From Sciscionella sediminilitoris (GTDB lineage: Bacteria > Actinomycetota > Actinomycetes > Mycobacteriales > Pseudonocardiaceae), in contig NZ_JALM01000038.1 of assembly GCF_000737195.2 (NCBI RefSeq), positions 24,443 through 88,442 of the forward strand: 64,000 nucleotides of DNA, written 5' to 3'. This document shows, piece after piece, positions 1-64,000 of the stretch. Position numbers and translations under genes: made by a program. The first letter of the stretch is position 1. Each line of letters begins with the position of its first letter. The notes below the pieces were generated by a model that was not told the origin of the DNA, did no database searches, and worked only from the letters and a program-made list of their open reading frames with translations.

Positions 1-267
1 GACCCGGGTGAGCCCGTGCTCGGGCAGCGTGGCCGCCCGCGCCCTGTTCTCGATGAGCTGGGTCTCGGTGGCGAACTCCAGCGCCCCGGCGATGAGATCC
101 TCCCGGGTCGGGAAGTGATGCTGCGCCGCGCCCCGCGACACCCCGGCGGCGCGGGCCACGATGGCCACCGTGGTCCCGCTCCAGCCTTTCTCGGCAAGGC
201 AGTCCACGGCGGCCTCGAGCAACCGCAGCCGGGTCGCCTTGCTCCGTTCCTGTTGCGGGGCCGTCAT
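1..267 (-). CDS. TetR/AcrR-family repressor, N-terminal part (cut by window edge)
   Basis: The 89 readable codons begin with ATG and encode a TetR DNA-binding domain. The helix-turn-helix is centred on residues 31-55, with the segment ARAAGVSRGAAQHHFPTREDL. The ligand-binding domain lies beyond the left edge. The gene is first in its direction and ends upstream of nothing visible; its start lies 2 bp from the stop of the acyl-CoA dehydrogenase on the same strand, so it is probably the last gene of the carboxylase operon and a likely local regulator. The ligand is unknown; acyl-CoA esters are a reasonable guess from context only. Confidence 0.9.
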   Translation of the reverse strand, partial: MTAPQQERSKATRLRLLEAAVDCLAEKGWSGTTVAIVARAAGVSRGAAQHHFPTREDLIAGALEFATETQLIENRARAATLPEHGLTRV

Positions 268-269
268 GA

Positions 270-1439
270 TCAGTACGACTTCGGCAGCCCGAGGGTGTGT
301 TCGGAGACGAAGTTGAGCACCATCTCCCTGCTGATCGGCGCGATCCTGGCCAGCCGGGAACTCGCGAGCATCGCCCCGAGCCCGTACTCGACGGTCAGTC
401 CGTTCCCGCCGAGGGTCTGCACGGCGGATTCCACGGTTTTCACGTTCATCTCGGCGGCGGCGTACTTGGCCATGTTCGCCGCCTCGCCCGCACCCATGTC
501 GTCGCCCGCGTCGTAGAGCGCGGCGGCCTTCTGGGTCATCAGCTTGGCGAGTTCCATCTCGATCTTGCGCTCCGCGAGCGGGTGCGCCAGCGCCTGGTGC
601 GCCCCGATCGGCACATCCCAGACCTTGCGGTTGTTCGCGTACTCCACGGCCTTGTCCAGCGCGAGCCGCGCGGAGCCGATGGCCAGCGAGGCGGCCATGA
701 TCCGCTCCGGGTTGAGCCCGGCGAACAGGGCGGCGAGCGCGGCACTCCCCTCCCCGATCAGTGCCTTCTTGGGCAGCCGCACCTCGTCGAGGAACAACTG
801 GAACTGACTGTCCGCCATCACCATGTCCATCTCGATGCGGGTGGCGGTGAATCCGGGCGCGTCGGTCGGTACCGCGAACAGGGCGGGCCGCAGTTTCCCG
901 GTCGCCTCGTCCGACATCCGCCCCACGATCAGTACCGCATCGGCGGCGTCCACACAGGAGATGAACACCTTCTGGCCGGTGAGCAGATAATCGTCGCCGT
1001 CCTTCTTGGCGATCGTGCGCAGTTTGTGGGAATTCGATCCGGCGTCGGGCTCGGTGATCCCGAACGCCATCGAGAAGGTGCCGTCGGCGAATCCGGGAAG
1101 CCATTCGCTCTTCTGCTCATCGGTGCCGAACCGGCCGATGATCGTGGCGCAGATGGCCGGGGAGACCACCATCATCAGCTGCGGGCAGCCACCGGCGGCG
1201 AGTTCCTCGAGCACCGCGGCCAGATCACCGATGCCGCCGCCTCCCCCACCGTATTCCTCGGCGACGTTCACTCCGAGATAGCCGAGCTTTCCCGCGGCAG
1301 ACCACAGTTCCTCGGTGTTCTGGTTGGCCCGTGCCTTCTCCAGGTAGTACTCCGGGCCGTAGCCCTTCACGAAATCGGCGACCGCCTTGCGCAGCGCGAG
1401 GCGTTCCTCCGATTCCTGGAAATTCGCGGTGGCATTCAT
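270..1439 (-). CDS. acyl-CoA dehydrogenase (FadE-like), operon copy 1
   Basis: This 389-residue flavoprotein has the usual acyl-CoA dehydrogenase layout: an N-terminal helical domain, a middle beta domain with FGITEPDAGSNSHKL, and a C-terminal helical domain with LGGNGLTVEYGLG. It should introduce an alpha,beta double bond into an acyl-CoA using FAD, passing electrons to ETF. The ATG at 1439 is chosen because it overlaps the stop of the carboxylase alpha gene (ATGA). The C-terminal segment RIAPISREM lacks the EGT-type glutamate of medium-chain enzymes, so the catalytic base may lie elsewhere, as in isovaleryl-type enzymes. The operon context suggests a branched or terpenoid acyl-CoA substrate; the exact one cannot be read. 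Confidence 0.9.
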   Translation of the reverse strand: MNATANFQESEERLALRKAVADFVKGYGPEYYLEKARANQNTEELWSAAGKLGYLGVNVAEEYGGGGGGIGDLAAVLEELAAGGCPQLMMVVSPAICATIIGRFGTDEQKSEWLPGFADGTFSMAFGITEPDAGSNSHKLRTIAKKDGDDYLLTGQKVFISCVDAADAVLIVGRMSDEATGKLRPALFAVPTDAPGFTATRIEMDMVMADSQFQLFLDEVRLPKKALIGEGSAALAALFAGLNPERIMAASLAIGSARLALDKAVEYANNRKVWDVPIGAHQALAHPLAERKIEMELAKLMTQKAAALYDAGDDMGAGEAANMAKYAAAEMNVKTVESAVQTLGGNGLTVEYGLGAMLASSRLARIAPISREMVLNFVSEHTLGLPKSY

Positions 1440-3436
1440 TCCGATTCTCCTTCCGGCACGACTACGGCGAGCGTCATTCCCACGTCGACCTGATCCCCTT
1501 CGCTGACCCGCAGCTCGGCGACGGTCCCGTCGTGCGGGGCGCGGATCTGGTGCTGCATCTTCATCGCCTCGAGCCACAGCAAGGGATCACCCGCCTTCAC
1601 TTTGTCCGAAGTGGACACCGCGAGGCGCACCACGGTTCCCGGCGTCTCGGCCAGCAGCGAACCGGGCAGCAGATCGGTGCCGGGCTCGGTGAACCGCGGC
1701 ACCGGGGTGAGCGAGACCGAGCCGAGTGCGGAATCCACCCCGAGCAGTCCGGGATCATCCTGTTCACCGCTGTGCTGTCCGGGGAATCGGCCGATCCGGA
1801 ACACGGTGCGCAGCCCGGAGATCTCCAGCACCACTTCGGTTTCGCTTGCCGAGCAGAGCCGCACCTGATCGTACCCTTCGGCGCGCAGGCCGGACCGGGT
1901 CAGCTGATAGCCGACCTCGTATTCGGTGTCGCCGTACCGGTAGACGCGGTGTTGCGGAACCGAGGGCACATTGCGCCAGCCGCTCGGCAGCGCGCCGAGC
2001 ACCAGGTCGGCCGAGCGCTGCGCCGCGGCCTCGGCGAGCGCGGCGGCCAGAGCCGCGTGACGCACGGTCTCGGGCGTGGCCAGCGGGGCGTTGACCTCGT
2101 GTGTGCCCAGGAACGCGGTGTCGGTCTCCCCGGCGAGGAAATCCGGATCGCGGAGTACCCGGACCAACTGATCGCGGTTGGTGCGCAGGCCGTGGATACT
2201 CGCCCGCGCGCAGGCGTTCGCCAGCCTGCGCGCGGCCTCGGTGCGATTCGGCGCCCGGCAGATCAGCTTCGCGAGCATCGGGTCGTAGTGCACCCCGACG
2301 ACCGACCCCGCGCGTACCCCGGCGTCCAGCCGCAGACCCTGATTGGGCGGAACCGCGAACTCGCTGTCCACCCCGGGGATCGTGAAGGCGTGCAGGGTGC
2401 CCGACTGCGGCGCGTAGTCCGCGGCCGGGTCCTCGGCGTAGAGCCGGACCTCGATGGCGTGCCCGCGGATCGGCGGCGGTTCGGGGCCCAGCCGCGCGCC
2501 CTCGGCGATCCGCAGCTGCCAGTCGACCAGATCGAGACCGGTGACGCATTCGGTGACCGGGTGCTCGACCTGCAGCCGGGTGTTCATCTCCAGGAAGTAG
2601 AACCGGCCCTGGTCGTCGGCGAGAAATTCCACGGTGCCCGCGCCCACGTAGCCGATCGCCTCGGCGGCCGCGCGGGCCGCGGCGCACAGTCGTTCGCGCA
2701 TTCCCTCGGTCCGCTCCACCAGCGGGGAGGGCGCTTCCTCGAGTACTTTCTGGTGCCTGCGCTGGATGGAGCATTCCCGTTCGCCGAGCGCGAGCACCGT
2801 GCCGTGGCCGTCCGCGAGCACCTGGACCTCGATGTGCCGCCCGTTCTCCAGGTACGGCTCGCAGAACACGGTGCCGTCCCCGAAGGCGGATTCGGCCTCG
2901 GTCCGGGCCAGCGCGATCGCCTCGGCGAGGCCCGCCCGATCCCGCACCACGCGCATTCCGCGCCCGCCGCCTCCGGCGGAAGCCTTGACCAGCAAGGGGA
3001 AATCCGTCTCGGTGGCCTGTTCCGGATCGAGCTCGGTCAGTACCGGCACCCCGGCCTCGGCCATGATCCGCTTGGCTTCGACCTTCGAGCCCATCGCGGC
3101 GATCGCCTCGGCGTCCGGCCCGATCCAGCACAGCCCGGCGTCGGCGACCGCGGCCGCGAATTCCGCGTTCTCCGAAAGGAAACCGTATCCGGGATGGACC
3201 GCGTCCGCCCCGGCCGCGCGGGCCGCCTCCAGCAACAGGTCCGCGCGCAGATAGGTCTGCGCGGCCGAGGATCCGGGCAGCCGCACGGCGACGTCCGCCT
3301 CGGTGGCGTGCGGTGCCTCGGCGTCGGCATCGGAATAGACGGCGACGGTGCCGATGCCGAGTTTGGCGCAGCTGGCGAACACCCGGCGGGCGATCTCCCC
3401 GCGGTTGGCGACAAGAACCTTTCCCAGCATGGTCAT
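1436..3436 (-). CDS. acyl-CoA carboxylase alpha subunit (biotin carboxylase + BCCP)
   Basis: The 666-residue protein carries an N-terminal biotin carboxylase domain (KVLVANRGEIARRVF at the start), an ATP-grasp domain with the glycine loop KASAGGGGRGMR, the EMNTRLQVEHPVTE catalytic segment, and a C-terminal biotinyl domain with EAMKM, whose biotinylated lysine is K626. It carboxylates its own biotin with ATP and bicarbonate and hands the carboxyl group to the beta subunit encoded next to it. The chosen ATG shares one base with the beta-subunit stop (TGATG). Length and architecture fit MccA/AccA1-type subunits. With the flanking dehydrogenases the best guess is 3-methylcrotonyl- or geranyl-CoA carboxylase. 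Confidence 0.94.
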   Translation of the reverse strand: MTMLGKVLVANRGEIARRVFASCAKLGIGTVAVYSDADAEAPHATEADVAVRLPGSSAAQTYLRADLLLEAARAAGADAVHPGYGFLSENAEFAAAVADAGLCWIGPDAEAIAAMGSKVEAKRIMAEAGVPVLTELDPEQATETDFPLLVKASAGGGGRGMRVVRDRAGLAEAIALARTEAESAFGDGTVFCEPYLENGRHIEVQVLADGHGTVLALGERECSIQRRHQKVLEEAPSPLVERTEGMRERLCAAARAAAEAIGYVGAGTVEFLADDQGRFYFLEMNTRLQVEHPVTECVTGLDLVDWQLRIAEGARLGPEPPPIRGHAIEVRLYAEDPAADYAPQSGTLHAFTIPGVDSEFAVPPNQGLRLDAGVRAGSVVGVHYDPMLAKLICRAPNRTEAARRLANACARASIHGLRTNRDQLVRVLRDPDFLAGETDTAFLGTHEVNAPLATPETVRHAALAAALAEAAAQRSADLVLGALPSGWRNVPSVPQHRVYRYGDTEYEVGYQLTRSGLRAEGYDQVRLCSASETEVVLEISGLRTVFRIGRFPGQHSGEQDDPGLLGVDSALGSVSLTPVPRFTEPGTDLLPGSLLAETPGTVVRLAVSTSDKVKAGDPLLWLEAMKMQHQIRAPHDGTVAELRVSEGDQVDVGMTLAVVVPEGESE

Positions 3437-5043
3437 CACATCCGGAAGACGCCGAACCCGGCGCCGTCGAAACGGGCACCCGCCACGGGCGCGTTGTGGA
3501 TGGCGGAGAGACACAACCCCAGCACCGTGCGGGTGTCCCGGGGGTCGATCACCCCGTCGTCGTAGAGCATTCCGGAAAGGAAGATCGGCAGCGATTCCGC
3601 CTCGATCTGCGCCTCGACCGCGGCGCGCATCGCGGCGTCGTCCTCCTCACGGTACTCCGCCCCGCGCGCCTGCGCGGCCGCGCGCGCCACGATGGAGAGC
3701 ACCCCGGCCAGCTGCGCGGGCCCCATCACCGCGGATTTCGCGCTCGGCCAGGCGAACAGGAACCGCGGATCATAGGCGCGCCCGCACATCCCGTAGTGCC
3801 CGGCGCCGTACGAGGACCCCATCAGCACGGACAGATGCGGGACCTTCGAGTTGGACACCGCGTTGATCATCATCGCACCGTGCTTGATGATCCCGCCCTG
3901 CTCGTACTCCTTGCCGACCATGTAGCCGGTGGTGTTGTGCAGGAACAGCAAGGGGGTGTCCGACTGGTTGGCCAGCTGGATGAACTGGGTGGCCTTCTGC
4001 GATTCCTCGCTGAACAGCACCCCGCGGGAGTTGGCGAGCACCCCGATCGGATAGCCGTGCAGCCGCGCCCAGCCGGTGACCAGGCTCGTCCCGTACAGCG
4101 GCTTGAACTCGTCGAACTCCGAGCCGTCGACGAGGCGGGCCAGCACATCCCGGGGATCGAAGGGAACCTTGAGATCCGGGGGCACGATCCCGAGCAGTTC
4201 CTCCTCGGCGAACCGCGGCGGGACCGAGGCGACCGGCTCCGGGCCGCGTTTGCGCCAGTTCAACCGGGACACGATGTCCCGCCCGATGCGGATCGCGTCC
4301 TGTTCGTCGGTGGCCAGGTAGTCGGCGAGGCCGCTGGTGCGCGCGTGCATCTCCGCGCCGCCGAGGGATTCGTCGTCGGACTCCTCCCCGGTGGCCATCT
4401 TCACCAGCGGCGGGCCGCCGAGGAACACCTTGGAGCGTTCGGCGATCATCACCACGTAGTCCGACATCCCCGGCAGATAAGCGCCGCCCGCGGTGGAGTT
4501 GCCGAACACCAGCGAGATCGTCGGAATGCCCTCGGCGGAGAGCTGGGTGAGATTGCGGAAGGTGGCCCCGCCGGGGATGAAGATGTCCTTCTGGGTCGGC
4601 AGATCCGCCCCGCCGGACTCCACGAGGTTGATCAGCGGCAGCCGGTTGCGTTTGGCGATCTCGGCCGCGCGCAGGCTTTTGCGCAGCGAGTGCGGGTTCG
4701 AGGCGCCGCCCTTCACGGTCGGATCGTTGGCCACGATCAGGCATTCCACCCCGGAGACGAGCCCGATCCCGGTGACCACGCTCGCACCGACGGCGTAGTC
4801 GGTGCCCCAGGCCGCGAGCGGGGACAGCTCGAGGAACGGCGCGTCCCGGTCGAGCAGCAGCTCGATCCGTTCGCGGGCCAGGAGTTTGCCGCGCTTGCGG
4901 TGCCGTTCGAGGTATTTCTCCCCGCCCCCGGCGAGCGCCTTGGCGTGCTCGGTGTCGAGTTCGGCGAGCTTGTCCCGCATCGCATCGGCATTCGCCAGGA
5001 ACTCCGCCGATTCGGTGTCCACGCCCGATTTCAGTACGGTCAT
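3436..5043 (-). CDS. acyl-CoA carboxylase beta subunit (carboxyltransferase)
   Basis: This 535-residue carboxyltransferase matches the methylcrotonyl/geranyl-CoA carboxylase beta family. It has the two crotonase-like halves, with SGGADLP and STAGGAYLPGMSDY in the first and MGSSYGAGHYGMCGRAYDPRF in the second. It transfers the carboxyl group from biotin to an acyl-CoA. It lies between the alpha subunit (1-base overlap) and the second acyl-CoA dehydrogenase (13 bp gap). The motif set is that of MccB/AtuC rather than of propionyl-CoA carboxylase, which supports a beta-methyl-branched enoyl-CoA substrate. Choosing between leucine breakdown and terpene breakdown would need phylogeny. Confidence 0.93.
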   Translation of the reverse strand: MTVLKSGVDTESAEFLANADAMRDKLAELDTEHAKALAGGGEKYLERHRKRGKLLARERIELLLDRDAPFLELSPLAAWGTDYAVGASVVTGIGLVSGVECLIVANDPTVKGGASNPHSLRKSLRAAEIAKRNRLPLINLVESGGADLPTQKDIFIPGGATFRNLTQLSAEGIPTISLVFGNSTAGGAYLPGMSDYVVMIAERSKVFLGGPPLVKMATGEESDDESLGGAEMHARTSGLADYLATDEQDAIRIGRDIVSRLNWRKRGPEPVASVPPRFAEEELLGIVPPDLKVPFDPRDVLARLVDGSEFDEFKPLYGTSLVTGWARLHGYPIGVLANSRGVLFSEESQKATQFIQLANQSDTPLLFLHNTTGYMVGKEYEQGGIIKHGAMMINAVSNSKVPHLSVLMGSSYGAGHYGMCGRAYDPRFLFAWPSAKSAVMGPAQLAGVLSIVARAAAQARGAEYREEDDAAMRAAVEAQIEAESLPIFLSGMLYDDGVIDPRDTRTVLGLCLSAIHNAPVAGARFDGAGFGVFRM

Positions 5044-5056
5044 TTCCGCCGCCCCT

Positions 5057-6196
5057 CTAGTAGCCGAGCAGTTTCGCCGCGAGCCCGGTCATGATCTCGG
5101 TGGTGCCGCCGCCGATACCGAGGATCCGCATGTCCCGGTACTGACGCTCCACTTCGGACTCGGCCATGTACCCCATCCCGCCGTGCAGCTGCACCGCCTG
5201 GTTGGCCACCCACTCGCCCGCCTCCACCGCGGTGTTCTTCGCGAAGCAGACCTTGGCGAGCATGTTCTCCCCGGCCAGGTGCCGGGCCGCCACATCCCTG
5301 GTGTAGCTGCGCGCGACATCGGTGCGCCGGGCCATCTCGGTCAGCGTCTGGCGCACGGTCTGGCGTTTGATCAGCGGCTTGCCGAAGGTTTCCCGCTGCC
5401 GGGCCCATTCCACGGTGAGGTCGAGGCACCGTTGCGCCGCGGCATAGGCCTGTACCGCGAGGCTGAGCCGTTCGCTGACGAAGTGCTCGGCGATCCGGGC
5501 GAAACCGGTGTCCTGTTCCCCGACCAGATTGGCCGCGGGAACCCGTACGTCCACATAGGACAGCTCGGCGGTGTCCGAGGAATGCCAGCCCATCTTGGCG
5601 AGTTTCCGGCTGACCGTGAACCCCGGCGTACCCTTCTCCACGACCAGCAGCGAAATCCCCTGCGCCCCTTCACTTCCGGTGCGCACTGCGGTGGTGACGA
5701 AGTCCGCGCGCGTCCCGGACGTGATGTAGGTCTTGGCGCCGTTGACGATGTAGTGCTCGCCCTCGCGCCGGGCCGTGGTGCGGATCCCGGCCACATCCGA
5801 GCCGCCGTCCGGTTCGGTGATCGCCAGCGAGCCGATCTTCTCCCCCGCCAGGGTGGGCGCCGACCACTCGCGCAGCTGCCCGGGATCCCCCGCGCTGATG
5901 ATGTGCGGCAGCGCGATCCCGCAGGTGAACAGCGAGGCGAGCACCCCGCCCGCCGCTCCGGAATAGCCCAGTTCCTCCGCGACGACGAGCCCGTCGATGA
6001 CGTCCCCGCCTCCGCCGCCCGCGGACTCCGGGAACGCCGCGCCGAGCAGTCCCGCCTCGCCGGCGGCGCGGTGCAGCGCCCGCGGCAGTTCTCCCGCGCG
6101 CTCCCATTCCGCTTGGTACGGCAGGATTTCCCGCTGCGCGAAGGTGCGCACCGTTTCCCGCAGCCGGGTGCGTTCCTCGGTCTCGAAGGGGTTCAC
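5057..6196 (-). CDS. acyl-CoA dehydrogenase, operon copy 2
   Basis: A 379-residue acyl-CoA dehydrogenase starting at a GTG that overlaps the stop of the AtuA-like gene (GTGA). The FAD/substrate segment reads SLAITEPDGGSDVAGIRT and the C-terminal region has LHGGMGYMAESEVERQYRDMR followed by GGGTTEIM. The glycine before TTEIM stands where medium-chain enzymes carry the catalytic glutamate, so this is likely the IVD/citronellyl-CoA-like type. It is only distantly similar by eye to the other dehydrogenase of this operon, so the two probably act on different acyl-CoA intermediates. The product feeds electrons to ETF. Confidence 0.91.
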   Translation of the reverse strand: MNPFETEERTRLRETVRTFAQREILPYQAEWERAGELPRALHRAAGEAGLLGAAFPESAGGGGGDVIDGLVVAEELGYSGAAGGVLASLFTCGIALPHIISAGDPGQLREWSAPTLAGEKIGSLAITEPDGGSDVAGIRTTARREGEHYIVNGAKTYITSGTRADFVTTAVRTGSEGAQGISLLVVEKGTPGFTVSRKLAKMGWHSSDTAELSYVDVRVPAANLVGEQDTGFARIAEHFVSERLSLAVQAYAAAQRCLDLTVEWARQRETFGKPLIKRQTVRQTLTEMARRTDVARSYTRDVAARHLAGENMLAKVCFAKNTAVEAGEWVANQAVQLHGGMGYMAESEVERQYRDMRILGIGGGTTEIMTGLAAKLLGY

Positions 6197-7896
6197 AGCA
6201 AAACCTCCGGGATGTCGGCGACTCGCGAACGGAACCATTCGCCGAGCGATTTGGCCTGCGGATCGAACCGGGTCGAGGCGGCGACCCCCTTGCCGAGCAG
6301 GCCGTGGATCACGAAGTTCAGCGCGCGCAGATTGGGCAGTTCGAACCGCTCGATCTCCAGATCCGCGGTCTCCGGGAGCAGTTCCCGCAACCGCGCGACG
6401 GTCAGGTGTCCGGAGATCCAGCGGTAACCGAGTTCGTCGCGCGCCCACACCCCGAGGTTCGCGTCCCCGCCCTTGTCTCCGGAGCGGGCACCGAGCACCC
6501 GGCCGAGCGGGGCGCTGATCGTCGCTCCGCCGACCGGCTCGGTCACCGCTTCCGGTTGTCCCGCAACGGTTTCCCCGGGATCGTCAACGGGGTGCGGGAT
6601 CGGTTCGCGGGTACCGTCGGGCAGCACGGCGTACTGCTGGATCGCCGCGCGGTCCACATAGCCGGGCGTGTACACCCCGACCGGCGAACCCTTCCCCGGC
6701 GGGCTGGTCATGGTGAAGCCGGGATAGGAGGCGAGCGCGAGCTCCACGGCCGCCCTGGAGAACCGGTCGGCGCGTTTCGGGTCCGGAGTGCGGATGGTCG
6801 CGGTGTACAGCGCGGAGGCGAGCTGCTCGGTCTCCGCGTCCGCCCGGTCGGTGCGGGCGAGGTCGAAGATCAGTTCGTCATCCGGGAATTCGGCGCGCAG
6901 CTGCCGTTCGACCAGTTCCGCCTTCGCTTCGATGTCCAGCCCGCACAGCACGAAGGTCATCGCGTTGCGGAATCCGTCGAGCGTGTTCAGGCAGACCTTG
7001 ACGGTCCTCGGCGGTGCCTCGCCCCGCGTTCCGGAAAGCTCCACCCGGTCCTGGGCGAGCTCGCGCAGCCGCACCGTGTCGAAGCGCGCGGTCACATCCG
7101 GATTGCGGTAGGCGGGTTCGGCGATCTCGTACAACAGTTGCGCGGTCACGGTTTCCGTGGTGACCGCGCCCCCGGTTCCCGGATGCTTGGTCAGCACGCT
7201 GGACCCGTCCGCCCGCAGTTCCGCGATCGGGAAACCGGGCCTGCGCAGGTCGCCGAGCTCGGTGAAGAAGGAGAAGTTCCCCCCGGTCGCCTGGGTACCG
7301 CACTCGATCACGTGTCCGGCGGCGAGCGCGCCCGCGAGCCGGTCGTAGTCGGTCGTACCCCAGCCGAAATGCGCCGCCGCCGGGCCCATCACCAGCGCGG
7401 CGTCGGTGACCCGGCCGGTGACGACCACATCGGCGCCCGCCTCGAGGCAGGCCACGATCCCCCAGCAACCGAGGTAGGCGTTCGCGGTCAGCGGCTCACC
7501 GAAGCCGAACTCCGCGGCGCGCGGGCGCAGATCGTCGCCCTCCACGTGCGCGATCCGCGCTTCCAGCCCGAGCTCGGCGGCGAGCTCACGCAGCGCCGCG
7601 GCCAGACCGGCCGGGTTCAGCCCGCCCGCGTTCACCACGATCCGCACCCCGCGGGCGAGCGCCGGGCCGAGGCTTTCCCGCATCTGGCGCAGGAATGTCT
7701 TGGCATAGCCCAGATTCTCGTTCGCCATCCGGTCCCGGCCGAGGATGAGCATGGTCAGCTCGGCGAGGTAGTCCCCGGTGAGCACGTCGATCTCGCCACC
7801 GCCGAGCATCTCGGCGACCGCGTCGAACCGGTCACCGTAGAAGCCGGACACGTTCCCGATCCGCAGCACCTCGGTCATGCGTGGCTGCGGGGTCAT
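6193..7896 (-). CDS. AtuA-like acyclic terpene utilisation protein (DUF1446)
   Basis: The 567-residue protein opens with IGNVSGFYGDRFDA and contains GDYLAELTMLILGR, the hallmark start of the AtuA/DUF1446 family. After about residue 460 a smaller C-terminal domain follows (GARSGDKGGDANLGVWAR), as in the long actinobacterial form. In Pseudomonas, atuA belongs to the citronellol/geraniol catabolic cluster with a carboxylase and dehydrogenases, as here, but its biochemical role is not settled. It overlaps both neighbours by 4 bp, so it is translated within this operon. An internal ATG at 7878 is a possible alternative start. Confidence 0.88.
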   Translation of the reverse strand: MTPQPRMTEVLRIGNVSGFYGDRFDAVAEMLGGGEIDVLTGDYLAELTMLILGRDRMANENLGYAKTFLRQMRESLGPALARGVRIVVNAGGLNPAGLAAALRELAAELGLEARIAHVEGDDLRPRAAEFGFGEPLTANAYLGCWGIVACLEAGADVVVTGRVTDAALVMGPAAAHFGWGTTDYDRLAGALAAGHVIECGTQATGGNFSFFTELGDLRRPGFPIAELRADGSSVLTKHPGTGGAVTTETVTAQLLYEIAEPAYRNPDVTARFDTVRLRELAQDRVELSGTRGEAPPRTVKVCLNTLDGFRNAMTFVLCGLDIEAKAELVERQLRAEFPDDELIFDLARTDRADAETEQLASALYTATIRTPDPKRADRFSRAAVELALASYPGFTMTSPPGKGSPVGVYTPGYVDRAAIQQYAVLPDGTREPIPHPVDDPGETVAGQPEAVTEPVGGATISAPLGRVLGARSGDKGGDANLGVWARDELGYRWISGHLTVARLRELLPETADLEIERFELPNLRALNFVIHGLLGKGVAASTRFDPQAKSLGEWFRSRVADIPEVLL

Positions 7897-8672
7897 GCGA
7901 ACTGCCCCGCCGCACGCCCCTGGCCCGCGGGTCCCGCGAAGGCCTGGACGATCTCCAGCCAGCGCGCCGCATCCGCTCCCTGGGCGCGCACATCCACGTC
8001 GTCCCGGTGCCTGCGTTGCGCGGCGAGCAGGCAGAAACCGAGCGCGTCGCCGGTGACCCGCTGGGCGGCGTCCTCGGGCCCCCAGGTCCAGCGCTCGCCG
8101 TCCGGGGCGGTCAGTTCGACGCGGAACTGCTCCTCCGGCGCGGTCAACCCGTGCACGAGGTAGGCATAGTCGCGGGCCCGCACCCCGATGTGCGCGACGT
8201 GCCGCAGCCGCGCGGTCGGCACCCGCTCGATCCCCAGGGTGTCCGCGATGTCCTGACCGTGCGCCCAGGTCTCCATCAACCGCGCGGTGACCATCGAGGT
8301 GACCCGCATCGGCGGGCCGAACCAGGGCAGTTTCCGGTCCGGATCGTGTTCGGCGAGCGCGGTGTGCAGCGCCTCCCGCCCGGCCCGCCAGCCACTGAGC
8401 GCCTCGGTGTACGGGGCCTTGGCGCGCTGTTCGGCCGCCTCGTCGACCAGGTCCCCGGTCACCGTCCGCAGCCAGTCGGTGAACCCGGCAGGGTCGGTCG
8501 CGGTGAACCGCGCGACCTCATCGGTCCAGGCCAGGTGCACGATCTGATGCTTGATCGTCCAGCCCGGCGCCGGGGTCGGCATGGCCCAGCCCTCCGCATC
8601 AAGGCCGGTGACCATGGCATCCACCTCGGCGCTCTCGGCCCCGAGGTCGGTGAGAAGCGCCTCGATGCGCAT
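7893..8672 (-). CDS. TIGR03084-type protein (DinB/maleylpyruvate-isomerase-like fold)
   Basis: This 259-residue protein starts MRIEALLTDLGAE and contains the DinB-like segment PAPGWTIKHQIVHLAWTDE together with ETWAHGQDIADTLG. The histidines in these segments could bind a metal, as in mycothiol-dependent maleylpyruvate isomerase relatives. It is the first gene of the catabolic operon and overlaps the AtuA-like gene by 4 bp. Proteins of this type commonly accompany DUF1446 genes in actinomycetes, but the reaction is not known. The start chosen is the ATG with the family-like N-terminus; an upstream in-frame extension looks non-coding. Confidence 0.82.
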   Translation of the reverse strand: MRIEALLTDLGAESAEVDAMVTGLDAEGWAMPTPAPGWTIKHQIVHLAWTDEVARFTATDPAGFTDWLRTVTGDLVDEAAEQRAKAPYTEALSGWRAGREALHTALAEHDPDRKLPWFGPPMRVTSMVTARLMETWAHGQDIADTLGIERVPTARLRHVAHIGVRARDYAYLVHGLTAPEEQFRVELTAPDGERWTWGPEDAAQRVTGDALGFCLLAAQRRHRDDVDVRAQGADAARWLEIVQAFAGPAGQGRAAGQFA

Positions 8673-8812
8673 CGCCGCTCCGTTCCTCAGCTCATCCGCT
8701 CTCCGGGGAGCCTGCCAGCGCGCCAAGATAAAATCAAGCGCGCATGCTGGTTTTGGGTGAGAAGGGAATCGAGAGGGACAGGCCTGTCAGCCGGGACAGG
8801 TCTGAACGCCCC

Positions 8813-9112
8813 ATGACGGCAACCCTCGCCGAGTCGGAGGCTCGCCTCGCCGCGCTCGAGGCAGAGCGTGCCGACTACCGTGCGGTCCTCACCGCGGTGA
8901 ATGCGCTCGGCGAGAACCAACGGGAGCAGAACACCCAGCTTCGCGAGCTCAAGCGCGATGTCCCGAGCGTCAAGCACGACCTCGGCGACACCGGCGCGCG
9001 CGTACGATCCATCGAGGAGCGCCTCGCCGGGGTCGAGGACCTGCTCGTGCGAGCCCTCGGGCGCTGCCGCGAGGTCCGATTCCCGCCAGCCCGGCGGCAT
9101 CACCCGGACTAG
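8813..9112 (+). CDS. small coiled-coil protein, function unknown
   Basis: A 99-residue ORF from an ATG at 8813, ending 10 bp before the LysE gene. The first 80 residues are charged and heptad-like (TLAESEARLAALEAERADY and IEERLAGVEDLLVRAL), which predicts a long helix or coiled coil. There is no signal peptide or membrane segment. It resembles the small SlyX-like or scaffold helices often annotated as hypothetical. No strong ribosome-binding site is visible, and an earlier in-frame start at 8744 is possible. The heptad pattern favours a real gene, but homology evidence is missing. Confidence 0.5.
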   Translation: MTATLAESEARLAALEAERADYRAVLTAVNALGENQREQNTQLRELKRDVPSVKHDLGDTGARVRSIEERLAGVEDLLVRALGRCREVRFPPARRHHPD

Positions 9113-9122
9113 GATCGCGCGC

Positions 9123-9743
9123 GTGACATGGCAGAACTACGGGGCATTCGCCGCGCTCGCGGTACTGGTGATCATCGTGCCGGGGCCGGATTTCGCGTTG
9201 ATCCTGAAGCATTCGCTACACGGTGGCCGGCGGGCGGGCCTAGCGGCGAGCGCCGGGATCACCACGAGCAATCTCATCCAGGGCAGCGCGGCGGCACTCG
9301 GGCTCGGGGCACTGATCGTGGCCAGCGAGCCGGTGTTCCTCGCGCTGCGCTGGGCGGGTATCGCCTATCTCGCCTTCCTCGGCGTGCAGGCGCTGCGCAG
9401 CGCGATCGCCGGGAACTACACCGCCCCCGCGGCCGAGACCGGTACCACCGCCCGGGTCTGGACGGCCTACCGCCAGGGTTTCCTGTCCAACATCACCAAT
9501 CCCAAGGTGCTCACCCTCTACCTCTCGGTGCTGCCGCAGTTCCTCGGCAACGGCACGACCGGCTTCGACGCGCTGCTGCTCGCCTATTCGCACGCGGTGC
9601 TCGGCCTAGTGTGGCTGCTGCTGGTGGTCACCGCGCTGCGCTGGATGCGCGGCTGGCTGACCCGCGCCAGGGTGCGCCGCTGGCTGGACGCGGTGACCGG
9701 CTGCGTGCTCATCGGTTTCGGCGTCCGGCTGGCCACCGAATAA
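9123..9743 (+). CDS. LysE/RhtB-family amino-acid or metabolite exporter
   Basis: This 206-residue membrane protein starts at GTG and shows the LysE/RhtB signature: a first hydrophobic helix followed by VPGPDFALILKHSLHGGRRAGLAASAGI, and later GFLSNITNPKVLTLYLSVLPQFL. About six transmembrane helices are visible. Family members export amino acids, homoserine lactones or similar small solutes by proton exchange; the substrate cannot be assigned. A strong bidirectional hairpin follows the gene, separating it from the convergent YhgE operon. Confidence 0.9.
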   Translation: MTWQNYGAFAALAVLVIIVPGPDFALILKHSLHGGRRAGLAASAGITTSNLIQGSAAALGLGALIVASEPVFLALRWAGIAYLAFLGVQALRSAIAGNYTAPAAETGTTARVWTAYRQGFLSNITNPKVLTLYLSVLPQFLGNGTTGFDALLLAYSHAVLGLVWLLLVVTALRWMRGWLTRARVRRWLDAVTGCVLIGFGVRLATE

Positions 9744-9771
9744 CCGGGCCACCGAATAACCGGCAGCAGAC

Positions 9772-9814
9772 AGCAGTGAGCGCCCGTGCTCCGGTCGCAC
9801 GGGCGCTCACTGTT
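9772..9814. terminator. bidirectional hairpin between LysE and YhgE genes
   Basis: A 16-bp perfect inverted repeat runs 9774-9789 against 9797-9812, with a 7-nt loop; one wobble and one A-T pair extend it to 9772-9814. The left arm begins CAGTGAGCGCCCGTGC. The two flanking genes converge on it, so it can end transcripts from both sides. Only a short TT follows on either strand. Confidence 0.8.
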
Positions 9815-9828
9815 CGGTTCTCGCTCGC

Positions 9829-11769
9829 CTAGATGCTCAGATCGGGCTTGAGCTTGGCGATGCTCCATTCGCGTTTTCGCTTGGCGAGGAAGGTGCTCAG
9901 GGCCAGCGCGGCGATCAGGTAGCCGGCGAGCACGAGCACCGAGCGCACCAGGTGCGCGTTGTCCCCACCGGTGATGGTCACCCGCAGTCCCTCGACGAGA
10001 TAGCTCATCGGCAGCACCGGATGCAGCGCTCTGAAGAACCCGGGCAGGGTCTCCGCCGGATAGGTGCCCGCGCAGGTGGTCAGCTGCAGCAACAGCAGGA
10101 TCAGGATCACCGCGCTGCCCACTCCGCCGAGCGCCACCCGGCACAGGTGTGCGATCGCGGTGAACGCGGCCGCGGCGAGCACCATGATCCCGAGCAGGGC
10201 CCACGGATATCGCGCATCCAGGCCGAGACCGAGGCTGACGACCACATCCAGGAGCACGGCGGCGAGCACACAACAGGTGGCCGCGGGGAGATAACCGGAG
10301 AACGCGACCACGAAGCTGTTCGCCTTGCTGGCCAGCGCGCGCTTGGAGATCGGGCGCAGCACGAGGAACGCGGTGATACCGAAGACCACGAGCGCGATGG
10401 AGAAGAAGAACGGCGTCAGCCCACGGCCATAGTTGTCCGCCGGGTGCAGGTTCTCGGTGGCCACGTCCACCGGGGAGGCGAGCGTGGCGGCGTTGTCCCG
10501 CTGCTGCTGCGAGGACAGCACCGGAAGCTGATCCTTCGCGTCCTTGAGCCCCTTGGACAGTTTGTCCGCCCCGCCGTGCAGGGTGCCGATCCCCTGATTG
10601 AGGCTCTTCGCGCCCGGAGTGGCCTGGCCGATCCCGTTGTCCAGGTCGCTCGCGCCCTTGGCCACGTCCTTGGCACCGTTGGAGAGCTGCTGCAGCTTGC
10701 CCGCCGCGCCACTGACCTGTGCCTGCAGCTGCGGGGCGTCCGCGGCGACCGCGGAGGCGCCCTGGGCCACCGAGGCGGTGCGGTTCTTCACGGTGCCCGC
10801 GGTCGCGTTGACCTGGTTCACCGAGGATGTGAGGTCACCGGCGATCTCGGCGAGCCGCTGATAGGCGGGATCGGACTGCACCTCGGGATGGTTCTGCCCG
10901 ACCTGGGTGATCCGCCCCTGGATGGTGTCCAGTTTCCCGGAGAACCGGTTGGACACATCGGAGGCCTTGCCCGCGAGGGTGGCCGCGTCGTTCGCCGCCG
11001 TCGACGCGGTACCGGTGATCGCGGGGATCGAGTCCGCGATCCGGTTGGCCACCGGGCCGACCCGGTCGTTGATCGTGCCGACCCCGTCGGCGACCTGCTG
11101 GGCTCCCGGGGCCAGTTTGTCCGCCCCCGCCTTGAGTTTGTCCAGCCCGGTGACGAGGTCCCCGCTGCCCTTTTGCGCGCTGCCGAGCCCGTCGCGCAAC
11201 TGGTCGGCGCCCTTCGAGGCGTCGGTGATGCCGTCGTGCAGCCGCTGCATGTTCCCGAACACGGACTGGAAATACGCCGAGACCGCGGCCGCGCTGATCT
11301 TGGTCTGCAGCTCGGACTGCACCGTCTGGGCCATCTTCCCGACGATGTAGCCGTTCGCGTCGTCCAGCGTGATCAGCATTCCCGCCCGCTGCGGGGTGCC
11401 GTTCGCCCCACTGGCCAGTTTGCGGGAGAAGTCCTCCGGTACCGAGATCTTGAAGTAGTAGCTGCCGTCGTGCACGCCGTTGTCGGCCTCGGCCCGCGAG
11501 ACGAAGTGCCAGTCGAAGATCCGGTCGTTGCGCAGCTCGTCGGTGAAGATCTTGCCCGCGTCCACGTGCTGGCCCTGCACGTCCACCGGCTTGTCCTCGT
11601 TCACCACGGCGACCGGGATCTGGTTGAGCTTGCCGTAGGGGTCCCAGTTCGCCCACAGATAGAGGCCGCCGTAGAGCAGCGGGACGAGCACGATGAACAC
11701 GAGCGCGGCCCGCTGCAGCGGTTTGCGGAACCGCCGGATCTCCTGCCATGCCAGCTTAAACGCCCGCAT
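9829..11769 (-). CDS. YhgE/Pip-domain membrane protein (ABC-2-like exporter or phage-infection-protein family)
   Basis: The 646-residue protein has one N-terminal transmembrane helix, a large extracytoplasmic region and about five C-terminal helices, the YhgE/Pip plan. The external part holds PYGKLNQIPVAVVNED, typical of the family start, and long helical, coiled repeats of the form GADQL/GAQQV/GASDL around residues 180-400. Similar proteins include Lactococcus Pip and ESX/type VII-linked components. Here it is translationally coupled (14 bp overlap) to an ABC-type ATPase, so a transport role is likely. Substrate unknown. Expression is probably set by the operator pair upstream of the ATPase gene. 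Confidence 0.85.
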   Translation of the reverse strand: MRAFKLAWQEIRRFRKPLQRAALVFIVLVPLLYGGLYLWANWDPYGKLNQIPVAVVNEDKPVDVQGQHVDAGKIFTDELRNDRIFDWHFVSRAEADNGVHDGSYYFKISVPEDFSRKLASGANGTPQRAGMLITLDDANGYIVGKMAQTVQSELQTKISAAAVSAYFQSVFGNMQRLHDGITDASKGADQLRDGLGSAQKGSGDLVTGLDKLKAGADKLAPGAQQVADGVGTINDRVGPVANRIADSIPAITGTASTAANDAATLAGKASDVSNRFSGKLDTIQGRITQVGQNHPEVQSDPAYQRLAEIAGDLTSSVNQVNATAGTVKNRTASVAQGASAVAADAPQLQAQVSGAAGKLQQLSNGAKDVAKGASDLDNGIGQATPGAKSLNQGIGTLHGGADKLSKGLKDAKDQLPVLSSQQQRDNAATLASPVDVATENLHPADNYGRGLTPFFFSIALVVFGITAFLVLRPISKRALASKANSFVVAFSGYLPAATCCVLAAVLLDVVVSLGLGLDARYPWALLGIMVLAAAAFTAIAHLCRVALGGVGSAVILILLLLQLTTCAGTYPAETLPGFFRALHPVLPMSYLVEGLRVTITGGDNAHLVRSVLVLAGYLIAALALSTFLAKRKREWSIAKLKPDLSI

Positions 11770-12421
11770 TGATTCCCTCCTCGGTTGCGCCGAGTTCGCA
11801 GACGGCCGCGCCGTAGCGGCGCGCGATGTCCGCTGAGTGTGTGCTCGCGATGACCGATACGCCGTATCCGCTGAGTTCGGCGAGTGCCGCCCAGATCCGC
11901 GCCTGCTGGGCCTGGGTCACCTGCGCGTCCACATCGTCCACGACGAGCGCGGACGGCTTGGCCGCGGCGGCGAGTGCCACGGCGAGCAGCGTCGCGTCAT
12001 CGGCGGGGAGTTCGCCGACGAAGGCGGCCCCGTCCACGCTGAGCCCGAGCACCCCGGCCGCCCACTCGTAGTCGATGGGTTTCCCGGCGAGCATCCCCGC
12101 CTCGGAGCGATGGTCGATCACCCGCAGGTCCGGCTCCAGCTCGGCGGCGCCGGTCACCCGCGCGACCGCGACCGCCTCGCGGACCGCGGACCGCCGGAGT
12201 TCCGCGTTGCCCCGCTCGTCGAGCACCCGCAGCGTTCCCGAGCTCGGCTTCGCGCGTCCAGCGAGCGCCAGCAACAGCATGGTCCGTCCGCTGCCCGAGG
12301 GTCCGGCCACCGCGGTCAGCGATCCGGTCGGCACGACGAGATCCACGCCGTTGAACACCCAGCCCCGCTTGGTTCCGAGGCTCAGGGCATCCGCGATCAA
12401 CACCGGAATCGACTCGTTCAT
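11756..12421 (-). CDS. degenerate ABC-type ATPase partnered with YhgE protein
   Basis: A 221-residue single ABC domain. The Walker A loop reads GPSGSGRTM, so the catalytic lysine is replaced by arginine (R46). The expected LSGGQ signature is not recognisable (ELPADDATLL occupies the place), and Walker B is LVVDD with Asp where the catalytic Glu is expected. The H-loop histidine is kept (IASTHS). The fold is probably retained, but ATP hydrolysis may be weak or absent. The 14 bp overlap with the YhgE gene implies a complex. A divergent ABC subfamily with unusual but working motifs is the alternative. Confidence 0.82.
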   Translation of the reverse strand: MNESIPVLIADALSLGTKRGWVFNGVDLVVPTGSLTAVAGPSGSGRTMLLLALAGRAKPSSGTLRVLDERGNAELRRSAVREAVAVARVTGAAELEPDLRVIDHRSEAGMLAGKPIDYEWAAGVLGLSVDGAAFVGELPADDATLLAVALAAAAKPSALVVDDVDAQVTQAQQARIWAALAELSGYGVSVIASTHSADIARRYGAAVCELGATEEGINAGV

Positions 12422-12475
12422 CGTCCGTGCCCCTCGCGGGAGCTGGCCAGCTCGATCACTGAGTTCCCCATTTCC

Positions 12476-12506
12476 GATACGGCTCGTATTCGATACGTTT
12501 CGTATC
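12476..12506. promoter_or_regulatory. two tandem 15-bp dyads, likely TetR-type operator for the YhgE operon
   Basis: Two copies of GATACGnnnCGTATY lie 16 bp apart: GATACGGCTCGTATT at 12476-12490 and GATACGTTTCGTATC at 12492-12506, the second a perfect 6-3-6 inverted repeat. They sit 55-85 bp upstream of the ATPase start. No regulator gene is adjacent, so the repressor would act from elsewhere. Confidence 0.65.
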
Positions 12507-12629
12507 CTAACGGGCATCTCACAGCCAGCAAGCGCGGGGCGAACCAGTGAACTCGCCGCTATTTCGCAGCGCAATCCGGTAATGCGGCGGACCACGGTGG
12601 CCCCGCGCACAGTGGCGGAATCGCCGAAT

Positions 12630-15600
12630 TCAGCGCCCGATTCCGGAGGGCTTCCGTTCCGCCGCGGTTTTCCCAGAAGACTGACCGGCGAGGAGTTCGC
12701 GCAGATGCTCGGCCACCTTGTTGACATTCGGCGGATCGAGCACGGAAAGGTGATGCCCCGGTGTGGGCACGATCTCCAATTCCTCGCCGAGCACCTCGTC
12801 CCACCCCTTCGGCAGATCGTGCCGGTCGAAAATGGGGTCGCGGATCCCGTCCTCCTGCCGGTCGGTGGCGCTGTAGAGCACTACGGGGGCGGACAGGTGC
12901 TGCGGGCGGAACCGTTGCAGTGCTTGCACATCCTCGTACGAGGTCCGCTGGTGCCGGATGATCGCGGGCGCGACCTCGGCATTGATGAACCCGTGCGATT
13001 CGATGTGCTCGATGATCGCGTCCACCTGCTCGTCCTCGCCGAGCCGGGCGATCTGCTCGTGCGGGATGTCGATCTCCATCCCGTAGTTCGCCCGCAGCAC
13101 ATCGCGGAATCTGGCGAACCGCAGCTCGAGCATGCCCACCTCGTCGAGCCCATCCGGCAGCGGGAGCGGAAGCAGCGTGTCGATCATCGCGACCAGTTCG
13201 ACCCGCTCCCCCTCGGCCGCCAGCTGGGCAGCGACCGCGTAGGCCAGCGCGCCGCCGAAGGACCAGCCGGCGAGCCGGTAGGGCCCGTGCGGCTGGATCT
13301 CACGCAGCAGCGGCAGATACACCGTGACCCGGTCGGTGATGTCCGGGTTTCCGTCCAGCCGGTCGAAGCCGTATACCGCGAGATCCGGATCGAGCTGGTC
13401 GACCAGCTGCCGGTACACGAGCGTGTCCCCGCCTCCGGGATGGAACAGGAAAAGCGGCTGACCGGATCCGGTTCCCGCACGCAGCACCCGCACCGGCTGG
13501 TCCGGGGTCTCCGGTTCCCGCACCAGCCCGGCGGCGCGCTCCACGGTCTCCGCCTCGCGCAGCGCGGCCACGGTGACCACGTGATCGCTTCGCCTGGTCA
13601 GTCGCTCGGCGATCTCCTCCATCGCGGCCTCATCGGCGATCTCGGTCCAGCGCTGGGTCATGCCGATCTCGGTGCCGAGCACCTCGGTGCCGACCGTCTC
13701 GAGCAGCCGCTCGGCCGCGTCCCGCGGTGGCACCAGCAGCGGCACCTCGCCGGGCGTGTCCGCGGCCTCGCCGAACACCGTCGCGCCCAGCCAGTCCCGC
13801 ACCTGCTCGATGCTGGCCCCGCGCAGCAGCAGCGAGGGCGGCAGCAGCGCACCGGTGTCGTGCTGCACGCTGTTCCGGATCCGCACCGCGACAAGGGAAT
13901 CCACCCCGATACTCGGCAGCGGGGCCCGGGTGTCGAGCGCCTCGCCCGGCACTCCGAGGATGTCGGCCACCCGGTCGAGCAGGCGCGCGGCGAGCAGTTC
14001 CCGTGCCCGTTCCGGTTCGAGCGAACGCAGCGCCGACACACCCGGCCAGTCGCCCTCGCCGGTCCGCCGACCGGCGAGCCGTTCCAGGAAGGGCCGCTCG
14101 GCCACGTAGTCGGGCAGCTTGTCGAGATGTTCCTCGAGCGGGCGATTCACCCCGATCGCGGTGACATCGGCGGCCAGCGCGGCTTCGAGGGCTTCGATGT
14201 TCTCGACCGGATCGGTGGTGCCGATATCGCCGAGCACCGATCCGTCCCGGACCGCTCCCGCCTTGGCCCACACGCCCCAGTTCACCGTGGTCCCGGGCAG
14301 CCCGAGCGCCCTGCGGTGCGCCACGATCGCGTCCAGGCAGGCGTTCGCGGGTGAGTAGGCGGCGTGCCCGGGGAAGCTGAGCACGCCCATCATCGAGGAG
14401 AACCCGGCCCAGAAGTCCAGTTCGTGTGCCCTGCTCGCCAGGTGCAGCCGCCACGCCCCGGCCACCTTCGGCAGCCAGACCCTGGCAAGCAGTTCCGCAT
14501 CGGCACGCAGCGCCACCCGGTCGTCGATCACCGCGGCGCCGTGCAGGACCCCGCGCAGCGGAACCGAGCCTTCGACCGCGGCGGCCACCAGGCGTTCGGC
14601 GACCCCTTCCTCGGCGATGTCCCCGGTCTCCACCCGGATCTCGGTGCCCTTGGCCGCCAGTTCCTCGATCACTTGGCGGGCCTCGGGTTTCGGCTCCGAG
14701 CGTCCATTGAGGACGATCCGCGCGGCGCCCGCCTCGGCGAGCCAGCCGGCCAGCACGAGCCCGATCCCGCCGAGGCCACCGGTGACCACATAGGCGCCGT
14801 CGGAACGGACCACGCTCCCCCGCTCCGGCTCCACCGCCAGCTCGGCGCGGGAAAGCCGCGCCACATAACGGTTCCCGGACCGCCAGGCGACCTCGTCCTC
14901 GCCCGTGTCCGCGGCCAGTTCCGCGGCTACCGTGGCGCAGTCCCCGGTGTCCTCGATGTCCACCCAGCTCGCGCGCAGTTCCGGGTGCTCGTAGGCGAGC
15001 AACCGCACGCTCGCGCGCACCGCGGCGGCCACCGGATCGACCGGGTCCCCGTCGCGCACCGCGGCGGCCCGGGTGGTCAGCAGCACCAGCCCGGTGTGCG
15101 CGGCGCCCGCGGTCACCAGGGTGCGCACCAGCTCGTAGAGCCGCTCGTACCACACGTGCCCTCCGGTGACCTCCATCCCGCGCGGGGCACAGAGAATCAC
15201 TTTGTCCGGCAAGGGATCCACGGTCTCGGTGACGGTGTATCCCGCCTGCCGCAGCGCCTCGTGCAGCGCCGGGTCACCGTCGAGCACGGCGACCGTTCCC
15301 GCGGCGGGCACTTCCTCGAGGAGGCGCTGTTCGAGCGGTCGCCGCTCCCATTCGAGGCGGTAGAGCTTGTCCGCGAGGGCGAGCGGGAGATCCTGCTCTC
15401 CACTTCGCACCCCGCGCAGCTCGCACAGCACCGAACCCGCCTCGTCGAGCAGCACGCCGTCCGTCCCGTCCCCGCGCAGCCGCACCGCCGCGGCGGGGTC
15501 TCCGTACAGCCGCACCGAGGCCACCTCGGTCGCCGCGCCGAGCACTTCGCTGAGCACATCCGGTGCGCACAGCCAGCCGCTGGCGCGCTCCTCGAGCTCG

Positions 15601-18600
15601 AGCTGCCGCTCCGGCCCCTCCACCGTGGACGGTTCGCTATCCGCGGGCCGGAGCACGAGCCGCGCGTGGGTGCGCGCGGGCGCCCCGCCGACCCGCGAGG
15701 TGATCGTGAGGACCGCCGAGTTCCCGGTCTGTTCCGCGAGGCTGCACACCCGCGCCTGTTCGCCGAGCGGCAGCCCGCGCAGCAGCCGCAGTTCCTCGAT
15801 CGCCACCGGGCGGTCACCGAACAGCGGTGCCGCGGCCGCGCGGGCCATCTCCACGTATTCGGCCGCGCCGAGGTGGGTACCCAGCCAGGGCAGCTGTTCG
15901 GCTTCGGGCAGCCGTTCCCGTTGCCACACATGGGTTTTCCCGTCCGGCATCCGGACGTGGGTGCCCAGCAGCCGGTGACCGCCGCCCGCGTCGGGTTCGC
16001 GCACCCAGTGCGAGCGCCGCCGCCACGGCGGAAGCGGCAGGTCCACGATCCGCCCGGACTGGGTGGCCGCGCCGAACCCGGCCAGCTGCGCGGCGGCCAG
16101 TTCGGTGTGGAACCGCAGGCACGCCGGCTCGTCCCTGCGCAGGCTGTCGAGCACCGTCGCACCGCGATTGCCCGCATCGGCGAGCACATCCGCGGTCGCC
16201 CCGGCGAGCACCGGATGCGGGGAGATCTCCACGAACACGTCGAATCCATCGGCCGCGGCCGCCTCGACCGCCGCGGCGAACCGCACCGGTTCGCGCAGGT
16301 TCTGCCCCCAGTAGCCCGCGTCGAAGCTCCGCGCGGCCCGCGGATCGGTACCGACCGTGTGATAGCACGGGATGTCCGGCTCGGCGACCGTGATCCCGGC
16401 AAGCCCGGCGCTCAGCTCACCGACGAAGGGATCCAGCACCGGGGAATGCGCCGGAGCGGTCACCTTGACCAGTTTCGCCGACACCCCAAGGGATTCCGCC
16501 TTCGCGACAACCCGGTGCACGGCCTCGGTCGCCCCGGAGATCACCGTGCTCGAGCGGGAGTTGATCGCGGCGATCCCGGCCTCGGGTTCGGCGCCCAGCA
16601 GTTCCTCGACCGAGGCCTGGGGCAGCGCGATACTCGCCATGGTGCCGAATTCGGTGACCGAGTCCAGGATCCGCGAGCGCGCGGCGATGACCTTGACCGC
16701 ATCGGGAAGTTCGAGTGCCCCGCACACCACGGCCGCGGCCACCTCGCCCATCGAGTGCCCGAGCACCGCGGCGGGGGTCTGCCCGTACGAGCGCCACAGC
16801 GCGGCGAGGCCGAGCTGCATCGCGAACAGCACCGGTTGCACGCGTGCCATGCTCACCGGCTCCTGGTCCGTGGTGATCAGTTCGCGGACCGAGAAGCCGC
16901 ATTCCGCGGCCACCAAGGGTTCCAGTTCGTCGATCGCGGCGGCGAACGCGGGCTCGGTGGCCAGCAGCTCGGTGCCCATGCCCGCCCACTGGGAGCCCTG
17001 ACCGGAGAACACCCACACCGGACCGGTCGCCCGGGCGCGGCGGCCCTCGAGGACCGCGGCCGAGGACGCCGGTTCCCGCCCGGCGGCCAGGGCCCGCAGC
17101 CCCTCGGTCAGACCCGCGGCGTCCTCGGCGACCACGGCCCGGCGCACCGGGCCGGAGAACCGCCGCGCACAGCTGTGGGCCAGATCGCCGGGGTCCCCGG
17201 AACCGAGCCAGTCGGCGAGTGCGCCCGCGTATTCGGCCAGCCGACCGGAATCCGCCTCACCGAGCAGCACCCGGTACGGGCCGGTGTGCCGCTCCTGTTC
17301 CGGAACCGGTTCCGCCTGCCGCACCACGATGTGCGCGTTCGTGCCGCCGAATCCGAAACCGGAGACACCGGCGACCGCGGGTTCCGCGCGCCGCAGCGGG
17401 AACGGTTCGGCGGCCACGGCGAGCCCGAGACCGGCGAAGTCGATATGCGGGTTCGGCGCCGAGTAGTTCAGCGAGGCGGGGAGTTCGCCGTGTCCCAGTG
17501 CGAGCACGGTCTTGATCACCCCGGCGATCCCGGCAGCGGCCTCGAGATGCCCCAGATTTCCCTTCACCGAGCCGATCCGGAGCGGTTCGCGGTCTCCACC
17601 GCCGAGCACCGCACCGAGCGCGCGGGCCTCGATCGGATCGCCGAGCAGCGTTCCCGTCCCGTGCGCCTCCACGAAGTCCACCCGGGCCGGATCGACCCCG
17701 GCATCGGCGTAGGCCGCGCGCAGCACCGCTTGCTGTGCCTCGACGTTCGGCGCGGTGAGTCCGTTGGTGCGGCCATCGGAGTTCACCGCGGAACCGGCGA
17801 GCACGGCGAGCACCCGGTCGCCGTCCGCACGCGCATCGGCGAGCCGCTTGAGTACGAGCACCCCGGCCCCCTCGGCGCGCACGATACCGTCGGCGTCCGC
17901 GGAGAACGGGCGGCAGCGCCCGCTCGGCGAGCTCACCCCGAGTTTGTCGAAGCTGGCCGTGACCGCGGGGCCGAGCAGCAGGTTCGCGCCACCGGCGAGC
18001 GCGTACCGGCAGTCCCCGGCACGCAGCCCACGGATCGCGTTGTGCACCGCGACGAGCGAGGAGGAACAGGCTGTGTCCACCGCCATGCTCGGACCGCGCA
18101 GATCGAAGGCGTAGGAGAGCCGGTTCGCCGCGACCGCGAGCGAACCACCCGTGGCGCACCAGGCATCGGCCGAGCGCGGATCGGCGAGCCCGCGGTGCGC
18201 GTACTCATTGCCGCTGATTCCGATGTACACCCCGGTTTCGGTGCCCCGCAGGGAATCCGGGGACACCGCCGCGTGCCCCAGTGCCTCCCGCGCCACCTCG
18301 AGCAGCATCCGCTGCTGGGGATCCATCCGGCGCGCCTCGGCGGGACTGATCGCGAAGTACTCGGCGTCGAACTCGTCGATCCCGGTCAGGTAACCGCCCG
18401 CAGTGCTCGCCGCGGACTCGTCGGCCCAGCGCCCGCGCGGCACGGTGGAAACCGCGTCGGTGCCCGAACGCAGCAGTTCCCAGAAGGCCTCCGGACCGTC
18501 CACCGCACCGGGGAAGCGGCAGCCGATCCCGATCACCGCGATCGCGTCATCCGGTTGCCCGGCAACGGTTTCCGGAACCTCGGCGGTTTCCCGTCCGGTA

Positions 18601-18836
18601 CCCGGCGCACCGGTGAGCGCCGCGGCGAGCCCGGCGACGGTCGGGTGATCCCACAGCAGGGTGGCGGGAAGTTCGGCGCCGAGCAGTTGCTCGAGTTCCC
18701 CCGCGACACTGACCGCGTCCCGTGAGGAGAGTCCGTGCTCGGCCATCGGCCGGTGCATGTCGATCTCCTCCGGATCGAGGAAACAGACCTCGGCGAGTTG
18801 TTCGATGAGCCAGTCGCGCAGTTCCGCTTCGGTCAT
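12630..18836 (-). CDS. Pks13-like type I polyketide synthase with built-in ketoreductase (ACP-KS-AT-DH remnant-KR-ACP-TE)
   Basis: A 2068-residue megasynthase. An N-terminal ACP has GLSSRDAV (phosphopantetheine Ser38, as in mycobacterial Pks13). The KS has Cys257 in DTACSSSL plus His392 and His430; the AT has GHSMG with Ser695 and His797. A short DH-like remnant covers about 950-1230. The KR has TGGLGGIG near 1350, active Tyr1494 and an IDD/PGH pattern resembling B-type KRs. A second ACP carries GVDSL (Ser1647), and a terminal TE has GWSFGG (Ser1859) and a late PGHHLSVLDPP histidine. Pks13 normally lacks a KR and is about 1730 residues. The ligase gene lies 15 bp upstream, so the two are one operon. 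The likely product is a 2-alkyl-3-hydroxy acid or shorter beta-hydroxy lipid. Confidence 0.93.
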   Translation of the reverse strand: MTEAELRDWLIEQLAEVCFLDPEEIDMHRPMAEHGLSSRDAVSVAGELEQLLGAELPATLLWDHPTVAGLAAALTGAPGTGRETAEVPETVAGQPDDAIAVIGIGCRFPGAVDGPEAFWELLRSGTDAVSTVPRGRWADESAASTAGGYLTGIDEFDAEYFAISPAEARRMDPQQRMLLEVAREALGHAAVSPDSLRGTETGVYIGISGNEYAHRGLADPRSADAWCATGGSLAVAANRLSYAFDLRGPSMAVDTACSSSLVAVHNAIRGLRAGDCRYALAGGANLLLGPAVTASFDKLGVSSPSGRCRPFSADADGIVRAEGAGVLVLKRLADARADGDRVLAVLAGSAVNSDGRTNGLTAPNVEAQQAVLRAAYADAGVDPARVDFVEAHGTGTLLGDPIEARALGAVLGGGDREPLRIGSVKGNLGHLEAAAGIAGVIKTVLALGHGELPASLNYSAPNPHIDFAGLGLAVAAEPFPLRRAEPAVAGVSGFGFGGTNAHIVVRQAEPVPEQERHTGPYRVLLGEADSGRLAEYAGALADWLGSGDPGDLAHSCARRFSGPVRRAVVAEDAAGLTEGLRALAAGREPASSAAVLEGRRARATGPVWVFSGQGSQWAGMGTELLATEPAFAAAIDELEPLVAAECGFSVRELITTDQEPVSMARVQPVLFAMQLGLAALWRSYGQTPAAVLGHSMGEVAAAVVCGALELPDAVKVIAARSRILDSVTEFGTMASIALPQASVEELLGAEPEAGIAAINSRSSTVISGATEAVHRVVAKAESLGVSAKLVKVTAPAHSPVLDPFVGELSAGLAGITVAEPDIPCYHTVGTDPRAARSFDAGYWGQNLREPVRFAAAVEAAAADGFDVFVEISPHPVLAGATADVLADAGNRGATVLDSLRRDEPACLRFHTELAAAQLAGFGAATQSGRIVDLPLPPWRRRSHWVREPDAGGGHRLLGTHVRMPDGKTHVWQRERLPEAEQLPWLGTHLGAAEYVEMARAAAAPLFGDRPVAIEELRLLRGLPLGEQARVCSLAEQTGNSAVLTITSRVGGAPARTHARLVLRPADSEPSTVEGPERQLELEERASGWLCAPDVLSEVLGAATEVASVRLYGDPAAAVRLRGDGTDGVLLDEAGSVLCELRGVRSGEQDLPLALADKLYRLEWERRPLEQRLLEEVPAAGTVAVLDGDPALHEALRQAGYTVTETVDPLPDKVILCAPRGMEVTGGHVWYERLYELVRTLVTAGAAHTGLVLLTTRAAAVRDGDPVDPVAAAVRASVRLLAYEHPELRASWVDIEDTGDCATVAAELAADTGEDEVAWRSGNRYVARLSRAELAVEPERGSVVRSDGAYVVTGGLGGIGLVLAGWLAEAGAARIVLNGRSEPKPEARQVIEELAAKGTEIRVETGDIAEEGVAERLVAAAVEGSVPLRGVLHGAAVIDDRVALRADAELLARVWLPKVAGAWRLHLASRAHELDFWAGFSSMMGVLSFPGHAAYSPANACLDAIVAHRRALGLPGTTVNWGVWAKAGAVRDGSVLGDIGTTDPVENIEALEAALAADVTAIGVNRPLEEHLDKLPDYVAERPFLERLAGRRTGEGDWPGVSALRSLEPERARELLAARLLDRVADILGVPGEALDTRAPLPSIGVDSLVAVRIRNSVQHDTGALLPPSLLLRGASIEQVRDWLGATVFGEAADTPGEVPLLVPPRDAAERLLETVGTEVLGTEIGMTQRWTEIADEAAMEEIAERLTRRSDHVVTVAALREAETVERAAGLVREPETPDQPVRVLRAGTGSGQPLFLFHPGGGDTLVYRQLVDQLDPDLAVYGFDRLDGNPDITDRVTVYLPLLREIQPHGPYRLAGWSFGGALAYAVAAQLAAEGERVELVAMIDTLLPLPLPDGLDEVGMLELRFARFRDVLRANYGMEIDIPHEQIARLGEDEQVDAIIEHIESHGFINAEVAPAIIRHQRTSYEDVQALQRFRPQHLSAPVVLYSATDRQEDGIRDPIFDRHDLPKGWDEVLGEELEIVPTPGHHLSVLDPPNVNKVAEHLRELLAGQSSGKTAAERKPSGIGR

Positions 18837-18851
18837 GTCCCCGCCCGTCCG

Positions 18852-20612
18852 CTATTTTTCGGTTCGAATCATGTCGAGATACTGCTCGCGGTTCGCCGCG
18901 CGGGCGATCTTCCCGCTGGATGTGCGGATGATCCCGCCGGTGGGAATCAGCCGCACATCGCGCAGTTTCACGTCGTGCACCTGGGAAACGGCGCGCTTGA
19001 CCGAACGGCTGAACTCCTTCTGGTCCACCGCGGCGAGATCGGTCCCCGGCCGCGCCTCGATCAGCACCACCGCACCCTCGGTCTCCCCGTCGTCCACGCT
19101 GAACGCGGCGAGGTGCTGGCGCCGGATCACCTCGTGTGCCTGCTCCGCGGTCGCCTCGATGTCCTGCGGGTAGTGGTTCTTGCCGTCGATGATGATGAGG
19201 TCCTTCATCCGCCCGGTGATGAACAGCAGGTCCGCGTGGAACATCCCGAGGTCCCCGGTGCGCAGCCACGGCCCCTCCGGAAGCCCCTCCTCGTGCAGCA
19301 CCCCGCGGAAGGTCGTCTCCGTGGCCTCCGGGGAATCCCAGTACGCCGAGGCGACATTGGCCCCGTAGACCCAGATCTCGCCGACGGTCCCGTCCGGAAC
19401 CACCTCGCCGGTCCCCCGGTCCACGATGCGCACCAGCTGACCGGCCGGTGTCCCCGCGGCGACCAGCGGGAGGGCGTCCTCGGCGGTGGACTCCACAGCG
19501 CGGTTGTCGGCGAGCGCTGCCCGGTCGAAGCCGCGCACCACCGGACCTTCCGATCCGGTGGTCGTGACGTAGACGGTCGCCTCGGCGAGCCCGTAGGAGG
19601 GCCGGTGTGCCGACCGGTCGAGCCCGCACGGGCCGAAGGCCTCGGCGAACCGGTCGATCGTGCCCGCACGGATCGGCTCCGCCCCGTTGCGCATCGAATG
19701 CACCCGGGAGAGGTCGAGCCGCGCCCGGTCCTCCTCGGTGGTCTTCTTCACCAGCATGTCGAAGGCGAAATTGGGCCCGCCGGTGACCGCGTTCGGGAAT
19801 TCGGCCAGCAGTTCGAGCCACCGCACGGGTTTGAGAATGAACGCGAACGGCGTGGTGAACACCGCGTGCGCGCCGAGGTGCACCGGGAAACAGATCTGCA
19901 GCACGAGCCCCATGTCATGGAACAACGGCAGCCAGCCGACGCAGGTACTCGTCTCGTCCGCGGGGAAACCGGCCGCGCCCTGCGCGCAGTTGGTCGCCAC
20001 CGCGCGATGGGTGATCACCGCACCCGCCGGGGTCCGGGTGGAACCGGATGTGTACTGCAGATAGGCGGGTTCGTCCAGGCCGATCTCCGGGGCCTTGAAG
20101 TCCTTCCCGGATCCCTCGGAGATGCCGTCCACGGCGAGGATGTGCCCCGGAGCGGGTACCCCTTCCGTCGTGGCGAGTTCCTCGACCGCGTCCAGGCTCG
20201 ACGAGGAAGTCAGCCACAGTTTCGGCGCGCAGTTCGCCAGTGCGCCCACCAGGCGGTCCGCGTGCGCACCGAGTTCGGGCGCGAACAGCGGCACCGCGAT
20301 CCGGCCGGCGAGCAGCGCTCCGAGAAATCCGGTGACATAGTCGTGATTCTGCGGAGCGAGCACCGCGACCCGGTCCCCGGGCGCGGTCTGTTCGGTGACC
20401 GCAGCGGCCACATCCCGCACACGGGCAACGAGCTGACGCCAGGTGAGCGTGTGCCGTTCCCCCTGGCGGTCGTTCGTGTAGTCCACGAAGGTCGAGGCGA
20501 GCCGATCAGATTCGGCCCGCTGCACCAGATCCTCGGTGATCGGGCGCGCCGCCTGAGTCAATCGCCCCTTGGCGGGCTCCGCCGTCGCGGCTACACCACT
20601 ACTGACCGACAT
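18852..20612 (-). CDS. fatty-acyl-AMP ligase (FadD32-like), loader of the PKS
   Basis: This 586-residue adenylate-forming enzyme has the FAAL/FadD32 core motif YLQYTSGSTRTPAG at about 184-197, then GWLPLFHDMGLVLQICFPVHLG, YGLAEATVYV and LRTGDLG, and a C-terminal lysine region ending SSGKIARAANREQYL. FAALs activate a long fatty acid as acyl-AMP and pass it directly to an ACP, here most simply the N-terminal ACP of the synthase encoded 15 bp downstream. The N-terminus agrees with family length, and the ATG is preceded by a low-GC promoter-bearing gap. The chain length used cannot be read. Confidence 0.93.
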   Translation of the reverse strand: MSVSSGVAATAEPAKGRLTQAARPITEDLVQRAESDRLASTFVDYTNDRQGERHTLTWRQLVARVRDVAAAVTEQTAPGDRVAVLAPQNHDYVTGFLGALLAGRIAVPLFAPELGAHADRLVGALANCAPKLWLTSSSSLDAVEELATTEGVPAPGHILAVDGISEGSGKDFKAPEIGLDEPAYLQYTSGSTRTPAGAVITHRAVATNCAQGAAGFPADETSTCVGWLPLFHDMGLVLQICFPVHLGAHAVFTTPFAFILKPVRWLELLAEFPNAVTGGPNFAFDMLVKKTTEEDRARLDLSRVHSMRNGAEPIRAGTIDRFAEAFGPCGLDRSAHRPSYGLAEATVYVTTTGSEGPVVRGFDRAALADNRAVESTAEDALPLVAAGTPAGQLVRIVDRGTGEVVPDGTVGEIWVYGANVASAYWDSPEATETTFRGVLHEEGLPEGPWLRTGDLGMFHADLLFITGRMKDLIIIDGKNHYPQDIEATAEQAHEVIRRQHLAAFSVDDGETEGAVVLIEARPGTDLAAVDQKEFSRSVKRAVSQVHDVKLRDVRLIPTGGIIRTSSGKIARAANREQYLDMIRTEK

Positions 20613-20963
20613 TTCTTCACCACCGACTTCATCAGGTCTCCGCAGCCGCCGTAAGAATCGGCGCCGCGGTCAACTGCCCAAGTGTCCAGAATGGAAGCGA
20701 ACTCGTTGTTATTGTCTCTTGATCTCAACTACCGGATTTTTCATGACGTGTCGGGGTGGCCTCAGTTTTTCATTCCTCGGGAAAACAACTTTCCGCGGAA
20801 CGGCACGCCGGGACGCACCGACCGGCGAGGTGGACCTACTCTCCAGTCACCCCGCAGAGTGAGCAAGACAGTATCACCCGATCGACTGGTCCGCCACACG
20901 AACGTGAACCGAGTTTTGCACTGGGCCACCACGCCCGGCGAGGGTCTTATGAACCTGTTTTCG
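20613..20963. other. 351-bp low-GC intergenic stretch upstream of the FAAL-PKS operon
   Basis: No convincing coding region was found on either strand. About 20690-20780 is markedly poorer in G+C than the window (runs such as GTTGTTATTGTCTC and ATTTTTCATG). It most likely holds the minus-strand promoter and regulatory region of the FAAL-PKS operon and the end of the esterase transcript. No clear -35/-10 pair could be fixed. Confidence 0.5.
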
Positions 20964-21866
20964 CTAGCTCACCGACAGTCTGTCCCGCAGGAAGGGCCAG
21001 GCCTTGCCCAGCTCACGCTGCCAGTACGGCCAGTCATGGGTACCGGTCCCGATGCTTGCCGTATAGGAAATCCCCAGCTTATCGAGGCGCCGTGTGAAGC
21101 TTCTGTTCGAGGAGGAGACCAGCCGCTCGACAAGTCCACTTCCCGGGAACACTGCGTCACCATTGGCCTTCCGACCATCGCCCCAGGCAAGATACAACGC
21201 CGTCCCGCGAAACCGCTCGGCTTGCCGGAAAGGATCCCTACTCACCCATGCGGAGGAGTTGTCCCGTGGATTTCCGAACGGCGCGTAACCAGGCTCCCCC
21301 TGTCGGCGAAGCGTGAAACAAACGAACGCGGAGACAAAACGTTTCGTAATATGTGGTAAACCACTCAGCGAGACCGCGGTGGTGAAAAGCGAAGGGTGAT
21401 TCGCGGCATAGGCCAGCGCCCCGTATCCGCCCATCGAAATTCCGGCGACCGACCACTCCGGTGCGAGCGCGCATCCACCGAGCAGCCGCCGCGGAACTTC
21501 TTCGAGATGAAAACGCTCCCATTCCGGTCTGCTCCCGCGACTGTCCGGGTGTGACCAATCGGTGTAGTAACCGACCACACCCGCCTCCGGGGCGACCAGG
21601 ATCGCATCGGTGTCCTCGGCCAGCTCGAGCAGGTTCGTCTTGTCCACCCAGCAACGTGGATCGTCATCACTGCCGTGCAGCAGATAGAGCACCGGCGTGG
21701 GGTAACCCGCGTGCCAGTTCTTCGGGAAGACGAGCAGACACTCGGCACGGCGCCCGAGCGCGGCCGAGTCGAAGGAGCACAGCCGCACTCGTTCGTCCCC
21801 GTACTCGTCCTCGATCCGGACGCCCGAATCGAGAGCATGATCACGGAACGCACGCATCGCTTCCAT
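20964..21866 (-). CDS. antigen-85/esterase-D-fold acyl hydrolase or acyltransferase, apparently cytoplasmic
   Basis: A 300-residue alpha/beta hydrolase with the Ag85/esterase-D features LVFPKNW...PVLYLLHG, VGYYTDWSHPDSRG, the nucleophile elbow GISMGG (Ser144) and a C-terminal THDWPYW (His277). In mycobacteria, Ag85 proteins transfer mycolates onto trehalose outside the cell. This one starts MEAMRAFRDHALDSG with no signal peptide, unless the true start is missed. It lies just upstream of the FAAL-PKS operon on the same strand, as fbpA does near fadD32-pks13. Its DNA is less GC-rich than its neighbours, hinting at separate acquisition. It may release or transfer the PKS product; a simple esterase is the alternative. 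Confidence 0.85.
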   Translation of the reverse strand: MEAMRAFRDHALDSGVRIEDEYGDERVRLCSFDSAALGRRAECLLVFPKNWHAGYPTPVLYLLHGSDDDPRCWVDKTNLLELAEDTDAILVAPEAGVVGYYTDWSHPDSRGSRPEWERFHLEEVPRRLLGGCALAPEWSVAGISMGGYGALAYAANHPSLFTTAVSLSGLPHITKRFVSAFVCFTLRRQGEPGYAPFGNPRDNSSAWVSRDPFRQAERFRGTALYLAWGDGRKANGDAVFPGSGLVERLVSSSNRSFTRRLDKLGISYTASIGTGTHDWPYWQRELGKAWPFLRDRLSVS

Positions 21867-21951
21867 GGCAATCTTCCTCTCTCGAGAGCATCACGCGATC
21901 GGGGGCCGTAGGATAACGCCCAGTCATGAGGGTTCGGTCACGAGGAGTCAG

Positions 21952-23241
21952 GTGAACACTACCGAGGTATACGCGCCCCGGGTAGGGCAACGCCCATGGC
22001 TCGCGCTCGCCGCCACCGTGGTCGGTGCGATCATGGTGGGTCTCGACGGCACCGCCGTCACGATCGCGGCACCCTATGTCGCCCGGGATGTGCACGCGAC
22101 GCTGCCCGAACTGGAGTTCATCGCGAACGCCTATCTCATCGCCCTCGCGATCGGGCTGCTCCCGGCCGGACGGGTCGCCGACCGGATCGGGCGGCGGACC
22201 ACGTTCATGATCGGCGTGCTCGGCTTCGGGCTCAGCTCGGTCGGCATCGCCCTTTCCGGAAGCGTGACCGCGCTGATCGTGTTCCGGGCGATCCAGGGGC
22301 TCGCCGGCGCCCTGCTGCAGCCCGCCGCGCTCGCCCTGCTGCGCACCGCCTTCGACGCGAAACGTCTCCCGCTCGCGCTCGGCGTGTGGAGCGGGGTGAA
22401 CGCGCTCGCGATCGGGCTCGGCCCGGTGCTGGCCGGGGTGATCGTGGAATATCTCGATTGGCCCGCCATCTTCCTGATCAACCTGCCGATCGGGATCATC
22501 GCCGCGGTCAGTGCGCTGTTCGCGGTCCAGGAATCGCACGCCCGCGATGCCAAGGTGCTCAGCTCGCTGCGCACCCTGCTCACCCATCGCACGGTGCTCG
22601 TCACGAGCGCGGTGATCGCGCTGAGCTCGTTCGGCATCTTCGGGCTGCTGTTCATGCTCACCCTCTACCTGCAGAACGTGCTCGGCCTTTCCCCGATCGT
22701 CGCCGGGTTGTGGATTCTCGGCCCGACGGCCACGGTGGTGTTCTCCGCGCTGATCGGCGGGGCGCTCGGCGAACGATTCGGCCCGCGCTGGCCGATGACC
22801 GCCGGACTGCTGTTCGTCGGCTGCGGCATCTTCGGCGTGGCCGGTGCCGGACAGCCGGCCGGTTACTGGGAACTCGTACTGCCCGCGTTGGGTGTCGGGA
22901 TCGGCACCGGGCTGTGCGTGGTGCCCGCGACCAACGCCCTGCTCGCGGCCGCCGGGGAACGGCTCACCGGCATCGCATCGGCCGTACAGCAGGCGGGCAG
23001 TCAGTTCGGCGGGCTGCTCGGGATCGCGCTGCTCGGCACGGTGCTCTCCTCCACCGTCGCGGGTTCCGTACCGTCGGGCACCACCGGCGTGGACGACATC
23101 GCACAGGGCATGGTGCCCCATGGGGTGACCGCCGATGTCGCGCACACGGCGTTCACCAGCGGGATGAACATCGCCCTGATCGTGGCAGCCGGGATCACCG
23201 TGCTCGGTGCGCTCGGGACCGCGCTGCTCGCGCGGCGCTGA
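21952..23241 (+). CDS. MFS drug/metabolite exporter (DHA2-like)
   Basis: This 429-residue membrane protein starts at GTG with GAGGAG 5 bp upstream. Helix 1 contains GLDGTAVTIAAPYVARD, and loop 2-3 has GRVADRIGRRTTFMIG, the MFS motif A. The motif-C-like region RAIQGLAGALLQPAALALL follows. Twelve or more transmembrane helices are visible. It is divergent from the Ag85-like esterase, with an 85-bp shared region, so it might export the lipid or an unrelated drug; context alone cannot decide. Its 3' end overlaps mobA by 47 bp on the opposite strand. Confidence 0.9.
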   Translation: MNTTEVYAPRVGQRPWLALAATVVGAIMVGLDGTAVTIAAPYVARDVHATLPELEFIANAYLIALAIGLLPAGRVADRIGRRTTFMIGVLGFGLSSVGIALSGSVTALIVFRAIQGLAGALLQPAALALLRTAFDAKRLPLALGVWSGVNALAIGLGPVLAGVIVEYLDWPAIFLINLPIGIIAAVSALFAVQESHARDAKVLSSLRTLLTHRTVLVTSAVIALSSFGIFGLLFMLTLYLQNVLGLSPIVAGLWILGPTATVVFSALIGGALGERFGPRWPMTAGLLFVGCGIFGVAGAGQPAGYWELVLPALGVGIGTGLCVVPATNALLAAAGERLTGIASAVQQAGSQFGGLLGIALLGTVLSSTVAGSVPSGTTGVDDIAQGMVPHGVTADVAHTAFTSGMNIALIVAAGITVLGALGTALLARR

Positions 23242-23803
23242 GCTGCTCCGCGGTGTCCACATCCCGCGCTTCGTCCCCCTGCGCGGTAAGCGTGGCGACC
23301 GGGAGCTTCCCGATGGTGGAGCGCAGCGAGGCATCCGCGGGATCGTCCGGTATCGCGGCGCGCAGTTCCGCGGTGCGCCAGGCCCCGGCGAGCCATTGCG
23401 CCCGGCCTTCCCCGTCCCGCAACACGACCCCGGCGGATCCCGGTTCCGTATCGAGCGCGGCCAGCAACCGCCGCACGGTCGAGGCAGTGAACGCGGGCAG
23501 ATCCGCCGCGCACAGCACCAGTCTCCGGGGAACCGGCGCGGTCAGGGCCGCGAGACCCGCGGCGAGCGCGGCGACCGGACCCGATCCCGGGGGCTGTTCC
23601 CTCGTCCAGCTCGCCCCGGTCACCTCGGGGCGGCGCGGGCCGACGACCACGCGCTGATCCGCCCCGTCCAGCGCGGCGAGCACCTGTTCGAGCAGGCTGT
23701 GCGCACCGACCCGGAGCATCGGCTTGTCCACCCCGCTGAGCCTGCGTGCCGCCCCGCCGGCGAGCACGATCGCCGCGTACGAGTCAGAGCACCCGGGTGG
23801 CAT
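23195..23803 (-). CDS. mobA: molybdenum cofactor guanylyltransferase (MobA-like)
   Basis: A 202-residue nucleotidyltransferase starting with IVLAGGAARRLSGVDKPMLRVG, the MobA N-terminal nucleotide-binding loop, and carrying LVLCAADLPAF for metal binding. It should attach GMP to molybdopterin to give the guanine dinucleotide cofactor. Its start overlaps the ripA stop by 20 bp, so it is probably co-transcribed after ripA, and its end overlaps the MFS gene. No other molybdenum cofactor gene is in the window. A related sugar or purine-pathway nucleotidyltransferase is less likely. Confidence 0.85.
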   Translation of the reverse strand: MPPGCSDSYAAIVLAGGAARRLSGVDKPMLRVGAHSLLEQVLAALDGADQRVVVGPRRPEVTGASWTREQPPGSGPVAALAAGLAALTAPVPRRLVLCAADLPAFTASTVRRLLAALDTEPGSAGVVLRDGEGRAQWLAGAWRTAELRAAIPDDPADASLRSTIGKLPVATLTAQGDEARDVDTAEQLSAARAARSRAHRAR

Positions 23804-25142
23804 ACGGCATGATATCGCCGTAGCGCACCGAGGTGATGCGCACGCGCATGCCCGACTGCGGTGCCTCGATCATCTGCCCGTTGCCGATGTAGAGCGCCAC
23901 GTGATGGATGCCCGAACGGCCCCAGAACAGCATGTCGCCGGGCTGCTTCTGGGAAAGCGGCACATGGGTTCCCGCGGTGTACTGGTAACCGGAGTACGAG
24001 GCGAGCGAGATCCCGGCCGCCGCGAAGGCGTAGGTCATCAGGCCCGAGCAGTCGAAGCCGGAGTGCATGTAGTCGCCGTAGGAGTCGGCGACCCCGCCGT
24101 CGTGGATCCCGATGGTCGGGCCGCTGGCGTTACCGCCGCCCCAGGAGTACCGGATCCCGAGCGCCGATTTGGCCCTGGCGATCACCGCCGATGCCGAGCC
24201 GCCGGTCGCGTGCGAGACATGCCCGCCACCGCTGCCACTGCTGCTACCGCCGCCCCCGCCCGAGGAGGACGAGGCGGCCGCTTCGGCCGCTGCCTGCTGC
24301 GCGGCCTGCTCCTGTTCGGCCTGCTTGGCCGCGAGCCATTCGTTGTACTTCTTGCGCGCGTCGGTGAGCCCGCCGACCTTCGCCTGCGCATCGTTGAGCT
24401 GTTGCTCCAGCTCCTGCTTGCGCTGGGTGATCGACTGCGTCTGCTGCTGCTGGCCCTGCTGCGCGGTGATCGCGGCCTGCTTGGCGCTGTCCGCGGTGCT
24501 CTTGGCCTGTTCCGCGCTCGCCTGCTTGCGCTGGGCCTCGGCGAGCGCTGCCCGTGCCGTGGACTCCTTGTTCGCCTTCTCGGTGCGCGCCCGCTGCATC
24601 GTCTCGAGCGCGTTCAGCTTCGCCCCGCTCACCGCGTTGAGCAGGGAGGCGCGCTCGAGGAATTCCTGCGGGTTCTTGGAACCGAGATAGGCCGACATCG
24701 AACCGACCGTGCTGCCCTGTTCATAGCTGCCCGCGGCGAACGCGTCCAGATCGGCCCGCGCTTTCTGCACCTGCGCGTCCGCGGCGTCGACCTGACCGCG
24801 TGCCGCCTGTGCCGACTGCTCGGCCTTACTCGCGGCCTGCTGGGCGGACTGCATGTCCACCATCGCCTTCTTGGCCTGCTCCATCTTGAGCTCGACCTGG
24901 CTCTGCAGCTGATTGAGCTGTGCCTCCGCCTGGGAGAGCTGATTGGTGATGGAACCGACCTCACCGGCACGCTTGTTCACATCCGCGCGGCCGGAGTCGA
25001 TCTCGTTGTCGCTCGGGTTCGGCGGCGGTGGCGGCACGGCCGCGACGACGCCACTGAACGTCATCACCGCGGCGAGCGTCAACGCGCCCAGCACCCCCGT
25101 GCGACGCAGCGCCGACCCCCTCGTCGTGGCTCGATCCGCCAC
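23784..25142 (-). CDS. ripA: RipA-type secreted peptidoglycan endopeptidase (NlpC/P60)
   Basis: A 452-residue protein with an N-terminal signal segment ending near VVAAVPPPPP, a long coiled-coil region (about 50-270), a Ser/Gly linker and a C-terminal NlpC/P60 domain. The catalytic triad is Cys365 in FDCSGL, His414 in IHHVAL and Glu426 in MIEAP, with the same spacing as in M. tuberculosis RipA. It cleaves peptide stems for septum splitting; the coiled coil keeps the enzyme inactive in RipA. The GTG at 25142 is preferred because GGAGG lies 8 nt upstream; the GTG three codons earlier would overlap that site. Confidence 0.93.
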   Translation of the reverse strand: MADRATTRGSALRRTGVLGALTLAAVMTFSGVVAAVPPPPPNPSDNEIDSGRADVNKRAGEVGSITNQLSQAEAQLNQLQSQVELKMEQAKKAMVDMQSAQQAASKAEQSAQAARGQVDAADAQVQKARADLDAFAAGSYEQGSTVGSMSAYLGSKNPQEFLERASLLNAVSGAKLNALETMQRARTEKANKESTARAALAEAQRKQASAEQAKSTADSAKQAAITAQQGQQQQTQSITQRKQELEQQLNDAQAKVGGLTDARKKYNEWLAAKQAEQEQAAQQAAAEAAASSSSGGGGGSSSGSGGGHVSHATGGSASAVIARAKSALGIRYSWGGGNASGPTIGIHDGGVADSYGDYMHSGFDCSGLMTYAFAAAGISLASYSGYQYTAGTHVPLSQKQPGDMLFWGRSGIHHVALYIGNGQMIEAPQSGMRVRITSVRYGDIMPYATRVL

Positions 25143-25353
25143 GTCCTTCACCTCCCGACCAGGCTGAGTGGCCCAGTTCTCCCAAGTGCACCACGCATCA
25201 CGCTAGGCAACTGTGCCACCTGACCCCCGGTTTGACCAGGTAACTCAGGAAAAACATGCTTATCAAACGTCACAATTACCTCAACAGAAGCAACCTGAAC
25301 CGATCAAGGTTGCCGAGTGTAGATCAACTTCGGCGCACCGGGCCACGATCGTG

Positions 25354-25394
25354 CGAGCGGCCCCACCGTGAGTGGTTCCCGATGGGGCCGCTCG
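25354..25394 (-). terminator. hairpin after the MFS exporter gene
   Basis: Perfect 12-bp arms at 25354-25365 (CGAGCGGCCCCA) and 25383-25394 enclose a 17-nt loop, 16 bp past the end of the minus-strand MFS gene. No T-run follows. It separates that gene from the ripA promoter region at 25143-25353, in which a c-di-AMP riboswitch was looked for and not recognised. Confidence 0.6.
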
Positions 25395-25409
25395 GCGGGG
25401 CACCGGATG

Positions 25410-26837
25410 TCAGCGCGGTTCGGGGAGCACCCGGGAGCCGATCGCGAAGATCAGGGACAGTACCGCGACCACGACGACGAGGGTGCTGAACCCGGCGTGC
25501 ATGCCACTCGTGCCGAAGGCGTTGAGTACGGTGCCGAGCCCGGCCACCCCGATCGCGAGCGAGATCTGTTGCACCGTGGTCATCGTGCCGCCGCCGGTAC
25601 CCGCCCGCTCGGTGGGCACATCGGCGAGCACCACCCGGAACAGCGGGCCCATGACCAGTCCGTTTCCCCCACCGATCGCGGCGATCCACGGCGCCACCGC
25701 CGCGATCCCCACGTCCGGCCAGGCGAGGAACACGGTGATGCCGATCCCGATCAGTCCGGCCAGCTGCACCAGGATGCCGATCCGCATGACCCGCCCGCCG
25801 AACCGGTTCACCAGCCGAGGCGCGGACAACGAGGCCGTCAGGAAGGCCAGCCCGAGCGGGACCAGGGCCAGCCCGCACTCCAGTGCACTGAACCCGAGGC
25901 CCTGCTGGAGCGCGAACACGTAGCCGAAGGTGAACCCGCCCCAGCCGAGGAAGAACGGCACGCTGACCAGGAGTCCCCTGCGCAGCGATGGCATCCGGAG
26001 CAGCGAGGGGGCCAGCAGCGGCGCACCACCGGAGTGCTCGATCCGCTGCTGCGTGCGGAAGAACGCCAGCGCCGCGAACGGGACCGCGAGCAGCGGCGCG
26101 AAGATCCACAGCGGCCAGCCGAGCGACTGCCCTTCGAGCAGCGGCACCATCAGCAACAGCACGGTCAACCCGAGCAGCATGGTGCCGCGCAGATCCAGCC
26201 TGGACCGGATCTCGGAGCGGGTACCGGGCATCCAGCGCGCCGCACCGATCAGCGCGAGGATCCCGATCGGCACGTTCACCAGGAAGATCGGCCGCCATCC
26301 GGAACCCGCGATGTCCGCGGCGACCAGTACCCCGCCGGCGAGCTGACCGACCACCGAGGCGATCCCTCCGGTGGCCCCGAACGCGCCGATCGCCTTGGCG
26401 CGCGCCGCACCCGTGGTCGCCGCGGTGATCGTGCCGAGCACCTGGGGAACCATCATCGCGGCCGAGGCGCCCTGGGCCACCCGCGCGGCGACGAGCACCG
26501 CGGGCGTCGGGGCGAGCCCGCAGGCCAGCGAGGTCAGCGTGAAGGCGGCCATGCCGATCAGGAACAGCCGTTTGCGGCCGATGTTGTCCCCGAGACGGCC
26601 GCCGAGGACGAGGAACAGTGCGTAGGAGAGGCCGTATCCGGCCACGATCAGTTCTTCGGAGGACCGGCTCATGTGCAGTTCGGCACCCATCGAGGGCAGC
26701 GCCACGTTGACGATGAACACGTCGACGATGGCGAGGAACTGGCCACCGAGCACGGTCAGCAGGCCGAGCAGCGGCAGGGTTCCCGGTGTCGCCGGCGCCC
26801 TGCGCGTCCCGATCCGGGGTTCGCTTGTGACGGTCAT
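25410..26837 (-). CDS. MFS multidrug exporter (EmrB/QacA, DHA2 family)
   Basis: This 475-residue transporter has about 14 hydrophobic helices. Helix 1 has DVFIVNVALPSMGAEL, the QacA/EmrB motif D1; motif A reads GGRLGDNIGRKRLFLIG; and VGQLAGGVLVA with WRPIFLVNVPIG follows. Such pumps export cationic drugs or antibiotics with proton exchange. It is divergent from an MmyB-type regulator, with a 177-bp gap that contains CTGGnnCCAG dyads, so its expression is likely controlled by that regulator. The ATG at 26837 gives a family-typical N-terminus. Confidence 0.92.
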   Translation of the reverse strand: MTVTSEPRIGTRRAPATPGTLPLLGLLTVLGGQFLAIVDVFIVNVALPSMGAELHMSRSSEELIVAGYGLSYALFLVLGGRLGDNIGRKRLFLIGMAAFTLTSLACGLAPTPAVLVAARVAQGASAAMMVPQVLGTITAATTGAARAKAIGAFGATGGIASVVGQLAGGVLVAADIAGSGWRPIFLVNVPIGILALIGAARWMPGTRSEIRSRLDLRGTMLLGLTVLLLMVPLLEGQSLGWPLWIFAPLLAVPFAALAFFRTQQRIEHSGGAPLLAPSLLRMPSLRRGLLVSVPFFLGWGGFTFGYVFALQQGLGFSALECGLALVPLGLAFLTASLSAPRLVNRFGGRVMRIGILVQLAGLIGIGITVFLAWPDVGIAAVAPWIAAIGGGNGLVMGPLFRVVLADVPTERAGTGGGTMTTVQQISLAIGVAGLGTVLNAFGTSGMHAGFSTLVVVVAVLSLIFAIGSRVLPEPR

Positions 26838-26946
26838 GAGAGCGGGCCTTTCGTGAGCATCGCAGCGAGCCCTGGCGAGCGAGGAGCGCAACGAAAGCCC
26901 GATCGGATCAACACGGTCATAGAACCACTCTGCGGGAGTTCGGAAA

Positions 26947-26995
26947 CTGGTACCAGGAGCCCAGTTATCCTGTTACTGGCACTACCTGGCACCAG
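26947..26995. promoter_or_regulatory. paired CTGGnnCCAG sites between MFS and MmyB-type regulator
   Basis: CTGGTACCAG, a perfect palindrome, lies at 26947-26956, and CTGGCACCAG lies at 26986-26995; a further CTGGCAC half-site is at 26976. The region is the only control DNA shared by the divergent MFS and regulator genes, so these are probable regulator-binding sites. Confidence 0.55.
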
Positions 26996-27014
26996 CATCG
27001 GACAATAGGGCAGC

Positions 27015-27875
27015 ATGGTGTTCATGGGCACCAAGGACGAGCACCGCCGCAAGGAACTGGGGGCCTTCCTGCGCAGCCGCCGCGAGCGCATCACCCCGGA
27101 GCAGGTGGAGCTGCCCACCTCGGGCAGGCGCCGCACCCCGGGACTGCGCCGCGAGGAGGTCGCGATGCTCGCCGGGGTGGGCGTGACCTGGTACACCTGG
27201 CTCGAACAGGGGCGGGACATCAACGTCTCGGCACAGGTGCTGGACGCCATCGCGAACACCCTGCGGCTGGACCCGCACGAGCGCGGCCACCTGCTCACCC
27301 TGGCCAACGCCCAGTTCGGCGCGACCGAGAAGAACTGCCAGAACCTGCCGGCGGCCACCCAGACGATCCTCGACCAGTTGCAGCCCTATCCGGCCTTCGT
27401 ACTCAATCCGCGCGCCGACATCCTGGCGTTCAACCGCGCCTATGACCGGTTGCTCACCCCGATCTCGGAGCTGCCCCTCGAGGACCGCAATTCGGTGTGG
27501 CTGATGTTCACCTCCCCCGCCTACCGCGCGGGCGTTCCCGACTGGGAAGCCGCCTCGCGCAAATCCGTCGGCCGGTTCCGCTCCGCGATGGCCAATCATG
27601 TCGGCGAACCGGGCTGGAAGGAACTCGTCGCCCGGTTGAAGGCCGCCTCCCCGGAGTTCACCAAGCTGTGGGAATCCAATGAGGTACTGGGCAACACCAA
27701 CCTGTCCAAGGAAGTCATCAATCCGCAGGTGGGCAGGCTGCGCATCGACTACACCAATATGTGGCTCACCGACCGCGGTGGACCGCGGCTGATCACCTAC
27801 ACCCCGGCCGATGAGGAAACCCGGCTGCGCCTGTACCGGCTCGCCGAACTCGACGAGGTCCGCACCCCGGCTTGA
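27015..27875 (+). CDS. XRE/MmyB-like transcriptional regulator
   Basis: The 286-residue protein has an N-terminal helix-turn-helix (residues about 12-90; RRTPGLRREEVAMLAGVGVTWYTWLEQGR) and a C-terminal MmyB-like ligand-binding domain (LNPRADILAFNRAYDRL...RLRIDYTNMWL). MmyB itself is a methylenomycin-pathway regulator, and related domains bind fatty acids. It is divergent from the MFS exporter and is the obvious candidate for its control. An ATG three codons in (27024) is an equally good start. The AcnR-type operator begins only 9 bp past its stop. Confidence 0.9.
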   Translation: MVFMGTKDEHRRKELGAFLRSRRERITPEQVELPTSGRRRTPGLRREEVAMLAGVGVTWYTWLEQGRDINVSAQVLDAIANTLRLDPHERGHLLTLANAQFGATEKNCQNLPAATQTILDQLQPYPAFVLNPRADILAFNRAYDRLLTPISELPLEDRNSVWLMFTSPAYRAGVPDWEAASRKSVGRFRSAMANHVGEPGWKELVARLKAASPEFTKLWESNEVLGNTNLSKEVINPQVGRLRIDYTNMWLTDRGGPRLITYTPADEETRLRLYRLAELDEVRTPA

Positions 27876-27883
27876 GTCCAATA

Positions 27884-27899
27884 CAGGACAAGCGTACTG
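27884..27899 (+). promoter_or_regulatory. AcnR-type operator upstream of aconitase
   Basis: CAGGACAAGCGTACTG matches at every fixed position the CAGNACnnncGTACTG operator reported for Corynebacterium glutamicum AcnR. The flanking bases extend the dyad (ACAG...CTGT). It lies about 105 bp upstream of the acn start. An acnR homologue is encoded at 43494-44066 in this window. Confidence 0.75.
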
Positions 27900-28004
27900 T
27901 TAGGGGCACGACAGCCCCGGGCCTGCGCATGCGATTCGCGTGCGCCAGACTTGGGCACCGTTCCCGAATACGATCTGCGCTCGCCACAGGACATGGAGTT
28001 GGAT

Positions 28005-30803
<2,799 letters not shown>

Positions 30804-30815
30804 GCACCGCTCGTC

Positions 30816-30859
30816 CGAAAAACCCCGGTACCCGCCGCGGCGGGTACCGGGGTTTTTCG
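30816..30859 (+). terminator. strong intrinsic terminator after aconitase
   Basis: A perfect 44-bp palindrome is centred on CCGCGG at 30835-30840. The outer arms begin CGAAAAACCCCGG and end CCGGGGTTTTTCG. The five T residues at 30853-30857 close the hairpin, as in bidirectional intrinsic terminators. Confidence 0.92.
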
Positions 30860-30911
30860 CGGTCGGAACGCGAGGCGGCACAGGCTCGCGGTTGTGCACC
30901 ACCATCAACGT

Positions 30912-30935
30912 GACATACCGTCAGTACGGTATGTC
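30912..30935. promoter_or_regulatory. perfect 9-6-9 dyad, likely TetR-type operator of the monooxygenase gene
   Basis: GACATACCG at 30912-30920 is exactly inverted at 30927-30935 (CGGTATGTC) around TCAGTA. The site ends a few bases before the Shine-Dalgarno sequence GAGGAGG of the monooxygenase gene, where a bound repressor would block transcription. Confidence 0.75.
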
Positions 30936-30950
30936 TTTGAGGAGGTCCAT

Positions 30951-32399
30951 GTGGCGCGCGAACCCAAAGTCGTGATCATCGGCGCCGGCATGTCCGGGAT
31001 CGCCATCGCGGTGACCCTGAAGAAGGCCGGATTCCACGACTTCACCGTGCTGGAGAAGGGATCCCGGGTCGGCGGGGTGTGGCACTGGAACACCTACCCC
31101 GGACTGACCTGTGATGTGCCCTCGCTGCTCTACCGGTACACGTTTGCGGGAAAACCCGACTGGTCGCACTTCTTCGCCAAGGGCCCGGACATTCAGCGCT
31201 ATCACGAGGATGTGGCGCGCGAACACGACGTGACCGGGCACATCCGGCTGAACACCGAGGTGACCGGGGCGCGGTTCGAGAACGAGCGCTGGCATGTGGA
31301 GACCGCGGGCGGGGACCGGTTCGAGGCGGATTTCCTGGTGGCCGCCACCGGGATCCTGCACCATCCACGGGTCCCCGACATCCCCGGCATGGCGGACTTC
31401 GACGGACCGCTGTTCCACACCGCGCGCTGGGATCACCGGGTCGATCCGCGCGGGAAACGGGTCGCGGTGATCGGCACCGGATCGACCGGGGTGCAACTGA
31501 CCACCGCACTGCAGCCGATCGCGAAGCAGTTCTCGCTGTTCCAGCGCACCGCCCAATGGGTGATCCCGGCACCGACCCGGCTCCCCCAGCCGGCCGCGCT
31601 CACCGCGCTGCTGCGTCAGGCACCTTGGCTCAACCAGGCCATTTTCGACGCATCCCTGCGCGCCTCCCGGGTACTCACCGACATCACCCTCGCCCCGGGG
31701 CCCGCGCGCACCCTCGCCCAGGCTTACGCGCGCGCGAGCCTGCGCCTGATCCGGGACCGGCGGCTGCGTGCCAAGCTCACCCCGGATTACGAACCGTTCT
31801 GCAAACGGCAGGTGGTCTCCGGCGAGTTCCACCGTGCCGTGCAACGGAAAAACGTCTCCGTGGTCACCGAGGAGATCGAGCGCATCGTCCCCGAGGGGAT
31901 CCGGACCGCCGACGGCACGGTGCACGAGTTCGACGTCATCGCGCTCGCCACCGGTTTCCAGGCGCACAACTACATGCGCCCGATGCGGTTGACCGGACGA
32001 GACGGCACCACGATCGACGAGGCATGGGAGAACGGGACCTTCGCCTACCGGATGACCGCGATCCCCGGTTTTCCCAACTTCTTCACCGTGCTGGGCCCCA
32101 ATTCCCCGATCGGGAGCGTGCACCTGCAGTACACCGCGGAGCACACCGGCCGCTACATCGTCTCCTTCCTGCGCCGGTTCCGCCGGGGTGAGCTGACCAC
32201 CGCCGAGGTCACCGAGACCGCGACCAAGGAGTTCAACGAGCAGGTCCGCACCGCGATCGGCCCGACCGTGTGGAACACCGGCTGCCAGAGCTGGTACCTC
32301 GACGACAGCGGCACGGTGGATCTGTGGCCCTTCGACCGCAAGACCCTGACCAGGATGCTGCGCGAACCGGATCCGGAGCACTACACCGTGACCGTCTAG
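30951..32399 (+). CDS. flavin-containing monooxygenase, Baeyer-Villiger type
   Basis: This 482-residue FAD/NADPH enzyme has an N-terminal FAD site (VVIIGAGMSGIAIA), the Baeyer-Villiger fingerprint in FDGPLFHTARWDH (FxGxxxHxxxW) and an NADPH site (RVAVIGTGSTGVQL). Such enzymes insert oxygen next to a ketone or oxidise heteroatoms. The GTG at 30951 has GAGGAGG upstream; an out-of-frame ATG at 30949 is rejected. A perfect dyad in the leader suggests substrate-induced derepression. Its stop codon shares a CTAG tetranucleotide with the convergent peptidase gene. The substrate is unknown. Confidence 0.9.
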   Translation: MAREPKVVIIGAGMSGIAIAVTLKKAGFHDFTVLEKGSRVGGVWHWNTYPGLTCDVPSLLYRYTFAGKPDWSHFFAKGPDIQRYHEDVAREHDVTGHIRLNTEVTGARFENERWHVETAGGDRFEADFLVAATGILHHPRVPDIPGMADFDGPLFHTARWDHRVDPRGKRVAVIGTGSTGVQLTTALQPIAKQFSLFQRTAQWVIPAPTRLPQPAALTALLRQAPWLNQAIFDASLRASRVLTDITLAPGPARTLAQAYARASLRLIRDRRLRAKLTPDYEPFCKRQVVSGEFHRAVQRKNVSVVTEEIERIVPEGIRTADGTVHEFDVIALATGFQAHNYMRPMRLTGRDGTTIDEAWENGTFAYRMTAIPGFPNFFTVLGPNSPIGSVHLQYTAEHTGRYIVSFLRRFRRGELTTAEVTETATKEFNEQVRTAIGPTVWNTGCQSWYLDDSGTVDLWPFDRKTLTRMLREPDPEHYTVTV

Positions 32400-33937
32400 G
32401 GATCGAAGGGCTGCCGGTCCGCAGTGCACACCGTGCCGCGGGGCGGGACCCTGAGGTGTACGAGGTAATCGCTCGCGATCCGGTCGGCGCAGCGGGAGTG
32501 CCCGCCGAGGATCGTGTGCCCGTACGCGTTCACGCTCACCAGCCGCGCCTTGCCGAGTAACCGCGTCGTCCGCTGGGCGAACGCGTAGGGAGTCGCCGGG
32601 TCGAAGTAGTTCCCGAAGGTCAGCACCGGATGGGCGCCGAAGTTGTGCCACGGCCCCGAATAGCGGTCCGCGGTGCGGGCACCGGGCCACACCGGGCACT
32701 GCGCGGCGTCGTTGAACGCCTGCCACCGCGCGAACGTGGGCTGCTCGGGTTCCCAGCGGCGCGCCACCTCCGGCACATAGTCGTTCGTGGCCGGAAACGG
32801 CTTGTCGCTGCAGTTGACCCCGAAATAGGAATCGTCCCCGGTGTAGGGTTTCCTCGGTACCGTGTTCCCGGCACGGCCGGTTTTCCCGCCGTGCGGCACC
32901 GCTGTGCCGTTCAGTGCCGAGTAGATGGCCCGCAGGTCGGTCATCAAGCCGGGAAACGACTTCTGGTCCCACATCGCCTGTGCCACGCGATCGGTGAATC
33001 CGCTCAGGGTTTCCACACTGCCGTCGGGCATGGGCAGATCGTGCCGCCGCAGCCGATCCCGGATCTCGGCGAACTTGGCCGCCGGATCCCCCGAGGAGAA
33101 GGCGCAGCGCGGCCCGCTCGCCGCACACCGGGCGAGCACCGCGCGCAGCGCATCCTCGAAACCGAGGCCGTGCTCACGCTCGTGTTCGACGCCGTTTCCG
33201 GTGCGCAGCAAGGGATCCACGTTCCCGTCGAGCACGATCGCCCGGGTGCGGTCCGGGTACATCGCGGCATAACTCGCCCCGATCAGCGTGCCATAGGAAT
33301 AGCCGACGAAATCGAGTTTCGTATCCCCGACCGCGGCGCGCAGCAGATCCAGATCGCGCACGGTGTCCTTGGTGGACATGTGGTACAGCAAGGGTCCCGC
33401 GTTGCGGCGGCAGGATCGGGCGTAATCGCGGCGCGCGGTGAGATCCGCCCGGATCTGCGCCCCGGTGACCGGGGAGGAGACGAAATCGCGCAGTACCCGC
33501 TCTTTGTCCTCCGCGGTACGGAAACACCGCAGTGGCGCCGACCTGCCGACCCCGCGCGGATCGAAACCGAGAACGTCGAACCGGTCCAGTACCGGTTTCC
33601 GGTACTTCTTGTACGCCTCGGTGGTCGCGGTGAACCCGGAATTCCCCGGCCCGCCCGGATTCGTGAACAGCGTGCCGATCCGGTCCCGTGGGTGATCGGC
33701 GAGCCGTTTCATCAGCGCGATATCGATGCCACCCAGCTCCGGCCGGTCGTGGTCGATGGGCACCCGGAAACTGCCACAGCGCAGCCGGGCCCGTTCCGCG
33801 GCGGGCACGGGAGCGAGCACGCCGGCGGGACAGCTCCCCCATTCGATGCGGCGCGGTGCGGCCCGGCCCGCGGGCGCGGTCACCGGCAGCAGCGCGAGGG
33901 CGGCGAGCAGGGCACACCACAGGGAACGCTTCGACAC
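32396..33937 (-). CDS. secreted alpha/beta-hydrolase peptidase (SlpD/tripeptidyl aminopeptidase-like)
   Basis: A 513-residue exported protein with a Sec signal peptide (MSKRSLWCALLAALALL...AGRA). The alpha/beta fold has the oxyanion segment TNPGGPGNSG, FDPRGVGRS and the nucleophile elbow GYSYGT. A TAP-like C-terminal domain contains PVLTFGNYFDPATPYAFA and the catalytic histidine segment NAYGHTILGGHSRCA. Family members remove tripeptides or single residues from secreted proteins or hydrolyse esters. Length is typical of the family. It is divergent from the MpaB-type oxygenase gene, with 74 bp between starts. Confidence 0.9.
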   Translation of the reverse strand: MSKRSLWCALLAALALLPVTAPAGRAAPRRIEWGSCPAGVLAPVPAAERARLRCGSFRVPIDHDRPELGGIDIALMKRLADHPRDRIGTLFTNPGGPGNSGFTATTEAYKKYRKPVLDRFDVLGFDPRGVGRSAPLRCFRTAEDKERVLRDFVSSPVTGAQIRADLTARRDYARSCRRNAGPLLYHMSTKDTVRDLDLLRAAVGDTKLDFVGYSYGTLIGASYAAMYPDRTRAIVLDGNVDPLLRTGNGVEHEREHGLGFEDALRAVLARCAASGPRCAFSSGDPAAKFAEIRDRLRRHDLPMPDGSVETLSGFTDRVAQAMWDQKSFPGLMTDLRAIYSALNGTAVPHGGKTGRAGNTVPRKPYTGDDSYFGVNCSDKPFPATNDYVPEVARRWEPEQPTFARWQAFNDAAQCPVWPGARTADRYSGPWHNFGAHPVLTFGNYFDPATPYAFAQRTTRLLGKARLVSVNAYGHTILGGHSRCADRIASDYLVHLRVPPRGTVCTADRQPFDP

Positions 33938-33966
33938 GTCCTGACCTCCTTGTCACTTGCGTGTGC

Positions 33967-33991
33967 GAGACAGTCATGCGACTCTTGTCTC
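33967..33991. promoter_or_regulatory. GAGACA/TGTCTC inverted repeat in divergent intergenic region
   Basis: GAGACA at 33967-33972 is inverted as TGTCTC at 33986-33991; an inner AGTC/GACT pair lies between them. The repeat lies between the peptidase and oxygenase starts, so it is a candidate operator, perhaps for the TetR protein encoded just after the oxygenase. Confidence 0.45.
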
Positions 33992-34011
33992 ACGATGCGA
34001 GGAGGTGTCGC

Positions 34012-34911
34012 ATGAGCGGTCCAGAAGACCTAACGCTCGGCCCGAGTTCCTGGGTGTGGACGTATTCCGGAGACTGGCGCTCGATGCTGATCGCGCCATG
34101 GGTCGGATTCGTCCAGTTGGCCTACCCCGGGCTCGGGGCCGGTGTGGAACAGCACTCCGCCTTCTACACCGAACCCTGGGCCCGGTTGTTCCGCTCGGTC
34201 CCGCAGATCGCGGGGGTGGTCTACGGAACCGACAAGGGCACGCGGATCCGCGATCTGCACCACGAGTTCAAGGGCACCGACAGCGAGGGCAGGCGCTATC
34301 ACGCGCTCGATCCCGAGGTGTACTACTGGGCACACGCCACGATCTCCGAGGTCGTCGTGCACATGGTCAGCCATTTCGACCACGAGATGAGCGAGCCGGA
34401 ACTCGAGCTCGCCTATCACGAGTCCTGCGCGGTCTACCGGCGTTACGGGGTCTCCACCCGCCCGGTGCCCCGCGATTCCGCCGCCTACCGCGAGTACTTC
34501 GAGCACCACTACGCCCAGGTGCTCGAACGCACCCCGGCGGTCACCGCGTTCATCGAGATGGCCAGCGATCCGGGTTCGATGGCCCAGCCCTGGCTGCCCG
34601 CCCCGCTGTGGAAGCTCGTCGCCCCGCTGGTGGCCAACCCGGCATGGACGCTCGGGGTCGGCATGCTGCACCCGGCCGCGCGCGAAACCCTCGGGGTGAG
34701 CTGGTCGAAGGCCGATCAGCGCCGCTTCGAGCTCATCACGAACACGGTGCGCACCGCATGGCGCGGGGTACCACTGCGGGCCCGCTACATGGCGCCCGCG
34801 CGCGCCGGATTCCGCCGTGAGGGCTGGCCGCACGTGCCGCGGCAGCGCGCCGCGACCGGTTACTGGCGGCGCGCCGCGGACACCCGCGTGGAACGGCTTG
34901 CCGCTGCCTGA
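34012..34911 (+). CDS. MpaB-like oxygenase-domain protein (DUF2236)
   Basis: The 299-residue protein belongs to the DUF2236/MpaB-like family (latex-clearing protein relatives), with conserved histidine-rich segments LHHEFKG, DPEVYYWAHATISE and VVHMVSHFDHEM. MpaB enzymes and latex-clearing proteins cleave carbon-carbon double bonds using haem or a metal. No signal peptide is visible, so it should be cytoplasmic. The ATG at 34012 has GAGGAGG 6 nt upstream. A TetR gene follows after 33 bp, suggesting regulation by it. Confidence 0.85.
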   Translation: MSGPEDLTLGPSSWVWTYSGDWRSMLIAPWVGFVQLAYPGLGAGVEQHSAFYTEPWARLFRSVPQIAGVVYGTDKGTRIRDLHHEFKGTDSEGRRYHALDPEVYYWAHATISEVVVHMVSHFDHEMSEPELELAYHESCAVYRRYGVSTRPVPRDSAAYREYFEHHYAQVLERTPAVTAFIEMASDPGSMAQPWLPAPLWKLVAPLVANPAWTLGVGMLHPAARETLGVSWSKADQRRFELITNTVRTAWRGVPLRARYMAPARAGFRREGWPHVPRQRAATGYWRRAADTRVERLAAA

Positions 34912-34932
34912 GCAACGGGTCCCACCGGCCTT

Positions 34933-34938
34933 TATGCT
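34933..34938 (+). promoter_or_regulatory. -10 element of a probable leaderless promoter
   Basis: TATGCT lies 6 nt before the GTG of the TetR gene, and no Shine-Dalgarno sequence is present, the spacing expected for a leaderless actinobacterial transcript. No clean -35 was found. Confidence 0.5.
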
Positions 34939-34944
34939 TGCCCG

Positions 34945-35589
34945 GTGGCCGAAGAGGAAATGACAAGCGGCGCGACCGTGCTCGCCGACGCACTGCTCGA
35001 CGAGGTGGTGCACACGCACGATCCGGTTGCCGTGCGGATCCTCGACGCGGCCACCGAGTCCTATATGGAGCACGGGATCCGGCGCACCAGCATGGACGAC
35101 GTGGCCCGCCGCGCCGGTGTCGGGCGGGCCACCGTGTACCGCAAGTTCGCCGGCCGGGACAAGCTGACCGTCGCGGTGATCGCCAGGGACGCGCAGCGCT
35201 TCTTCGCCGAGATCGGCCGGGCGACCGAGAGCATCGCCGATGTCGGGGAACGCCTGGTGGAAGGGCTGGTCATCGGCTTGCGCTGGATCCGCGAGCAGCC
35301 CCTGCTGCACCGGCTGCTGCACACCGAACCCGAGCTCGTACTGCCCGCGGTGACCCTGCACGCCGGTCCCGCGCTGGCCACGATCCGCGAATTCCTCGCC
35401 GCCCAGTACCGGGCGAGCGAACCGCCCGCGCTGCGGGTGCCCATCGATCCGGACGAGGTCGCCGAGATCGTCGTGCGGCTCGCCGTTTCGCTCACCCTCA
35501 CCCCGGAGACCGTGCTCCCGCTGAACAGCGAGGAGCAGATCCGCGCCACCGCCCGGCGCTACCTTTCCTTCGTGCTGCCCGCCCGCTGA
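34945..35589 (+). CDS. TetR/AcrR-family regulator next to MpaB-like oxygenase
   Basis: A 214-residue TetR protein. The helix-turn-helix is in residues about 48-85 (HGIRRTSMDDVARRAGVGRATVYRKFAGRDKL), preceded by an unusually long 30-residue N-terminal arm. The C-terminal domain is all-helical, with no recognisable ligand motif. It follows the DUF2236 gene and converges on the ABC exporter genes. The candidate GAGACA/TGTCTC dyad upstream of the oxygenase gene may be its site. A short hairpin (TCCCC at 35594 paired with GGGGA at 35605) follows the gene. Confidence 0.88.
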   Translation: MAEEEMTSGATVLADALLDEVVHTHDPVAVRILDAATESYMEHGIRRTSMDDVARRAGVGRATVYRKFAGRDKLTVAVIARDAQRFFAEIGRATESIADVGERLVEGLVIGLRWIREQPLLHRLLHTEPELVLPAVTLHAGPALATIREFLAAQYRASEPPALRVPIDPDEVAEIVVRLAVSLTLTPETVLPLNSEEQIRATARRYLSFVLPAR

Positions 35590-35611
35590 GGCCTCCCCCG
35601 CGCCGGGGATT

Positions 35612-37384
35612 TCACCCGGCGGCCGAACCGGCGAACTGGGCGGCGTGCAGGCGCGCGTAGGCCCCGCCCGCGGTGAGCAGTTCCGCGTGTCCGCCCTGCT
35701 CCACGATCCGGCCGTCCTCCAGCACCAGGATGGTGTCCGCATCGCGGATGGTGGACAGCCGGTGGGCGATCACGAAGCTCGTCCGCCCGCTCCGCAACCT
35801 GCTCATCGCGCGCTGCACGAGCATTTCGGTGCGCGTGTCCACCGAACTAGTCGCCTCGTCGAGGACCAGGATGGCCGGTTCGACCAGAAACGCCCTGGCG
35901 ATGGTGATCAGCTGCCGTTCCCCTGCGGAGAGCCCGTCCTCCTCGAGCACCGTGTCGTACCCGTCGGGCAGGGTGCGGATCAGGTGGTCGGCGTGCACCG
36001 CCCGGGCCGCGGCCACGACCTGCTCACGCGTGGCATCGGGACGGCCGTAGGCGATGTTGTCCGCGACGGTCCCGGCGAACAGCCAGGTGTCCTGCAGCAC
36101 CATCCCGATCCGGGAGCGCAGCGCCGCCCTGGTCATCGCCGCGATGTCCACCCCGTCCACCCGGATCGCACCGCCGTCGAGTTCGTAGAACCGCAGCAAC
36201 AGGTTCACCAGTGTGGTCTTGCCCGCCCCGGTCGGGCCGACGATCGCGATCGTCCGCCCGGGTTCCACGGTCAGTGAGAGGTCCTCGATCAGCGGCCGGT
36301 CCTCGGTGTAGCGGAACGAGATCCGGTCGAAGACAACCCGCCCGCGCACCGTGTCCGGATCGGCGGGCTCGGCTGCCTCGGGCGACTGTTCCGGCGCGTC
36401 GAGCAGCTCGTAGACCCGCCCGGCGGAAGCGATCGCGGACTGGACCTGTCCCGCGGTCGCGGCGATCGCCGTGATCGGCTGGTTGAACTGCATGACGTAC
36501 TGGATGAACGCCTGGATGTCCCCGATCGAGATCGCCCCGGAGGCGACCCGTAGCCCGCCGAGCACCGCCACCAGCACGTAGTTCACGTTCCCCAGGAAGG
36601 TCATCACCGGCGGGATGAGCCCGGAGACGAACTGCGCCCGGGTGCTCGAGATCCGCAGTTCCTCGTTGTACTCCGCGAATTCCGCTTCCGCCTCGGCGGA
36701 CCTGCCGAACGCGAGAACCAGTTCGTGGCCGCTGTAGTGCTCCTCGGCGTGCCCGGTCAGCTTTCCCGTCGCCGCCCACTGCCTGCCGAACTGCGGCTGG
36801 GCGCGAGCGCCGATGGCCTTGGCCGCCCACAGGGTCAGCGGCAGGGTGAGCACGACGAGCAGGGTGAGCAGCGGCGAGACGAACAGCATCATGACCAGCG
36901 AACCGAGGAAGGACAACACGGCGGCGAACAACCGCGAGGCCATGGCCTGGATCGTCTGCGCGAGGTTGTCGATGTCGTTGGTGGCCCGGGTCAGCACCTC
37001 GCCGCGTGAGCGCGAATCCAGGTAGCGCAAGGAAAGCCGCGCCAGCTTGTCCTCGGTGCGCGCACGCAGCCGGAAGGCCAGCCCCTGCACCACGGTGGCG
37101 ATCAGCCTGCCCTGCACGACCAGGCACAGCCATGCGCCGAGGGCGAGCAGCCCGACCAGCACGAGCAACCGGGCCAGCGCAGCGAAGTCCACACCCGGAC
37201 CACGCAGCCCGGCGAGCACCACATCCGTGGCCTTGCCGAGCAGCAGCGGGGTCACCATGGTCATGCCCGCCCCGCCGAGCGCCAGCAGGAGTATGCCGAG
37301 GGTGCGCAGGCGGTCCTCGCGGAATCCGGTCAGCAGCCGCCAGACCGTCGCGCGGAACGCGGGCTGCGTTTTGTCCTCGCTCAA
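35612..37384 (-). CDS. heterodimeric ABC exporter subunit B (catalytic Walker B half)
   Basis: This 590-residue half-transporter has six N-terminal membrane helices and a C-terminal ABC domain. Walker A is GPTGAGKTT and Walker B is ILVLDEATSSVD with an intact catalytic glutamate. The signature is altered to LSAGERQ instead of LSGGQ. It starts at a TTG that overlaps the stop of the partner gene (TTGA). With its partner it resembles the heterodimeric Rv1272c/Rv1273c-type exporters, which move lipids or drugs. Together the two subunits would form one consensus and one degenerate ATP site. Confidence 0.92.
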   Translation of the reverse strand: MSEDKTQPAFRATVWRLLTGFREDRLRTLGILLLALGGAGMTMVTPLLLGKATDVVLAGLRGPGVDFAALARLLVLVGLLALGAWLCLVVQGRLIATVVQGLAFRLRARTEDKLARLSLRYLDSRSRGEVLTRATNDIDNLAQTIQAMASRLFAAVLSFLGSLVMMLFVSPLLTLLVVLTLPLTLWAAKAIGARAQPQFGRQWAATGKLTGHAEEHYSGHELVLAFGRSAEAEAEFAEYNEELRISSTRAQFVSGLIPPVMTFLGNVNYVLVAVLGGLRVASGAISIGDIQAFIQYVMQFNQPITAIAATAGQVQSAIASAGRVYELLDAPEQSPEAAEPADPDTVRGRVVFDRISFRYTEDRPLIEDLSLTVEPGRTIAIVGPTGAGKTTLVNLLLRFYELDGGAIRVDGVDIAAMTRAALRSRIGMVLQDTWLFAGTVADNIAYGRPDATREQVVAAARAVHADHLIRTLPDGYDTVLEEDGLSAGERQLITIARAFLVEPAILVLDEATSSVDTRTEMLVQRAMSRLRSGRTSFVIAHRLSTIRDADTILVLEDGRIVEQGGHAELLTAGGAYARLHAAQFAGSAAG

Positions 37385-39132
37385 CGGATGACCTCCTCGG
37401 TACCGAGCTGGGAACGGACGATCTCGGTGTAGGTGGGGCTGGTCTCGAGCAGTTCCTCGTGTGTGCCCGCCGCCTCCACCGCACCCGCGTCCAGCACGAT
37501 GATCCGGTCCGCCGAGCGGATCGTGGAAACCCGCTGCGCCACGACGATCTGCGTCGCGTCCCCCAGCTCCTCGGCGAGCGCGGCGCGCACCGCGGCATCG
37601 GTCGCGCCGTCCAGTGCGGAGAACGCGTCGTCGAACAGGTAGATCCTCGGGTTCGCCACCAGGGCACGGGCGATGGCCAGCCGCTGGCGCTGACCGCCGG
37701 AGACGGTCGTGCCGCCCTGCCCGAGCACGGTGTCCAGCCCGTCCGGCATGGCGCGCACGAACTCGGCCGCCTGCGCGATCTCCAGCGCATGCCACAGCCG
37801 GTCCTCGCTCGCCCCGGGAGCACCGAACCGCAGATTCCGCGCCACCGTCCCGGAGAACAGGTACGCCCGCTGTGGCACCAGGCCGATCGCGGCGGCGATA
37901 CTCGCCCGGTCCAGGGCGCGCACATCCACTCCGTCCAGCAGCACCTCGCCCTCGTCGAGTTCGAGCAGCCGGGCGATCAGATTCACCAGCGTGGTCTTGC
38001 CCGACCCTGTCGAGCCGACCACCGCGGTGACCTCACCCGGTTCGGCGCGCAGATCCACCCCGCGCAACACCGGCTCCTCGGCGCCCGGATACCCGAACCG
38101 CGCCCCGCGTACCCGCACCCGCCCTGTCCCGGAAAGCACCGCGGGTGTCTCGGGTTCCCCGATGGCGGGCACGGTGTCGAGCACCGCGCGGATCCGGCTC
38201 GCGCTCACCCGCGCCCGCGGCGCGAACATGAACACGCTCATCGCCGCCAGGACCGCGCCGAGGATCTGCGCCAGGTAGTTGAGGAACGCGATCAGTGATC
38301 CGACCTGCAGTCCGCCCGCCGCGACCCGCGGACCGCCGATGGCCAGCACCGCGACCGAGGCAAGGGTGGCGATCAGCGTGGCGCTCGCCCCGAAGTAGGC
38401 CTGGTAGCGCCCGAGGCGGACAGCGACCCCGCGCAGGTCCGCGCTGACCCGCCCGAACCGCTCCCGCTCGTGGTCCTCCCGCACGAAGGCCCGGATCACC
38501 CGGATCCCCATGATCTGCTCGCGCAGCACCCCGTTCACGGTGTCGATGCGCCCCTGCATCGCCCTGGCCGGTCCGATCATCCGGTTGATGATCAGCCCGA
38601 TCACCCCGATCGCGACCGGGATCGCCACCAGCAGCACCACCGAGAGCGGCACATCCTGGCCGAGCGCGAGCACCAGCCCGCCGATCGCCATGAACGGCGC
38701 GGTGACCGCGAGGGTGAGCAGGATGAACGCCAGCAGCTGCACCTGCTGCACATCGTTGGTGGTTCTGGTCAGCAGCGAGGGCGCACCGAACTCGTGCACC
38801 TCGCGCACCGAGAACCGCTGGACCCGCGCGAAAAGCGCCGCGCGCAGGTCCGCACCGATCCGCATGGCCACCCGCGCGCCGAGGTAGACGGCGGCCGCGG
38901 TGGCGGCCACCTGGACCAGGGTCGCCGCGAGCATGAGCCCGCCATGGCCGAGCAGATAGCCGGTGTCCCCGCGCAGGATCCCGTTGTCGACCAGACCCGC
39001 GGTGAGCGTCGGCAGATAGAGCATGGCGAGCGCCTGCACGAGCTGGCAGCCGACCAGCATCGCGACTTCCCTGGTGTACGGGCGCATTCCGTTACGCAGC
39101 AAGGGATACAGCGCCGCTGGGGAACCGTTCAT
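37381..39132 (-). CDS. heterodimeric ABC exporter subunit A (non-catalytic Walker B half)
   Basis: A 583-residue half-transporter with six transmembrane helices, then an ABC domain with Walker A GSTGSGKTT and signature VSGGQRQ. Walker B is YLFDDAFSALD: the catalytic glutamate is an aspartate, so the site made with its own Walker B is likely inactive, as in other heterodimeric exporters. It is first in the operon and overlaps the second subunit gene by 4 bp. The start lies 78 bp from the divergent TetR gene, which probably controls both. Substrate unknown. Confidence 0.92.
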   Translation of the reverse strand: MNGSPAALYPLLRNGMRPYTREVAMLVGCQLVQALAMLYLPTLTAGLVDNGILRGDTGYLLGHGGLMLAATLVQVAATAAAVYLGARVAMRIGADLRAALFARVQRFSVREVHEFGAPSLLTRTTNDVQQVQLLAFILLTLAVTAPFMAIGGLVLALGQDVPLSVVLLVAIPVAIGVIGLIINRMIGPARAMQGRIDTVNGVLREQIMGIRVIRAFVREDHERERFGRVSADLRGVAVRLGRYQAYFGASATLIATLASVAVLAIGGPRVAAGGLQVGSLIAFLNYLAQILGAVLAAMSVFMFAPRARVSASRIRAVLDTVPAIGEPETPAVLSGTGRVRVRGARFGYPGAEEPVLRGVDLRAEPGEVTAVVGSTGSGKTTLVNLIARLLELDEGEVLLDGVDVRALDRASIAAAIGLVPQRAYLFSGTVARNLRFGAPGASEDRLWHALEIAQAAEFVRAMPDGLDTVLGQGGTTVSGGQRQRLAIARALVANPRIYLFDDAFSALDGATDAAVRAALAEELGDATQIVVAQRVSTIRSADRIIVLDAGAVEAAGTHEELLETSPTYTEIVRSQLGTEEVIR

Positions 39133-39155
39133 GCGAAGAGCCTAACACAAACCTT

Positions 39156-39188
39156 CACCAGGTGTAAATTTATTCGGAGAGTATAAAT
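39156..39188. promoter_or_regulatory. operator region between ABC exporter and TetR
   Basis: Two inverted repeats occupy the shared 78-bp region: CACCAGGTG at 39156-39164 and ATTTAT/ATAAAT at 39168-39173 and 39183-39188. The second contains a TATAAAT that could serve as the -10 of the tetR gene. Confidence 0.55.
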
Positions 39189-39210
39189 CTCCCTGGGGTA
39201 GAGTCATGCC

Positions 39211-39912
39211 ATGGACGGTAAGCCGGGACTGCGCCAGCGCAAGAAGGACGCGACACGAAGCCGCCTGATCCTCACCGCTCTCGAGCTGTTCGAGGAGCAC
39301 GGCTTCGACAACGTCTCGGTGGCCGAGATCGCCGAAGCGGCCGAGGTGTCGAAGAAGACGGTGTTCAACTACTTCGGGATCAAGGAGGATCTGATCCTCG
39401 GCGCGGGCGAGCACCATCAGCGCGAACCGGCCGCGGTCGTGCGGGAGCGCCCAAGCGAGGTCAGCGTGCACGCCGCGATGCGGGACTATCTGCGCACCGC
39501 ACTCGACGAGCGTCAGCCGTTCACCGGGCTCAACGACAATCCGGTCGTACTGCGGATCCAGCAGCTGGTCCGGAACACCCCACAGCTGGCCGTGCGCTAC
39601 TACGCGCAGCAGATGGAAACCCGGCGGTTGCTCGCCGAGGCGCTCATGGAGGAAGGCAGCTCACGGTTCTCGGCTTTCCTGGTCGCCGCCCAGATCCTGA
39701 GCGCCCAGGAGGTGGTGGTCGGCGAGAACGTCCGGCGCATCACCGAGGGCGAGACCCCGGACGAGGTCTATCCGGACGCGGTGCGCGCCGCCGAACACGC
39801 GTTCCACCTTCTGGAGAACGGGCTCGGCGGCTTCGACCGCGAACTCAGGCACGCCGCGCCAGGGTCACCGCGAACCGCTGCTCCCGATCCGTCCAATACC
39901 GGACCGGAGTGA
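39211..39912 (+). CDS. TetR/AcrR repressor, probable regulator of the ABC exporter
   Basis: A 233-residue TetR protein. The helix-turn-helix lies at residues about 20-65 (NVSVAEIAEAAEVSKKTVFNYFGIKEDL); the NYFGIKEDL ending is the form common in exporter-linked TetRs. It is divergent from the ABC exporter operon, with two dyads in the gap, so autoregulation and exporter repression by a transported compound are the likely roles. Its last 23 codons overlap the end of egtD on the other strand by 68 bp and read as a low-complexity tail (AAPGSPRTAAPDPSNTG). Confidence 0.9.
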   Translation: MDGKPGLRQRKKDATRSRLILTALELFEEHGFDNVSVAEIAEAAEVSKKTVFNYFGIKEDLILGAGEHHQREPAAVVRERPSEVSVHAAMRDYLRTALDERQPFTGLNDNPVVLRIQQLVRNTPQLAVRYYAQQMETRRLLAEALMEEGSSRFSAFLVAAQILSAQEVVVGENVRRITEGETPDEVYPDAVRAAEHAFHLLENGLGGFDRELRHAAPGSPRTAAPDPSNTGPE

Positions 39913-40810
39913 ATCCGGCCGCGCCGAGCTCCGCCTCGATCCCGGCCCGCCGGAACTTCGCCGAGACCTCGGTGCGCAGTTCCTCGCCCTCGGCGAACTC
40001 CACGTCGAGGCCGAGCCCGGCGATCCGCACCCGCATCGGGCGCCGTGCGCGCAGCCGCATCTCGATCCACTCCCGATCCGGGTCCCACACCGCGTGATGC
40101 TCGAAGGATTCCGGCTCGAAGTCCGCACCGAGTTCGCGGTTCACCACCCGCAGCACATTGCGGTTGAACTCGGCGGTCACCCCGGCGGCATCGGCATAGG
40201 CGGGCACCAGCACGGCCGGGTCCTTGACCAGATCGGTCCCGAGTAGCAGCCACTCCCCCGGTTCGAGCACGGAGCGCAGCCCGGCGAGGAATTCCGCGCG
40301 TGCGGGCGGTTCCAGGTTGCCGATGGTGCCGCCGAGGAACACCAGCATCCGCGGGGCGGCGCCGGGCAGCCCGCCGAGGTCGGTGGCGAAGTCCCCGACC
40401 ACCCCGTGCACGCCGAGACCGGGATAGTCGATCGCGATCTTCTCCGCGGCCTCGCGCAGCGCGGATTCGGAGACATCCAGCGGCACGAATTCGCGCAGGC
40501 TGCCGTGTTCGCCGAGCGCGTCGAGCAGCAGCCTGGTCTTCTCGCTCGATCCGGAACCGAGCTCGACCAGGGTGCGCGCCCCGGTCAGTCCGGCGAGCTC
40601 GGCGGCACGCGTGCGCAGGATCTCGGCCTCGGCCCGGGTCGGGTAGTACTCGGCCAGTTCGGTGATCCGCTCGAACAGCCTGCTGCCCTCGGCGTCGTAG
40701 AACCATTTGGGCGGCAGGGTTTTCGGCCGCGCGGACAGTCCGGCGCGCACATCGGCGGCGAGGGCGCGGTCGAAGTGGTCGGCGGGGAGCCGGTTCTCGA
40801 TCTCGGTCAT
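39845..40810 (-). CDS. egtD: L-histidine N-alpha-methyltransferase EgtD (ergothioneine)
   Basis: The 321-residue enzyme methylates histidine three times with S-adenosylmethionine to make hercynine, the first committed ergothioneine step. It has the family start PKTLPPKWFYDAEGSRLFERI, the SAM loop LVELGSGSSEKTRLLLDAL and FLGGTIGN. Length is identical to the mycobacterial enzyme. It begins at an ATG that overlaps the egtB stop (ATGA). In mycobacteria egtC sits between egtB and egtD; here it is missing. The 3' end overlaps the TetR gene on the other strand. Confidence 0.95.
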   Translation of the reverse strand: MTEIENRLPADHFDRALAADVRAGLSARPKTLPPKWFYDAEGSRLFERITELAEYYPTRAEAEILRTRAAELAGLTGARTLVELGSGSSEKTRLLLDALGEHGSLREFVPLDVSESALREAAEKIAIDYPGLGVHGVVGDFATDLGGLPGAAPRMLVFLGGTIGNLEPPARAEFLAGLRSVLEPGEWLLLGTDLVKDPAVLVPAYADAAGVTAEFNRNVLRVVNRELGADFEPESFEHHAVWDPDREWIEMRLRARRPMRVRIAGLGLDVEFAEGEELRTEVSAKFRRAGIEAELGAAGFTPVRYWTDREQRFAVTLARRA

Positions 40811-42102
40811 GCCACGCTCCTCGCGAGCCGGAATCCGGAGAAGATCTGCCTGCGGATCGGGTGATCCCAGTTGCGGAAGGTGGATCGCATCGCGGCCACA
40901 TCGGTGCCGAAGGAGCCGCCGCGCAGCATCTTGTAGTCCCCGCCGAAGAACGGGGCGGAGTACTCCTTGTAGGGCATGACTCGGAATTCCGGATAGGGCG
41001 CGAAATCGCTGTCGCACCACTCCCAGACGTCCCCGATCAGCTGCGCGACCCCATAGTGCGATTCGCCGTCCGGGTAGGCGCCGATCCCGGCCGGGGAAAG
41101 GTGGCGCTGGCCGAGGTTGGCGTGCTCGGTGCCCGGTTCCGCGTCCCCCCACGGGAACCGGGTGCTGCGCCCGGAACGCGGATCCCACCGGGCCGCCTTC
41201 TCCCATTCGGCCTCGGTCGGCAGCCGCTTGCCCGCCCACCGCGCGTAGGCCTGCGCCTCGAAGAAACACACGTGCACCACGGGTTCCTCCGCCGGGACCG
41301 GTTCGACCTCGCCGAACCGCCTGCGCAGCCAAGTGCCGGAATCGCGGAACCAGAACGCGGGCGCGGTCAGGTCCTCCGCGCACCGGTGCGCCCAGCCACG
41401 TTCGCTCCACCACCGCGGATCCCGGTATCCGCCGTCCTCGACGAACCGCCGGTATTCCCCGCAGGTGACCGGAAACCGGTCGATCGCGAAGGTGTCCACC
41501 CACACCCGGTGCGCGGGCCGTTCGTTGTCCAGCGACCACGGATCCACCGAGGTCCCCATCTCGAACGGGCCCGCTTCGACAAGCACCTCGCCCGGGGTAG
41601 CCGAACCCCGCGGCGCGGGTTCGGCGCGCAGCACCGGTCCACCGGAGCGCAGCTGGTGGGTTGCGAGCATGGTCTCGTCGTGCTGCTGTTCGTGCTGGAT
41701 GATCATGCCGAAGGCGAACCCGCCGCTGTGCAGATCGCTGCCCTCGAACGGCACGTGCTCGAGCACATCCAGCACCTTCGCCCGCACCTCGCGGACGTAG
41801 CCGCGCGCCTCGTCCGGGCCGAGCAGCGGAAGGCTCGGCCGTGCGGCGCGGGGATGTTCGAAGGCGTTGTAGAGCTCGTCGATATCCGCACGCACGGGTT
41901 CCCGGCCGCCGACATCGCGCAGCAGCCACAGCTCCTCCTGGTTTCCGATGTGCGCGAGGTCCCAGACCAGCGGCGACATCAGCGTGGAGTGCTGCGTGGT
42001 GAGCTCGGCGTCCTCGATGTCGGTGAGTACGGTGCTGCGCTCGCGGGCGCGGCGCAGCCGGGTGGCGATGTCTTCCCGGAACTGTTCGGTGCTCAGGTTC
42101 AT
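40807..42102 (-). CDS. egtB: hercynine oxygenase EgtB (ergothioneine)
   Basis: A 431-residue non-haem iron enzyme that joins gamma-glutamylcysteine to hercynine, with oxygen, to make the sulfoxide. The N-terminal DinB-like domain carries SPLVWDLAHIGNQEELWLL and the second iron-ligand segment IIQHEQQHDETML. The C-terminal formylglycine-generating-enzyme-like domain has PVTCGEYRRFVEDGG, GKRLPTEAEWEKAARW and RGGSFGTD. It follows egtA after 38 bp and overlaps egtD by 4 bp. The neighbouring EgtA supplies the gamma-glutamylcysteine. Confidence 0.95.
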   Translation of the reverse strand: MNLSTEQFREDIATRLRRARERSTVLTDIEDAELTTQHSTLMSPLVWDLAHIGNQEELWLLRDVGGREPVRADIDELYNAFEHPRAARPSLPLLGPDEARGYVREVRAKVLDVLEHVPFEGSDLHSGGFAFGMIIQHEQQHDETMLATHQLRSGGPVLRAEPAPRGSATPGEVLVEAGPFEMGTSVDPWSLDNERPAHRVWVDTFAIDRFPVTCGEYRRFVEDGGYRDPRWWSERGWAHRCAEDLTAPAFWFRDSGTWLRRRFGEVEPVPAEEPVVHVCFFEAQAYARWAGKRLPTEAEWEKAARWDPRSGRSTRFPWGDAEPGTEHANLGQRHLSPAGIGAYPDGESHYGVAQLIGDVWEWCDSDFAPYPEFRVMPYKEYSAPFFGGDYKMLRGGSFGTDVAAMRSTFRNWDHPIRRQIFSGFRLARSVA

Positions 42103-42140
42103 GGCTTACCCTGCCTCGGTTCTGGTTCGGATACTCGGTC

Positions 42141-43340
42141 TCAGCCGGCCACGAAGGTGTTCAGCCGCTGCCGCAGCTGCTCGATCACTTGTGCCGCAAC
42201 GTTTTCCTCGATATCGGTGTGCTCGATCGCTTCGGCGCCGATGGCGACCAGCCCGGCGGCGGCCTCGGCGATCACCGGATCGGCGAGCCCGCTGCGCGCC
42301 CCGTCCAGCCACATCCCCGCCGCGGGCCGGGCCGCCTCGAGCGCCCGCTCGGTGTAGGTGTCCGTGCCGAGTAGCGCGATCAGCAGCAGGGCTGGGGCGA
42401 GCCAGCCGCTGCCCGCCTGGGCGTCGATATAGCGCAGTTCCAGATATCCGTGCGGGCGCACCGGCGGGAACATCGTGCTGAGGTGATAGTCGAGATCATC
42501 GGTGGTCGGCAGCGGTTCGAGCGCCCCGTCGATCCAGGCGGCGAAACTGAGCGGGCGCGGCGGGATCCACCGGTCACCGAGCGAGCGCACGCACATCACC
42601 GGGGCTTCCAGGACCCGGTGCGCCCAGGCCATCGCGGGATCCGCGCCCACTTCGGCGGGACGCATCCGCACCGGATCGCTGCCGAACACCACCAGCTGGC
42701 GCCCGGACACCGCATCGGCCCCCGGGGCGGTGTTGCCGAACAGCGCGCACAGCGCCGGGCCCATCGCGTGCGCGCACTCCCAGCGCCGTTCCACCCGGTC
42801 CCGTTCCCCCATGTCCACGCAGACCTGCACGCCCGCCGTGGAACACATCATCCGTTTTCCGTCGCCGCCGAACGGCTCGAAGGCCGCTTCCATCGCCGCA
42901 TAGCGCGGGGTGCGCAGCAGCCTGCGCGCCGGGCGGTAGGGGTCGAGGCCGTATTCGCCGAGCACCAGCCCGGCGTCGGTACATCGGCGGCCGAGTTCCG
43001 CGAAATCCGCGGAGAGCGCGGCGAACAGCGCGGTCACCGAGTCCTCGGCCGGCGAGGAGAGCTCGACCTGCCCGCCCGGTTCCACGGTGACCTGACATCC
43101 CGAGGGCAGGGGCCGCGCCGGGCCGCCCGGCGACAGGGTGGCCGGGGCGGATTCGCCGAGCGCGGCGCGCAGCCTCGCGGGATCGAGTGCCGCGGCCGGA
43201 TCCTCCGCGTGGTGCACCGTCCATTCCAGTTCGAGGCCGTACCTTCGCGGCGGCCCGTGTTTGAAACAGATCGAGGCCACGTATGCTTCGGCCTCGGCGC
43301 GGGTGCGCAGAGCTCTCGGTCGCGTGTCCGGACTGATCAT
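42141..43340 (-). CDS. egtA: glutamate-cysteine ligase EgtA (ergothioneine)
   Basis: The 399-residue ligase makes gamma-glutamylcysteine from glutamate and cysteine with ATP. Conserved segments are PRRYGLELEWTVH near the start, EPGGQVELSSP, RMMCSTAGVQVCVDMG and a C-terminal LELRYIDAQ. It is the first gene of the egtA-egtB-egtD operon, and the ATG at 43340 gives a family-typical start. The intergenic region upstream, shared with acnR, contains a 12-bp palindrome. Being the divergent partner of acnR, it may share control DNA with that gene, though this is inference. Confidence 0.93.
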   Translation of the reverse strand: MISPDTRPRALRTRAEAEAYVASICFKHGPPRRYGLELEWTVHHAEDPAAALDPARLRAALGESAPATLSPGGPARPLPSGCQVTVEPGGQVELSSPAEDSVTALFAALSADFAELGRRCTDAGLVLGEYGLDPYRPARRLLRTPRYAAMEAAFEPFGGDGKRMMCSTAGVQVCVDMGERDRVERRWECAHAMGPALCALFGNTAPGADAVSGRQLVVFGSDPVRMRPAEVGADPAMAWAHRVLEAPVMCVRSLGDRWIPPRPLSFAAWIDGALEPLPTTDDLDYHLSTMFPPVRPHGYLELRYIDAQAGSGWLAPALLLIALLGTDTYTERALEAARPAAGMWLDGARSGLADPVIAEAAAGLVAIGAEAIEHTDIEENVAAQVIEQLRQRLNTFVAG

Positions 43341-43444
43341 GGTGCCCCTCCTCGGCGGGATCCGGCCCTCACTACGGAAGCTACCGAGGGGGTCCGACAA
43401 TTCCATGGGCCAAGCGCACCAACCCGGGGACAGAACTTGCCGAG

Positions 43445-43456
43445 CCGTACGTACGG
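43445..43456. promoter_or_regulatory. perfect 12-bp palindrome between egtA and acnR
   Basis: CCGTACGTACGG is a perfect palindrome, 38 bp before the acnR start and 105 bp before egtA. It shares the GTAC core with the AcnR operator but lacks the CAG/CTG ends, so AcnR autoregulation is only a possibility. Confidence 0.4.
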
Positions 43457-43493
43457 TTTGCGAACCTGCGGGCGATCCTGGGACGATGGTCCG

Positions 43494-44066
43494 GTGCCAC
43501 GGGTAAGCCAGGATCACCTCGCCGCGCGCAGGCGGCAAATCCTCGATGGCGCGCGCGGTTGTTTCGCGCGGTTCGGCTACGAGGGCGCCACGGTGCGCAG
43601 GCTCGAGGAGGCGACCGGCCTGTCCCGGGGCGCGATCTTCCATCACTTCAAGGACAAGGAATCGCTGTTCCTCGCCCTCGCCGAGCAGGACGCCGCCCGC
43701 ATGGCCGATGTGGTCGCCGACCAGGGCCTCGTGCAGGTGATGCACGATCTGCTCTCCGCGCAGAGCGACACCCCGGCCGACTGGCTCGGCACCCGGCTCG
43801 AGGTGTCCAGGCGGTTGCGCACCGATCCGGAGTTCCGGGAACGGTGGGCACAGCGTTCGCAGCCGCTCACCGAGGCCACCCGGATGCGCCTGCGCCGCCA
43901 GCGCGACGCGGGCAAGCTGCGCGACGACATCGACGTGGACGTGCTGACCTCGTACCTGGAACTGGTGCTCGAGGGGCTGGTCTCGCACCTGGCCATGGGT
44001 CTGCCCGCGGAACATCTCGGGCCGGTACTCGATCTTGTCGAGCAGAGTGTGCGCCGGCACCGCTAA
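43494..44066 (+). CDS. acnR: AcnR, TetR-family repressor of aconitase
   Basis: A 190-residue TetR protein that closely follows the known AcnR pattern (M. tuberculosis Rv1474c, C. glutamicum AcnR): DHLAARRRQILDGARGCF, YEGATVRRLEEATGLSRGAIFHHFKDK and the closing VLDLVEQSVRR. C. glutamicum AcnR represses acn through citrate- and iron-responsive binding. In those species acnR directly follows acn; here the gene is 13 kb away from acnA in the window, while its operator is kept upstream of acnA. The GTG start has no clear Shine-Dalgarno sequence. Confidence 0.87.
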   Translation: MPRVSQDHLAARRRQILDGARGCFARFGYEGATVRRLEEATGLSRGAIFHHFKDKESLFLALAEQDAARMADVVADQGLVQVMHDLLSAQSDTPADWLGTRLEVSRRLRTDPEFRERWAQRSQPLTEATRMRLRRQRDAGKLRDDIDVDVLTSYLELVLEGLVSHLAMGLPAEHLGPVLDLVEQSVRRHR

Positions 44067-44069
44067 GCT
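44064..44069 (+). promoter_or_regulatory. -10 element of a probable leaderless promoter
   Basis: TAAGCT starts inside the acnR stop codon and lies 6 nt before the GTG of the zinc-ribbon gene. The spacing and the lack of a Shine-Dalgarno sequence suggest leaderless initiation, perhaps besides readthrough from acnR. Confidence 0.45.
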
Positions 44070-44075
44070 GGTGCA

Positions 44076-44423
44076 GTGATTTGTCCGAAATGTCAGAACG
44101 TAATGCGCACGCTCGACAAGAGCGGCGTGCACATCGAGCAGTGCGACGGCTGCCACGGGATCTTCCTCGACCGCGGTGAGCTCGAGCAGATCGCCAGCGC
44201 CGAGCGCTCCTTCTACGCGAGCCCGCCGCCGTACCAGCCACCGCACGCCGCGCCCGGGATGCCGCCGCACGCCCAGCACGGTTACCGCGACTCGCCCCAG
44301 CCCTACCGGGGCGGCTACCGGGATTCGCCGCGGCCCTATCACGGTGGATACCGCGATTCCCCGCGTCCGTACGGTCACCACGGGCGACGCAAGCGCGGCT
44401 TCCTCGAGCAGCTGTTCGACTGA
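44076..44423 (+). CDS. TFIIB-type zinc-ribbon protein with tyrosine-rich repeats
   Basis: The 115-residue protein starts MICPKCQNVM and has a second pair CDGCHGIFLDRGELEQI, so one Cys4 zinc ribbon of the zf-TFIIB type lies at residues 3-26. From about residue 67 a GYRDSP(Q/R)PYxGG unit repeats three times, followed by a basic patch GHHGRRKRG and the short tail FLEQLF, a common C-terminus of this family. The function of the family is not known; nucleic-acid binding is plausible. It lies 10 bp after acnR and 12 bp before another zinc-ribbon gene. Confidence 0.8.
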   Translation: MICPKCQNVMRTLDKSGVHIEQCDGCHGIFLDRGELEQIASAERSFYASPPPYQPPHAAPGMPPHAQHGYRDSPQPYRGGYRDSPRPYHGGYRDSPRPYGHHGRRKRGFLEQLFD

Positions 44424-44435
44424 GGGCTGCCCTCG

Positions 44436-45089
44436 GTGCTCGATCCGCTGATCTGCCCGTACTGCGGGCAGCGCGCCGAACGGCCACTGGCCGAGGAGAG
44501 CGGAATGCTGCGCTGTGACCGGTGCTGGCGCAGGCGCGCGTTCCGCAGGCTGCCACTGCTCGCCCTGACCGGGCCGAGCGGGGCGGGCAAGTCCACGGTC
44601 GGGCCCGCGCTCGTGGCGAACCTGGCCGAGCGGCTCGTGCTCGCCGAACAGGACGTGCTCTGGCACCCCGAACTGGCCGAGGACGAGCCGGGACATCCCC
44701 GGTTCCGGCGCACCTGGCTGCGGATGGCCGCGATGCTGCACCAGAGCGGCCGCCCGGTGTTGTTGTGCGGCACCGTAGTTCCCCCGGAGTTCGAACCGCT
44801 GCCCGAGCGTGCGCTGTTCTCCGGGATCCACTACTGCGCGCTGACCGCGGAGAACACCGTGCTCGCCCGGCGACTGCGGGACCGGCCCGCGTGGCGGCAG
44901 TGGGACGAACCGCGGATCGCCGAGACCTGCGCGTTCAACGACTGGCTCCGCGCGGAGGCGGCCACGATGGATCCACCCGTCCGGTTGCTGGACACCACGA
45001 CCGCACCACTGGAGGAGACGGTGTGTGCGGTGACCGCGTGGGCGCGTGCGGTACTCGGCGAGAAAACCTTGCGTACCACCGGTATGTAA
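44436..45089 (+). CDS. zinc-ribbon plus P-loop kinase-like protein
   Basis: A 217-residue protein that joins an N-terminal Cys4 ribbon (CPYC at 7-10 and CDRC at 27-30) to a nucleotide kinase fold with Walker A GPSGAGKST at about 45-53 and the late segments LCGTVVPP and DTTTAPLEETVCAVTAW. Similar kinases act on nucleosides, gluconate or shikimate, but none is matched closely enough to name. The zinc ribbon is an unusual addition. It begins with a GTG after a 12-bp gap and probably works with the upstream zinc-ribbon protein. Confidence 0.7.
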   Translation: MLDPLICPYCGQRAERPLAEESGMLRCDRCWRRRAFRRLPLLALTGPSGAGKSTVGPALVANLAERLVLAEQDVLWHPELAEDEPGHPRFRRTWLRMAAMLHQSGRPVLLCGTVVPPEFEPLPERALFSGIHYCALTAENTVLARRLRDRPAWRQWDEPRIAETCAFNDWLRAEAATMDPPVRLLDTTTAPLEETVCAVTAWARAVLGEKTLRTTGM

Positions 45090-45104
45090 GAGCATTCTCG
45101 GCCT

Positions 45105-46400
45105 ATGCCGAACCGGTCAGCGTTGCCCCGCAAAGATGAGCTCAAACCGTTCGCCCAACTCACCGTGCAGTCCACGATCCTGCGCACCGCGGCATTTTTC
45201 GGCGATCCCTGCGCGCGGGTGTTCCGCGAGCCCCCGCTGTCCGATCCGTATCCGGAGTACGAGCGGATCCGGTCCAGGGGCCCGGTGTGCACCAGCCGGG
45301 TCGGTTTGGCGGTCACCGCCGATCACGCGGTGTGCAGCTCGATCCTGCGGGACGGCGACTGGCGGGTTATTCCCCCGGAGGTCTTCCATCCGGGCTCCTG
45401 GGACGAGCGGGAGATCGCCCACCCGGTCGACCACTCGCTGCTGGCCATGAACCCGCCCGAGCACACCAGGCTGCGCCGGGTGGTCTCGCCCTGGTTCACC
45501 CCGCGGGCTCTGCGCAGCAGGGCCGAGCGCATCGAGGCGACCGTGCGAGAATTCCTCGACGAGCTGGCCACCCGCGAACGGTTCGATCTGATCAGCGATT
45601 TCGCCACCCGGGTCCCGATCAGGGTGATCTGCGATCTGCTCGGCGTGGACGACGAACGGCACGCCGACTTCGCGTACTGGGGCCAGGTACTCGGCTCCAC
45701 CATCGACGGGGTGCGCACCCTCGGCCAGCTGCGCGAGGTGGACTCGGTCGGGCGCGCGATGACCGCCTACTTCACCGAGCTGCTCGGCAAGCGGCGGACC
45801 GATCCGGGCGAGGACGTGGTCAGCGGGCTCGTCGCGCACGACGAGGAGTTCAGTGAGCGCGACCTCACCGCGACGGCCGGGCTGCTGCTCGGCGCGGGCT
45901 TCGAAACCACGCGCAACCTCATCGGCAACGGCATTCTCGCACTGCTGCGCCACCCCGGACAACTGCGCCTGCTGCAGGCCGAACCCGAACGGGCGGGCAA
46001 TGCCGTGGAGGAGATCCTGCGCTACGACTCCCCCGTGCAGCAGACCGCGCGGACCCCCGCGGCGGACACCGAAGTGGGCGGGGTGCCGCTGCGCAAGGGC
46101 GCGCTGCTCGGCGTGCTGCTCGGCGCCGCGAACCGGGATCCGCGGGTGTTCACCGATCCGCACCGGTTCGACATCACCCGGGAGAACGCGCGCGAGCATC
46201 TGTCGTTCTCCGGTGGCGCGCACTTCTGCCTTGGCGCGGGGCTCGCCCGGATGGAGGGCGAGATCGCACTGCGCGAACTGGTCGCCCGCTTCCCCGGTCT
46301 CGCCGCGGTCGCCGAACCACGCAGGCGCCCGACCAGGGTGCTGCGCGGGATCGCCTCGCTGCCCATGACGACCGGCCCGCGCGCCACGGTGATCGCCTAG
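45105..46400 (+). CDS. cytochrome P450
   Basis: This 431-residue soluble P450 has the I-helix GAGFETT with oxygen-binding Thr, the ExxR motif in EEILR, and the haem loop FSGGAHFCLGAGLARME, whose Cys binds haem iron. The length matches bacterial CYPs. It needs a ferredoxin partner, which is not encoded nearby. The start lies 15 bp after the kinase-like gene, so the two may be co-transcribed; CATTCT shortly before the ATG could also serve as a -10 for a leaderless transcript. Its TAG stop shares CTAG with the convergent MFS gene. Substrate unknown. Confidence 0.93.
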   Translation: MPNRSALPRKDELKPFAQLTVQSTILRTAAFFGDPCARVFREPPLSDPYPEYERIRSRGPVCTSRVGLAVTADHAVCSSILRDGDWRVIPPEVFHPGSWDEREIAHPVDHSLLAMNPPEHTRLRRVVSPWFTPRALRSRAERIEATVREFLDELATRERFDLISDFATRVPIRVICDLLGVDDERHADFAYWGQVLGSTIDGVRTLGQLREVDSVGRAMTAYFTELLGKRRTDPGEDVVSGLVAHDEEFSERDLTATAGLLLGAGFETTRNLIGNGILALLRHPGQLRLLQAEPERAGNAVEEILRYDSPVQQTARTPAADTEVGGVPLRKGALLGVLLGAANRDPRVFTDPHRFDITRENAREHLSFSGGAHFCLGAGLARMEGEIALRELVARFPGLAAVAEPRRRPTRVLRGIASLPMTTGPRATVIA

Positions 46401-47788
46401 GGAGCGACCGGTTCCGGTTCGGGAGCCCGGGATCGGCGGACCCCGGCGACCGCGGTCCCCACACCGAGCACCCCGATCACCGCGACCACGCCGAACATCA
46501 GGCCCGCGGCGAGCGGGATGTCCGCACCGGCGAGGTTGACCAGAAGGCCGGTCAGCGCCGCACCGAAGGCGTTGGCGAGCAGCTGCACGGTGTTGATCCC
46601 GGCCGCCGCCTTGCCGCCCTCGCTTTCCCCGACCGCGCCCATCGCCACGCTCGTCACGTGCGGCCAGGCGATGCCGATCCCGGCGCCCGCGAGCAGCAGG
46701 GCGATCACCAGCGGCACGAGCACACCTCCCGGGGCGAACACCGCACTGGCGGCGAGCCCGAGCGCGAGCACCGCGGGCCCGAGCACGATCAGCCTGCGCA
46801 CCCGTGTCTCCCGCGCGGCGTTGGCACTGGGCACCTCGCCAGCGGTCCAGCCGAAGGCGAGCGCGGCACCGAGGAAACCGGCCGCGAGCGCCCCGAGCCC
46901 CGCGAGGTGCTGACCGAACAGCGGCACGAACTGCTCGGTCGTGGAACCGATGGCCAGCAGCGCGATCGTGGCGTAGAGCCAGCGCAGCCGGGAACCGCGC
47001 GCGAAGGTGGACCCCGGGAGCACCCCGACCGGTCCACGGCGGTCCACCACGACGAACACCGCGATCAGCACCAGTCCGAGAACGACACCGATGGCGCTGA
47101 CCAGTGGGCTGCCGAACAGTCCGGCCACGCTCACCACGAGCGCGGATCCGGCCACCAGCAGCAGCCCGGCCACCGGGAACCGCTCCGCCTCGGCCGCGGT
47201 CCGCCCCTGCCCGAGCGCCTTCGGGGTGAACGCGAGCACGATCAGCGAGAGCACCCCGAGACAGACGAACCCGCCGCGCCAGAGGCCGAACTGGGCCCAC
47301 AACCCGCCGAGCACCGGGCCGAGGAAGGTGCCCACCGCCCACATCGTGGAGATGAGCGCGGAACCCCTGGCCCACAACCGCTCCGGCAGGGTCACCCGCA
47401 GCAGCGCGTAGGCCAGCCCGGCGAGCAGCCCGCCGCCCGCGCCCTGCACGGCGCGCCCGGCCAGCAGCACCCCCATGTCCGGTGCGACCGAGGCGATCGC
47501 ACAGCCGAGCGTGAACAACCCGATCGCGAGCAGATACGCGCCCCGGTGCGTGGTCGCCGCGAGCAACCGGGAGACGAGCACCGCGGCGGCGACCGAGGGC
47601 AGCAGGAAGATCGTGGTCGCCCAGGCGTAGAACCGGGCGCCGCCGATCTCCTCGATCGCCGAGGGCAGCAGGCTGGTGGTCAGGTACACATTCGTCGCGT
47701 AGAGCGCGACCCCGCCGGCGAGGACCACGAGCACGCCGAGATAGCGCCGCCCGAACAGTTCGCCCCACGATCCTAACTTGTCTGACAT
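46397..47788 (-). CDS. MFS transporter (exporter type)
   Basis: A 463-residue membrane protein with about 14 hydrophobic helices. N-terminal NVYLTTSLLPSAIEEIGG, the loop 2-3 region FLLPSVAAAVLVSRLLAATTHRGAYL and AVQGAGGGLLAGLAYALLR fit an EmrB/QacA-like MFS exporter, though motif A is weaker than usual. It is divergent from a FadR-type GntR gene, with only 38 bp between starts, so that regulator is the likely controller. No ribosome-binding site precedes the ATG. Substrate unknown. Confidence 0.88.
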   Translation of the reverse strand: MSDKLGSWGELFGRRYLGVLVVLAGGVALYATNVYLTTSLLPSAIEEIGGARFYAWATTIFLLPSVAAAVLVSRLLAATTHRGAYLLAIGLFTLGCAIASVAPDMGVLLAGRAVQGAGGGLLAGLAYALLRVTLPERLWARGSALISTMWAVGTFLGPVLGGLWAQFGLWRGGFVCLGVLSLIVLAFTPKALGQGRTAAEAERFPVAGLLLVAGSALVVSVAGLFGSPLVSAIGVVLGLVLIAVFVVVDRRGPVGVLPGSTFARGSRLRWLYATIALLAIGSTTEQFVPLFGQHLAGLGALAAGFLGAALAFGWTAGEVPSANAARETRVRRLIVLGPAVLALGLAASAVFAPGGVLVPLVIALLLAGAGIGIAWPHVTSVAMGAVGESEGGKAAAGINTVQLLANAFGAALTGLLVNLAGADIPLAAGLMFGVVAVIGVLGVGTAVAGVRRSRAPEPEPVAP

Positions 47789-47813
47789 CTGTCCGATTCT
47801 GCCGGAACTGCGC

Positions 47814-47819
47814 TAGGCT
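47814..47819 (+). promoter_or_regulatory. -10 element of a probable leaderless promoter
   Basis: TAGGCT lies 7 nt before the GTG of the GntR gene, and no Shine-Dalgarno sequence is present in the 38-bp divergent gap. Confidence 0.45.
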
Positions 47820-47826
47820 GTCCACC

Positions 47827-48537
47827 GTGGCCCTCGATCCGATCGACAAGACGACGACGCTGACCAAGGTGACCGAACGGCTGCGCGCCGAGCTGGACAG
47901 CGGGCGCTGGCCGATCGGCACCCGCATCCCGGGTGAGCTGGTGCTCGCCGGGGAACTCGATGTCTCCCGGCCCTTGCTGCGCGAGGCGATCCGGGGCCTG
48001 ACCAATCTCGGCATGCTGGAGGCACGCCGCGGTTCGGGGACCTATGTGCGCAGCACGGCGAGCCCGGAAGCGATCCTGTCCAGCCTGGACACCGCGGAAG
48101 TGCGGGAGATCTACGAGGTGCAGCTGGCCTATGACGTGCAAGCCGCCGGTCTCGCGGCGAACCGGCGCACCGAGACAGACCTCGACCGGCTGCGCGGGCT
48201 GCTCGAGGCGCGCAACCGGGCCGAGGACGACCGCGCCGACGTCGAGGGATTCGCCAGTGCCGATGCCGAGTTCCACCTGGCGATCGTGCAGGCGGCGGGA
48301 AATCCGCTGCTGCTCGAGCTCTACCGGTACTTCGTGGTGCGCCTGGAGGCGAGCCTGCGCACGGTGCACGCCGACACGACGGTGCCGACCTGCGGGTACG
48401 AATCACACCAGACGGTGTTCGACGCGATCCGGATCGGGGACGCCGAACTGGCCAGGGCGAGCGCGCGGGCCATGGTGGAGTGCGCGATCAACGCCCTCGA
48501 TCAGTCCGGCGCCGCCCGGTCCGGCGATCCGGGCTGA
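47827..48537 (+). CDS. GntR-family regulator, FadR subfamily
   Basis: This 236-residue protein has an N-terminal winged helix-turn-helix (LDSGRWPIGTRIPGELVLAGELDVSRPLLREAIRGL, with RRGSGTYV in the wing) and a C-terminal FCD helical domain, whose metal or effector ligands include FHLAIVQAAGNPLL and the late ESHQTVFDAI. FadR-like regulators answer to small acids or acyl-CoAs. It is divergent from an MFS transporter and probably controls it. Its 3' end overlaps the membrane-protein gene on the other strand by 50 bp. Confidence 0.9.
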   Translation: MALDPIDKTTTLTKVTERLRAELDSGRWPIGTRIPGELVLAGELDVSRPLLREAIRGLTNLGMLEARRGSGTYVRSTASPEAILSSLDTAEVREIYEVQLAYDVQAAGLAANRRTETDLDRLRGLLEARNRAEDDRADVEGFASADAEFHLAIVQAAGNPLLLELYRYFVVRLEASLRTVHADTTVPTCGYESHQTVFDAIRIGDAELARASARAMVECAINALDQSGAARSGDPG

Positions 48538-49039
48538 ACTCGGCCGCCGCCTCGTCGAACCGCGCCTGCGGGGTGTCGATCGCGGGCTCGGTGATCACGA
48601 AGTACCGGGGAAGCGGCGCGGTGCCCGCCAGATGCAGCACCCGCACCAGCAGGCGGGCCCGCAGCGCGCGGGTGTCCCGGACGGCGTCGTTGTAGACCCG
48701 GCAGGCGAACACCACCCGGATCTGGGCATCCGCGAGTTCCCCCGCGACCTCCTCGGGCAGTCCGCGCGGGTCGAGCTCGTCCAGTGCCGCGGTGAGCCGG
48801 TCCTCGGCATCCGCGCGGCCTTCCGTACTGGCGTGCTCGGCCTCGTCGGCGAGTGTCCGCACGCCGAGCCCGCTCACCCTGGCGACCGCGGCCCGGCGGC
48901 CGAGTGCGGCGGAGAGCCCGGCGCGAGCGGCGTCGGTGCGAATGTGCAGCCGGTCCAGCCGGTGCGCGGTGCCGATCACGAGCACCGTGCCGAGCACCAC
49001 CAGCAGCAGCGCGCCGACGATCAGGATGGCCAGCGTCAT
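48488..49039 (-). CDS. single-pass membrane protein downstream of pimA, function unknown
   Basis: A 183-residue protein with an N-terminal transmembrane helix (LAILIVGALLLVVLGTVLVIGTAH), then a soluble helical part (LDRLHIRTDAARAGLSAAL, LLVRVLHLAG) reminiscent of LemA-like proteins, and a basic tail. The ATG overlaps the pimA stop by 4 bp (ATGA), so it belongs to the pgsA-acyltransferase-pimA operon. In mycobacteria a membrane/Nudix protein holds this place, but no Nudix box is visible here. A role in phosphatidylinositol mannoside assembly or the envelope is inference from context. Confidence 0.72.
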   Translation of the reverse strand: MTLAILIVGALLLVVLGTVLVIGTAHRLDRLHIRTDAARAGLSAALGRRAAVARVSGLGVRTLADEAEHASTEGRADAEDRLTAALDELDPRGLPEEVAGELADAQIRVVFACRVYNDAVRDTRALRARLLVRVLHLAGTAPLPRYFVITEPAIDTPQARFDEAAAEFSPDRRTGRRRTDRGR

Positions 49040-50130
49040 GCCGCCGCCCGCATGGGATGGGCGGCGATCGCGGTGTCGTAGACCCGTTCGACGGCCGCGG
49101 CCACCACCGGCCAGTCGAACACGGCGGCCCGCTCCGTGCCCACCGCACCGAGCTCGGCACGCCGCCGCGCATCGGCGAGCAGCCCGCGCAGCGCCGCGGC
49201 GAGCGCTTCCGGTTCACCAGGTGGCACGAACTCCGCCGCTCCCCCGGCGACTGCGCGGAAGGCCTCGAGTTCGCTCGCCACGACCGGGGTTCCCGCGGCC
49301 ATCGCCTCCACGAGCACCATGCCGAAGGATTCCCCGCCGAGATGCGGCGCGCAGAACACATCCATGGCCCGCAGTGCCCGCGCCTTGGCCGGTTCGTCCA
49401 CCACGCCGAGGAACTCGATCCGCTCGGCGAGCGCGGGCCCGGCGAACCGGCGCGCCGCCCGCCGATCCCCGCCCCCGACCACGAGCAGGCGCAGCTTGTC
49501 GGTCTCGGCCGCGAGCTCGCGCAGCGCGGTGAGCAGCACCCGGAATCCCTTACGCGATTCGTCGAACCGCCCGGCGAAACCGACCGTGACCCCGTCGGCG
49601 CCGCGCTGTCCGGCGAACAGCGGCACATCCACCCCGTTGCCGATCTCCACCGCGTCCAGCCCGAGATTGCCCGCCTGCACCCGGCGCGCGCATTCGGAGA
49701 CGGCGATCCGCGCGGTGACCTTCTCCAGCAGCGGACGCAGCACCGGAGCGGCCCCGCGCAGCGCGAGCGAGCGGCGCGGTCCGGCGTGGAAGGTCGCCAC
49801 GACCGGGCAGTCGGCCAGCAGCAGCGCGAGCATGGACACGCTCGGCGCCGCGGGCTCGTGCACGTGCAGCACATCGAAGGAATGCTCGGCGAGCCACGAT
49901 CGCACCCGCGCGTAGCTACCCGGACCGAAGGCCAGCCGCGCGATGGAACCGTTGTACGGCACCGCGAACGCGCGACCGGCCGAGGTGACCGATTCCTCCT
50001 GCCCCGCGGCGGGAGCCAGTACCTCGACCGTGTGACCGAATCCGCGCAGCGCCGTGGCGAGGGCGAGCACGTGTGCCTGCACCCCGCCGGGCACCGCGAG
50101 CGAGTATGGGCACACCATGCCGATCCTCAT
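49036..50130 (-). CDS. pimA: phosphatidylinositol alpha-mannosyltransferase PimA
   Basis: This 364-residue GT4 glycosyltransferase puts the first mannose from GDP-mannose on phosphatidylinositol. Family segments are the start RIGMVCPYSLAVPGGVQAHV, the donor loop GRFDESRKGFRVLL and the E-x7-E-like region GGESFGMVLVEAMAAG. The ATG overlaps the acyltransferase stop by 4 bp, exactly as in the mycobacterial pgsA-Rv2611c-pimA cluster. It works at the inner face of the membrane; the adjacent acyltransferase probably acylates its product. Confidence 0.94.
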   Translation of the reverse strand: MRIGMVCPYSLAVPGGVQAHVLALATALRGFGHTVEVLAPAAGQEESVTSAGRAFAVPYNGSIARLAFGPGSYARVRSWLAEHSFDVLHVHEPAAPSVSMLALLLADCPVVATFHAGPRRSLALRGAAPVLRPLLEKVTARIAVSECARRVQAGNLGLDAVEIGNGVDVPLFAGQRGADGVTVGFAGRFDESRKGFRVLLTALRELAAETDKLRLLVVGGGDRRAARRFAGPALAERIEFLGVVDEPAKARALRAMDVFCAPHLGGESFGMVLVEAMAAGTPVVASELEAFRAVAGGAAEFVPPGEPEALAAALRGLLADARRRAELGAVGTERAAVFDWPVVAAAVERVYDTAIAAHPMRAAA

Positions 50131-50966
50131 GACGCACCGTGCCACGGTCTGCCGAGCATGTGCCAATCCTGCGGGTGCGCCGCGATCTCCCCGGCGAGCC
50201 GGTCGGCCAGCGTCTGGGTCGCCACCGTGGTGTCGGTGACCGGCAGCGGCGGATGGATGCGCACGCCCCAACCGGACGGGGTGAACCAGCAGCCCGCGGG
50301 CAGCAGCGCGGCACCGGTGGCCCGCGCCAGCCGCGCCGGTCCGGTCGGGAACCGTGACCGGGCCCCGAAGAAGTCCACCTCGAGCCCGCCGCCGTTCAGG
50401 TCCCGGTCCGCGATGAGGCAGACGATCCCGCCGGCGCACAGTCGTTCGTAGAGGGCGCGCGGCCCGGGGGCGATGTCGATGCCGAGCGCGGCGCGGGCCC
50501 GCACGAAGCGCCGGTAGAGCGAGTCCGGGCGCAGCCGATGGGCGAACGCGGTGAACCGGCCGTACCTGCTGGCCAGCCACAGCCCGGCGATGTCCCAGTT
50601 TCCGGCGTGCGGAAGGGCGAGCACGACACCGCGGCCGCCCGCGAGCGCCGCATCGAGGTTGGCGCGCCCGCGCACGCCGAGTTCGACGAGGTGCGCCAAC
50701 CGCGGATGATCCATCCCGGCAAGGCCGAACAGCTCCCGCCAATAGCGCGCGTAGGAGCGCATCCCCGCGCGCACCAGCGCGTCCAGATCGGCCCGCGGAC
50801 CGGCCACCCGTGCCAGATTCGCGCGCAGCTGCCGCACCCCGGCGGTCTGCCGCGCGACCGCCGCATCGGCGCCGAGCCGATAGACGCGGTCCCCGATCCG
50901 CGCGGGCAGCAGTGGAGTGCCCGCCCATGCCGTGGCGTATCCCGCTGCGGCCAGTCGCTCCTTCAT
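50127..50966 (-). CDS. phosphatidylinositol mannoside acyltransferase (PatA-like)
   Basis: The 279-residue protein belongs to the HtrB/LpxL-type acyltransferase family. The catalytic HxxxxD motif is HAGNWD, with ADRDLNGGGLEVDFFG further on. The M. tuberculosis homologue Rv2611c (PatA) acylates a mannose of PIM1/PIM2, and its gene lies in the same place between pgsA and pimA. It should be membrane associated and take acyl groups from acyl-CoA. It overlaps pimA by 4 bp and lies 12 bp after pgsA. Confidence 0.92.
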   Translation of the reverse strand: MKERLAAAGYATAWAGTPLLPARIGDRVYRLGADAAVARQTAGVRQLRANLARVAGPRADLDALVRAGMRSYARYWRELFGLAGMDHPRLAHLVELGVRGRANLDAALAGGRGVVLALPHAGNWDIAGLWLASRYGRFTAFAHRLRPDSLYRRFVRARAALGIDIAPGPRALYERLCAGGIVCLIADRDLNGGGLEVDFFGARSRFPTGPARLARATGAALLPAGCWFTPSGWGVRIHPPLPVTDTTVATQTLADRLAGEIAAHPQDWHMLGRPWHGAS

Positions 50967-50978
50967 CCGCCCGCTGCC

Positions 50979-51578
50979 TCAGTTGCTCGCCGAGCGGTAC
51001 AGCGAGGTCAGCCGCTGCCCGATGGTGAACACGGCGAGCAGGGCGAGCAGGCCGAGACCGGCATGTGCGGCATAGGGCACCCCGAGCCCGTACAGTCCCA
51101 CCCCGACGAGGGCGAGGATGAACCGCTCCGCGCGCTCGGCGAGGCCACCATCGGCTTCCAGGCCGTTCGCCTCGGCGCGCGCCTTGATGTAGGAGATCAC
51201 CTGCGCACAGGAGCCCCCGATGAGCGCGGCGAGCCCGAGCCAGTGGTCCCCCTCGATCACGAAGGCCCACCAGGTCAGTGATCCGAACAGCACAGCATCG
51301 ACCAGGCGGTCACAGCTGGCGTCGAGCACCGCGCCGAAGGCGGTCGCCCCCGCCACCCGCGCCATCGCCCCGTCGAGCAGATCGAACAGCAGGAACACGG
51401 CCACCACGAGGGCACCGAGCACCAGCTGACCGTGCGGGAAGAACCACAGCGCGGCCGCGCACGAGCACACCGAGCCGACCACGGTGATCACGTTCGGGGT
51501 GGCACCGCGGTCAACGAGCCAATGCGCGACCGGATCGGTCAGCTTCGCGATCGGGGCGCGGGCAAGCACGTTGAGCAT
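50979..51578 (-). CDS. pgsA: phosphatidylinositol phosphate synthase PgsA
   Basis: This 199-residue membrane enzyme makes phosphatidylinositol phosphate from CDP-diacylglycerol and inositol phosphate, the base for PIMs. It has the CDP-alcohol phosphatidyltransferase signature D-x2-DG-x2-AR-x8-G-x3-D-x3-D within DLLDGAMARVAGATAFGAVL and the DASCDR that follows, and about six hydrophobic helices. The ATG at 51578 fits the family start (MLNVLARAPIAKLTDPVAHWL) better than a TTG at 51593. Normally the HIT-domain gene directly precedes pgsA; here MarR and YceI genes intervene. Confidence 0.92.
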   Translation of the reverse strand: MLNVLARAPIAKLTDPVAHWLVDRGATPNVITVVGSVCSCAAALWFFPHGQLVLGALVVAVFLLFDLLDGAMARVAGATAFGAVLDASCDRLVDAVLFGSLTWWAFVIEGDHWLGLAALIGGSCAQVISYIKARAEANGLEADGGLAERAERFILALVGVGLYGLGVPYAAHAGLGLLALLAVFTIGQRLTSLYRSASN

Positions 51579-51666
51579 GAGCGGGGCGTCCAACTACTCC
51601 ATACGGTAACCGGCTTCGTGGTAACCAGATCAGCCTATCTCGCCCGGCGCGTGCACCGTGTGTGAG

Positions 51667-52158
51667 CTAAAGGGTGCCCTCTTCCGCACGTACCTTCGCG
51701 CACTCGCCCGCCAGGTTGCCCGCGATCGCCGCGCTGATCTCACCGAGTTGGCGCACCTGCTCCGGGGTCAGCACATCGAACAGGGCTTCACGCACCGTCG
51801 TCACATGGTCCGGGGCCGCGGCGTGGATCACCGCGAACCCCTTCTCGGTCAGCCGGGCCCAGCTGCCCCTGCGGTCCACATCGCAGTCATCCCGGCTGAT
51901 CCAGCCGGAGCGCTCCATCCGGTTCACCGCGTGCGAGAGCTTGCTGCGCGAGGATCGGCTGGCGTCCGCGAGCTCGCTCATCCGCAGCTTCATATCCGGC
52001 GCCTCGGACAATGCGACCAGCACCTCGTAGTAGGTCTGGGGCATCTGCGCATCCCGCTGCAGGCGCCGTTCGATATGCTCGCGGAGCATGGTGGTGGCGG
52101 CCAGATAGCTCCGCCAGACCGCCTGCTCCTCATCGCTGAGCCAGCGTACCTCGGACAT
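51667..52158 (-). CDS. MarR-family regulator
   Basis: A 163-residue MarR protein. The winged helix-turn-helix includes LRMSELADASRSSRSKLSHAVNRMERSGWI and the wing CDVDRRGSWARLTEKG. It is divergent from the YceI gene with a 99-bp gap that holds two TTGAA..TTCAA-like palindromes, so it very likely controls yceI and itself. No cysteine of OhrR type is evident near the N-terminus, so oxidant sensing is not supported; a small-ligand effector is more likely. Confidence 0.9.
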   Translation of the reverse strand: MSEVRWLSDEEQAVWRSYLAATTMLREHIERRLQRDAQMPQTYYEVLVALSEAPDMKLRMSELADASRSSRSKLSHAVNRMERSGWISRDDCDVDRRGSWARLTEKGFAVIHAAAPDHVTTVREALFDVLTPEQVRQLGEISAAIAGNLAGECAKVRAEEGTL

Positions 52159-52174
52159 AGCCCCATCTTACTAG

Positions 52175-52219
52175 TTGAACGTTCAATTTGTCTTGGGTAG
52201 GATCTTGTTGAAGGCTCAA
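52175..52219. promoter_or_regulatory. two MarR-type operators between marR and yceI
   Basis: TTGAACGTTCAA at 52175-52186 is a perfect palindrome. TTGAAGGCTCAA at 52208-52219 matches it at 10 of 12 positions, 33 bp away (about three helix turns). Both lie in the region shared by the divergent genes. Confidence 0.7.
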
Positions 52220-52257
52220 ACAACCCGACCGAGATCCGACTTATGGAGGAACACCGC

Positions 52258-52800
52258 ATGAGCGCACCGACCATCCCCGGTTACATCACCGGCACCTGGG
52301 ACATCGACGCCACTCACTCGAACATCAGCTTCACCGTCCGGCACCTGGGCGTCTCCAAGGTCCGCGGCCGGTTCGACGAGGTCAGCGGCAGCATCACCAC
52401 CGGTGAGCGGGTCGAGGACTCCTCGGTCACCGCGACCATCGCCACCGCGAGCGTGGACACCGGCAACGCCGACCGGGACACGCACATCAAGGCCGAGGAC
52501 TTCCTGAACGCCGAGAAGCACGAGTCGCTGAGCTTCACCTCCACCGGGATCCGCGCCGACGGCGAGGACTACGCGATCGACGGCGAGCTCACCGTCCGCG
52601 GCGTCACCAAGCCGGTCACCCTGGCCGCGGAGTTCGGCGGCATCGGGGACGGCCTCGCCGAGGGCAGCACCGTCATCGGGATCTCCGCGCGCACCGAGAT
52701 CAAGCGCTCGGACTTCGAGGTCGCCGCGAACGTGCCGACCGGCGTGCTCGGCGACAAGATCACCATCGAGCTCGACATCGAGGCCCTGCTGCGCAAGTGA
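52258..52800 (+). CDS. YceI-family protein
   Basis: A 180-residue lipocalin-like beta protein of the YceI family. Diagnostic segments are GTWDIDATHSNISFTVRHLGVSKVRGRF, DTGNADRDTHIKAEDFLNAEKH and LTVRGVTKPVTL. Family members bind isoprenoid chains, such as polyisoprenoid quinone precursors. No signal peptide is present, so it should act in the cytoplasm. GGAGG lies 8 nt before the ATG at 52258. It is regulated by the divergent MarR gene. An 82-bp convergent gap with a weak GC-rich hairpin separates it from the HIT gene. Confidence 0.92.
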   Translation: MSAPTIPGYITGTWDIDATHSNISFTVRHLGVSKVRGRFDEVSGSITTGERVEDSSVTATIATASVDTGNADRDTHIKAEDFLNAEKHESLSFTSTGIRADGEDYAIDGELTVRGVTKPVTLAAEFGGIGDGLAEGSTVIGISARTEIKRSDFEVAANVPTGVLGDKITIELDIEALLRK

Positions 52801-52882
52801 GTGACAGGCGCCCGGCGCCGGTGTTGCTTTCCCCACCGGGCAATGGGCGCCGCCACCCGCACCGGCCCGAGATCTCTCGAAC

Positions 52883-53416
52883 TCACCAGGCGTCGGCGAG
52901 AAGTTGCCGGGTCTCACCGAGCAGTTGCGGCAGCACCTTGGTGTGCCCGACGACCGGCATGAAGTTCGCATCGCCGCCCCAGCGCGGCACGATGTGCTGA
53001 TGCAGGTGGGCGGCGATGCCCGCGCCCGCGATGCTGCCCTGGTTCATCCCGATGTTGAACCCGTGCGGCGCCGAGACCGCGCGGCCGACCCGCATGGCGT
53101 GCTGGGTGAACTCGGCGAGCTCGACCGTTTCGGCCGCGGTGAGCTCGGTGTAGTCGGCGATGTGCCGGTACGGCAGGATCAGCAGGTGGCCCGGGTTGTA
53201 CGGGTACAGGTTGAGCACCGCGTACACCGAGTCCCCGCGTGCCACGATCAGCGCGTCCTCATCGGAGAGCGCGACGAGGCGGCAGAACGGGCATTCGGGC
53301 GCCCCGGCGCTGTCCGGCTTGGTCTCGCCCGCGATGTAGGACATCCGGTGCGGGGTCCACAGTCGTTGCAGCGCGTCCGGGATCCCGACGCCGTCCTGCT
53401 CCTCGAACGAACTCAC
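52883..53416 (-). CDS. HIT-domain nucleotide hydrolase/phosphorylase
   Basis: This 177-residue HIT protein has the histidine triad in HLHQHIVP (His137, His139, His141) and a zinc-type pair CPFC (Cys42/45). The Mtb homologue Rv2613c is an AP4A phosphorylase whose gene also follows thrS. It should split diadenosine polyphosphates, by-products of aminoacyl-tRNA synthetases, which explains its coupling to thrS: its GTG overlaps the thrS stop (GTGA). It therefore belongs to the thrS operon. Confidence 0.9.
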
Positions 53417-55440
53417 AGGCCACCAGCCGCCCGCACGTTCTCCTCGCTCGGCGAGTCGTTCTCCCTTCGGCGCACCCAGTCCTCGATCACCCGCACCGCC
53501 TCGGCGACGGGGACTCCGTTGATCTGGGTGCCGTCCCGGAACCGGAACGAGACCGCGCCCGCCTCGACATCCTTGCCCCCGGCGAGCAGCAGGAAGGGCA
53601 CCTTCTGCGTGGTGTGCGTGCGGATCTTCTTCTGCATGCGGTCGTCGGACTCGTCGACCTCGACCCGGATTCCCTTGGCGCGCAACGCATCCGCGACCTC
53701 GTGCAGGTGCGCGGCGTGCTCGTCGGCGATCGGGATGCCGACCACCTGCACCGGGGCCAGCCATGCGGGGAACGCCCCGGCGTAGTGCTCGGTGAGTACG
53801 CCGAAGAACCGTTCGATCGAACCGAACAGCGCGCGGTGCAGGACCACCGGCTGCTGCCGGGTGCCGTCCCCCGCGGTGTACTCCAGCTCGAACCGCTTCG
53901 GGTGGTTGAAGTCGACCTGGATGGTGGACATCTGCCAGGAGCGGCCGATCGCATCCTTGGCCTGCACCGAGATCTTCGGCCCGTAGTAGGCGGCGCCACC
54001 GGGATCGGGCACCAGTTCGAGCCCGGAGTCGAGCGCGGCCTCACGCAGCGCCTCGGTGGCCTCCTCCCACTGCGAGTCCTCACCGATGAACTTCGGCGAA
54101 TCGTCCCGTGTGGACAGTTCGAGGTAGAAATCGGAGAGACCGTAGTCGGCGAGCAGGTCCAGCACGAAGCTCAGCAGCGAACGCAGCTCACCGGGCATCT
54201 GCTCCTTGGTGCAGTAGATGTGCGAGTCGTCCATGGTCAGCCCGCGCACCCTGGTCAGCCCGTGCACCACGCCGGATTTCTCGTAGCGGTACACCGTGCC
54301 GAACTCGAACAGCCGCAGCGGCAGCTCCCGGTAGGACCTCCCGCGCGAGCGGAAGATCAGGTGGTGCATCGGGCAGTTCATCGCCTTGAGGTAGTAGTTG
54401 CTGTCCTCGAAGGGAATCGGCGGGAACATCGTGTCCGCGTAGTAGGGCAGGTGCCCCGAGGTGAGGAACAGGTCCTCCTTGCTGATGTGCGGGCTGTTCA
54501 CGAATTCGTAGCCCGCCTGCTCGTGCCGCTGGCGCGAGTAGTTCTCCAGTTCCCGGCGGATGATGCCGCCCTTGGGGTGGAACACCGGGAGACCGGAACC
54601 GATCTCGTCCGGGAAGGAGAACAGGTCCAGCTCGGCGCCGATCCTGCGGTGGTCGCGCCGCTGTGCCTCGGCGAGCCGCTCCAGGTAGGCGTCCTGGGCC
54701 TCGGCCGATTCCCATGCGGTGCCGTAGATCCGCTGCAGCTGCGGGTTGTTCTCATTGCCCCGCCAGTACGCGGCCGCCGCCCTGGTCAGTTTGAACGCCG
54801 GGATGTGCTTGGTGGTCGGCAGATGCGGGCCGCGGCACAGATCCCCCCAGATCCGTTCCCCGCTGCGCGGATCGAGGTTGTCGTAGGCGGTCAGCTCGCC
54901 GCCACCGACCTCCATCACCTCGTCGGTGTCCACATCGCCCTTGAGGTCGACGAGCTCGAGCTTGTACGGCTCACCGGCCAGTTCCTCGCGAGCGGCCTCC
55001 AGAGAGTCGTAGCGGCGCCGGGAGAACCGCTGCGCGCCCTTGATGATCTTGCGCATGCTCTTCTCGAGCGCTTCGAGGTCTTCCGGGGTGAACGGCTCGG
55101 CGACGTCGAAGTCGTAGTAGAAGCCGTCCTTGACCGGCGGGCCGATGCCGAGCTTCGCGTCCGGGCGCAGCTGCTGCACCGCCTGGGCGAGCACGTGCGC
55201 GCAGGAGTGCCGGATCACGCTGCGCCCGTCCTCGGTGTCCGCGGCCACCGCCTCGACCTCGGCGTCCTGCTCGGGAGCCCAGGCCAGATCGCGCAGCGTG
55301 CCCTCGGCATCGCGCACGACCACGATCGCCTCGGCGCCCTTGGTCGGTAATTCCGCTTCCCGTACCGCGGCACCAGCGGTAGTGCCCGCCGGCACCTTCA
55401 CGCTGGGTGCGGACACGGCGGCTGCTGGCTGGACACTCAC
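53413..55440 (-). CDS. thrS: threonyl-tRNA synthetase
   Basis: A 675-residue class II synthetase with an N-terminal TGS domain (about 1-60), the editing/SAD domain with HSCAH (His78, His82), the catalytic core ([34 protein letters not shown]) and a C-terminal anticodon-binding domain ([13 protein letters not shown]). The GTG at 55440 is chosen because GAAGGAG lies 5 nt upstream. It charges tRNA-Thr and edits mischarged serine. It is the first gene of the thrS-HIT operon, divergent from the phospholipase C gene. Confidence 0.96.
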
Positions 55441-55633
55441 GGTGACTCCTTCGGAATGGGTAGGTACCCGCCTCATGCTAATGGCCGGGTCCGCTCGCCT
55501 TACCACCGGATTTCACCCACTGGTCATCCGCTCGTGCTGAGATGGCGGCTATGACCGTGCTGGCCCGATGCGGCCCTCCCAGCGCTGCTCACTCGCCGGC
55601 GCTCGCTGCGATGCCCGGGAAGGACCGCCGCTC

Positions 55634-57697
55634 ATGACCGAACTCACCCGCCGCGGCCTGCTCGGACTCGCCGCATCCGGCGCCGCCGCCTCGCTGCTCC
55701 CGCCCTCGGTACACCGCGCGATCGCCGCACAGGCACCCCGTCGCGACGGCCTCGACGCGATCGGGCACATCGTGGTGTTCATGCAGGAGAACCGTGCCTT
55801 CGACCACTACTTCGGGCGGCTGCGCGGGGTGCGCGGATTCGGCGATGCCACCGCGATCGAGCTGCCCGACGGCGAACCGGTGTGGTCCCAGCCGGGCCCC
55901 TCGGGCAAGCGGGTGCTCCCCTTCGCGCTGCGCGCGGGCGCCGAGCGGGAAGGCCGTCCGGACTCCGACATCCAGTACCTCGATTCCCTGGACCACAGCT
56001 GGACGGGCAGTTCCGCGGCCCACGCGAAGGGCTGGTGCGACGGGTGGATCGCGGCCAAGGGCGCGGCCACCATGACCTACTACGAGCGCCGGGACATCGG
56101 GATGCAGTACGAGCTCGCCGACACCTTCACAGTCTGCGATGCCTACCACTGCTCGATCTTCGGCTCCACCAACCCGAACCGCACCTACCTGTGGAGCGGG
56201 ATGGTGGGCACCGAGCCGGGCAGCCGGAAGCGCGCGGTGGACAACGACGCGTACGACAAGAACCATCCCGGCTACACCTGGACCACCTATCCAGAACGCC
56301 TCGAGGCGGCCGGGGTCAGCTGGCGGATCTACCAGGAGTGGGACAACTTCACCGACAACGCGGTGGAATACTTCCGCCCGTTCAAGAAGATCGGTGACAC
56401 GCTGCTCTCCGCCGTGGACGGGAACTACCGCACCACCGAGGAATTCTACGAATCGCTGCCCGGAAAATCCGCCGCACAGCGGGAGAAACTGCTCGGTCAG
56501 CTCGCGGCGGCGCGCGCCGCACTGCCCGAACCGCAGCGGAGCCTGTTCGACCGCGCGATGTACCGCAGTGAACCCGACACCCTCGTCGAACGCATCCGCG
56601 CGGACATCCGGGCGCGCACCCTGCCCAAGGTGACCTGGATCGTGGCACCCGCGGTGTACGCCGAACACCCGGGCAGTTCCACCCCGGTGGGCAGCGCGAA
56701 CCTGATCTACCAGGTGCTCGACGCGTTCGCCGCCGACCAGCACACCTGGGACCGGACCGCCATCCTGCTCAACTTCGACGAGAACGACGGCTACTTCGAC
56801 CACGTGCCCCCGCCCGTTCCACCGAGGCCACGGTCGGGCAACGGGCCGGACTACTACGACGGCAAACCCATCGGGCTCGGATTCCGGCTGCCGATGACCG
56901 TCGTGTCGCCGTGGACGGTCGGCGGTTTCGTCGACTCCGAGGTCTTCGACCACACTTCCGTGCTGCGCCTGCTCGAACGCTGGACCGGGGTGCGCGAACC
57001 CAATATCAGCGCATGGCGCCGCACCGTCTGCGGAGACCTCACCTCGGCCTTCGACTTCACCGCGAACGCACGGCCGCGCCGTCCCGAGCAACCCGGGCCG
57101 ATACCCGAGCCCATCGACCGCTGGACCCCGAAACCACCGGACGACCAGGCGCAACCGGTGCAGGAACAAGGAAAGCGCCCCGCCCGGCCGCTGCCCTACC
57201 AGTGTTCCGCGCGCGCCGAGGTTGTCGAGGGGAAACTGCGGATCGAGCTCGGCAACACCGGCGAGCGAACCGCGCCCTGCCTGGTGTTCGCCTACGAAGG
57301 CGAGGCCGGGCAGCCGATCCCGGTGGATGTGCTCGGCACCGTGACCGTGGAGCTGCCCATTCCCCGCGAGCGTTACCGGATCACCGTGCTCGGCCCGAAC
57401 CGGTTCCGCTTCGACGCCAAGGGAGGCGCGGACAGCATCGCGGCGGGGCTGCGGATCGAGAACGCCGCCCCGTTCGCCGAACTGCGCGCCGGTACGGACC
57501 GCACGGTGCGCATGACCGGCACCCGCTACACGGCGGGCACGCAGACCGCACGGATCCCGGCTGGTTCCAGCCGACGGATCCCGGTTCCGGTCCAGGACGG
57601 GTGGTACGAGGTACGGCTGAGCTGCCCGGAGGATCCGGAGTTCGGGGTGTGGCTGACCGGCCACGTGGAGAATGGGCGGCCCAGCGTCAGCGGATAG
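55634..57697 (+). CDS. secreted non-haemolytic-type phospholipase C (Tat signal)
   Basis: The 687-residue protein has a twin-arginine signal (TRRGLLGLAASGAAASLL), an alkaline-phosphatase-superfamily phosphoesterase domain beginning IGHIVVFMQENRAFDHYFG, and later FDENDGYFDHVPPP. Two small C-terminal DUF756-type domains follow after about residue 520. Mycobacterial PlcA-D are of the same architecture and hydrolyse phosphatidylcholine or sphingomyelin. It folds in the cytoplasm and leaves by the Tat route. Divergent from thrS; the phosphoesterase gene follows after 28 bp. Confidence 0.93.
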   Translation: MTELTRRGLLGLAASGAAASLLPPSVHRAIAAQAPRRDGLDAIGHIVVFMQENRAFDHYFGRLRGVRGFGDATAIELPDGEPVWSQPGPSGKRVLPFALRAGAEREGRPDSDIQYLDSLDHSWTGSSAAHAKGWCDGWIAAKGAATMTYYERRDIGMQYELADTFTVCDAYHCSIFGSTNPNRTYLWSGMVGTEPGSRKRAVDNDAYDKNHPGYTWTTYPERLEAAGVSWRIYQEWDNFTDNAVEYFRPFKKIGDTLLSAVDGNYRTTEEFYESLPGKSAAQREKLLGQLAAARAALPEPQRSLFDRAMYRSEPDTLVERIRADIRARTLPKVTWIVAPAVYAEHPGSSTPVGSANLIYQVLDAFAADQHTWDRTAILLNFDENDGYFDHVPPPVPPRPRSGNGPDYYDGKPIGLGFRLPMTVVSPWTVGGFVDSEVFDHTSVLRLLERWTGVREPNISAWRRTVCGDLTSAFDFTANARPRRPEQPGPIPEPIDRWTPKPPDDQAQPVQEQGKRPARPLPYQCSARAEVVEGKLRIELGNTGERTAPCLVFAYEGEAGQPIPVDVLGTVTVELPIPRERYRITVLGPNRFRFDAKGGADSIAAGLRIENAAPFAELRAGTDRTVRMTGTRYTAGTQTARIPAGSSRRIPVPVQDGWYEVRLSCPEDPEFGVWLTGHVENGRPSVSG

Positions 57698-57725
57698 CCC
57701 GCGCTCCGGGGTTACCGTGAGTGCC

Positions 57726-58433
57726 ATGGCCCCGATCCGCAACCTCGCCGTGCTCTCCGACATCCACGGAGTGCTCCCCGCACTCGAGGCCGTGCTCGCC
57801 GACCCCGAGGTGCGCGCCTGCGAACGGATCGTGCTCACCGGGGACATCGCCGCGGGCCCGCAACCGGTGCCCGTACTGGAGCGCCTGCTCGCCGAGGGTG
57901 ATCGCGCGGTCTGGGTGCGGGGAAACGCCGACCGGCTCGGGGAATGGGCGGCCACCCAGCTCCCCGCGGAACACACCGCGATGCTCGCCGCGCTCCCCCA
58001 TCCGGTCACCCTGGAGGTCGAGGGGTTCGGCGAGGTGCTGTTCTGCCACGGAACCCCGCGCTCCGACGAGGAGGTCGTGCTCGCCGACACCCGCATGGCA
58101 CGCTGGCGCGAGGTACTGGAGGGCGCCCCGGACACGGTGGTGTGCGGGCACACCCACATGCCGTTCGTGCGCTATGCCTGCGGGCGCCAGATCATCAACC
58201 CGGGCAGTGTCGGCATGCCCTACGGCCGCACCGGGGCGCACTGGGCCCTGCTCTCCCGGGGCAACATCAGCCTGCGCCGCACGGAATACGACATCGACCG
58301 CGCCTGCGCCGAGATCATCGCCGAGTCCAGCTTTCCCGATGTGGCCGCGTGGGTCGAGGAATACCTGCGGGCGCGCAATACCGATACCGATGCCCACGAG
58401 ACCTTCGCCCCGTTGGACGGCCGGGAAACCTGA
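57726..58433 (+). CDS. calcineurin-like metallophosphoesterase
   Basis: This 235-residue phosphoesterase carries the dimetal motifs in order: LSDIHG, LTGDIAAGP, VRGNADR, FCHGTPRS and CGHTHMPF. YfcE/MPP-like relatives hydrolyse phosphodiesters or phosphomonoesters; the substrate is not known. It follows the phospholipase gene after 28 bp, so both may be co-transcribed. Its end is 5 bp from the convergent alcohol dehydrogenase gene. A GTG four codons upstream is an alternative start. Confidence 0.9.
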   Translation: MAPIRNLAVLSDIHGVLPALEAVLADPEVRACERIVLTGDIAAGPQPVPVLERLLAEGDRAVWVRGNADRLGEWAATQLPAEHTAMLAALPHPVTLEVEGFGEVLFCHGTPRSDEEVVLADTRMARWREVLEGAPDTVVCGHTHMPFVRYACGRQIINPGSVGMPYGRTGAHWALLSRGNISLRRTEYDIDRACAEIIAESSFPDVAAWVEEYLRARNTDTDAHETFAPLDGRET

Positions 58434-58438
58434 GCGGC

Positions 58439-59389
58439 TCAGGGAACGAGCACGATACGACCGTCCACGGCTCCGCTCCGGACCCGATCGAGCGCTTCGT
58501 TCACCTCACTCAGGGGCGCGGTCTCGACATTCCAGTCGATCTCCCCGCGCTGCGCGAGGTCCAGGACCGCCCGCAGATCCTCGATGGTTCCCCACAACGA
58601 GGAGAAGATGTGCGCCTCGGGCGGTATCGAGTCGAAACCGAGACGGATCCGGCCGCCGCCCTCACCGAGGATCGCGAGCGCGCCGGTCGGGCGCAGCCGG
58701 TCCAGTGCCTTGCTCAAGGTCGCATCGGTGCCGACAAGGTCCAGCACCACATCCGCCTTCGGTACCGGCTCGTCCGGGGCACCGGCCTGATCCGCCCCCG
58801 ATTCCAGCGCTCGACGCCGTTGCCGTTCCCTCGGCTCCAGCACGGCGATCCTGGGGTTCGCGAACAGCCTCAGATACTGGAGCACGAATTGCCCGACACC
58901 TCCCGCGCCGATCACCAATACGCTCGCCCGGTCCACGAGCCAGGGAAGCAGCCTGCGCACGGCGCGATACGCGGTCACCCCGGCGTCCGCGAGCGGCGCG
59001 GCGCGCACCGGATCGAGGCCACCGAGCGGAAACAGGAACCTCGGGTGCGGCACCAGCAACCGCTCGGCGAATCCACCGTCCACCGCCCAGCCTGGTTCCG
59101 CCACGGCCGTGCACAACTGTTCGAGCCCGCGCAGGCAGTACTCGCAGGTGCCGTCGGACCAGCCGGGATAAACCAGGACGTCGCCGATTCCCGCCAGCCG
59201 CCCGGCGATCTCGTGACCGAGCACTCTCGGCAACGGCCCGCCGATCCGGCCATCGACCATGTGCACGTCCGAATGACATACCCCGGCGGCACGGACGTCC
59301 AGGACCCGTTGCGTTCCGGCCGCTACCGGCTCGGGCCGCTGTTCCAGCGCGAGCGGGTGGCCGGGAGCATGTAGCACCGCAGCCAGCAC
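58439..59389 (-). CDS. zinc-dependent alcohol dehydrogenase (MDR family) with altered structural zinc site
   Basis: A 316-residue MDR-family dehydrogenase. Catalytic zinc ligands are Cys38 (GVCHSD) and His59-Glu60 (GHE), and the NAD(P) loop is GAGGVGQFVLQY. The structural zinc site normally has four Cys, but only Cys82, Cys85 and Cys93 are found and the first is Asp79. It is somewhat shorter than the usual 340-350 residues. It oxidises a primary or secondary alcohol; the substrate cannot be named. It lies downstream of the DUF2867 pair on the same strand after a 44-bp gap and may be part of the same operon. Confidence 0.87.
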   Translation of the reverse strand: MLAAVLHAPGHPLALEQRPEPVAAGTQRVLDVRAAGVCHSDVHMVDGRIGGPLPRVLGHEIAGRLAGIGDVLVYPGWSDGTCEYCLRGLEQLCTAVAEPGWAVDGGFAERLLVPHPRFLFPLGGLDPVRAAPLADAGVTAYRAVRRLLPWLVDRASVLVIGAGGVGQFVLQYLRLFANPRIAVLEPRERQRRRALESGADQAGAPDEPVPKADVVLDLVGTDATLSKALDRLRPTGALAILGEGGGRIRLGFDSIPPEAHIFSSLWGTIEDLRAVLDLAQRGEIDWNVETAPLSEVNEALDRVRSGAVDGRIVLVP

Positions 59390-59433
59390 ATCGGATCAAC
59401 CTACTCCTTTCCGGGCGTCCGCCGGTCGATTCT

Positions 59434-59925
59434 TCAGGTCGTCTCCACCCGGGCGACGGCGTATTCCAGAAGGCGGCGCATCACCGGGGCGTGCCGGTCC
59501 ACCATCGCGGACCAGTCGTCCCGCGCCCGCTCGGTGTCGAACTGCATGAAAGAGCCGAACACCACCCCGGTTCCGGTGCGCTGGACGAACAGTTCGGGTC
59601 GCAGTCCGGTCTCCGTATCGGCGCCGAGCAGCACGACATCCGCGCTCCGTTCCCCAATCCGCCAGCCGAAGACGTGTTCGTCGGAGGGAATCGGACCGAG
59701 CCGGACACCGAGCCCGGTCCATCCGTTCCGCAGGCCCGCGCGCATCTCCGGCTCGGCGCCCTCGAGGATCGCGCGGATCCACTGCAGCGCGGTCCGGTCG
59801 GCCGCGGCGGCGGATTCGAGGCACACGGCGTTCTGGTAGTCGAACCGGGCGAGCCCGCTGCGCGCCCGCACCTGCTCCGGTACCTCGATGTCCCGCGCCG
59901 GCCCGGTGATCGTGGATTCGGTCAT
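59434..59925 (-). CDS. DUF2867-like protein, short form
   Basis: The 163-residue protein starts MTESTITGPARDIEVPEQ. It has SGLARFDYQNAVCLES in the first part and ELFVQRTGTGVVFGSFMQF later, resembling DUF2867 proteins, which in actinomycetes often follow a TetR gene. Its ATG overlaps the stop of the longer DUF2867 gene by 4 bp, so both are co-translated. The pair may be tandem relatives. No enzymatic function is known. Confidence 0.68.
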   Translation of the reverse strand: MTESTITGPARDIEVPEQVRARSGLARFDYQNAVCLESAAAADRTALQWIRAILEGAEPEMRAGLRNGWTGLGVRLGPIPSDEHVFGWRIGERSADVVLLGADTETGLRPELFVQRTGTGVVFGSFMQFDTERARDDWSAMVDRHAPVMRRLLEYAVARVETT

Positions 59926-60536
59926 GACCGTCCCCTCTCCATTGTCGGTGTACTGGTGAACCTTCGCCATTCCCGCCCGATGCGGGACATCATGGCCGGA
60001 TACACGAGCAGGTGCCGCAACGGTGCGATGGCGGCCATGTAGGCCCGCCCGAGCAATCCGTTCGGCCGGACGAGCACCGCCATCCGGGCGTGGTAACCCT
60101 CGCCGGTCCGGTCCGGAACCCAGCCGATGTGCATGACCGCGTGCACCGTCGAATTCGCCAATTCCGCGGCCCACTCGTCCTCGAGCAGGTACAGGGAACG
60201 GAACGGCAACGTGGCGAATCCCGGGCAGCGCGGGGCATCCCGCAGATCCGCGGGCATCCGCTCGCGCAGCGAGGGCACCCGGGCACCGAGACCGGTCTGT
60301 TCCCGGTCCCAGCCGAGCGCACCGCCGAGTTTCCACCGGAGCGCCCAGAGCGCGCGGATCAGCGGCGGCCAATCGGCGCCGCGATCCCCGCCCGAGGCGG
60401 TCATCTCGGCGAGCAGGTGGAGATCGCCCTTGGCTCCCGGGGTCGGCAGCGCCCAGACATCCTCGAGCCGGAAGTCCCGTGTCAGTTCGTGGATCCGCCA
60501 CGGCATTCCGGTGTGCGCACTGCGCGGGAGTTTCAT
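59922..60536 (-). CDS. DUF2867 protein, TetR-controlled
   Basis: This 204-residue protein has the DUF2867 segments STVHAVMHIGWVPDRTGEGYHARMAVLVRPNGLLGRAYMAAI and PLRHLLVYPAMMSRIGREW. Functions of the family are unknown; many are linked to SDR or TetR genes. The ATG at 60536 is preferred to one at 60551, because the latter lies inside a perfect 26-bp operator. The neighbouring TetR gene is divergent, and a short DUF2867-like gene and a zinc alcohol dehydrogenase gene follow in the same direction. Confidence 0.85.
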   Translation of the reverse strand: MKLPRSAHTGMPWRIHELTRDFRLEDVWALPTPGAKGDLHLLAEMTASGGDRGADWPPLIRALWALRWKLGGALGWDREQTGLGARVPSLRERMPADLRDAPRCPGFATLPFRSLYLLEDEWAAELANSTVHAVMHIGWVPDRTGEGYHARMAVLVRPNGLLGRAYMAAIAPLRHLLVYPAMMSRIGREWRRFTSTPTMERGRS

Positions 60537-60543
60537 GGCCGCT

Positions 60544-60569
60544 CCATCCATACAGTTCTGTATGGATGG
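60544..60569. promoter_or_regulatory. perfect 26-bp TetR-type operator
   Basis: CCATCCATACAG at 60544-60555 is exactly inverted at 60558-60569 around TT. It lies 8 bp before the DUF2867 start and 89 bp before the divergent TetR gene, at the promoter position of the DUF2867 operon. Confidence 0.85.
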
Positions 60570-60657
60570 GAGAATAGGACCCCTGGGGCCGGCGCGTCAA
60601 TCGACGTGAGCGGCGATACTCGACCCAGGAAGGCACGAGCGGAACGGGAGCAGGTTG

Positions 60658-61206
60658 ATGGCGGCACCGAGCAGGACTCCGCCCGGCACGTGGATCAAGG
60701 CGGGCCTCGAAGTGCTCGCGCGCAGTGGCCCGGACGCCGTCCGGATCGAGCCGCTCGCGAAGACACTCGGCGTCAGCCGGGGCAGTTTCTACTGGCACTT
60801 CAAGGATCGCCGCGCGCTGCTCGACGCGATGCTGGACACCTGGGAGCAGCACAGCATCGACGAGGTGCTCGCCAAGGTCGAGGCCGAGGGCGGGGACGCG
60901 AAGGCCAAGGTACGCCGGGCGGGCATGCTCACCTTCTCCGAGGAACTGGTGCCGACCGATCTCGCGGTGCGCGACTGGGCCCGGCGGGACCCGGCGGTCG
61001 CCGAACGCCTCCGCAGGGTGGACAACCGCCGGATGGACTACGCCCGCTCCCAGTTCCGCACCTTCTGCTCGGACGAGGACGAGGTCGAGGCGCGCAGCAT
61101 GATCGCCTTCTCCCTCGCGGTCGGCAAGCACTTCCTCGCCGCCGACCACGGTGAGCGCACGCGCACGGAGGTACTCGAACTCGCCAGCGCGCACCTGTTC
61201 AGCTGA
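60658..61206 (+). CDS. TetR/AcrR repressor of the DUF2867 operon
   Basis: A 182-residue TetR protein. The helix-turn-helix is in residues about 30-60 (VRIEPLAKTLGVSRGSFYWHFKDRRALL), typical of the TetR group with an FYWHF motif. GGGAG precedes the ATG at 60658 by about 7 nt. It is divergent from the DUF2867 gene, and the perfect dyad at 60544-60569 is almost certainly its binding site. The ligand-binding domain is helical, without a recognisable ligand motif. A weak hairpin follows the gene. Confidence 0.9.
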   Translation: MAAPSRTPPGTWIKAGLEVLARSGPDAVRIEPLAKTLGVSRGSFYWHFKDRRALLDAMLDTWEQHSIDEVLAKVEAEGGDAKAKVRRAGMLTFSEELVPTDLAVRDWARRDPAVAERLRRVDNRRMDYARSQFRTFCSDEDEVEARSMIAFSLAVGKHFLAADHGERTRTEVLELASAHLFS

Positions 61207-61296
61207 TCGCCCCGTCCGATCGTCGGTACCGAACGGGACGGTTCGGATGCGAGGGTGCAACCGGACAAACCAAGTTCGGTTTCGGGAGGGGTTTCC

Positions 61297-62046
61297 ATGC
61301 GCCGTCTTCGCATCCTCGCGGGCCTGTCGGCCGCCGCGATCCTGGGGTTGAGCGCGCCCGCGCTCGCCGCTCCCCCGGACGGCTACTACCAGGACGCAGA
61401 GGGAAAAACCGGCCCGGAACTGAAGGCCGCGCTGCACACGATCATCAGCAAACAGGACACCCTGAGCTACGACCAGGCCAAGGACGCGCTCACCAAAACC
61501 GATCAGGATCCGGCCAACCAGGCCGATGTGATCGAGCTGTACACCGGTCGTTCGGTGAGCGCATCGGGCGGCGAATGGAACCGCGAGCACGTCTGGGCGA
61601 AATCGCACGGCGATTTCGGCACCGCACCCGGACCGGGCACCGATATCCACCACCTTCGCCCGTCCGACATCAAGGTCAACAGCGAGCGCGGGAACAAGGA
61701 CTTCGACAAGGGCGGAAACGCGGTCGAGGGCGCGCCGGGAAATTTCACCGACGACGATTCATTCGAACCGAGGGACGCCGTGAAAGGCGACGTGGCCCGC
61801 ATGATCTTCTACATGGCCGTGCGGTACGACGGCGGTGACGGCGCCCCCGATCTCGAACCCAACGACAAGGTCGGAAACGGGAGCGCTCCGGCGATCGGGC
61901 GCCTTTCGGTGCTCAAACAGTGGAGCGAGCAGGATCCGCCGGACAAGTTCGAACAGCACCGCAACGACGTGATCTTCGATCAGTACCAGCACAATCGAAA
62001 CCCGTTCATCGACCATCCGGAATGGGTGAAGGCGATCTGGCCTTAG
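61297..62046 (+). CDS. secreted endonuclease I-family nuclease
   Basis: The 249-residue protein has a signal peptide (MRRLRILAGLSAAAILGLSA, cleavage near ALAAPP) and the endonuclease_1 core with EWNREHVWAKSHGDFG, TDIHHLRPSDIKVNSERGNKDFD and DVARMIFYMAVRYD, which hold the H-N-H-like catalytic histidines and metal ligands. It should degrade double-stranded DNA outside the cell, for nutrient gain or competition. GGGAGGGG lies 6 nt before the ATG. Its stop overlaps that of the convergent TetR gene by 4 bp. Confidence 0.92.
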   Translation: MRRLRILAGLSAAAILGLSAPALAAPPDGYYQDAEGKTGPELKAALHTIISKQDTLSYDQAKDALTKTDQDPANQADVIELYTGRSVSASGGEWNREHVWAKSHGDFGTAPGPGTDIHHLRPSDIKVNSERGNKDFDKGGNAVEGAPGNFTDDDSFEPRDAVKGDVARMIFYMAVRYDGGDGAPDLEPNDKVGNGSAPAIGRLSVLKQWSEQDPPDKFEQHRNDVIFDQYQHNRNPFIDHPEWVKAIWP

Positions 62047-62624
62047 CCCGGATTCCCGGTCCGGCGAACGCCATCGAGCAACAGCTCGAGATGGCGGCGC
62101 CAATCGGTGTTTCCGCCGGGCCGGAAATACATCGTGGAGATGACACCGGAGGCGAGCATCGGGAAATCCGGAAGGGTGAGATCCGCGCGAATCCGGCCCT
62201 CGGAAACCGCACGTTCGATGATGCGGGTGACGATCGCGCCGAATTCGGCTTTCTGCTCCTCGATGTCCTCCCATTCCAGTTCGGTGGACCCCATGAGCGC
62301 CAACTGGAACGCGGCATCCCCCTCGGCCGCTTCGAGGTAACCCCGCAGCACCGCCTCGAAGGCCTCCCCCGGATCCGCGATCTCCTCGGCGGACCGCGCG
62401 AGTTCGGCCATGCCCTGGAACCGCTCCCGCACCATCGCGGTCAGCAGCGCCTGCTTGTTGGGGAAATGCCGGTACAGGGTTCCCATACCGAGCCCGGCCC
62501 GCGCGGCGATCTCCTCCATCTGGGCCGCCCTGCCCCGGCTGGCGAACAGTTCACCGGCGGTGGCCATGATCTGCTCGCGGTTACGGCGCGCATCCGCCCG
62601 TAGCGGCCGTTCGGCGTCCGGCAT
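62043..62624 (-). CDS. TetR/AcrR-family regulator of the MFS exporter
   Basis: A 193-residue TetR protein. The helix-turn-helix has AAQMEEIAARAGLGMGTLYRHFPNKQALL at about 35-65, the common form linked to MFS drug pumps; the C-terminal domain matches the SACE_7040-like group by its DLTLPDFPMLASGV segment only loosely. It is divergent from the MFS gene at 62727, with a promoter and inverted repeat between, and is the likely repressor of both. Confidence 0.9.
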   Translation of the reverse strand: MPDAERPLRADARRNREQIMATAGELFASRGRAAQMEEIAARAGLGMGTLYRHFPNKQALLTAMVRERFQGMAELARSAEEIADPGEAFEAVLRGYLEAAEGDAAFQLALMGSTELEWEDIEEQKAEFGAIVTRIIERAVSEGRIRADLTLPDFPMLASGVISTMYFRPGGNTDWRRHLELLLDGVRRTGNPG

Positions 62625-62647
62625 CGGAGCCCCCTGATCAGCGGAGA

Positions 62648-62679
62648 TTGACAAGCGGAAGCATAGTTCCGTATCTTCC
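62648..62679 (+). promoter_or_regulatory. promoter of the MFS gene with overlapping dyad
   Basis: A consensus -35 TTGACA at 62648-62653 is followed after 18 nt by TATCTT at 62672-62677. An inverted repeat GGAAG (62657-62661) / CTTCC (62675-62679) lies over the spacer and -10, a good place for TetR repression. Confidence 0.6.
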
Positions 62680-62726
62680 TGCGAGCAAAACGGAACCGGA
62701 ATTCCTATTCCTGACGAGAGGTGCCG

Positions 62727-64000
62727 ATGCCGCATCGTGCGGTGCTCGTCCTGGTGTGCGCGGCGCAGTTCCTGTGCGTGCTGGACGACACGATCGTCAA
62801 TGTCGCCCTGCCCTCGATCCAGCGCGGTCTCGGGTTCTCCGCGGCGAACCTGCCCTGGGTGGTGAACGCCTACCTGGTGAGCTTCGGCGGACTGTTGCTG
62901 CTCGGCGGGCGGGCCGCCGATCTGTTCGCCCGCCGCGCCGTATTCCTCACCGGGCTCGCCGTCTTCGGCACCGCTTCCCTGGTGTGCGGGTTCGCGGAGA
63001 CACCGGGTGCGCTGGTGGGCGCGCGGATCGCGCAGGGCGCGGGCGCGGCGTTCATGTCGGCCGCGGCGCTGGCGATCCTCTCCGTGACGTTCACCGGGGC
63101 CGCACGCCATCGCGCTTTCGGTGTGTGGGGCGGACTTTCCGGTGTGGCCGGGGCACTGGGCATGCTCCTCGGCGGCGCACTCACCACCTGGCTGAGCTGG
63201 CGCTGGGTGTTCCTGCTCAATGTGCCGGTGGTCCTGCTCGTCGCGGTACTCGGTCCGCGCTTCCTGCCGGCCGCGCGATCGGCGAAGGGCGCGACGCTCG
63301 ATCCGTTCGGGGCGATCACCGCGACCGGCGGGCTCGGACTGCTGATCCTCGCCATCGCGCAGGCCCGCGTGGCCGGCTGGGGTTCCGGCAGCACGCTCGG
63401 CTGCCTGGCCGGTGCGGCCGTTCTGCTCGCCGGTTTCCTGGTCATCGAATCGCGGCACCGCGCGCCACTGGTACCACTGCACGTGTTCCGGCTGCGCACC
63501 GTCGGTGGCGGTATCGCCTGCGGACTGCTGCTCGCCGGTGCCATGCTCGCCCTGTTCTTCTTCCTCACGTTGTACCTGCAGCGAGTTCTCGGCTATCGCC
63601 CACTGCAGGCCGGGCTCGCCTACCTGCCGATGTCGCTGACCGTACTGCTGGTGGCGGGGTTCGCCGCCCGGGTCATCCACCGGTTCGGCCACCGGGCACC
63701 GTTGATCACCGGGTTCACCCTGATTGCCGCGGCGCTGCTGTGGTTCGCCCGGCTCCCGGCCGGCGGCGGTTACCTCGCCCATGTGCTCGGACCCGCTCTG
63801 CTCGCCGGTGCCGGGCTCGGCACCACACTGGTCGGCGTCGTCACCGTGACCACCGCGGAACTCGGCGGGGACGGCACCGCCGGGCTCGCCTCCGGACTGG
63901 TCAACACCACCCAGCAACTCGGCGGCGCCCTCGGTATCGCGGCGCTGTCCGCGATCACCTTCACCACCGCCGAGGCGGCACCCGCCGTGCTCGCGGCGGG
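62727..64000 (+). CDS. MFS multidrug exporter (EmrB/QacA type), cut by right edge
   Basis: The 424 readable codons encode an MFS transporter. Helix 1 has LDDTIVNVALPSIQRGLGF (motif D1), and motif A is GGRAADLFARRAVFLTG, followed by RIAQGAGAAFMSAAALAILS and WRWVFLLNVPVVLL. At least 11 transmembrane helices are visible, and the stop is outside the window. ATG 62727 has GAGAGG 7 nt upstream. It is divergent from a TetR gene and has a strong-looking promoter, so it is probably a repressible drug pump. Confidence 0.92.
   Translation, partial: MPHRAVLVLVCAAQFLCVLDDTIVNVALPSIQRGLGFSAANLPWVVNAYLVSFGGLLLLGGRAADLFARRAVFLTGLAVFGTASLVCGFAETPGALVGARIAQGAGAAFMSAAALAILSVTFTGAARHRAFGVWGGLSGVAGALGMLLGGALTTWLSWRWVFLLNVPVVLLVAVLGPRFLPAARSAKGATLDPFGAITATGGLGLLILAIAQARVAGWGSGSTLGCLAGAAVLLAGFLVIESRHRAPLVPLHVFRLRTVGGGIACGLLLAGAMLALFFFLTLYLQRVLGYRPLQAGLAYLPMSLTVLLVAGFAARVIHRFGHRAPLITGFTLIAAALLWFARLPAGGGYLAHVLGPALLAGAGLGTTLVGVVTVTTAELGGDGTAGLASGLVNTTQQLGGALGIAALSAITFTTAEAAPAVLAA

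What the first reader, a model, noticed from the sequence alone, without database searches (positions are those of the whole stretch)
12630..21866. Mycolate-condensase-like locus in which the ketoreductase is fused into the synthase
An Ag85-fold esterase, a FadD32-like fatty-acyl-AMP ligase and a synthase with a Pks13-type N-terminal ACP (GLSSRDAV) and terminal TE lie together in one direction, echoing fbpA-fadD32-pks13. Known Pks13 is ACP-KS-AT-ACP-TE, and the 3-keto group is reduced by a separate enzyme (CmrA). Here a complete KR (Tyr1494, TGGLGGIG) sits between AT and the second ACP, and no accD4-type carboxylase gene is adjacent. Hypothesis: one polypeptide condenses and reduces to a 2-alkyl-3-hydroxy or beta-hydroxy lipid, a mycolate-like product of a different organisation.
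Basis: partly seen in the sequence, partly recalled or inferred. Interest (0 to 1): 0.85.

Follow-up and report, generated by a model that had tools for sequence, protein, structure and literature searches.

The report
Mycolate-synthase cousin with built-in reductase
An actinobacterium of the Sciscionella kind, from an order reported to lack mycolic acids, encodes a relative of the mycolic-acid-building enzyme Pks13 that carries its own ketoreductase; with its neighbour genes it would likely build a branched or plain hydroxylated lipid, and the comparison suggests that Pks13 may once have had, and lost, such a reductase.

Summary
It is not Pks13 by the curated model (1,237.6 bits, cut-off 2,100), yet its TE is closest in the PDB to Pks13, it shares the dead ACP with Pks13, and a KS+AT tree puts both in one clade (99/97), apart from modular PKSs, PpsA and MAS-like rows. 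MFS-esterase-FAAL-synthase recurs in 18 of 19 named KR-bearing loci (Amycolatopsis, Kibdelosporangium, Lentzea and others). The esterase is not an Ag85 orthologue and appears cytosolic; the ligase is not FadD32. Likely product, untested: a (2-alkyl-)3-hydroxy lipid from one condensation. Nesting of Pks13 among KR-bearing rows is favoured, not proven (AU p 0.018 in one test, 0.08 to 0.19 in others).

The parts
20964..21866 (-). PF00756 esterase/acyltransferase, 300 aa, Ser in GISMGG, His in GTHDWPYW, no visible signal peptide
18852..20612 (-). fatty acyl-AMP ligase (FAAL), 586 aa
12630..18836 (-). synthase, 2,068 aa: ACP-KS-AT-degenerate DH-KR-ACP-Ser-less ACP-TE
18615..18815 (-). ACP1 (residues 8-74, GLSSRDAV)
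17283..18548 (-). KS (residues 97-518; DTACSSS, EAHGTGT, NLGHLEAAAG present)
16077..17018 (-). AT (residues 607-920; GHSMGE, specificity motif APAH at 794-797)
15342..15977 (-). degenerate DH, modelled as a double hot dog (about residues 954-1165), catalytic loop cut and C-terminal part shortened
14265..14798 (-). KR (residues 1347-1524; TGGLGGIG, PKVAGAW, FSS, Y1494, IDD at 1437-1439)
13800..13997 (-). ACP2 (residues 1614-1679, GVDSL)
13509..13751 (-). Ser-less carrier-protein-like domain shared with Pks13 ACP3 (residues 1696-1776, PPRDAAERL)
12696..13460 (-). TE (residues 1793-2047; GWSFGG, D in AMIDT, PGHH)
21865..23241 (+). divergent MFS transporter gene, conserved with the cassette (true start probably a little further in)

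Best explanation
The locus encodes a FAAL, a Pks13-related synthase with ACP-KS-AT-(degenerate DH)-KR-ACP-(Ser-less ACP)-TE order and a PF00756 esterase, and is predicted to join one fatty acyl chain to one carboxylated extender, reduce the keto group on the same polypeptide and release a 3-hydroxy lipid, likely 2-alkyl-branched. Shown by the sequence: the domains with their KS, AT, KR, ACP1, ACP2 and TE motifs, the cut DH catalytic loop, the gene order and its conservation. Inferred: FAAL loads a fatty acid on ACP1; the AT, whose motif APAH has a small residue where malonyl ATs (HAFH) have F and methylmalonyl ATs (YASH) have S, loads an alkylmalonyl-type unit on ACP2; the KS makes a beta-keto (2-alkyl) acyl-ACP2; the KR (LDD-type motif IDD, so by a recalled rule probably B-type, 3R) reduces it; with the DH dead the hydroxyl stays; the TE, of Pks13 type, passes the chain to water or a hydroxyl acceptor; the apparently cytosolic Ag85-fold esterase acts on the released or bound chain; the MFS pump exports it. 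Evolution, inferred: the KR-bearing form is the older state and Pks13 is a branch that lost the KR and the second DH half, keeping the DH* half and the dead ACP.
Against: No product is known. The AT motif APAH is unusual and its reading is by analogy; one KR-bearing locus (L029) has YASH, the methylmalonyl motif. No dedicated AccD4 was found: of four PF01039 matches three were placed in a tree and only C29 is on the acyl-CoA carboxylase side; the fourth, on C9 (99.3 bits), was not placed. So a long alpha-branch is less sure. Tree support is limited: KR-bearing rows as one clade is rejected on KS+AT (p 0.018) but not on KS alone (p 0.10); Pks13 outside all other members is not rejected (p 0.080), nor is a single KR-less clade (p 0.19). 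The TE tree does not nest Pks13 among the KR-bearing rows, and its outgroup was unusable; in the FAAL tree FadD32 lies outside, not inside. A plain HMM of the DH half finds the Pks13 linker only weakly (10 of 34 after the AT with E 0.003-0.8; none of 24 corynebacterial rows below E 1), and Pfam finds no DH in four Pks13 proteins. The paralogue on C90/L027 lacks esterase and MFS.
Confidence: 0.6

Rival explanations
1. The synthase uses malonyl- or methylmalonyl-CoA and makes a short-branched or unbranched 3-hydroxy fatty acid, which serves as a building block or ester part of an exported soluble metabolite; likeness to Pks13 is ancestry only.
For: A conserved MFS gene and an apparently cytosolic esterase travel with it; no dedicated AccD4 found; a relative has YASH.
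Against: The AT motif in the window and in 19 of 20 KR-bearing locus rows is neither HAFH nor YASH and has a small third residue, as in Pks13.
Confidence: 0.3
2. One reading: a Pks13-type enzyme acquired a KR by fusion, giving a self-reducing mycolate synthase.
For: Pks13 alone outside the rest of the family is not rejected (p 0.080); TE and FAAL trees do not nest Pks13/FadD32.
Against: KR-bearing rows as one clade is rejected on KS+AT (p 0.018); the next relative outside in the KS tree, PpsA, has a KR (support 97/56 only); Pks13 itself keeps a DH half that aligns with the DH of these synthases.
Confidence: 0.12
3. The synthase works iteratively like MAS and builds a multiply branched chain before release.
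For: KS-AT-DH-KR order as in iterative mycobacterial enzymes.
Against: No ER domain was matched, the DH looks dead, there are an N-terminal ACP beside a FAAL gene and a Pks13-type TE; KS lies outside the MAS-like rows.
Confidence: 0.08

Closest known systems
Pks13 / FadD32 / AccD4 mycolate condensation system
   Same: N-terminal ACP, KS, AT, ACP, Ser-less ACP, TE in order; adjacent FAAL and PF00756 gene; TE closest to Pks13; small third residue in the AT motif; relic of a DH half
   Different: KR and a longer DH relic between AT and ACP2; NF040607 1,237.6 of 2,100 bits; FAAL not FadD32; no AccD4; esterase cytosolic by eye and in its own clade
PpsA with FadD26 (phthiocerol system; names by recalled gene order at L151)
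   Same: FAAL next to ACP-KS-AT-KR-ACP
   Different: no TE and no Ser-less ACP hit; KS+AT with the other Pps rows
Cyanobacterial olefin synthase (OLS)
   Same: FAAL-ACP-KS-AT-KR-ACP then TE, with a 3-hydroxy intermediate (PMC11837247, passages)
   Different: has a sulfotransferase and makes a terminal olefin; no sequence comparison was made here
Antigen 85 / corynebacterial mycolyltransferases
   Same: PF00756, best PDB sequence matches are PS1, Cmt1 and Ag85
   Different: separate clade 100/99, no signal peptide seen, encoded beside an intracellular synthase

Membership tests
Pks13 (NF040607) | score at or above the curated cut-off of 2,100 bits | tested here: not met
   1,237.6 bits; 0 matches over cut-off in the genome
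Pks13 (NF040607) | ACP-KS-AT-ACP-TE without a KR | tested here: not met
   PF08659 KR 178.4 bits at 1347-1524
Pks13 (NF040607) | Ser-less third ACP next to the TE | tested here: met
   ACP3 in PMC9900942 (passages)
Pks13 (NF040607) | Pks13-type TE | tested here: met
Pks13 (NF040607) | AccD4-type carboxylase gene adjacent | tested here: not met
Pks13 (NF040607) | condenses two long chains and releases on trehalose | not testable with these tools
   needs enzymology
FadD32 (NF038339) | score at or above 975 bits | tested here: not met
   518.8 bits
FAAL | closest to FAALs and not to acyl-CoA ligases | tested here: met
   the best family models are fatty-acid--AMP ligases and the best PDB sequences FadD32/FadD23/FadD28-type ligases
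Antigen 85 / mycolyltransferase | in the clade of mycolate-locus enzymes | tested here: not met
   own clade 100/99; mycolyltransferase rows 100/100 apart
Antigen 85 / mycolyltransferase | exported by a signal peptide | tested here: not met
   the window's open frame is 308 codons, at most 8 more than the 300-aa reading, which starts about at the domain; by eye, no predictor
Antigen 85 / mycolyltransferase | Ser nucleophile and catalytic His motif | tested here: met
   GISMGG and GTHDWPYW align with GLSMGG/GISMGG and mostly G(T/V)HSW(P/E)YW

The most novel reading that the evidence does not exclude
Mycolate-type condensation is older than mycolic acids: Pks13 descends from a self-reducing FAAL-fed synthase still kept in mycolate-free actinobacteria, lost its ketoreductase and half its dehydratase, and thereby came to need a separate reductase (CmrA); its unexplained DH* half and dead ACP3 are the fossils. 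The living forms make an undescribed class of mycolate-like 2-alkyl-3-hydroxy lipids.
Probability: 0.42. Interest if true: 0.86.

Novelty: new variant of a known kind. Interest (0 to 1): 0.72.

Why it matters
Pks13 is essential in mycobacteria and a drug target, yet two of its domains (DH*, ACP3) have no assigned activity and its origin is open. A conserved family of KR-bearing relatives with the same kinds of partner genes (FAAL, Ag85-fold enzyme), in actinobacteria most of which are not mycolate formers, gives those relics a likely source, predicts a hidden lipid class in Amycolatopsis and kin, and offers enzymes from non-pathogens in which condensation and reduction can be studied on one chain.

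Full report
WHAT IS THERE. The window belongs to a 7.42-Mb genome in 215 contigs. Its synthase is 95% identical over its length to one of Sciscionella marina, so the source is a Sciscionella or very near it (Pseudonocardiaceae). Pseudonocardiales are reported to have arabinogalactan but no mycolic acids (PMC6194230, passages). On the minus strand follow esterase (21866-20964), FAAL (20612-18852) and synthase (18836-12630); the MFS gene 21865-23241 points away. The synthase holds PP-binding 8-74, KS 97-518, AT 607-920, PKS_DH_N 954-1046 (30.8 bits, cut-off 27), KR 1347-1524, a second ACP with GVDSL at 1644-1648 and TE 1793-2047.

THE DEHYDRATASE IS A RELIC. In relatives the DH loop reads like DHRMDGRPVLPGAAY; in the window it is cut to THLGAAEY and it is cut alike in its three nearest relatives (P0006-P0008), and the C-terminal DH part is shortened. 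AF2 models the window stretch as a double hot dog closest to MAS-like DH (mean pLDDT 64.5; E 2.5e-11). The strict HxxxGxxxxP motif is present in 26 of 77 aligned family rows (the 77 hold the own-genome paralogue apparently twice, as C90 and P0076), so DH decay is common. The KR keeps the cofactor, Lys, Ser and Tyr motifs (which residues are catalytic is recalled) and the LDD-type motif IDD; B-type and 3R are recalled rules.

NOT PKS13, BUT ITS KIN. The Pks13 model gives 1,237.6 bits against 2,100, and no place in the genome passes the cut-off, while one of the 14 control genomes does (the call does not say which). PpsA gets 1,036 and the KR-bearing L117 1,424.2. The TE's seven best PDB sequences are all Pks13. 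Between ACP2 and TE lies a carrier-like domain without Ser (PPRDAAERL...); an HMM of it, made from the 77 family rows, finds the same place in 10 of 10 Pks13 proteins (37.7-70.4 bits) and in 7 of 7 KR-bearing ones (43.8-121.2; three of these were in the training set), weakly in 5 of 6 KR-less Amycolatopsis ones (13.0-25.3) and in 0 of 3 Streptomyces ones. This matches the Ser-less ACP3 of Pks13 (PMC9900942, passages).

TREES. KS, 61 rows: KR-bearing, KR-less and Pks13 rows together 98/98, PpsA next (97/56). KS+AT, 60 rows, one dropped for lack of an AT: the family 99/97; the window's side 100/99 (19 rows, all KR-bearing); the other side (97/91) mixes seven KR-bearing rows, Pks13 (100/100) and the two KR-less groups. 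AU tests: KR-bearing as one clade p 0.10 on KS, 0.018 on KS+AT; KR-less as one clade 0.19; the family without Pks13 as one clade 0.080. TE, 66 rows: Pks13 lies apart from the rest and is not nested; of five rows put in as outgroup three (L055, L059, L083) fell among Pks13 and two on long branches among the others. FAAL, 45 rows: FadD32 100/99, sister to the others at 90/86; FadD26 outside. Esterase, 48 rows: core clade 100/99, apart from mycolyltransferases. Rows were chosen by hand from what was fetched.

THE PKS13 FOSSIL. The AT-ACP2 linker of Pks13 aligns by profile with the DH half of KR-bearing synthases (97.2%, E 3.1e-11, 34 linkers given; 96.6%, E 5.8e-10 for the DH part alone, 20 linkers; controls at most 1.5%). 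AF2 makes it a hot dog (67 of 164 residues at pLDDT 90 or more, nearly all within 36-122), best matched by a MAS-like DH. A cryo-EM paper had already named this stretch DH*, an inactive N-terminal DH half (PMC11649247, passages); the passages I saw give no derivation. The weak plain-HMM result is told under evidence against. With KR-bearing rows on both sides of Pks13 the simplest reading is loss of KR and half the DH on the way to Pks13; this is inference.

THE CASSETTE IS CONSERVED. A scan of named genomes with a TE profile kept the best 80 of 121 relatives. Of 70 loci with a full KS protein, 19 carry KR and TE, 51 TE without KR. Of the 19, 18 have esterase and MFS as well as FAAL; the exception is S. 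marina's second copy L027, orthologue of the own-genome copy on C90. In seven loci (L013-L018, L020) the esterase's longest frame overlaps the synthase's 3' end. The window's esterase frame leaves no room for a signal peptide (308 codons), and most core relatives show none by eye; the longest frames of L025, L026 and L029 run further upstream, so for these it is open. Esterases beside outer KR-bearing and KR-less synthases mostly show one, and those at corynebacterial and Hoyosella Pks13 loci have long leaders.

SUBSTRATE. YASH goes with methylmalonyl and HAFH with malonyl ATs (PMC6164871, passages). Pks13 rows here show GAGH (27 of 28, one GSGH), KR-less Amycolatopsis VAGH (20 of 20), Streptomyces GAGH (3 of 3), KR-bearing loci VAAH, VAGH, AAAH or APAH (19 of 20) or YASH (1), the window APAH. 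A small third residue is read as room for a larger alpha-branch; this is analogy. The genome has two CCR genes over cut-off and four PF01039 matches; of the three put in a tree one is of acyl-CoA-carboxylase type.

MECHANISM AND LIMITS. One condensation, reduction in cis, release by a Pks13-like TE, further acyl transfer or hydrolysis by an apparently cytosolic Ag85-fold enzyme and export by MFS is the reading I commit to. Pks13 itself makes an alpha-alkyl beta-keto product released on polyols, preferably trehalose (PMC9210659, passages). Product, branch length, acceptor and the esterase's role are untested. The genome is a draft, so absences are provisional.

Noticed in passing
L051:3479-11773, L066:3139-11737, L070:3201-11740: Streptomyces loci with AccD, FAAL, a KR-less ACP-KS-AT-ACP-TE synthase (AT motif GAGH as in Pks13) and an esterase with a Tat-like leader (by eye) in a row: 3 of 3 complete Streptomyces loci, a mycolate-condensation-like cassette in a genus not known for mycolates.
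   Followed up: partly
L055:9623-11008, L059:9341-10984, L083:9232-10789: Prescottella / Rhodococcus hoagii hold a free protein that looks like the C-terminal part of Pks13 (in L055, by eye: DH*-like stretch, Ser-less ACP; TE by search) with no KS found within the fetched 21 kb.
   Followed up: partly
L007:3860-11898 (own genome, contig C90): A second FAAL plus KR-bearing synthase pair in the same genome, orthologous to S. marina L027, without esterase or MFS match in the fetched 19 kb.
   Followed up: partly
window:9829-12421: ABC ATPase and YhgE/Pip permease downstream of the synthase, of the 80 loci found only in S. marina L011; a palindromic stretch at about 12475-12507 before the ATPase looks like a regulator site.
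   Followed up: no
window:1436-7896: Biotin carboxylase, carboxyltransferase, acyl-CoA dehydrogenase and AtuA genes, an acyclic-terpene or leucine-type catabolic operon near the cassette.
   Followed up: no
L032, L036, L037, L039-L050, L052-L054, L067, L074: Twenty Amycolatopsis loci carry a shorter KR-less synthase (1,384-1,479 aa after trimming, VAGH) beside a FAAL; 18 of them have an esterase gene on the opposite strand, mostly with a leader by eye.
   Followed up: partly
L025: The locus labelled Rhodococcus rhodnii NRRL B-16535 sits beside Kibdelosporangium aridum L026 in the esterase tree on short branches; the genome may be mislabelled.
   Followed up: no
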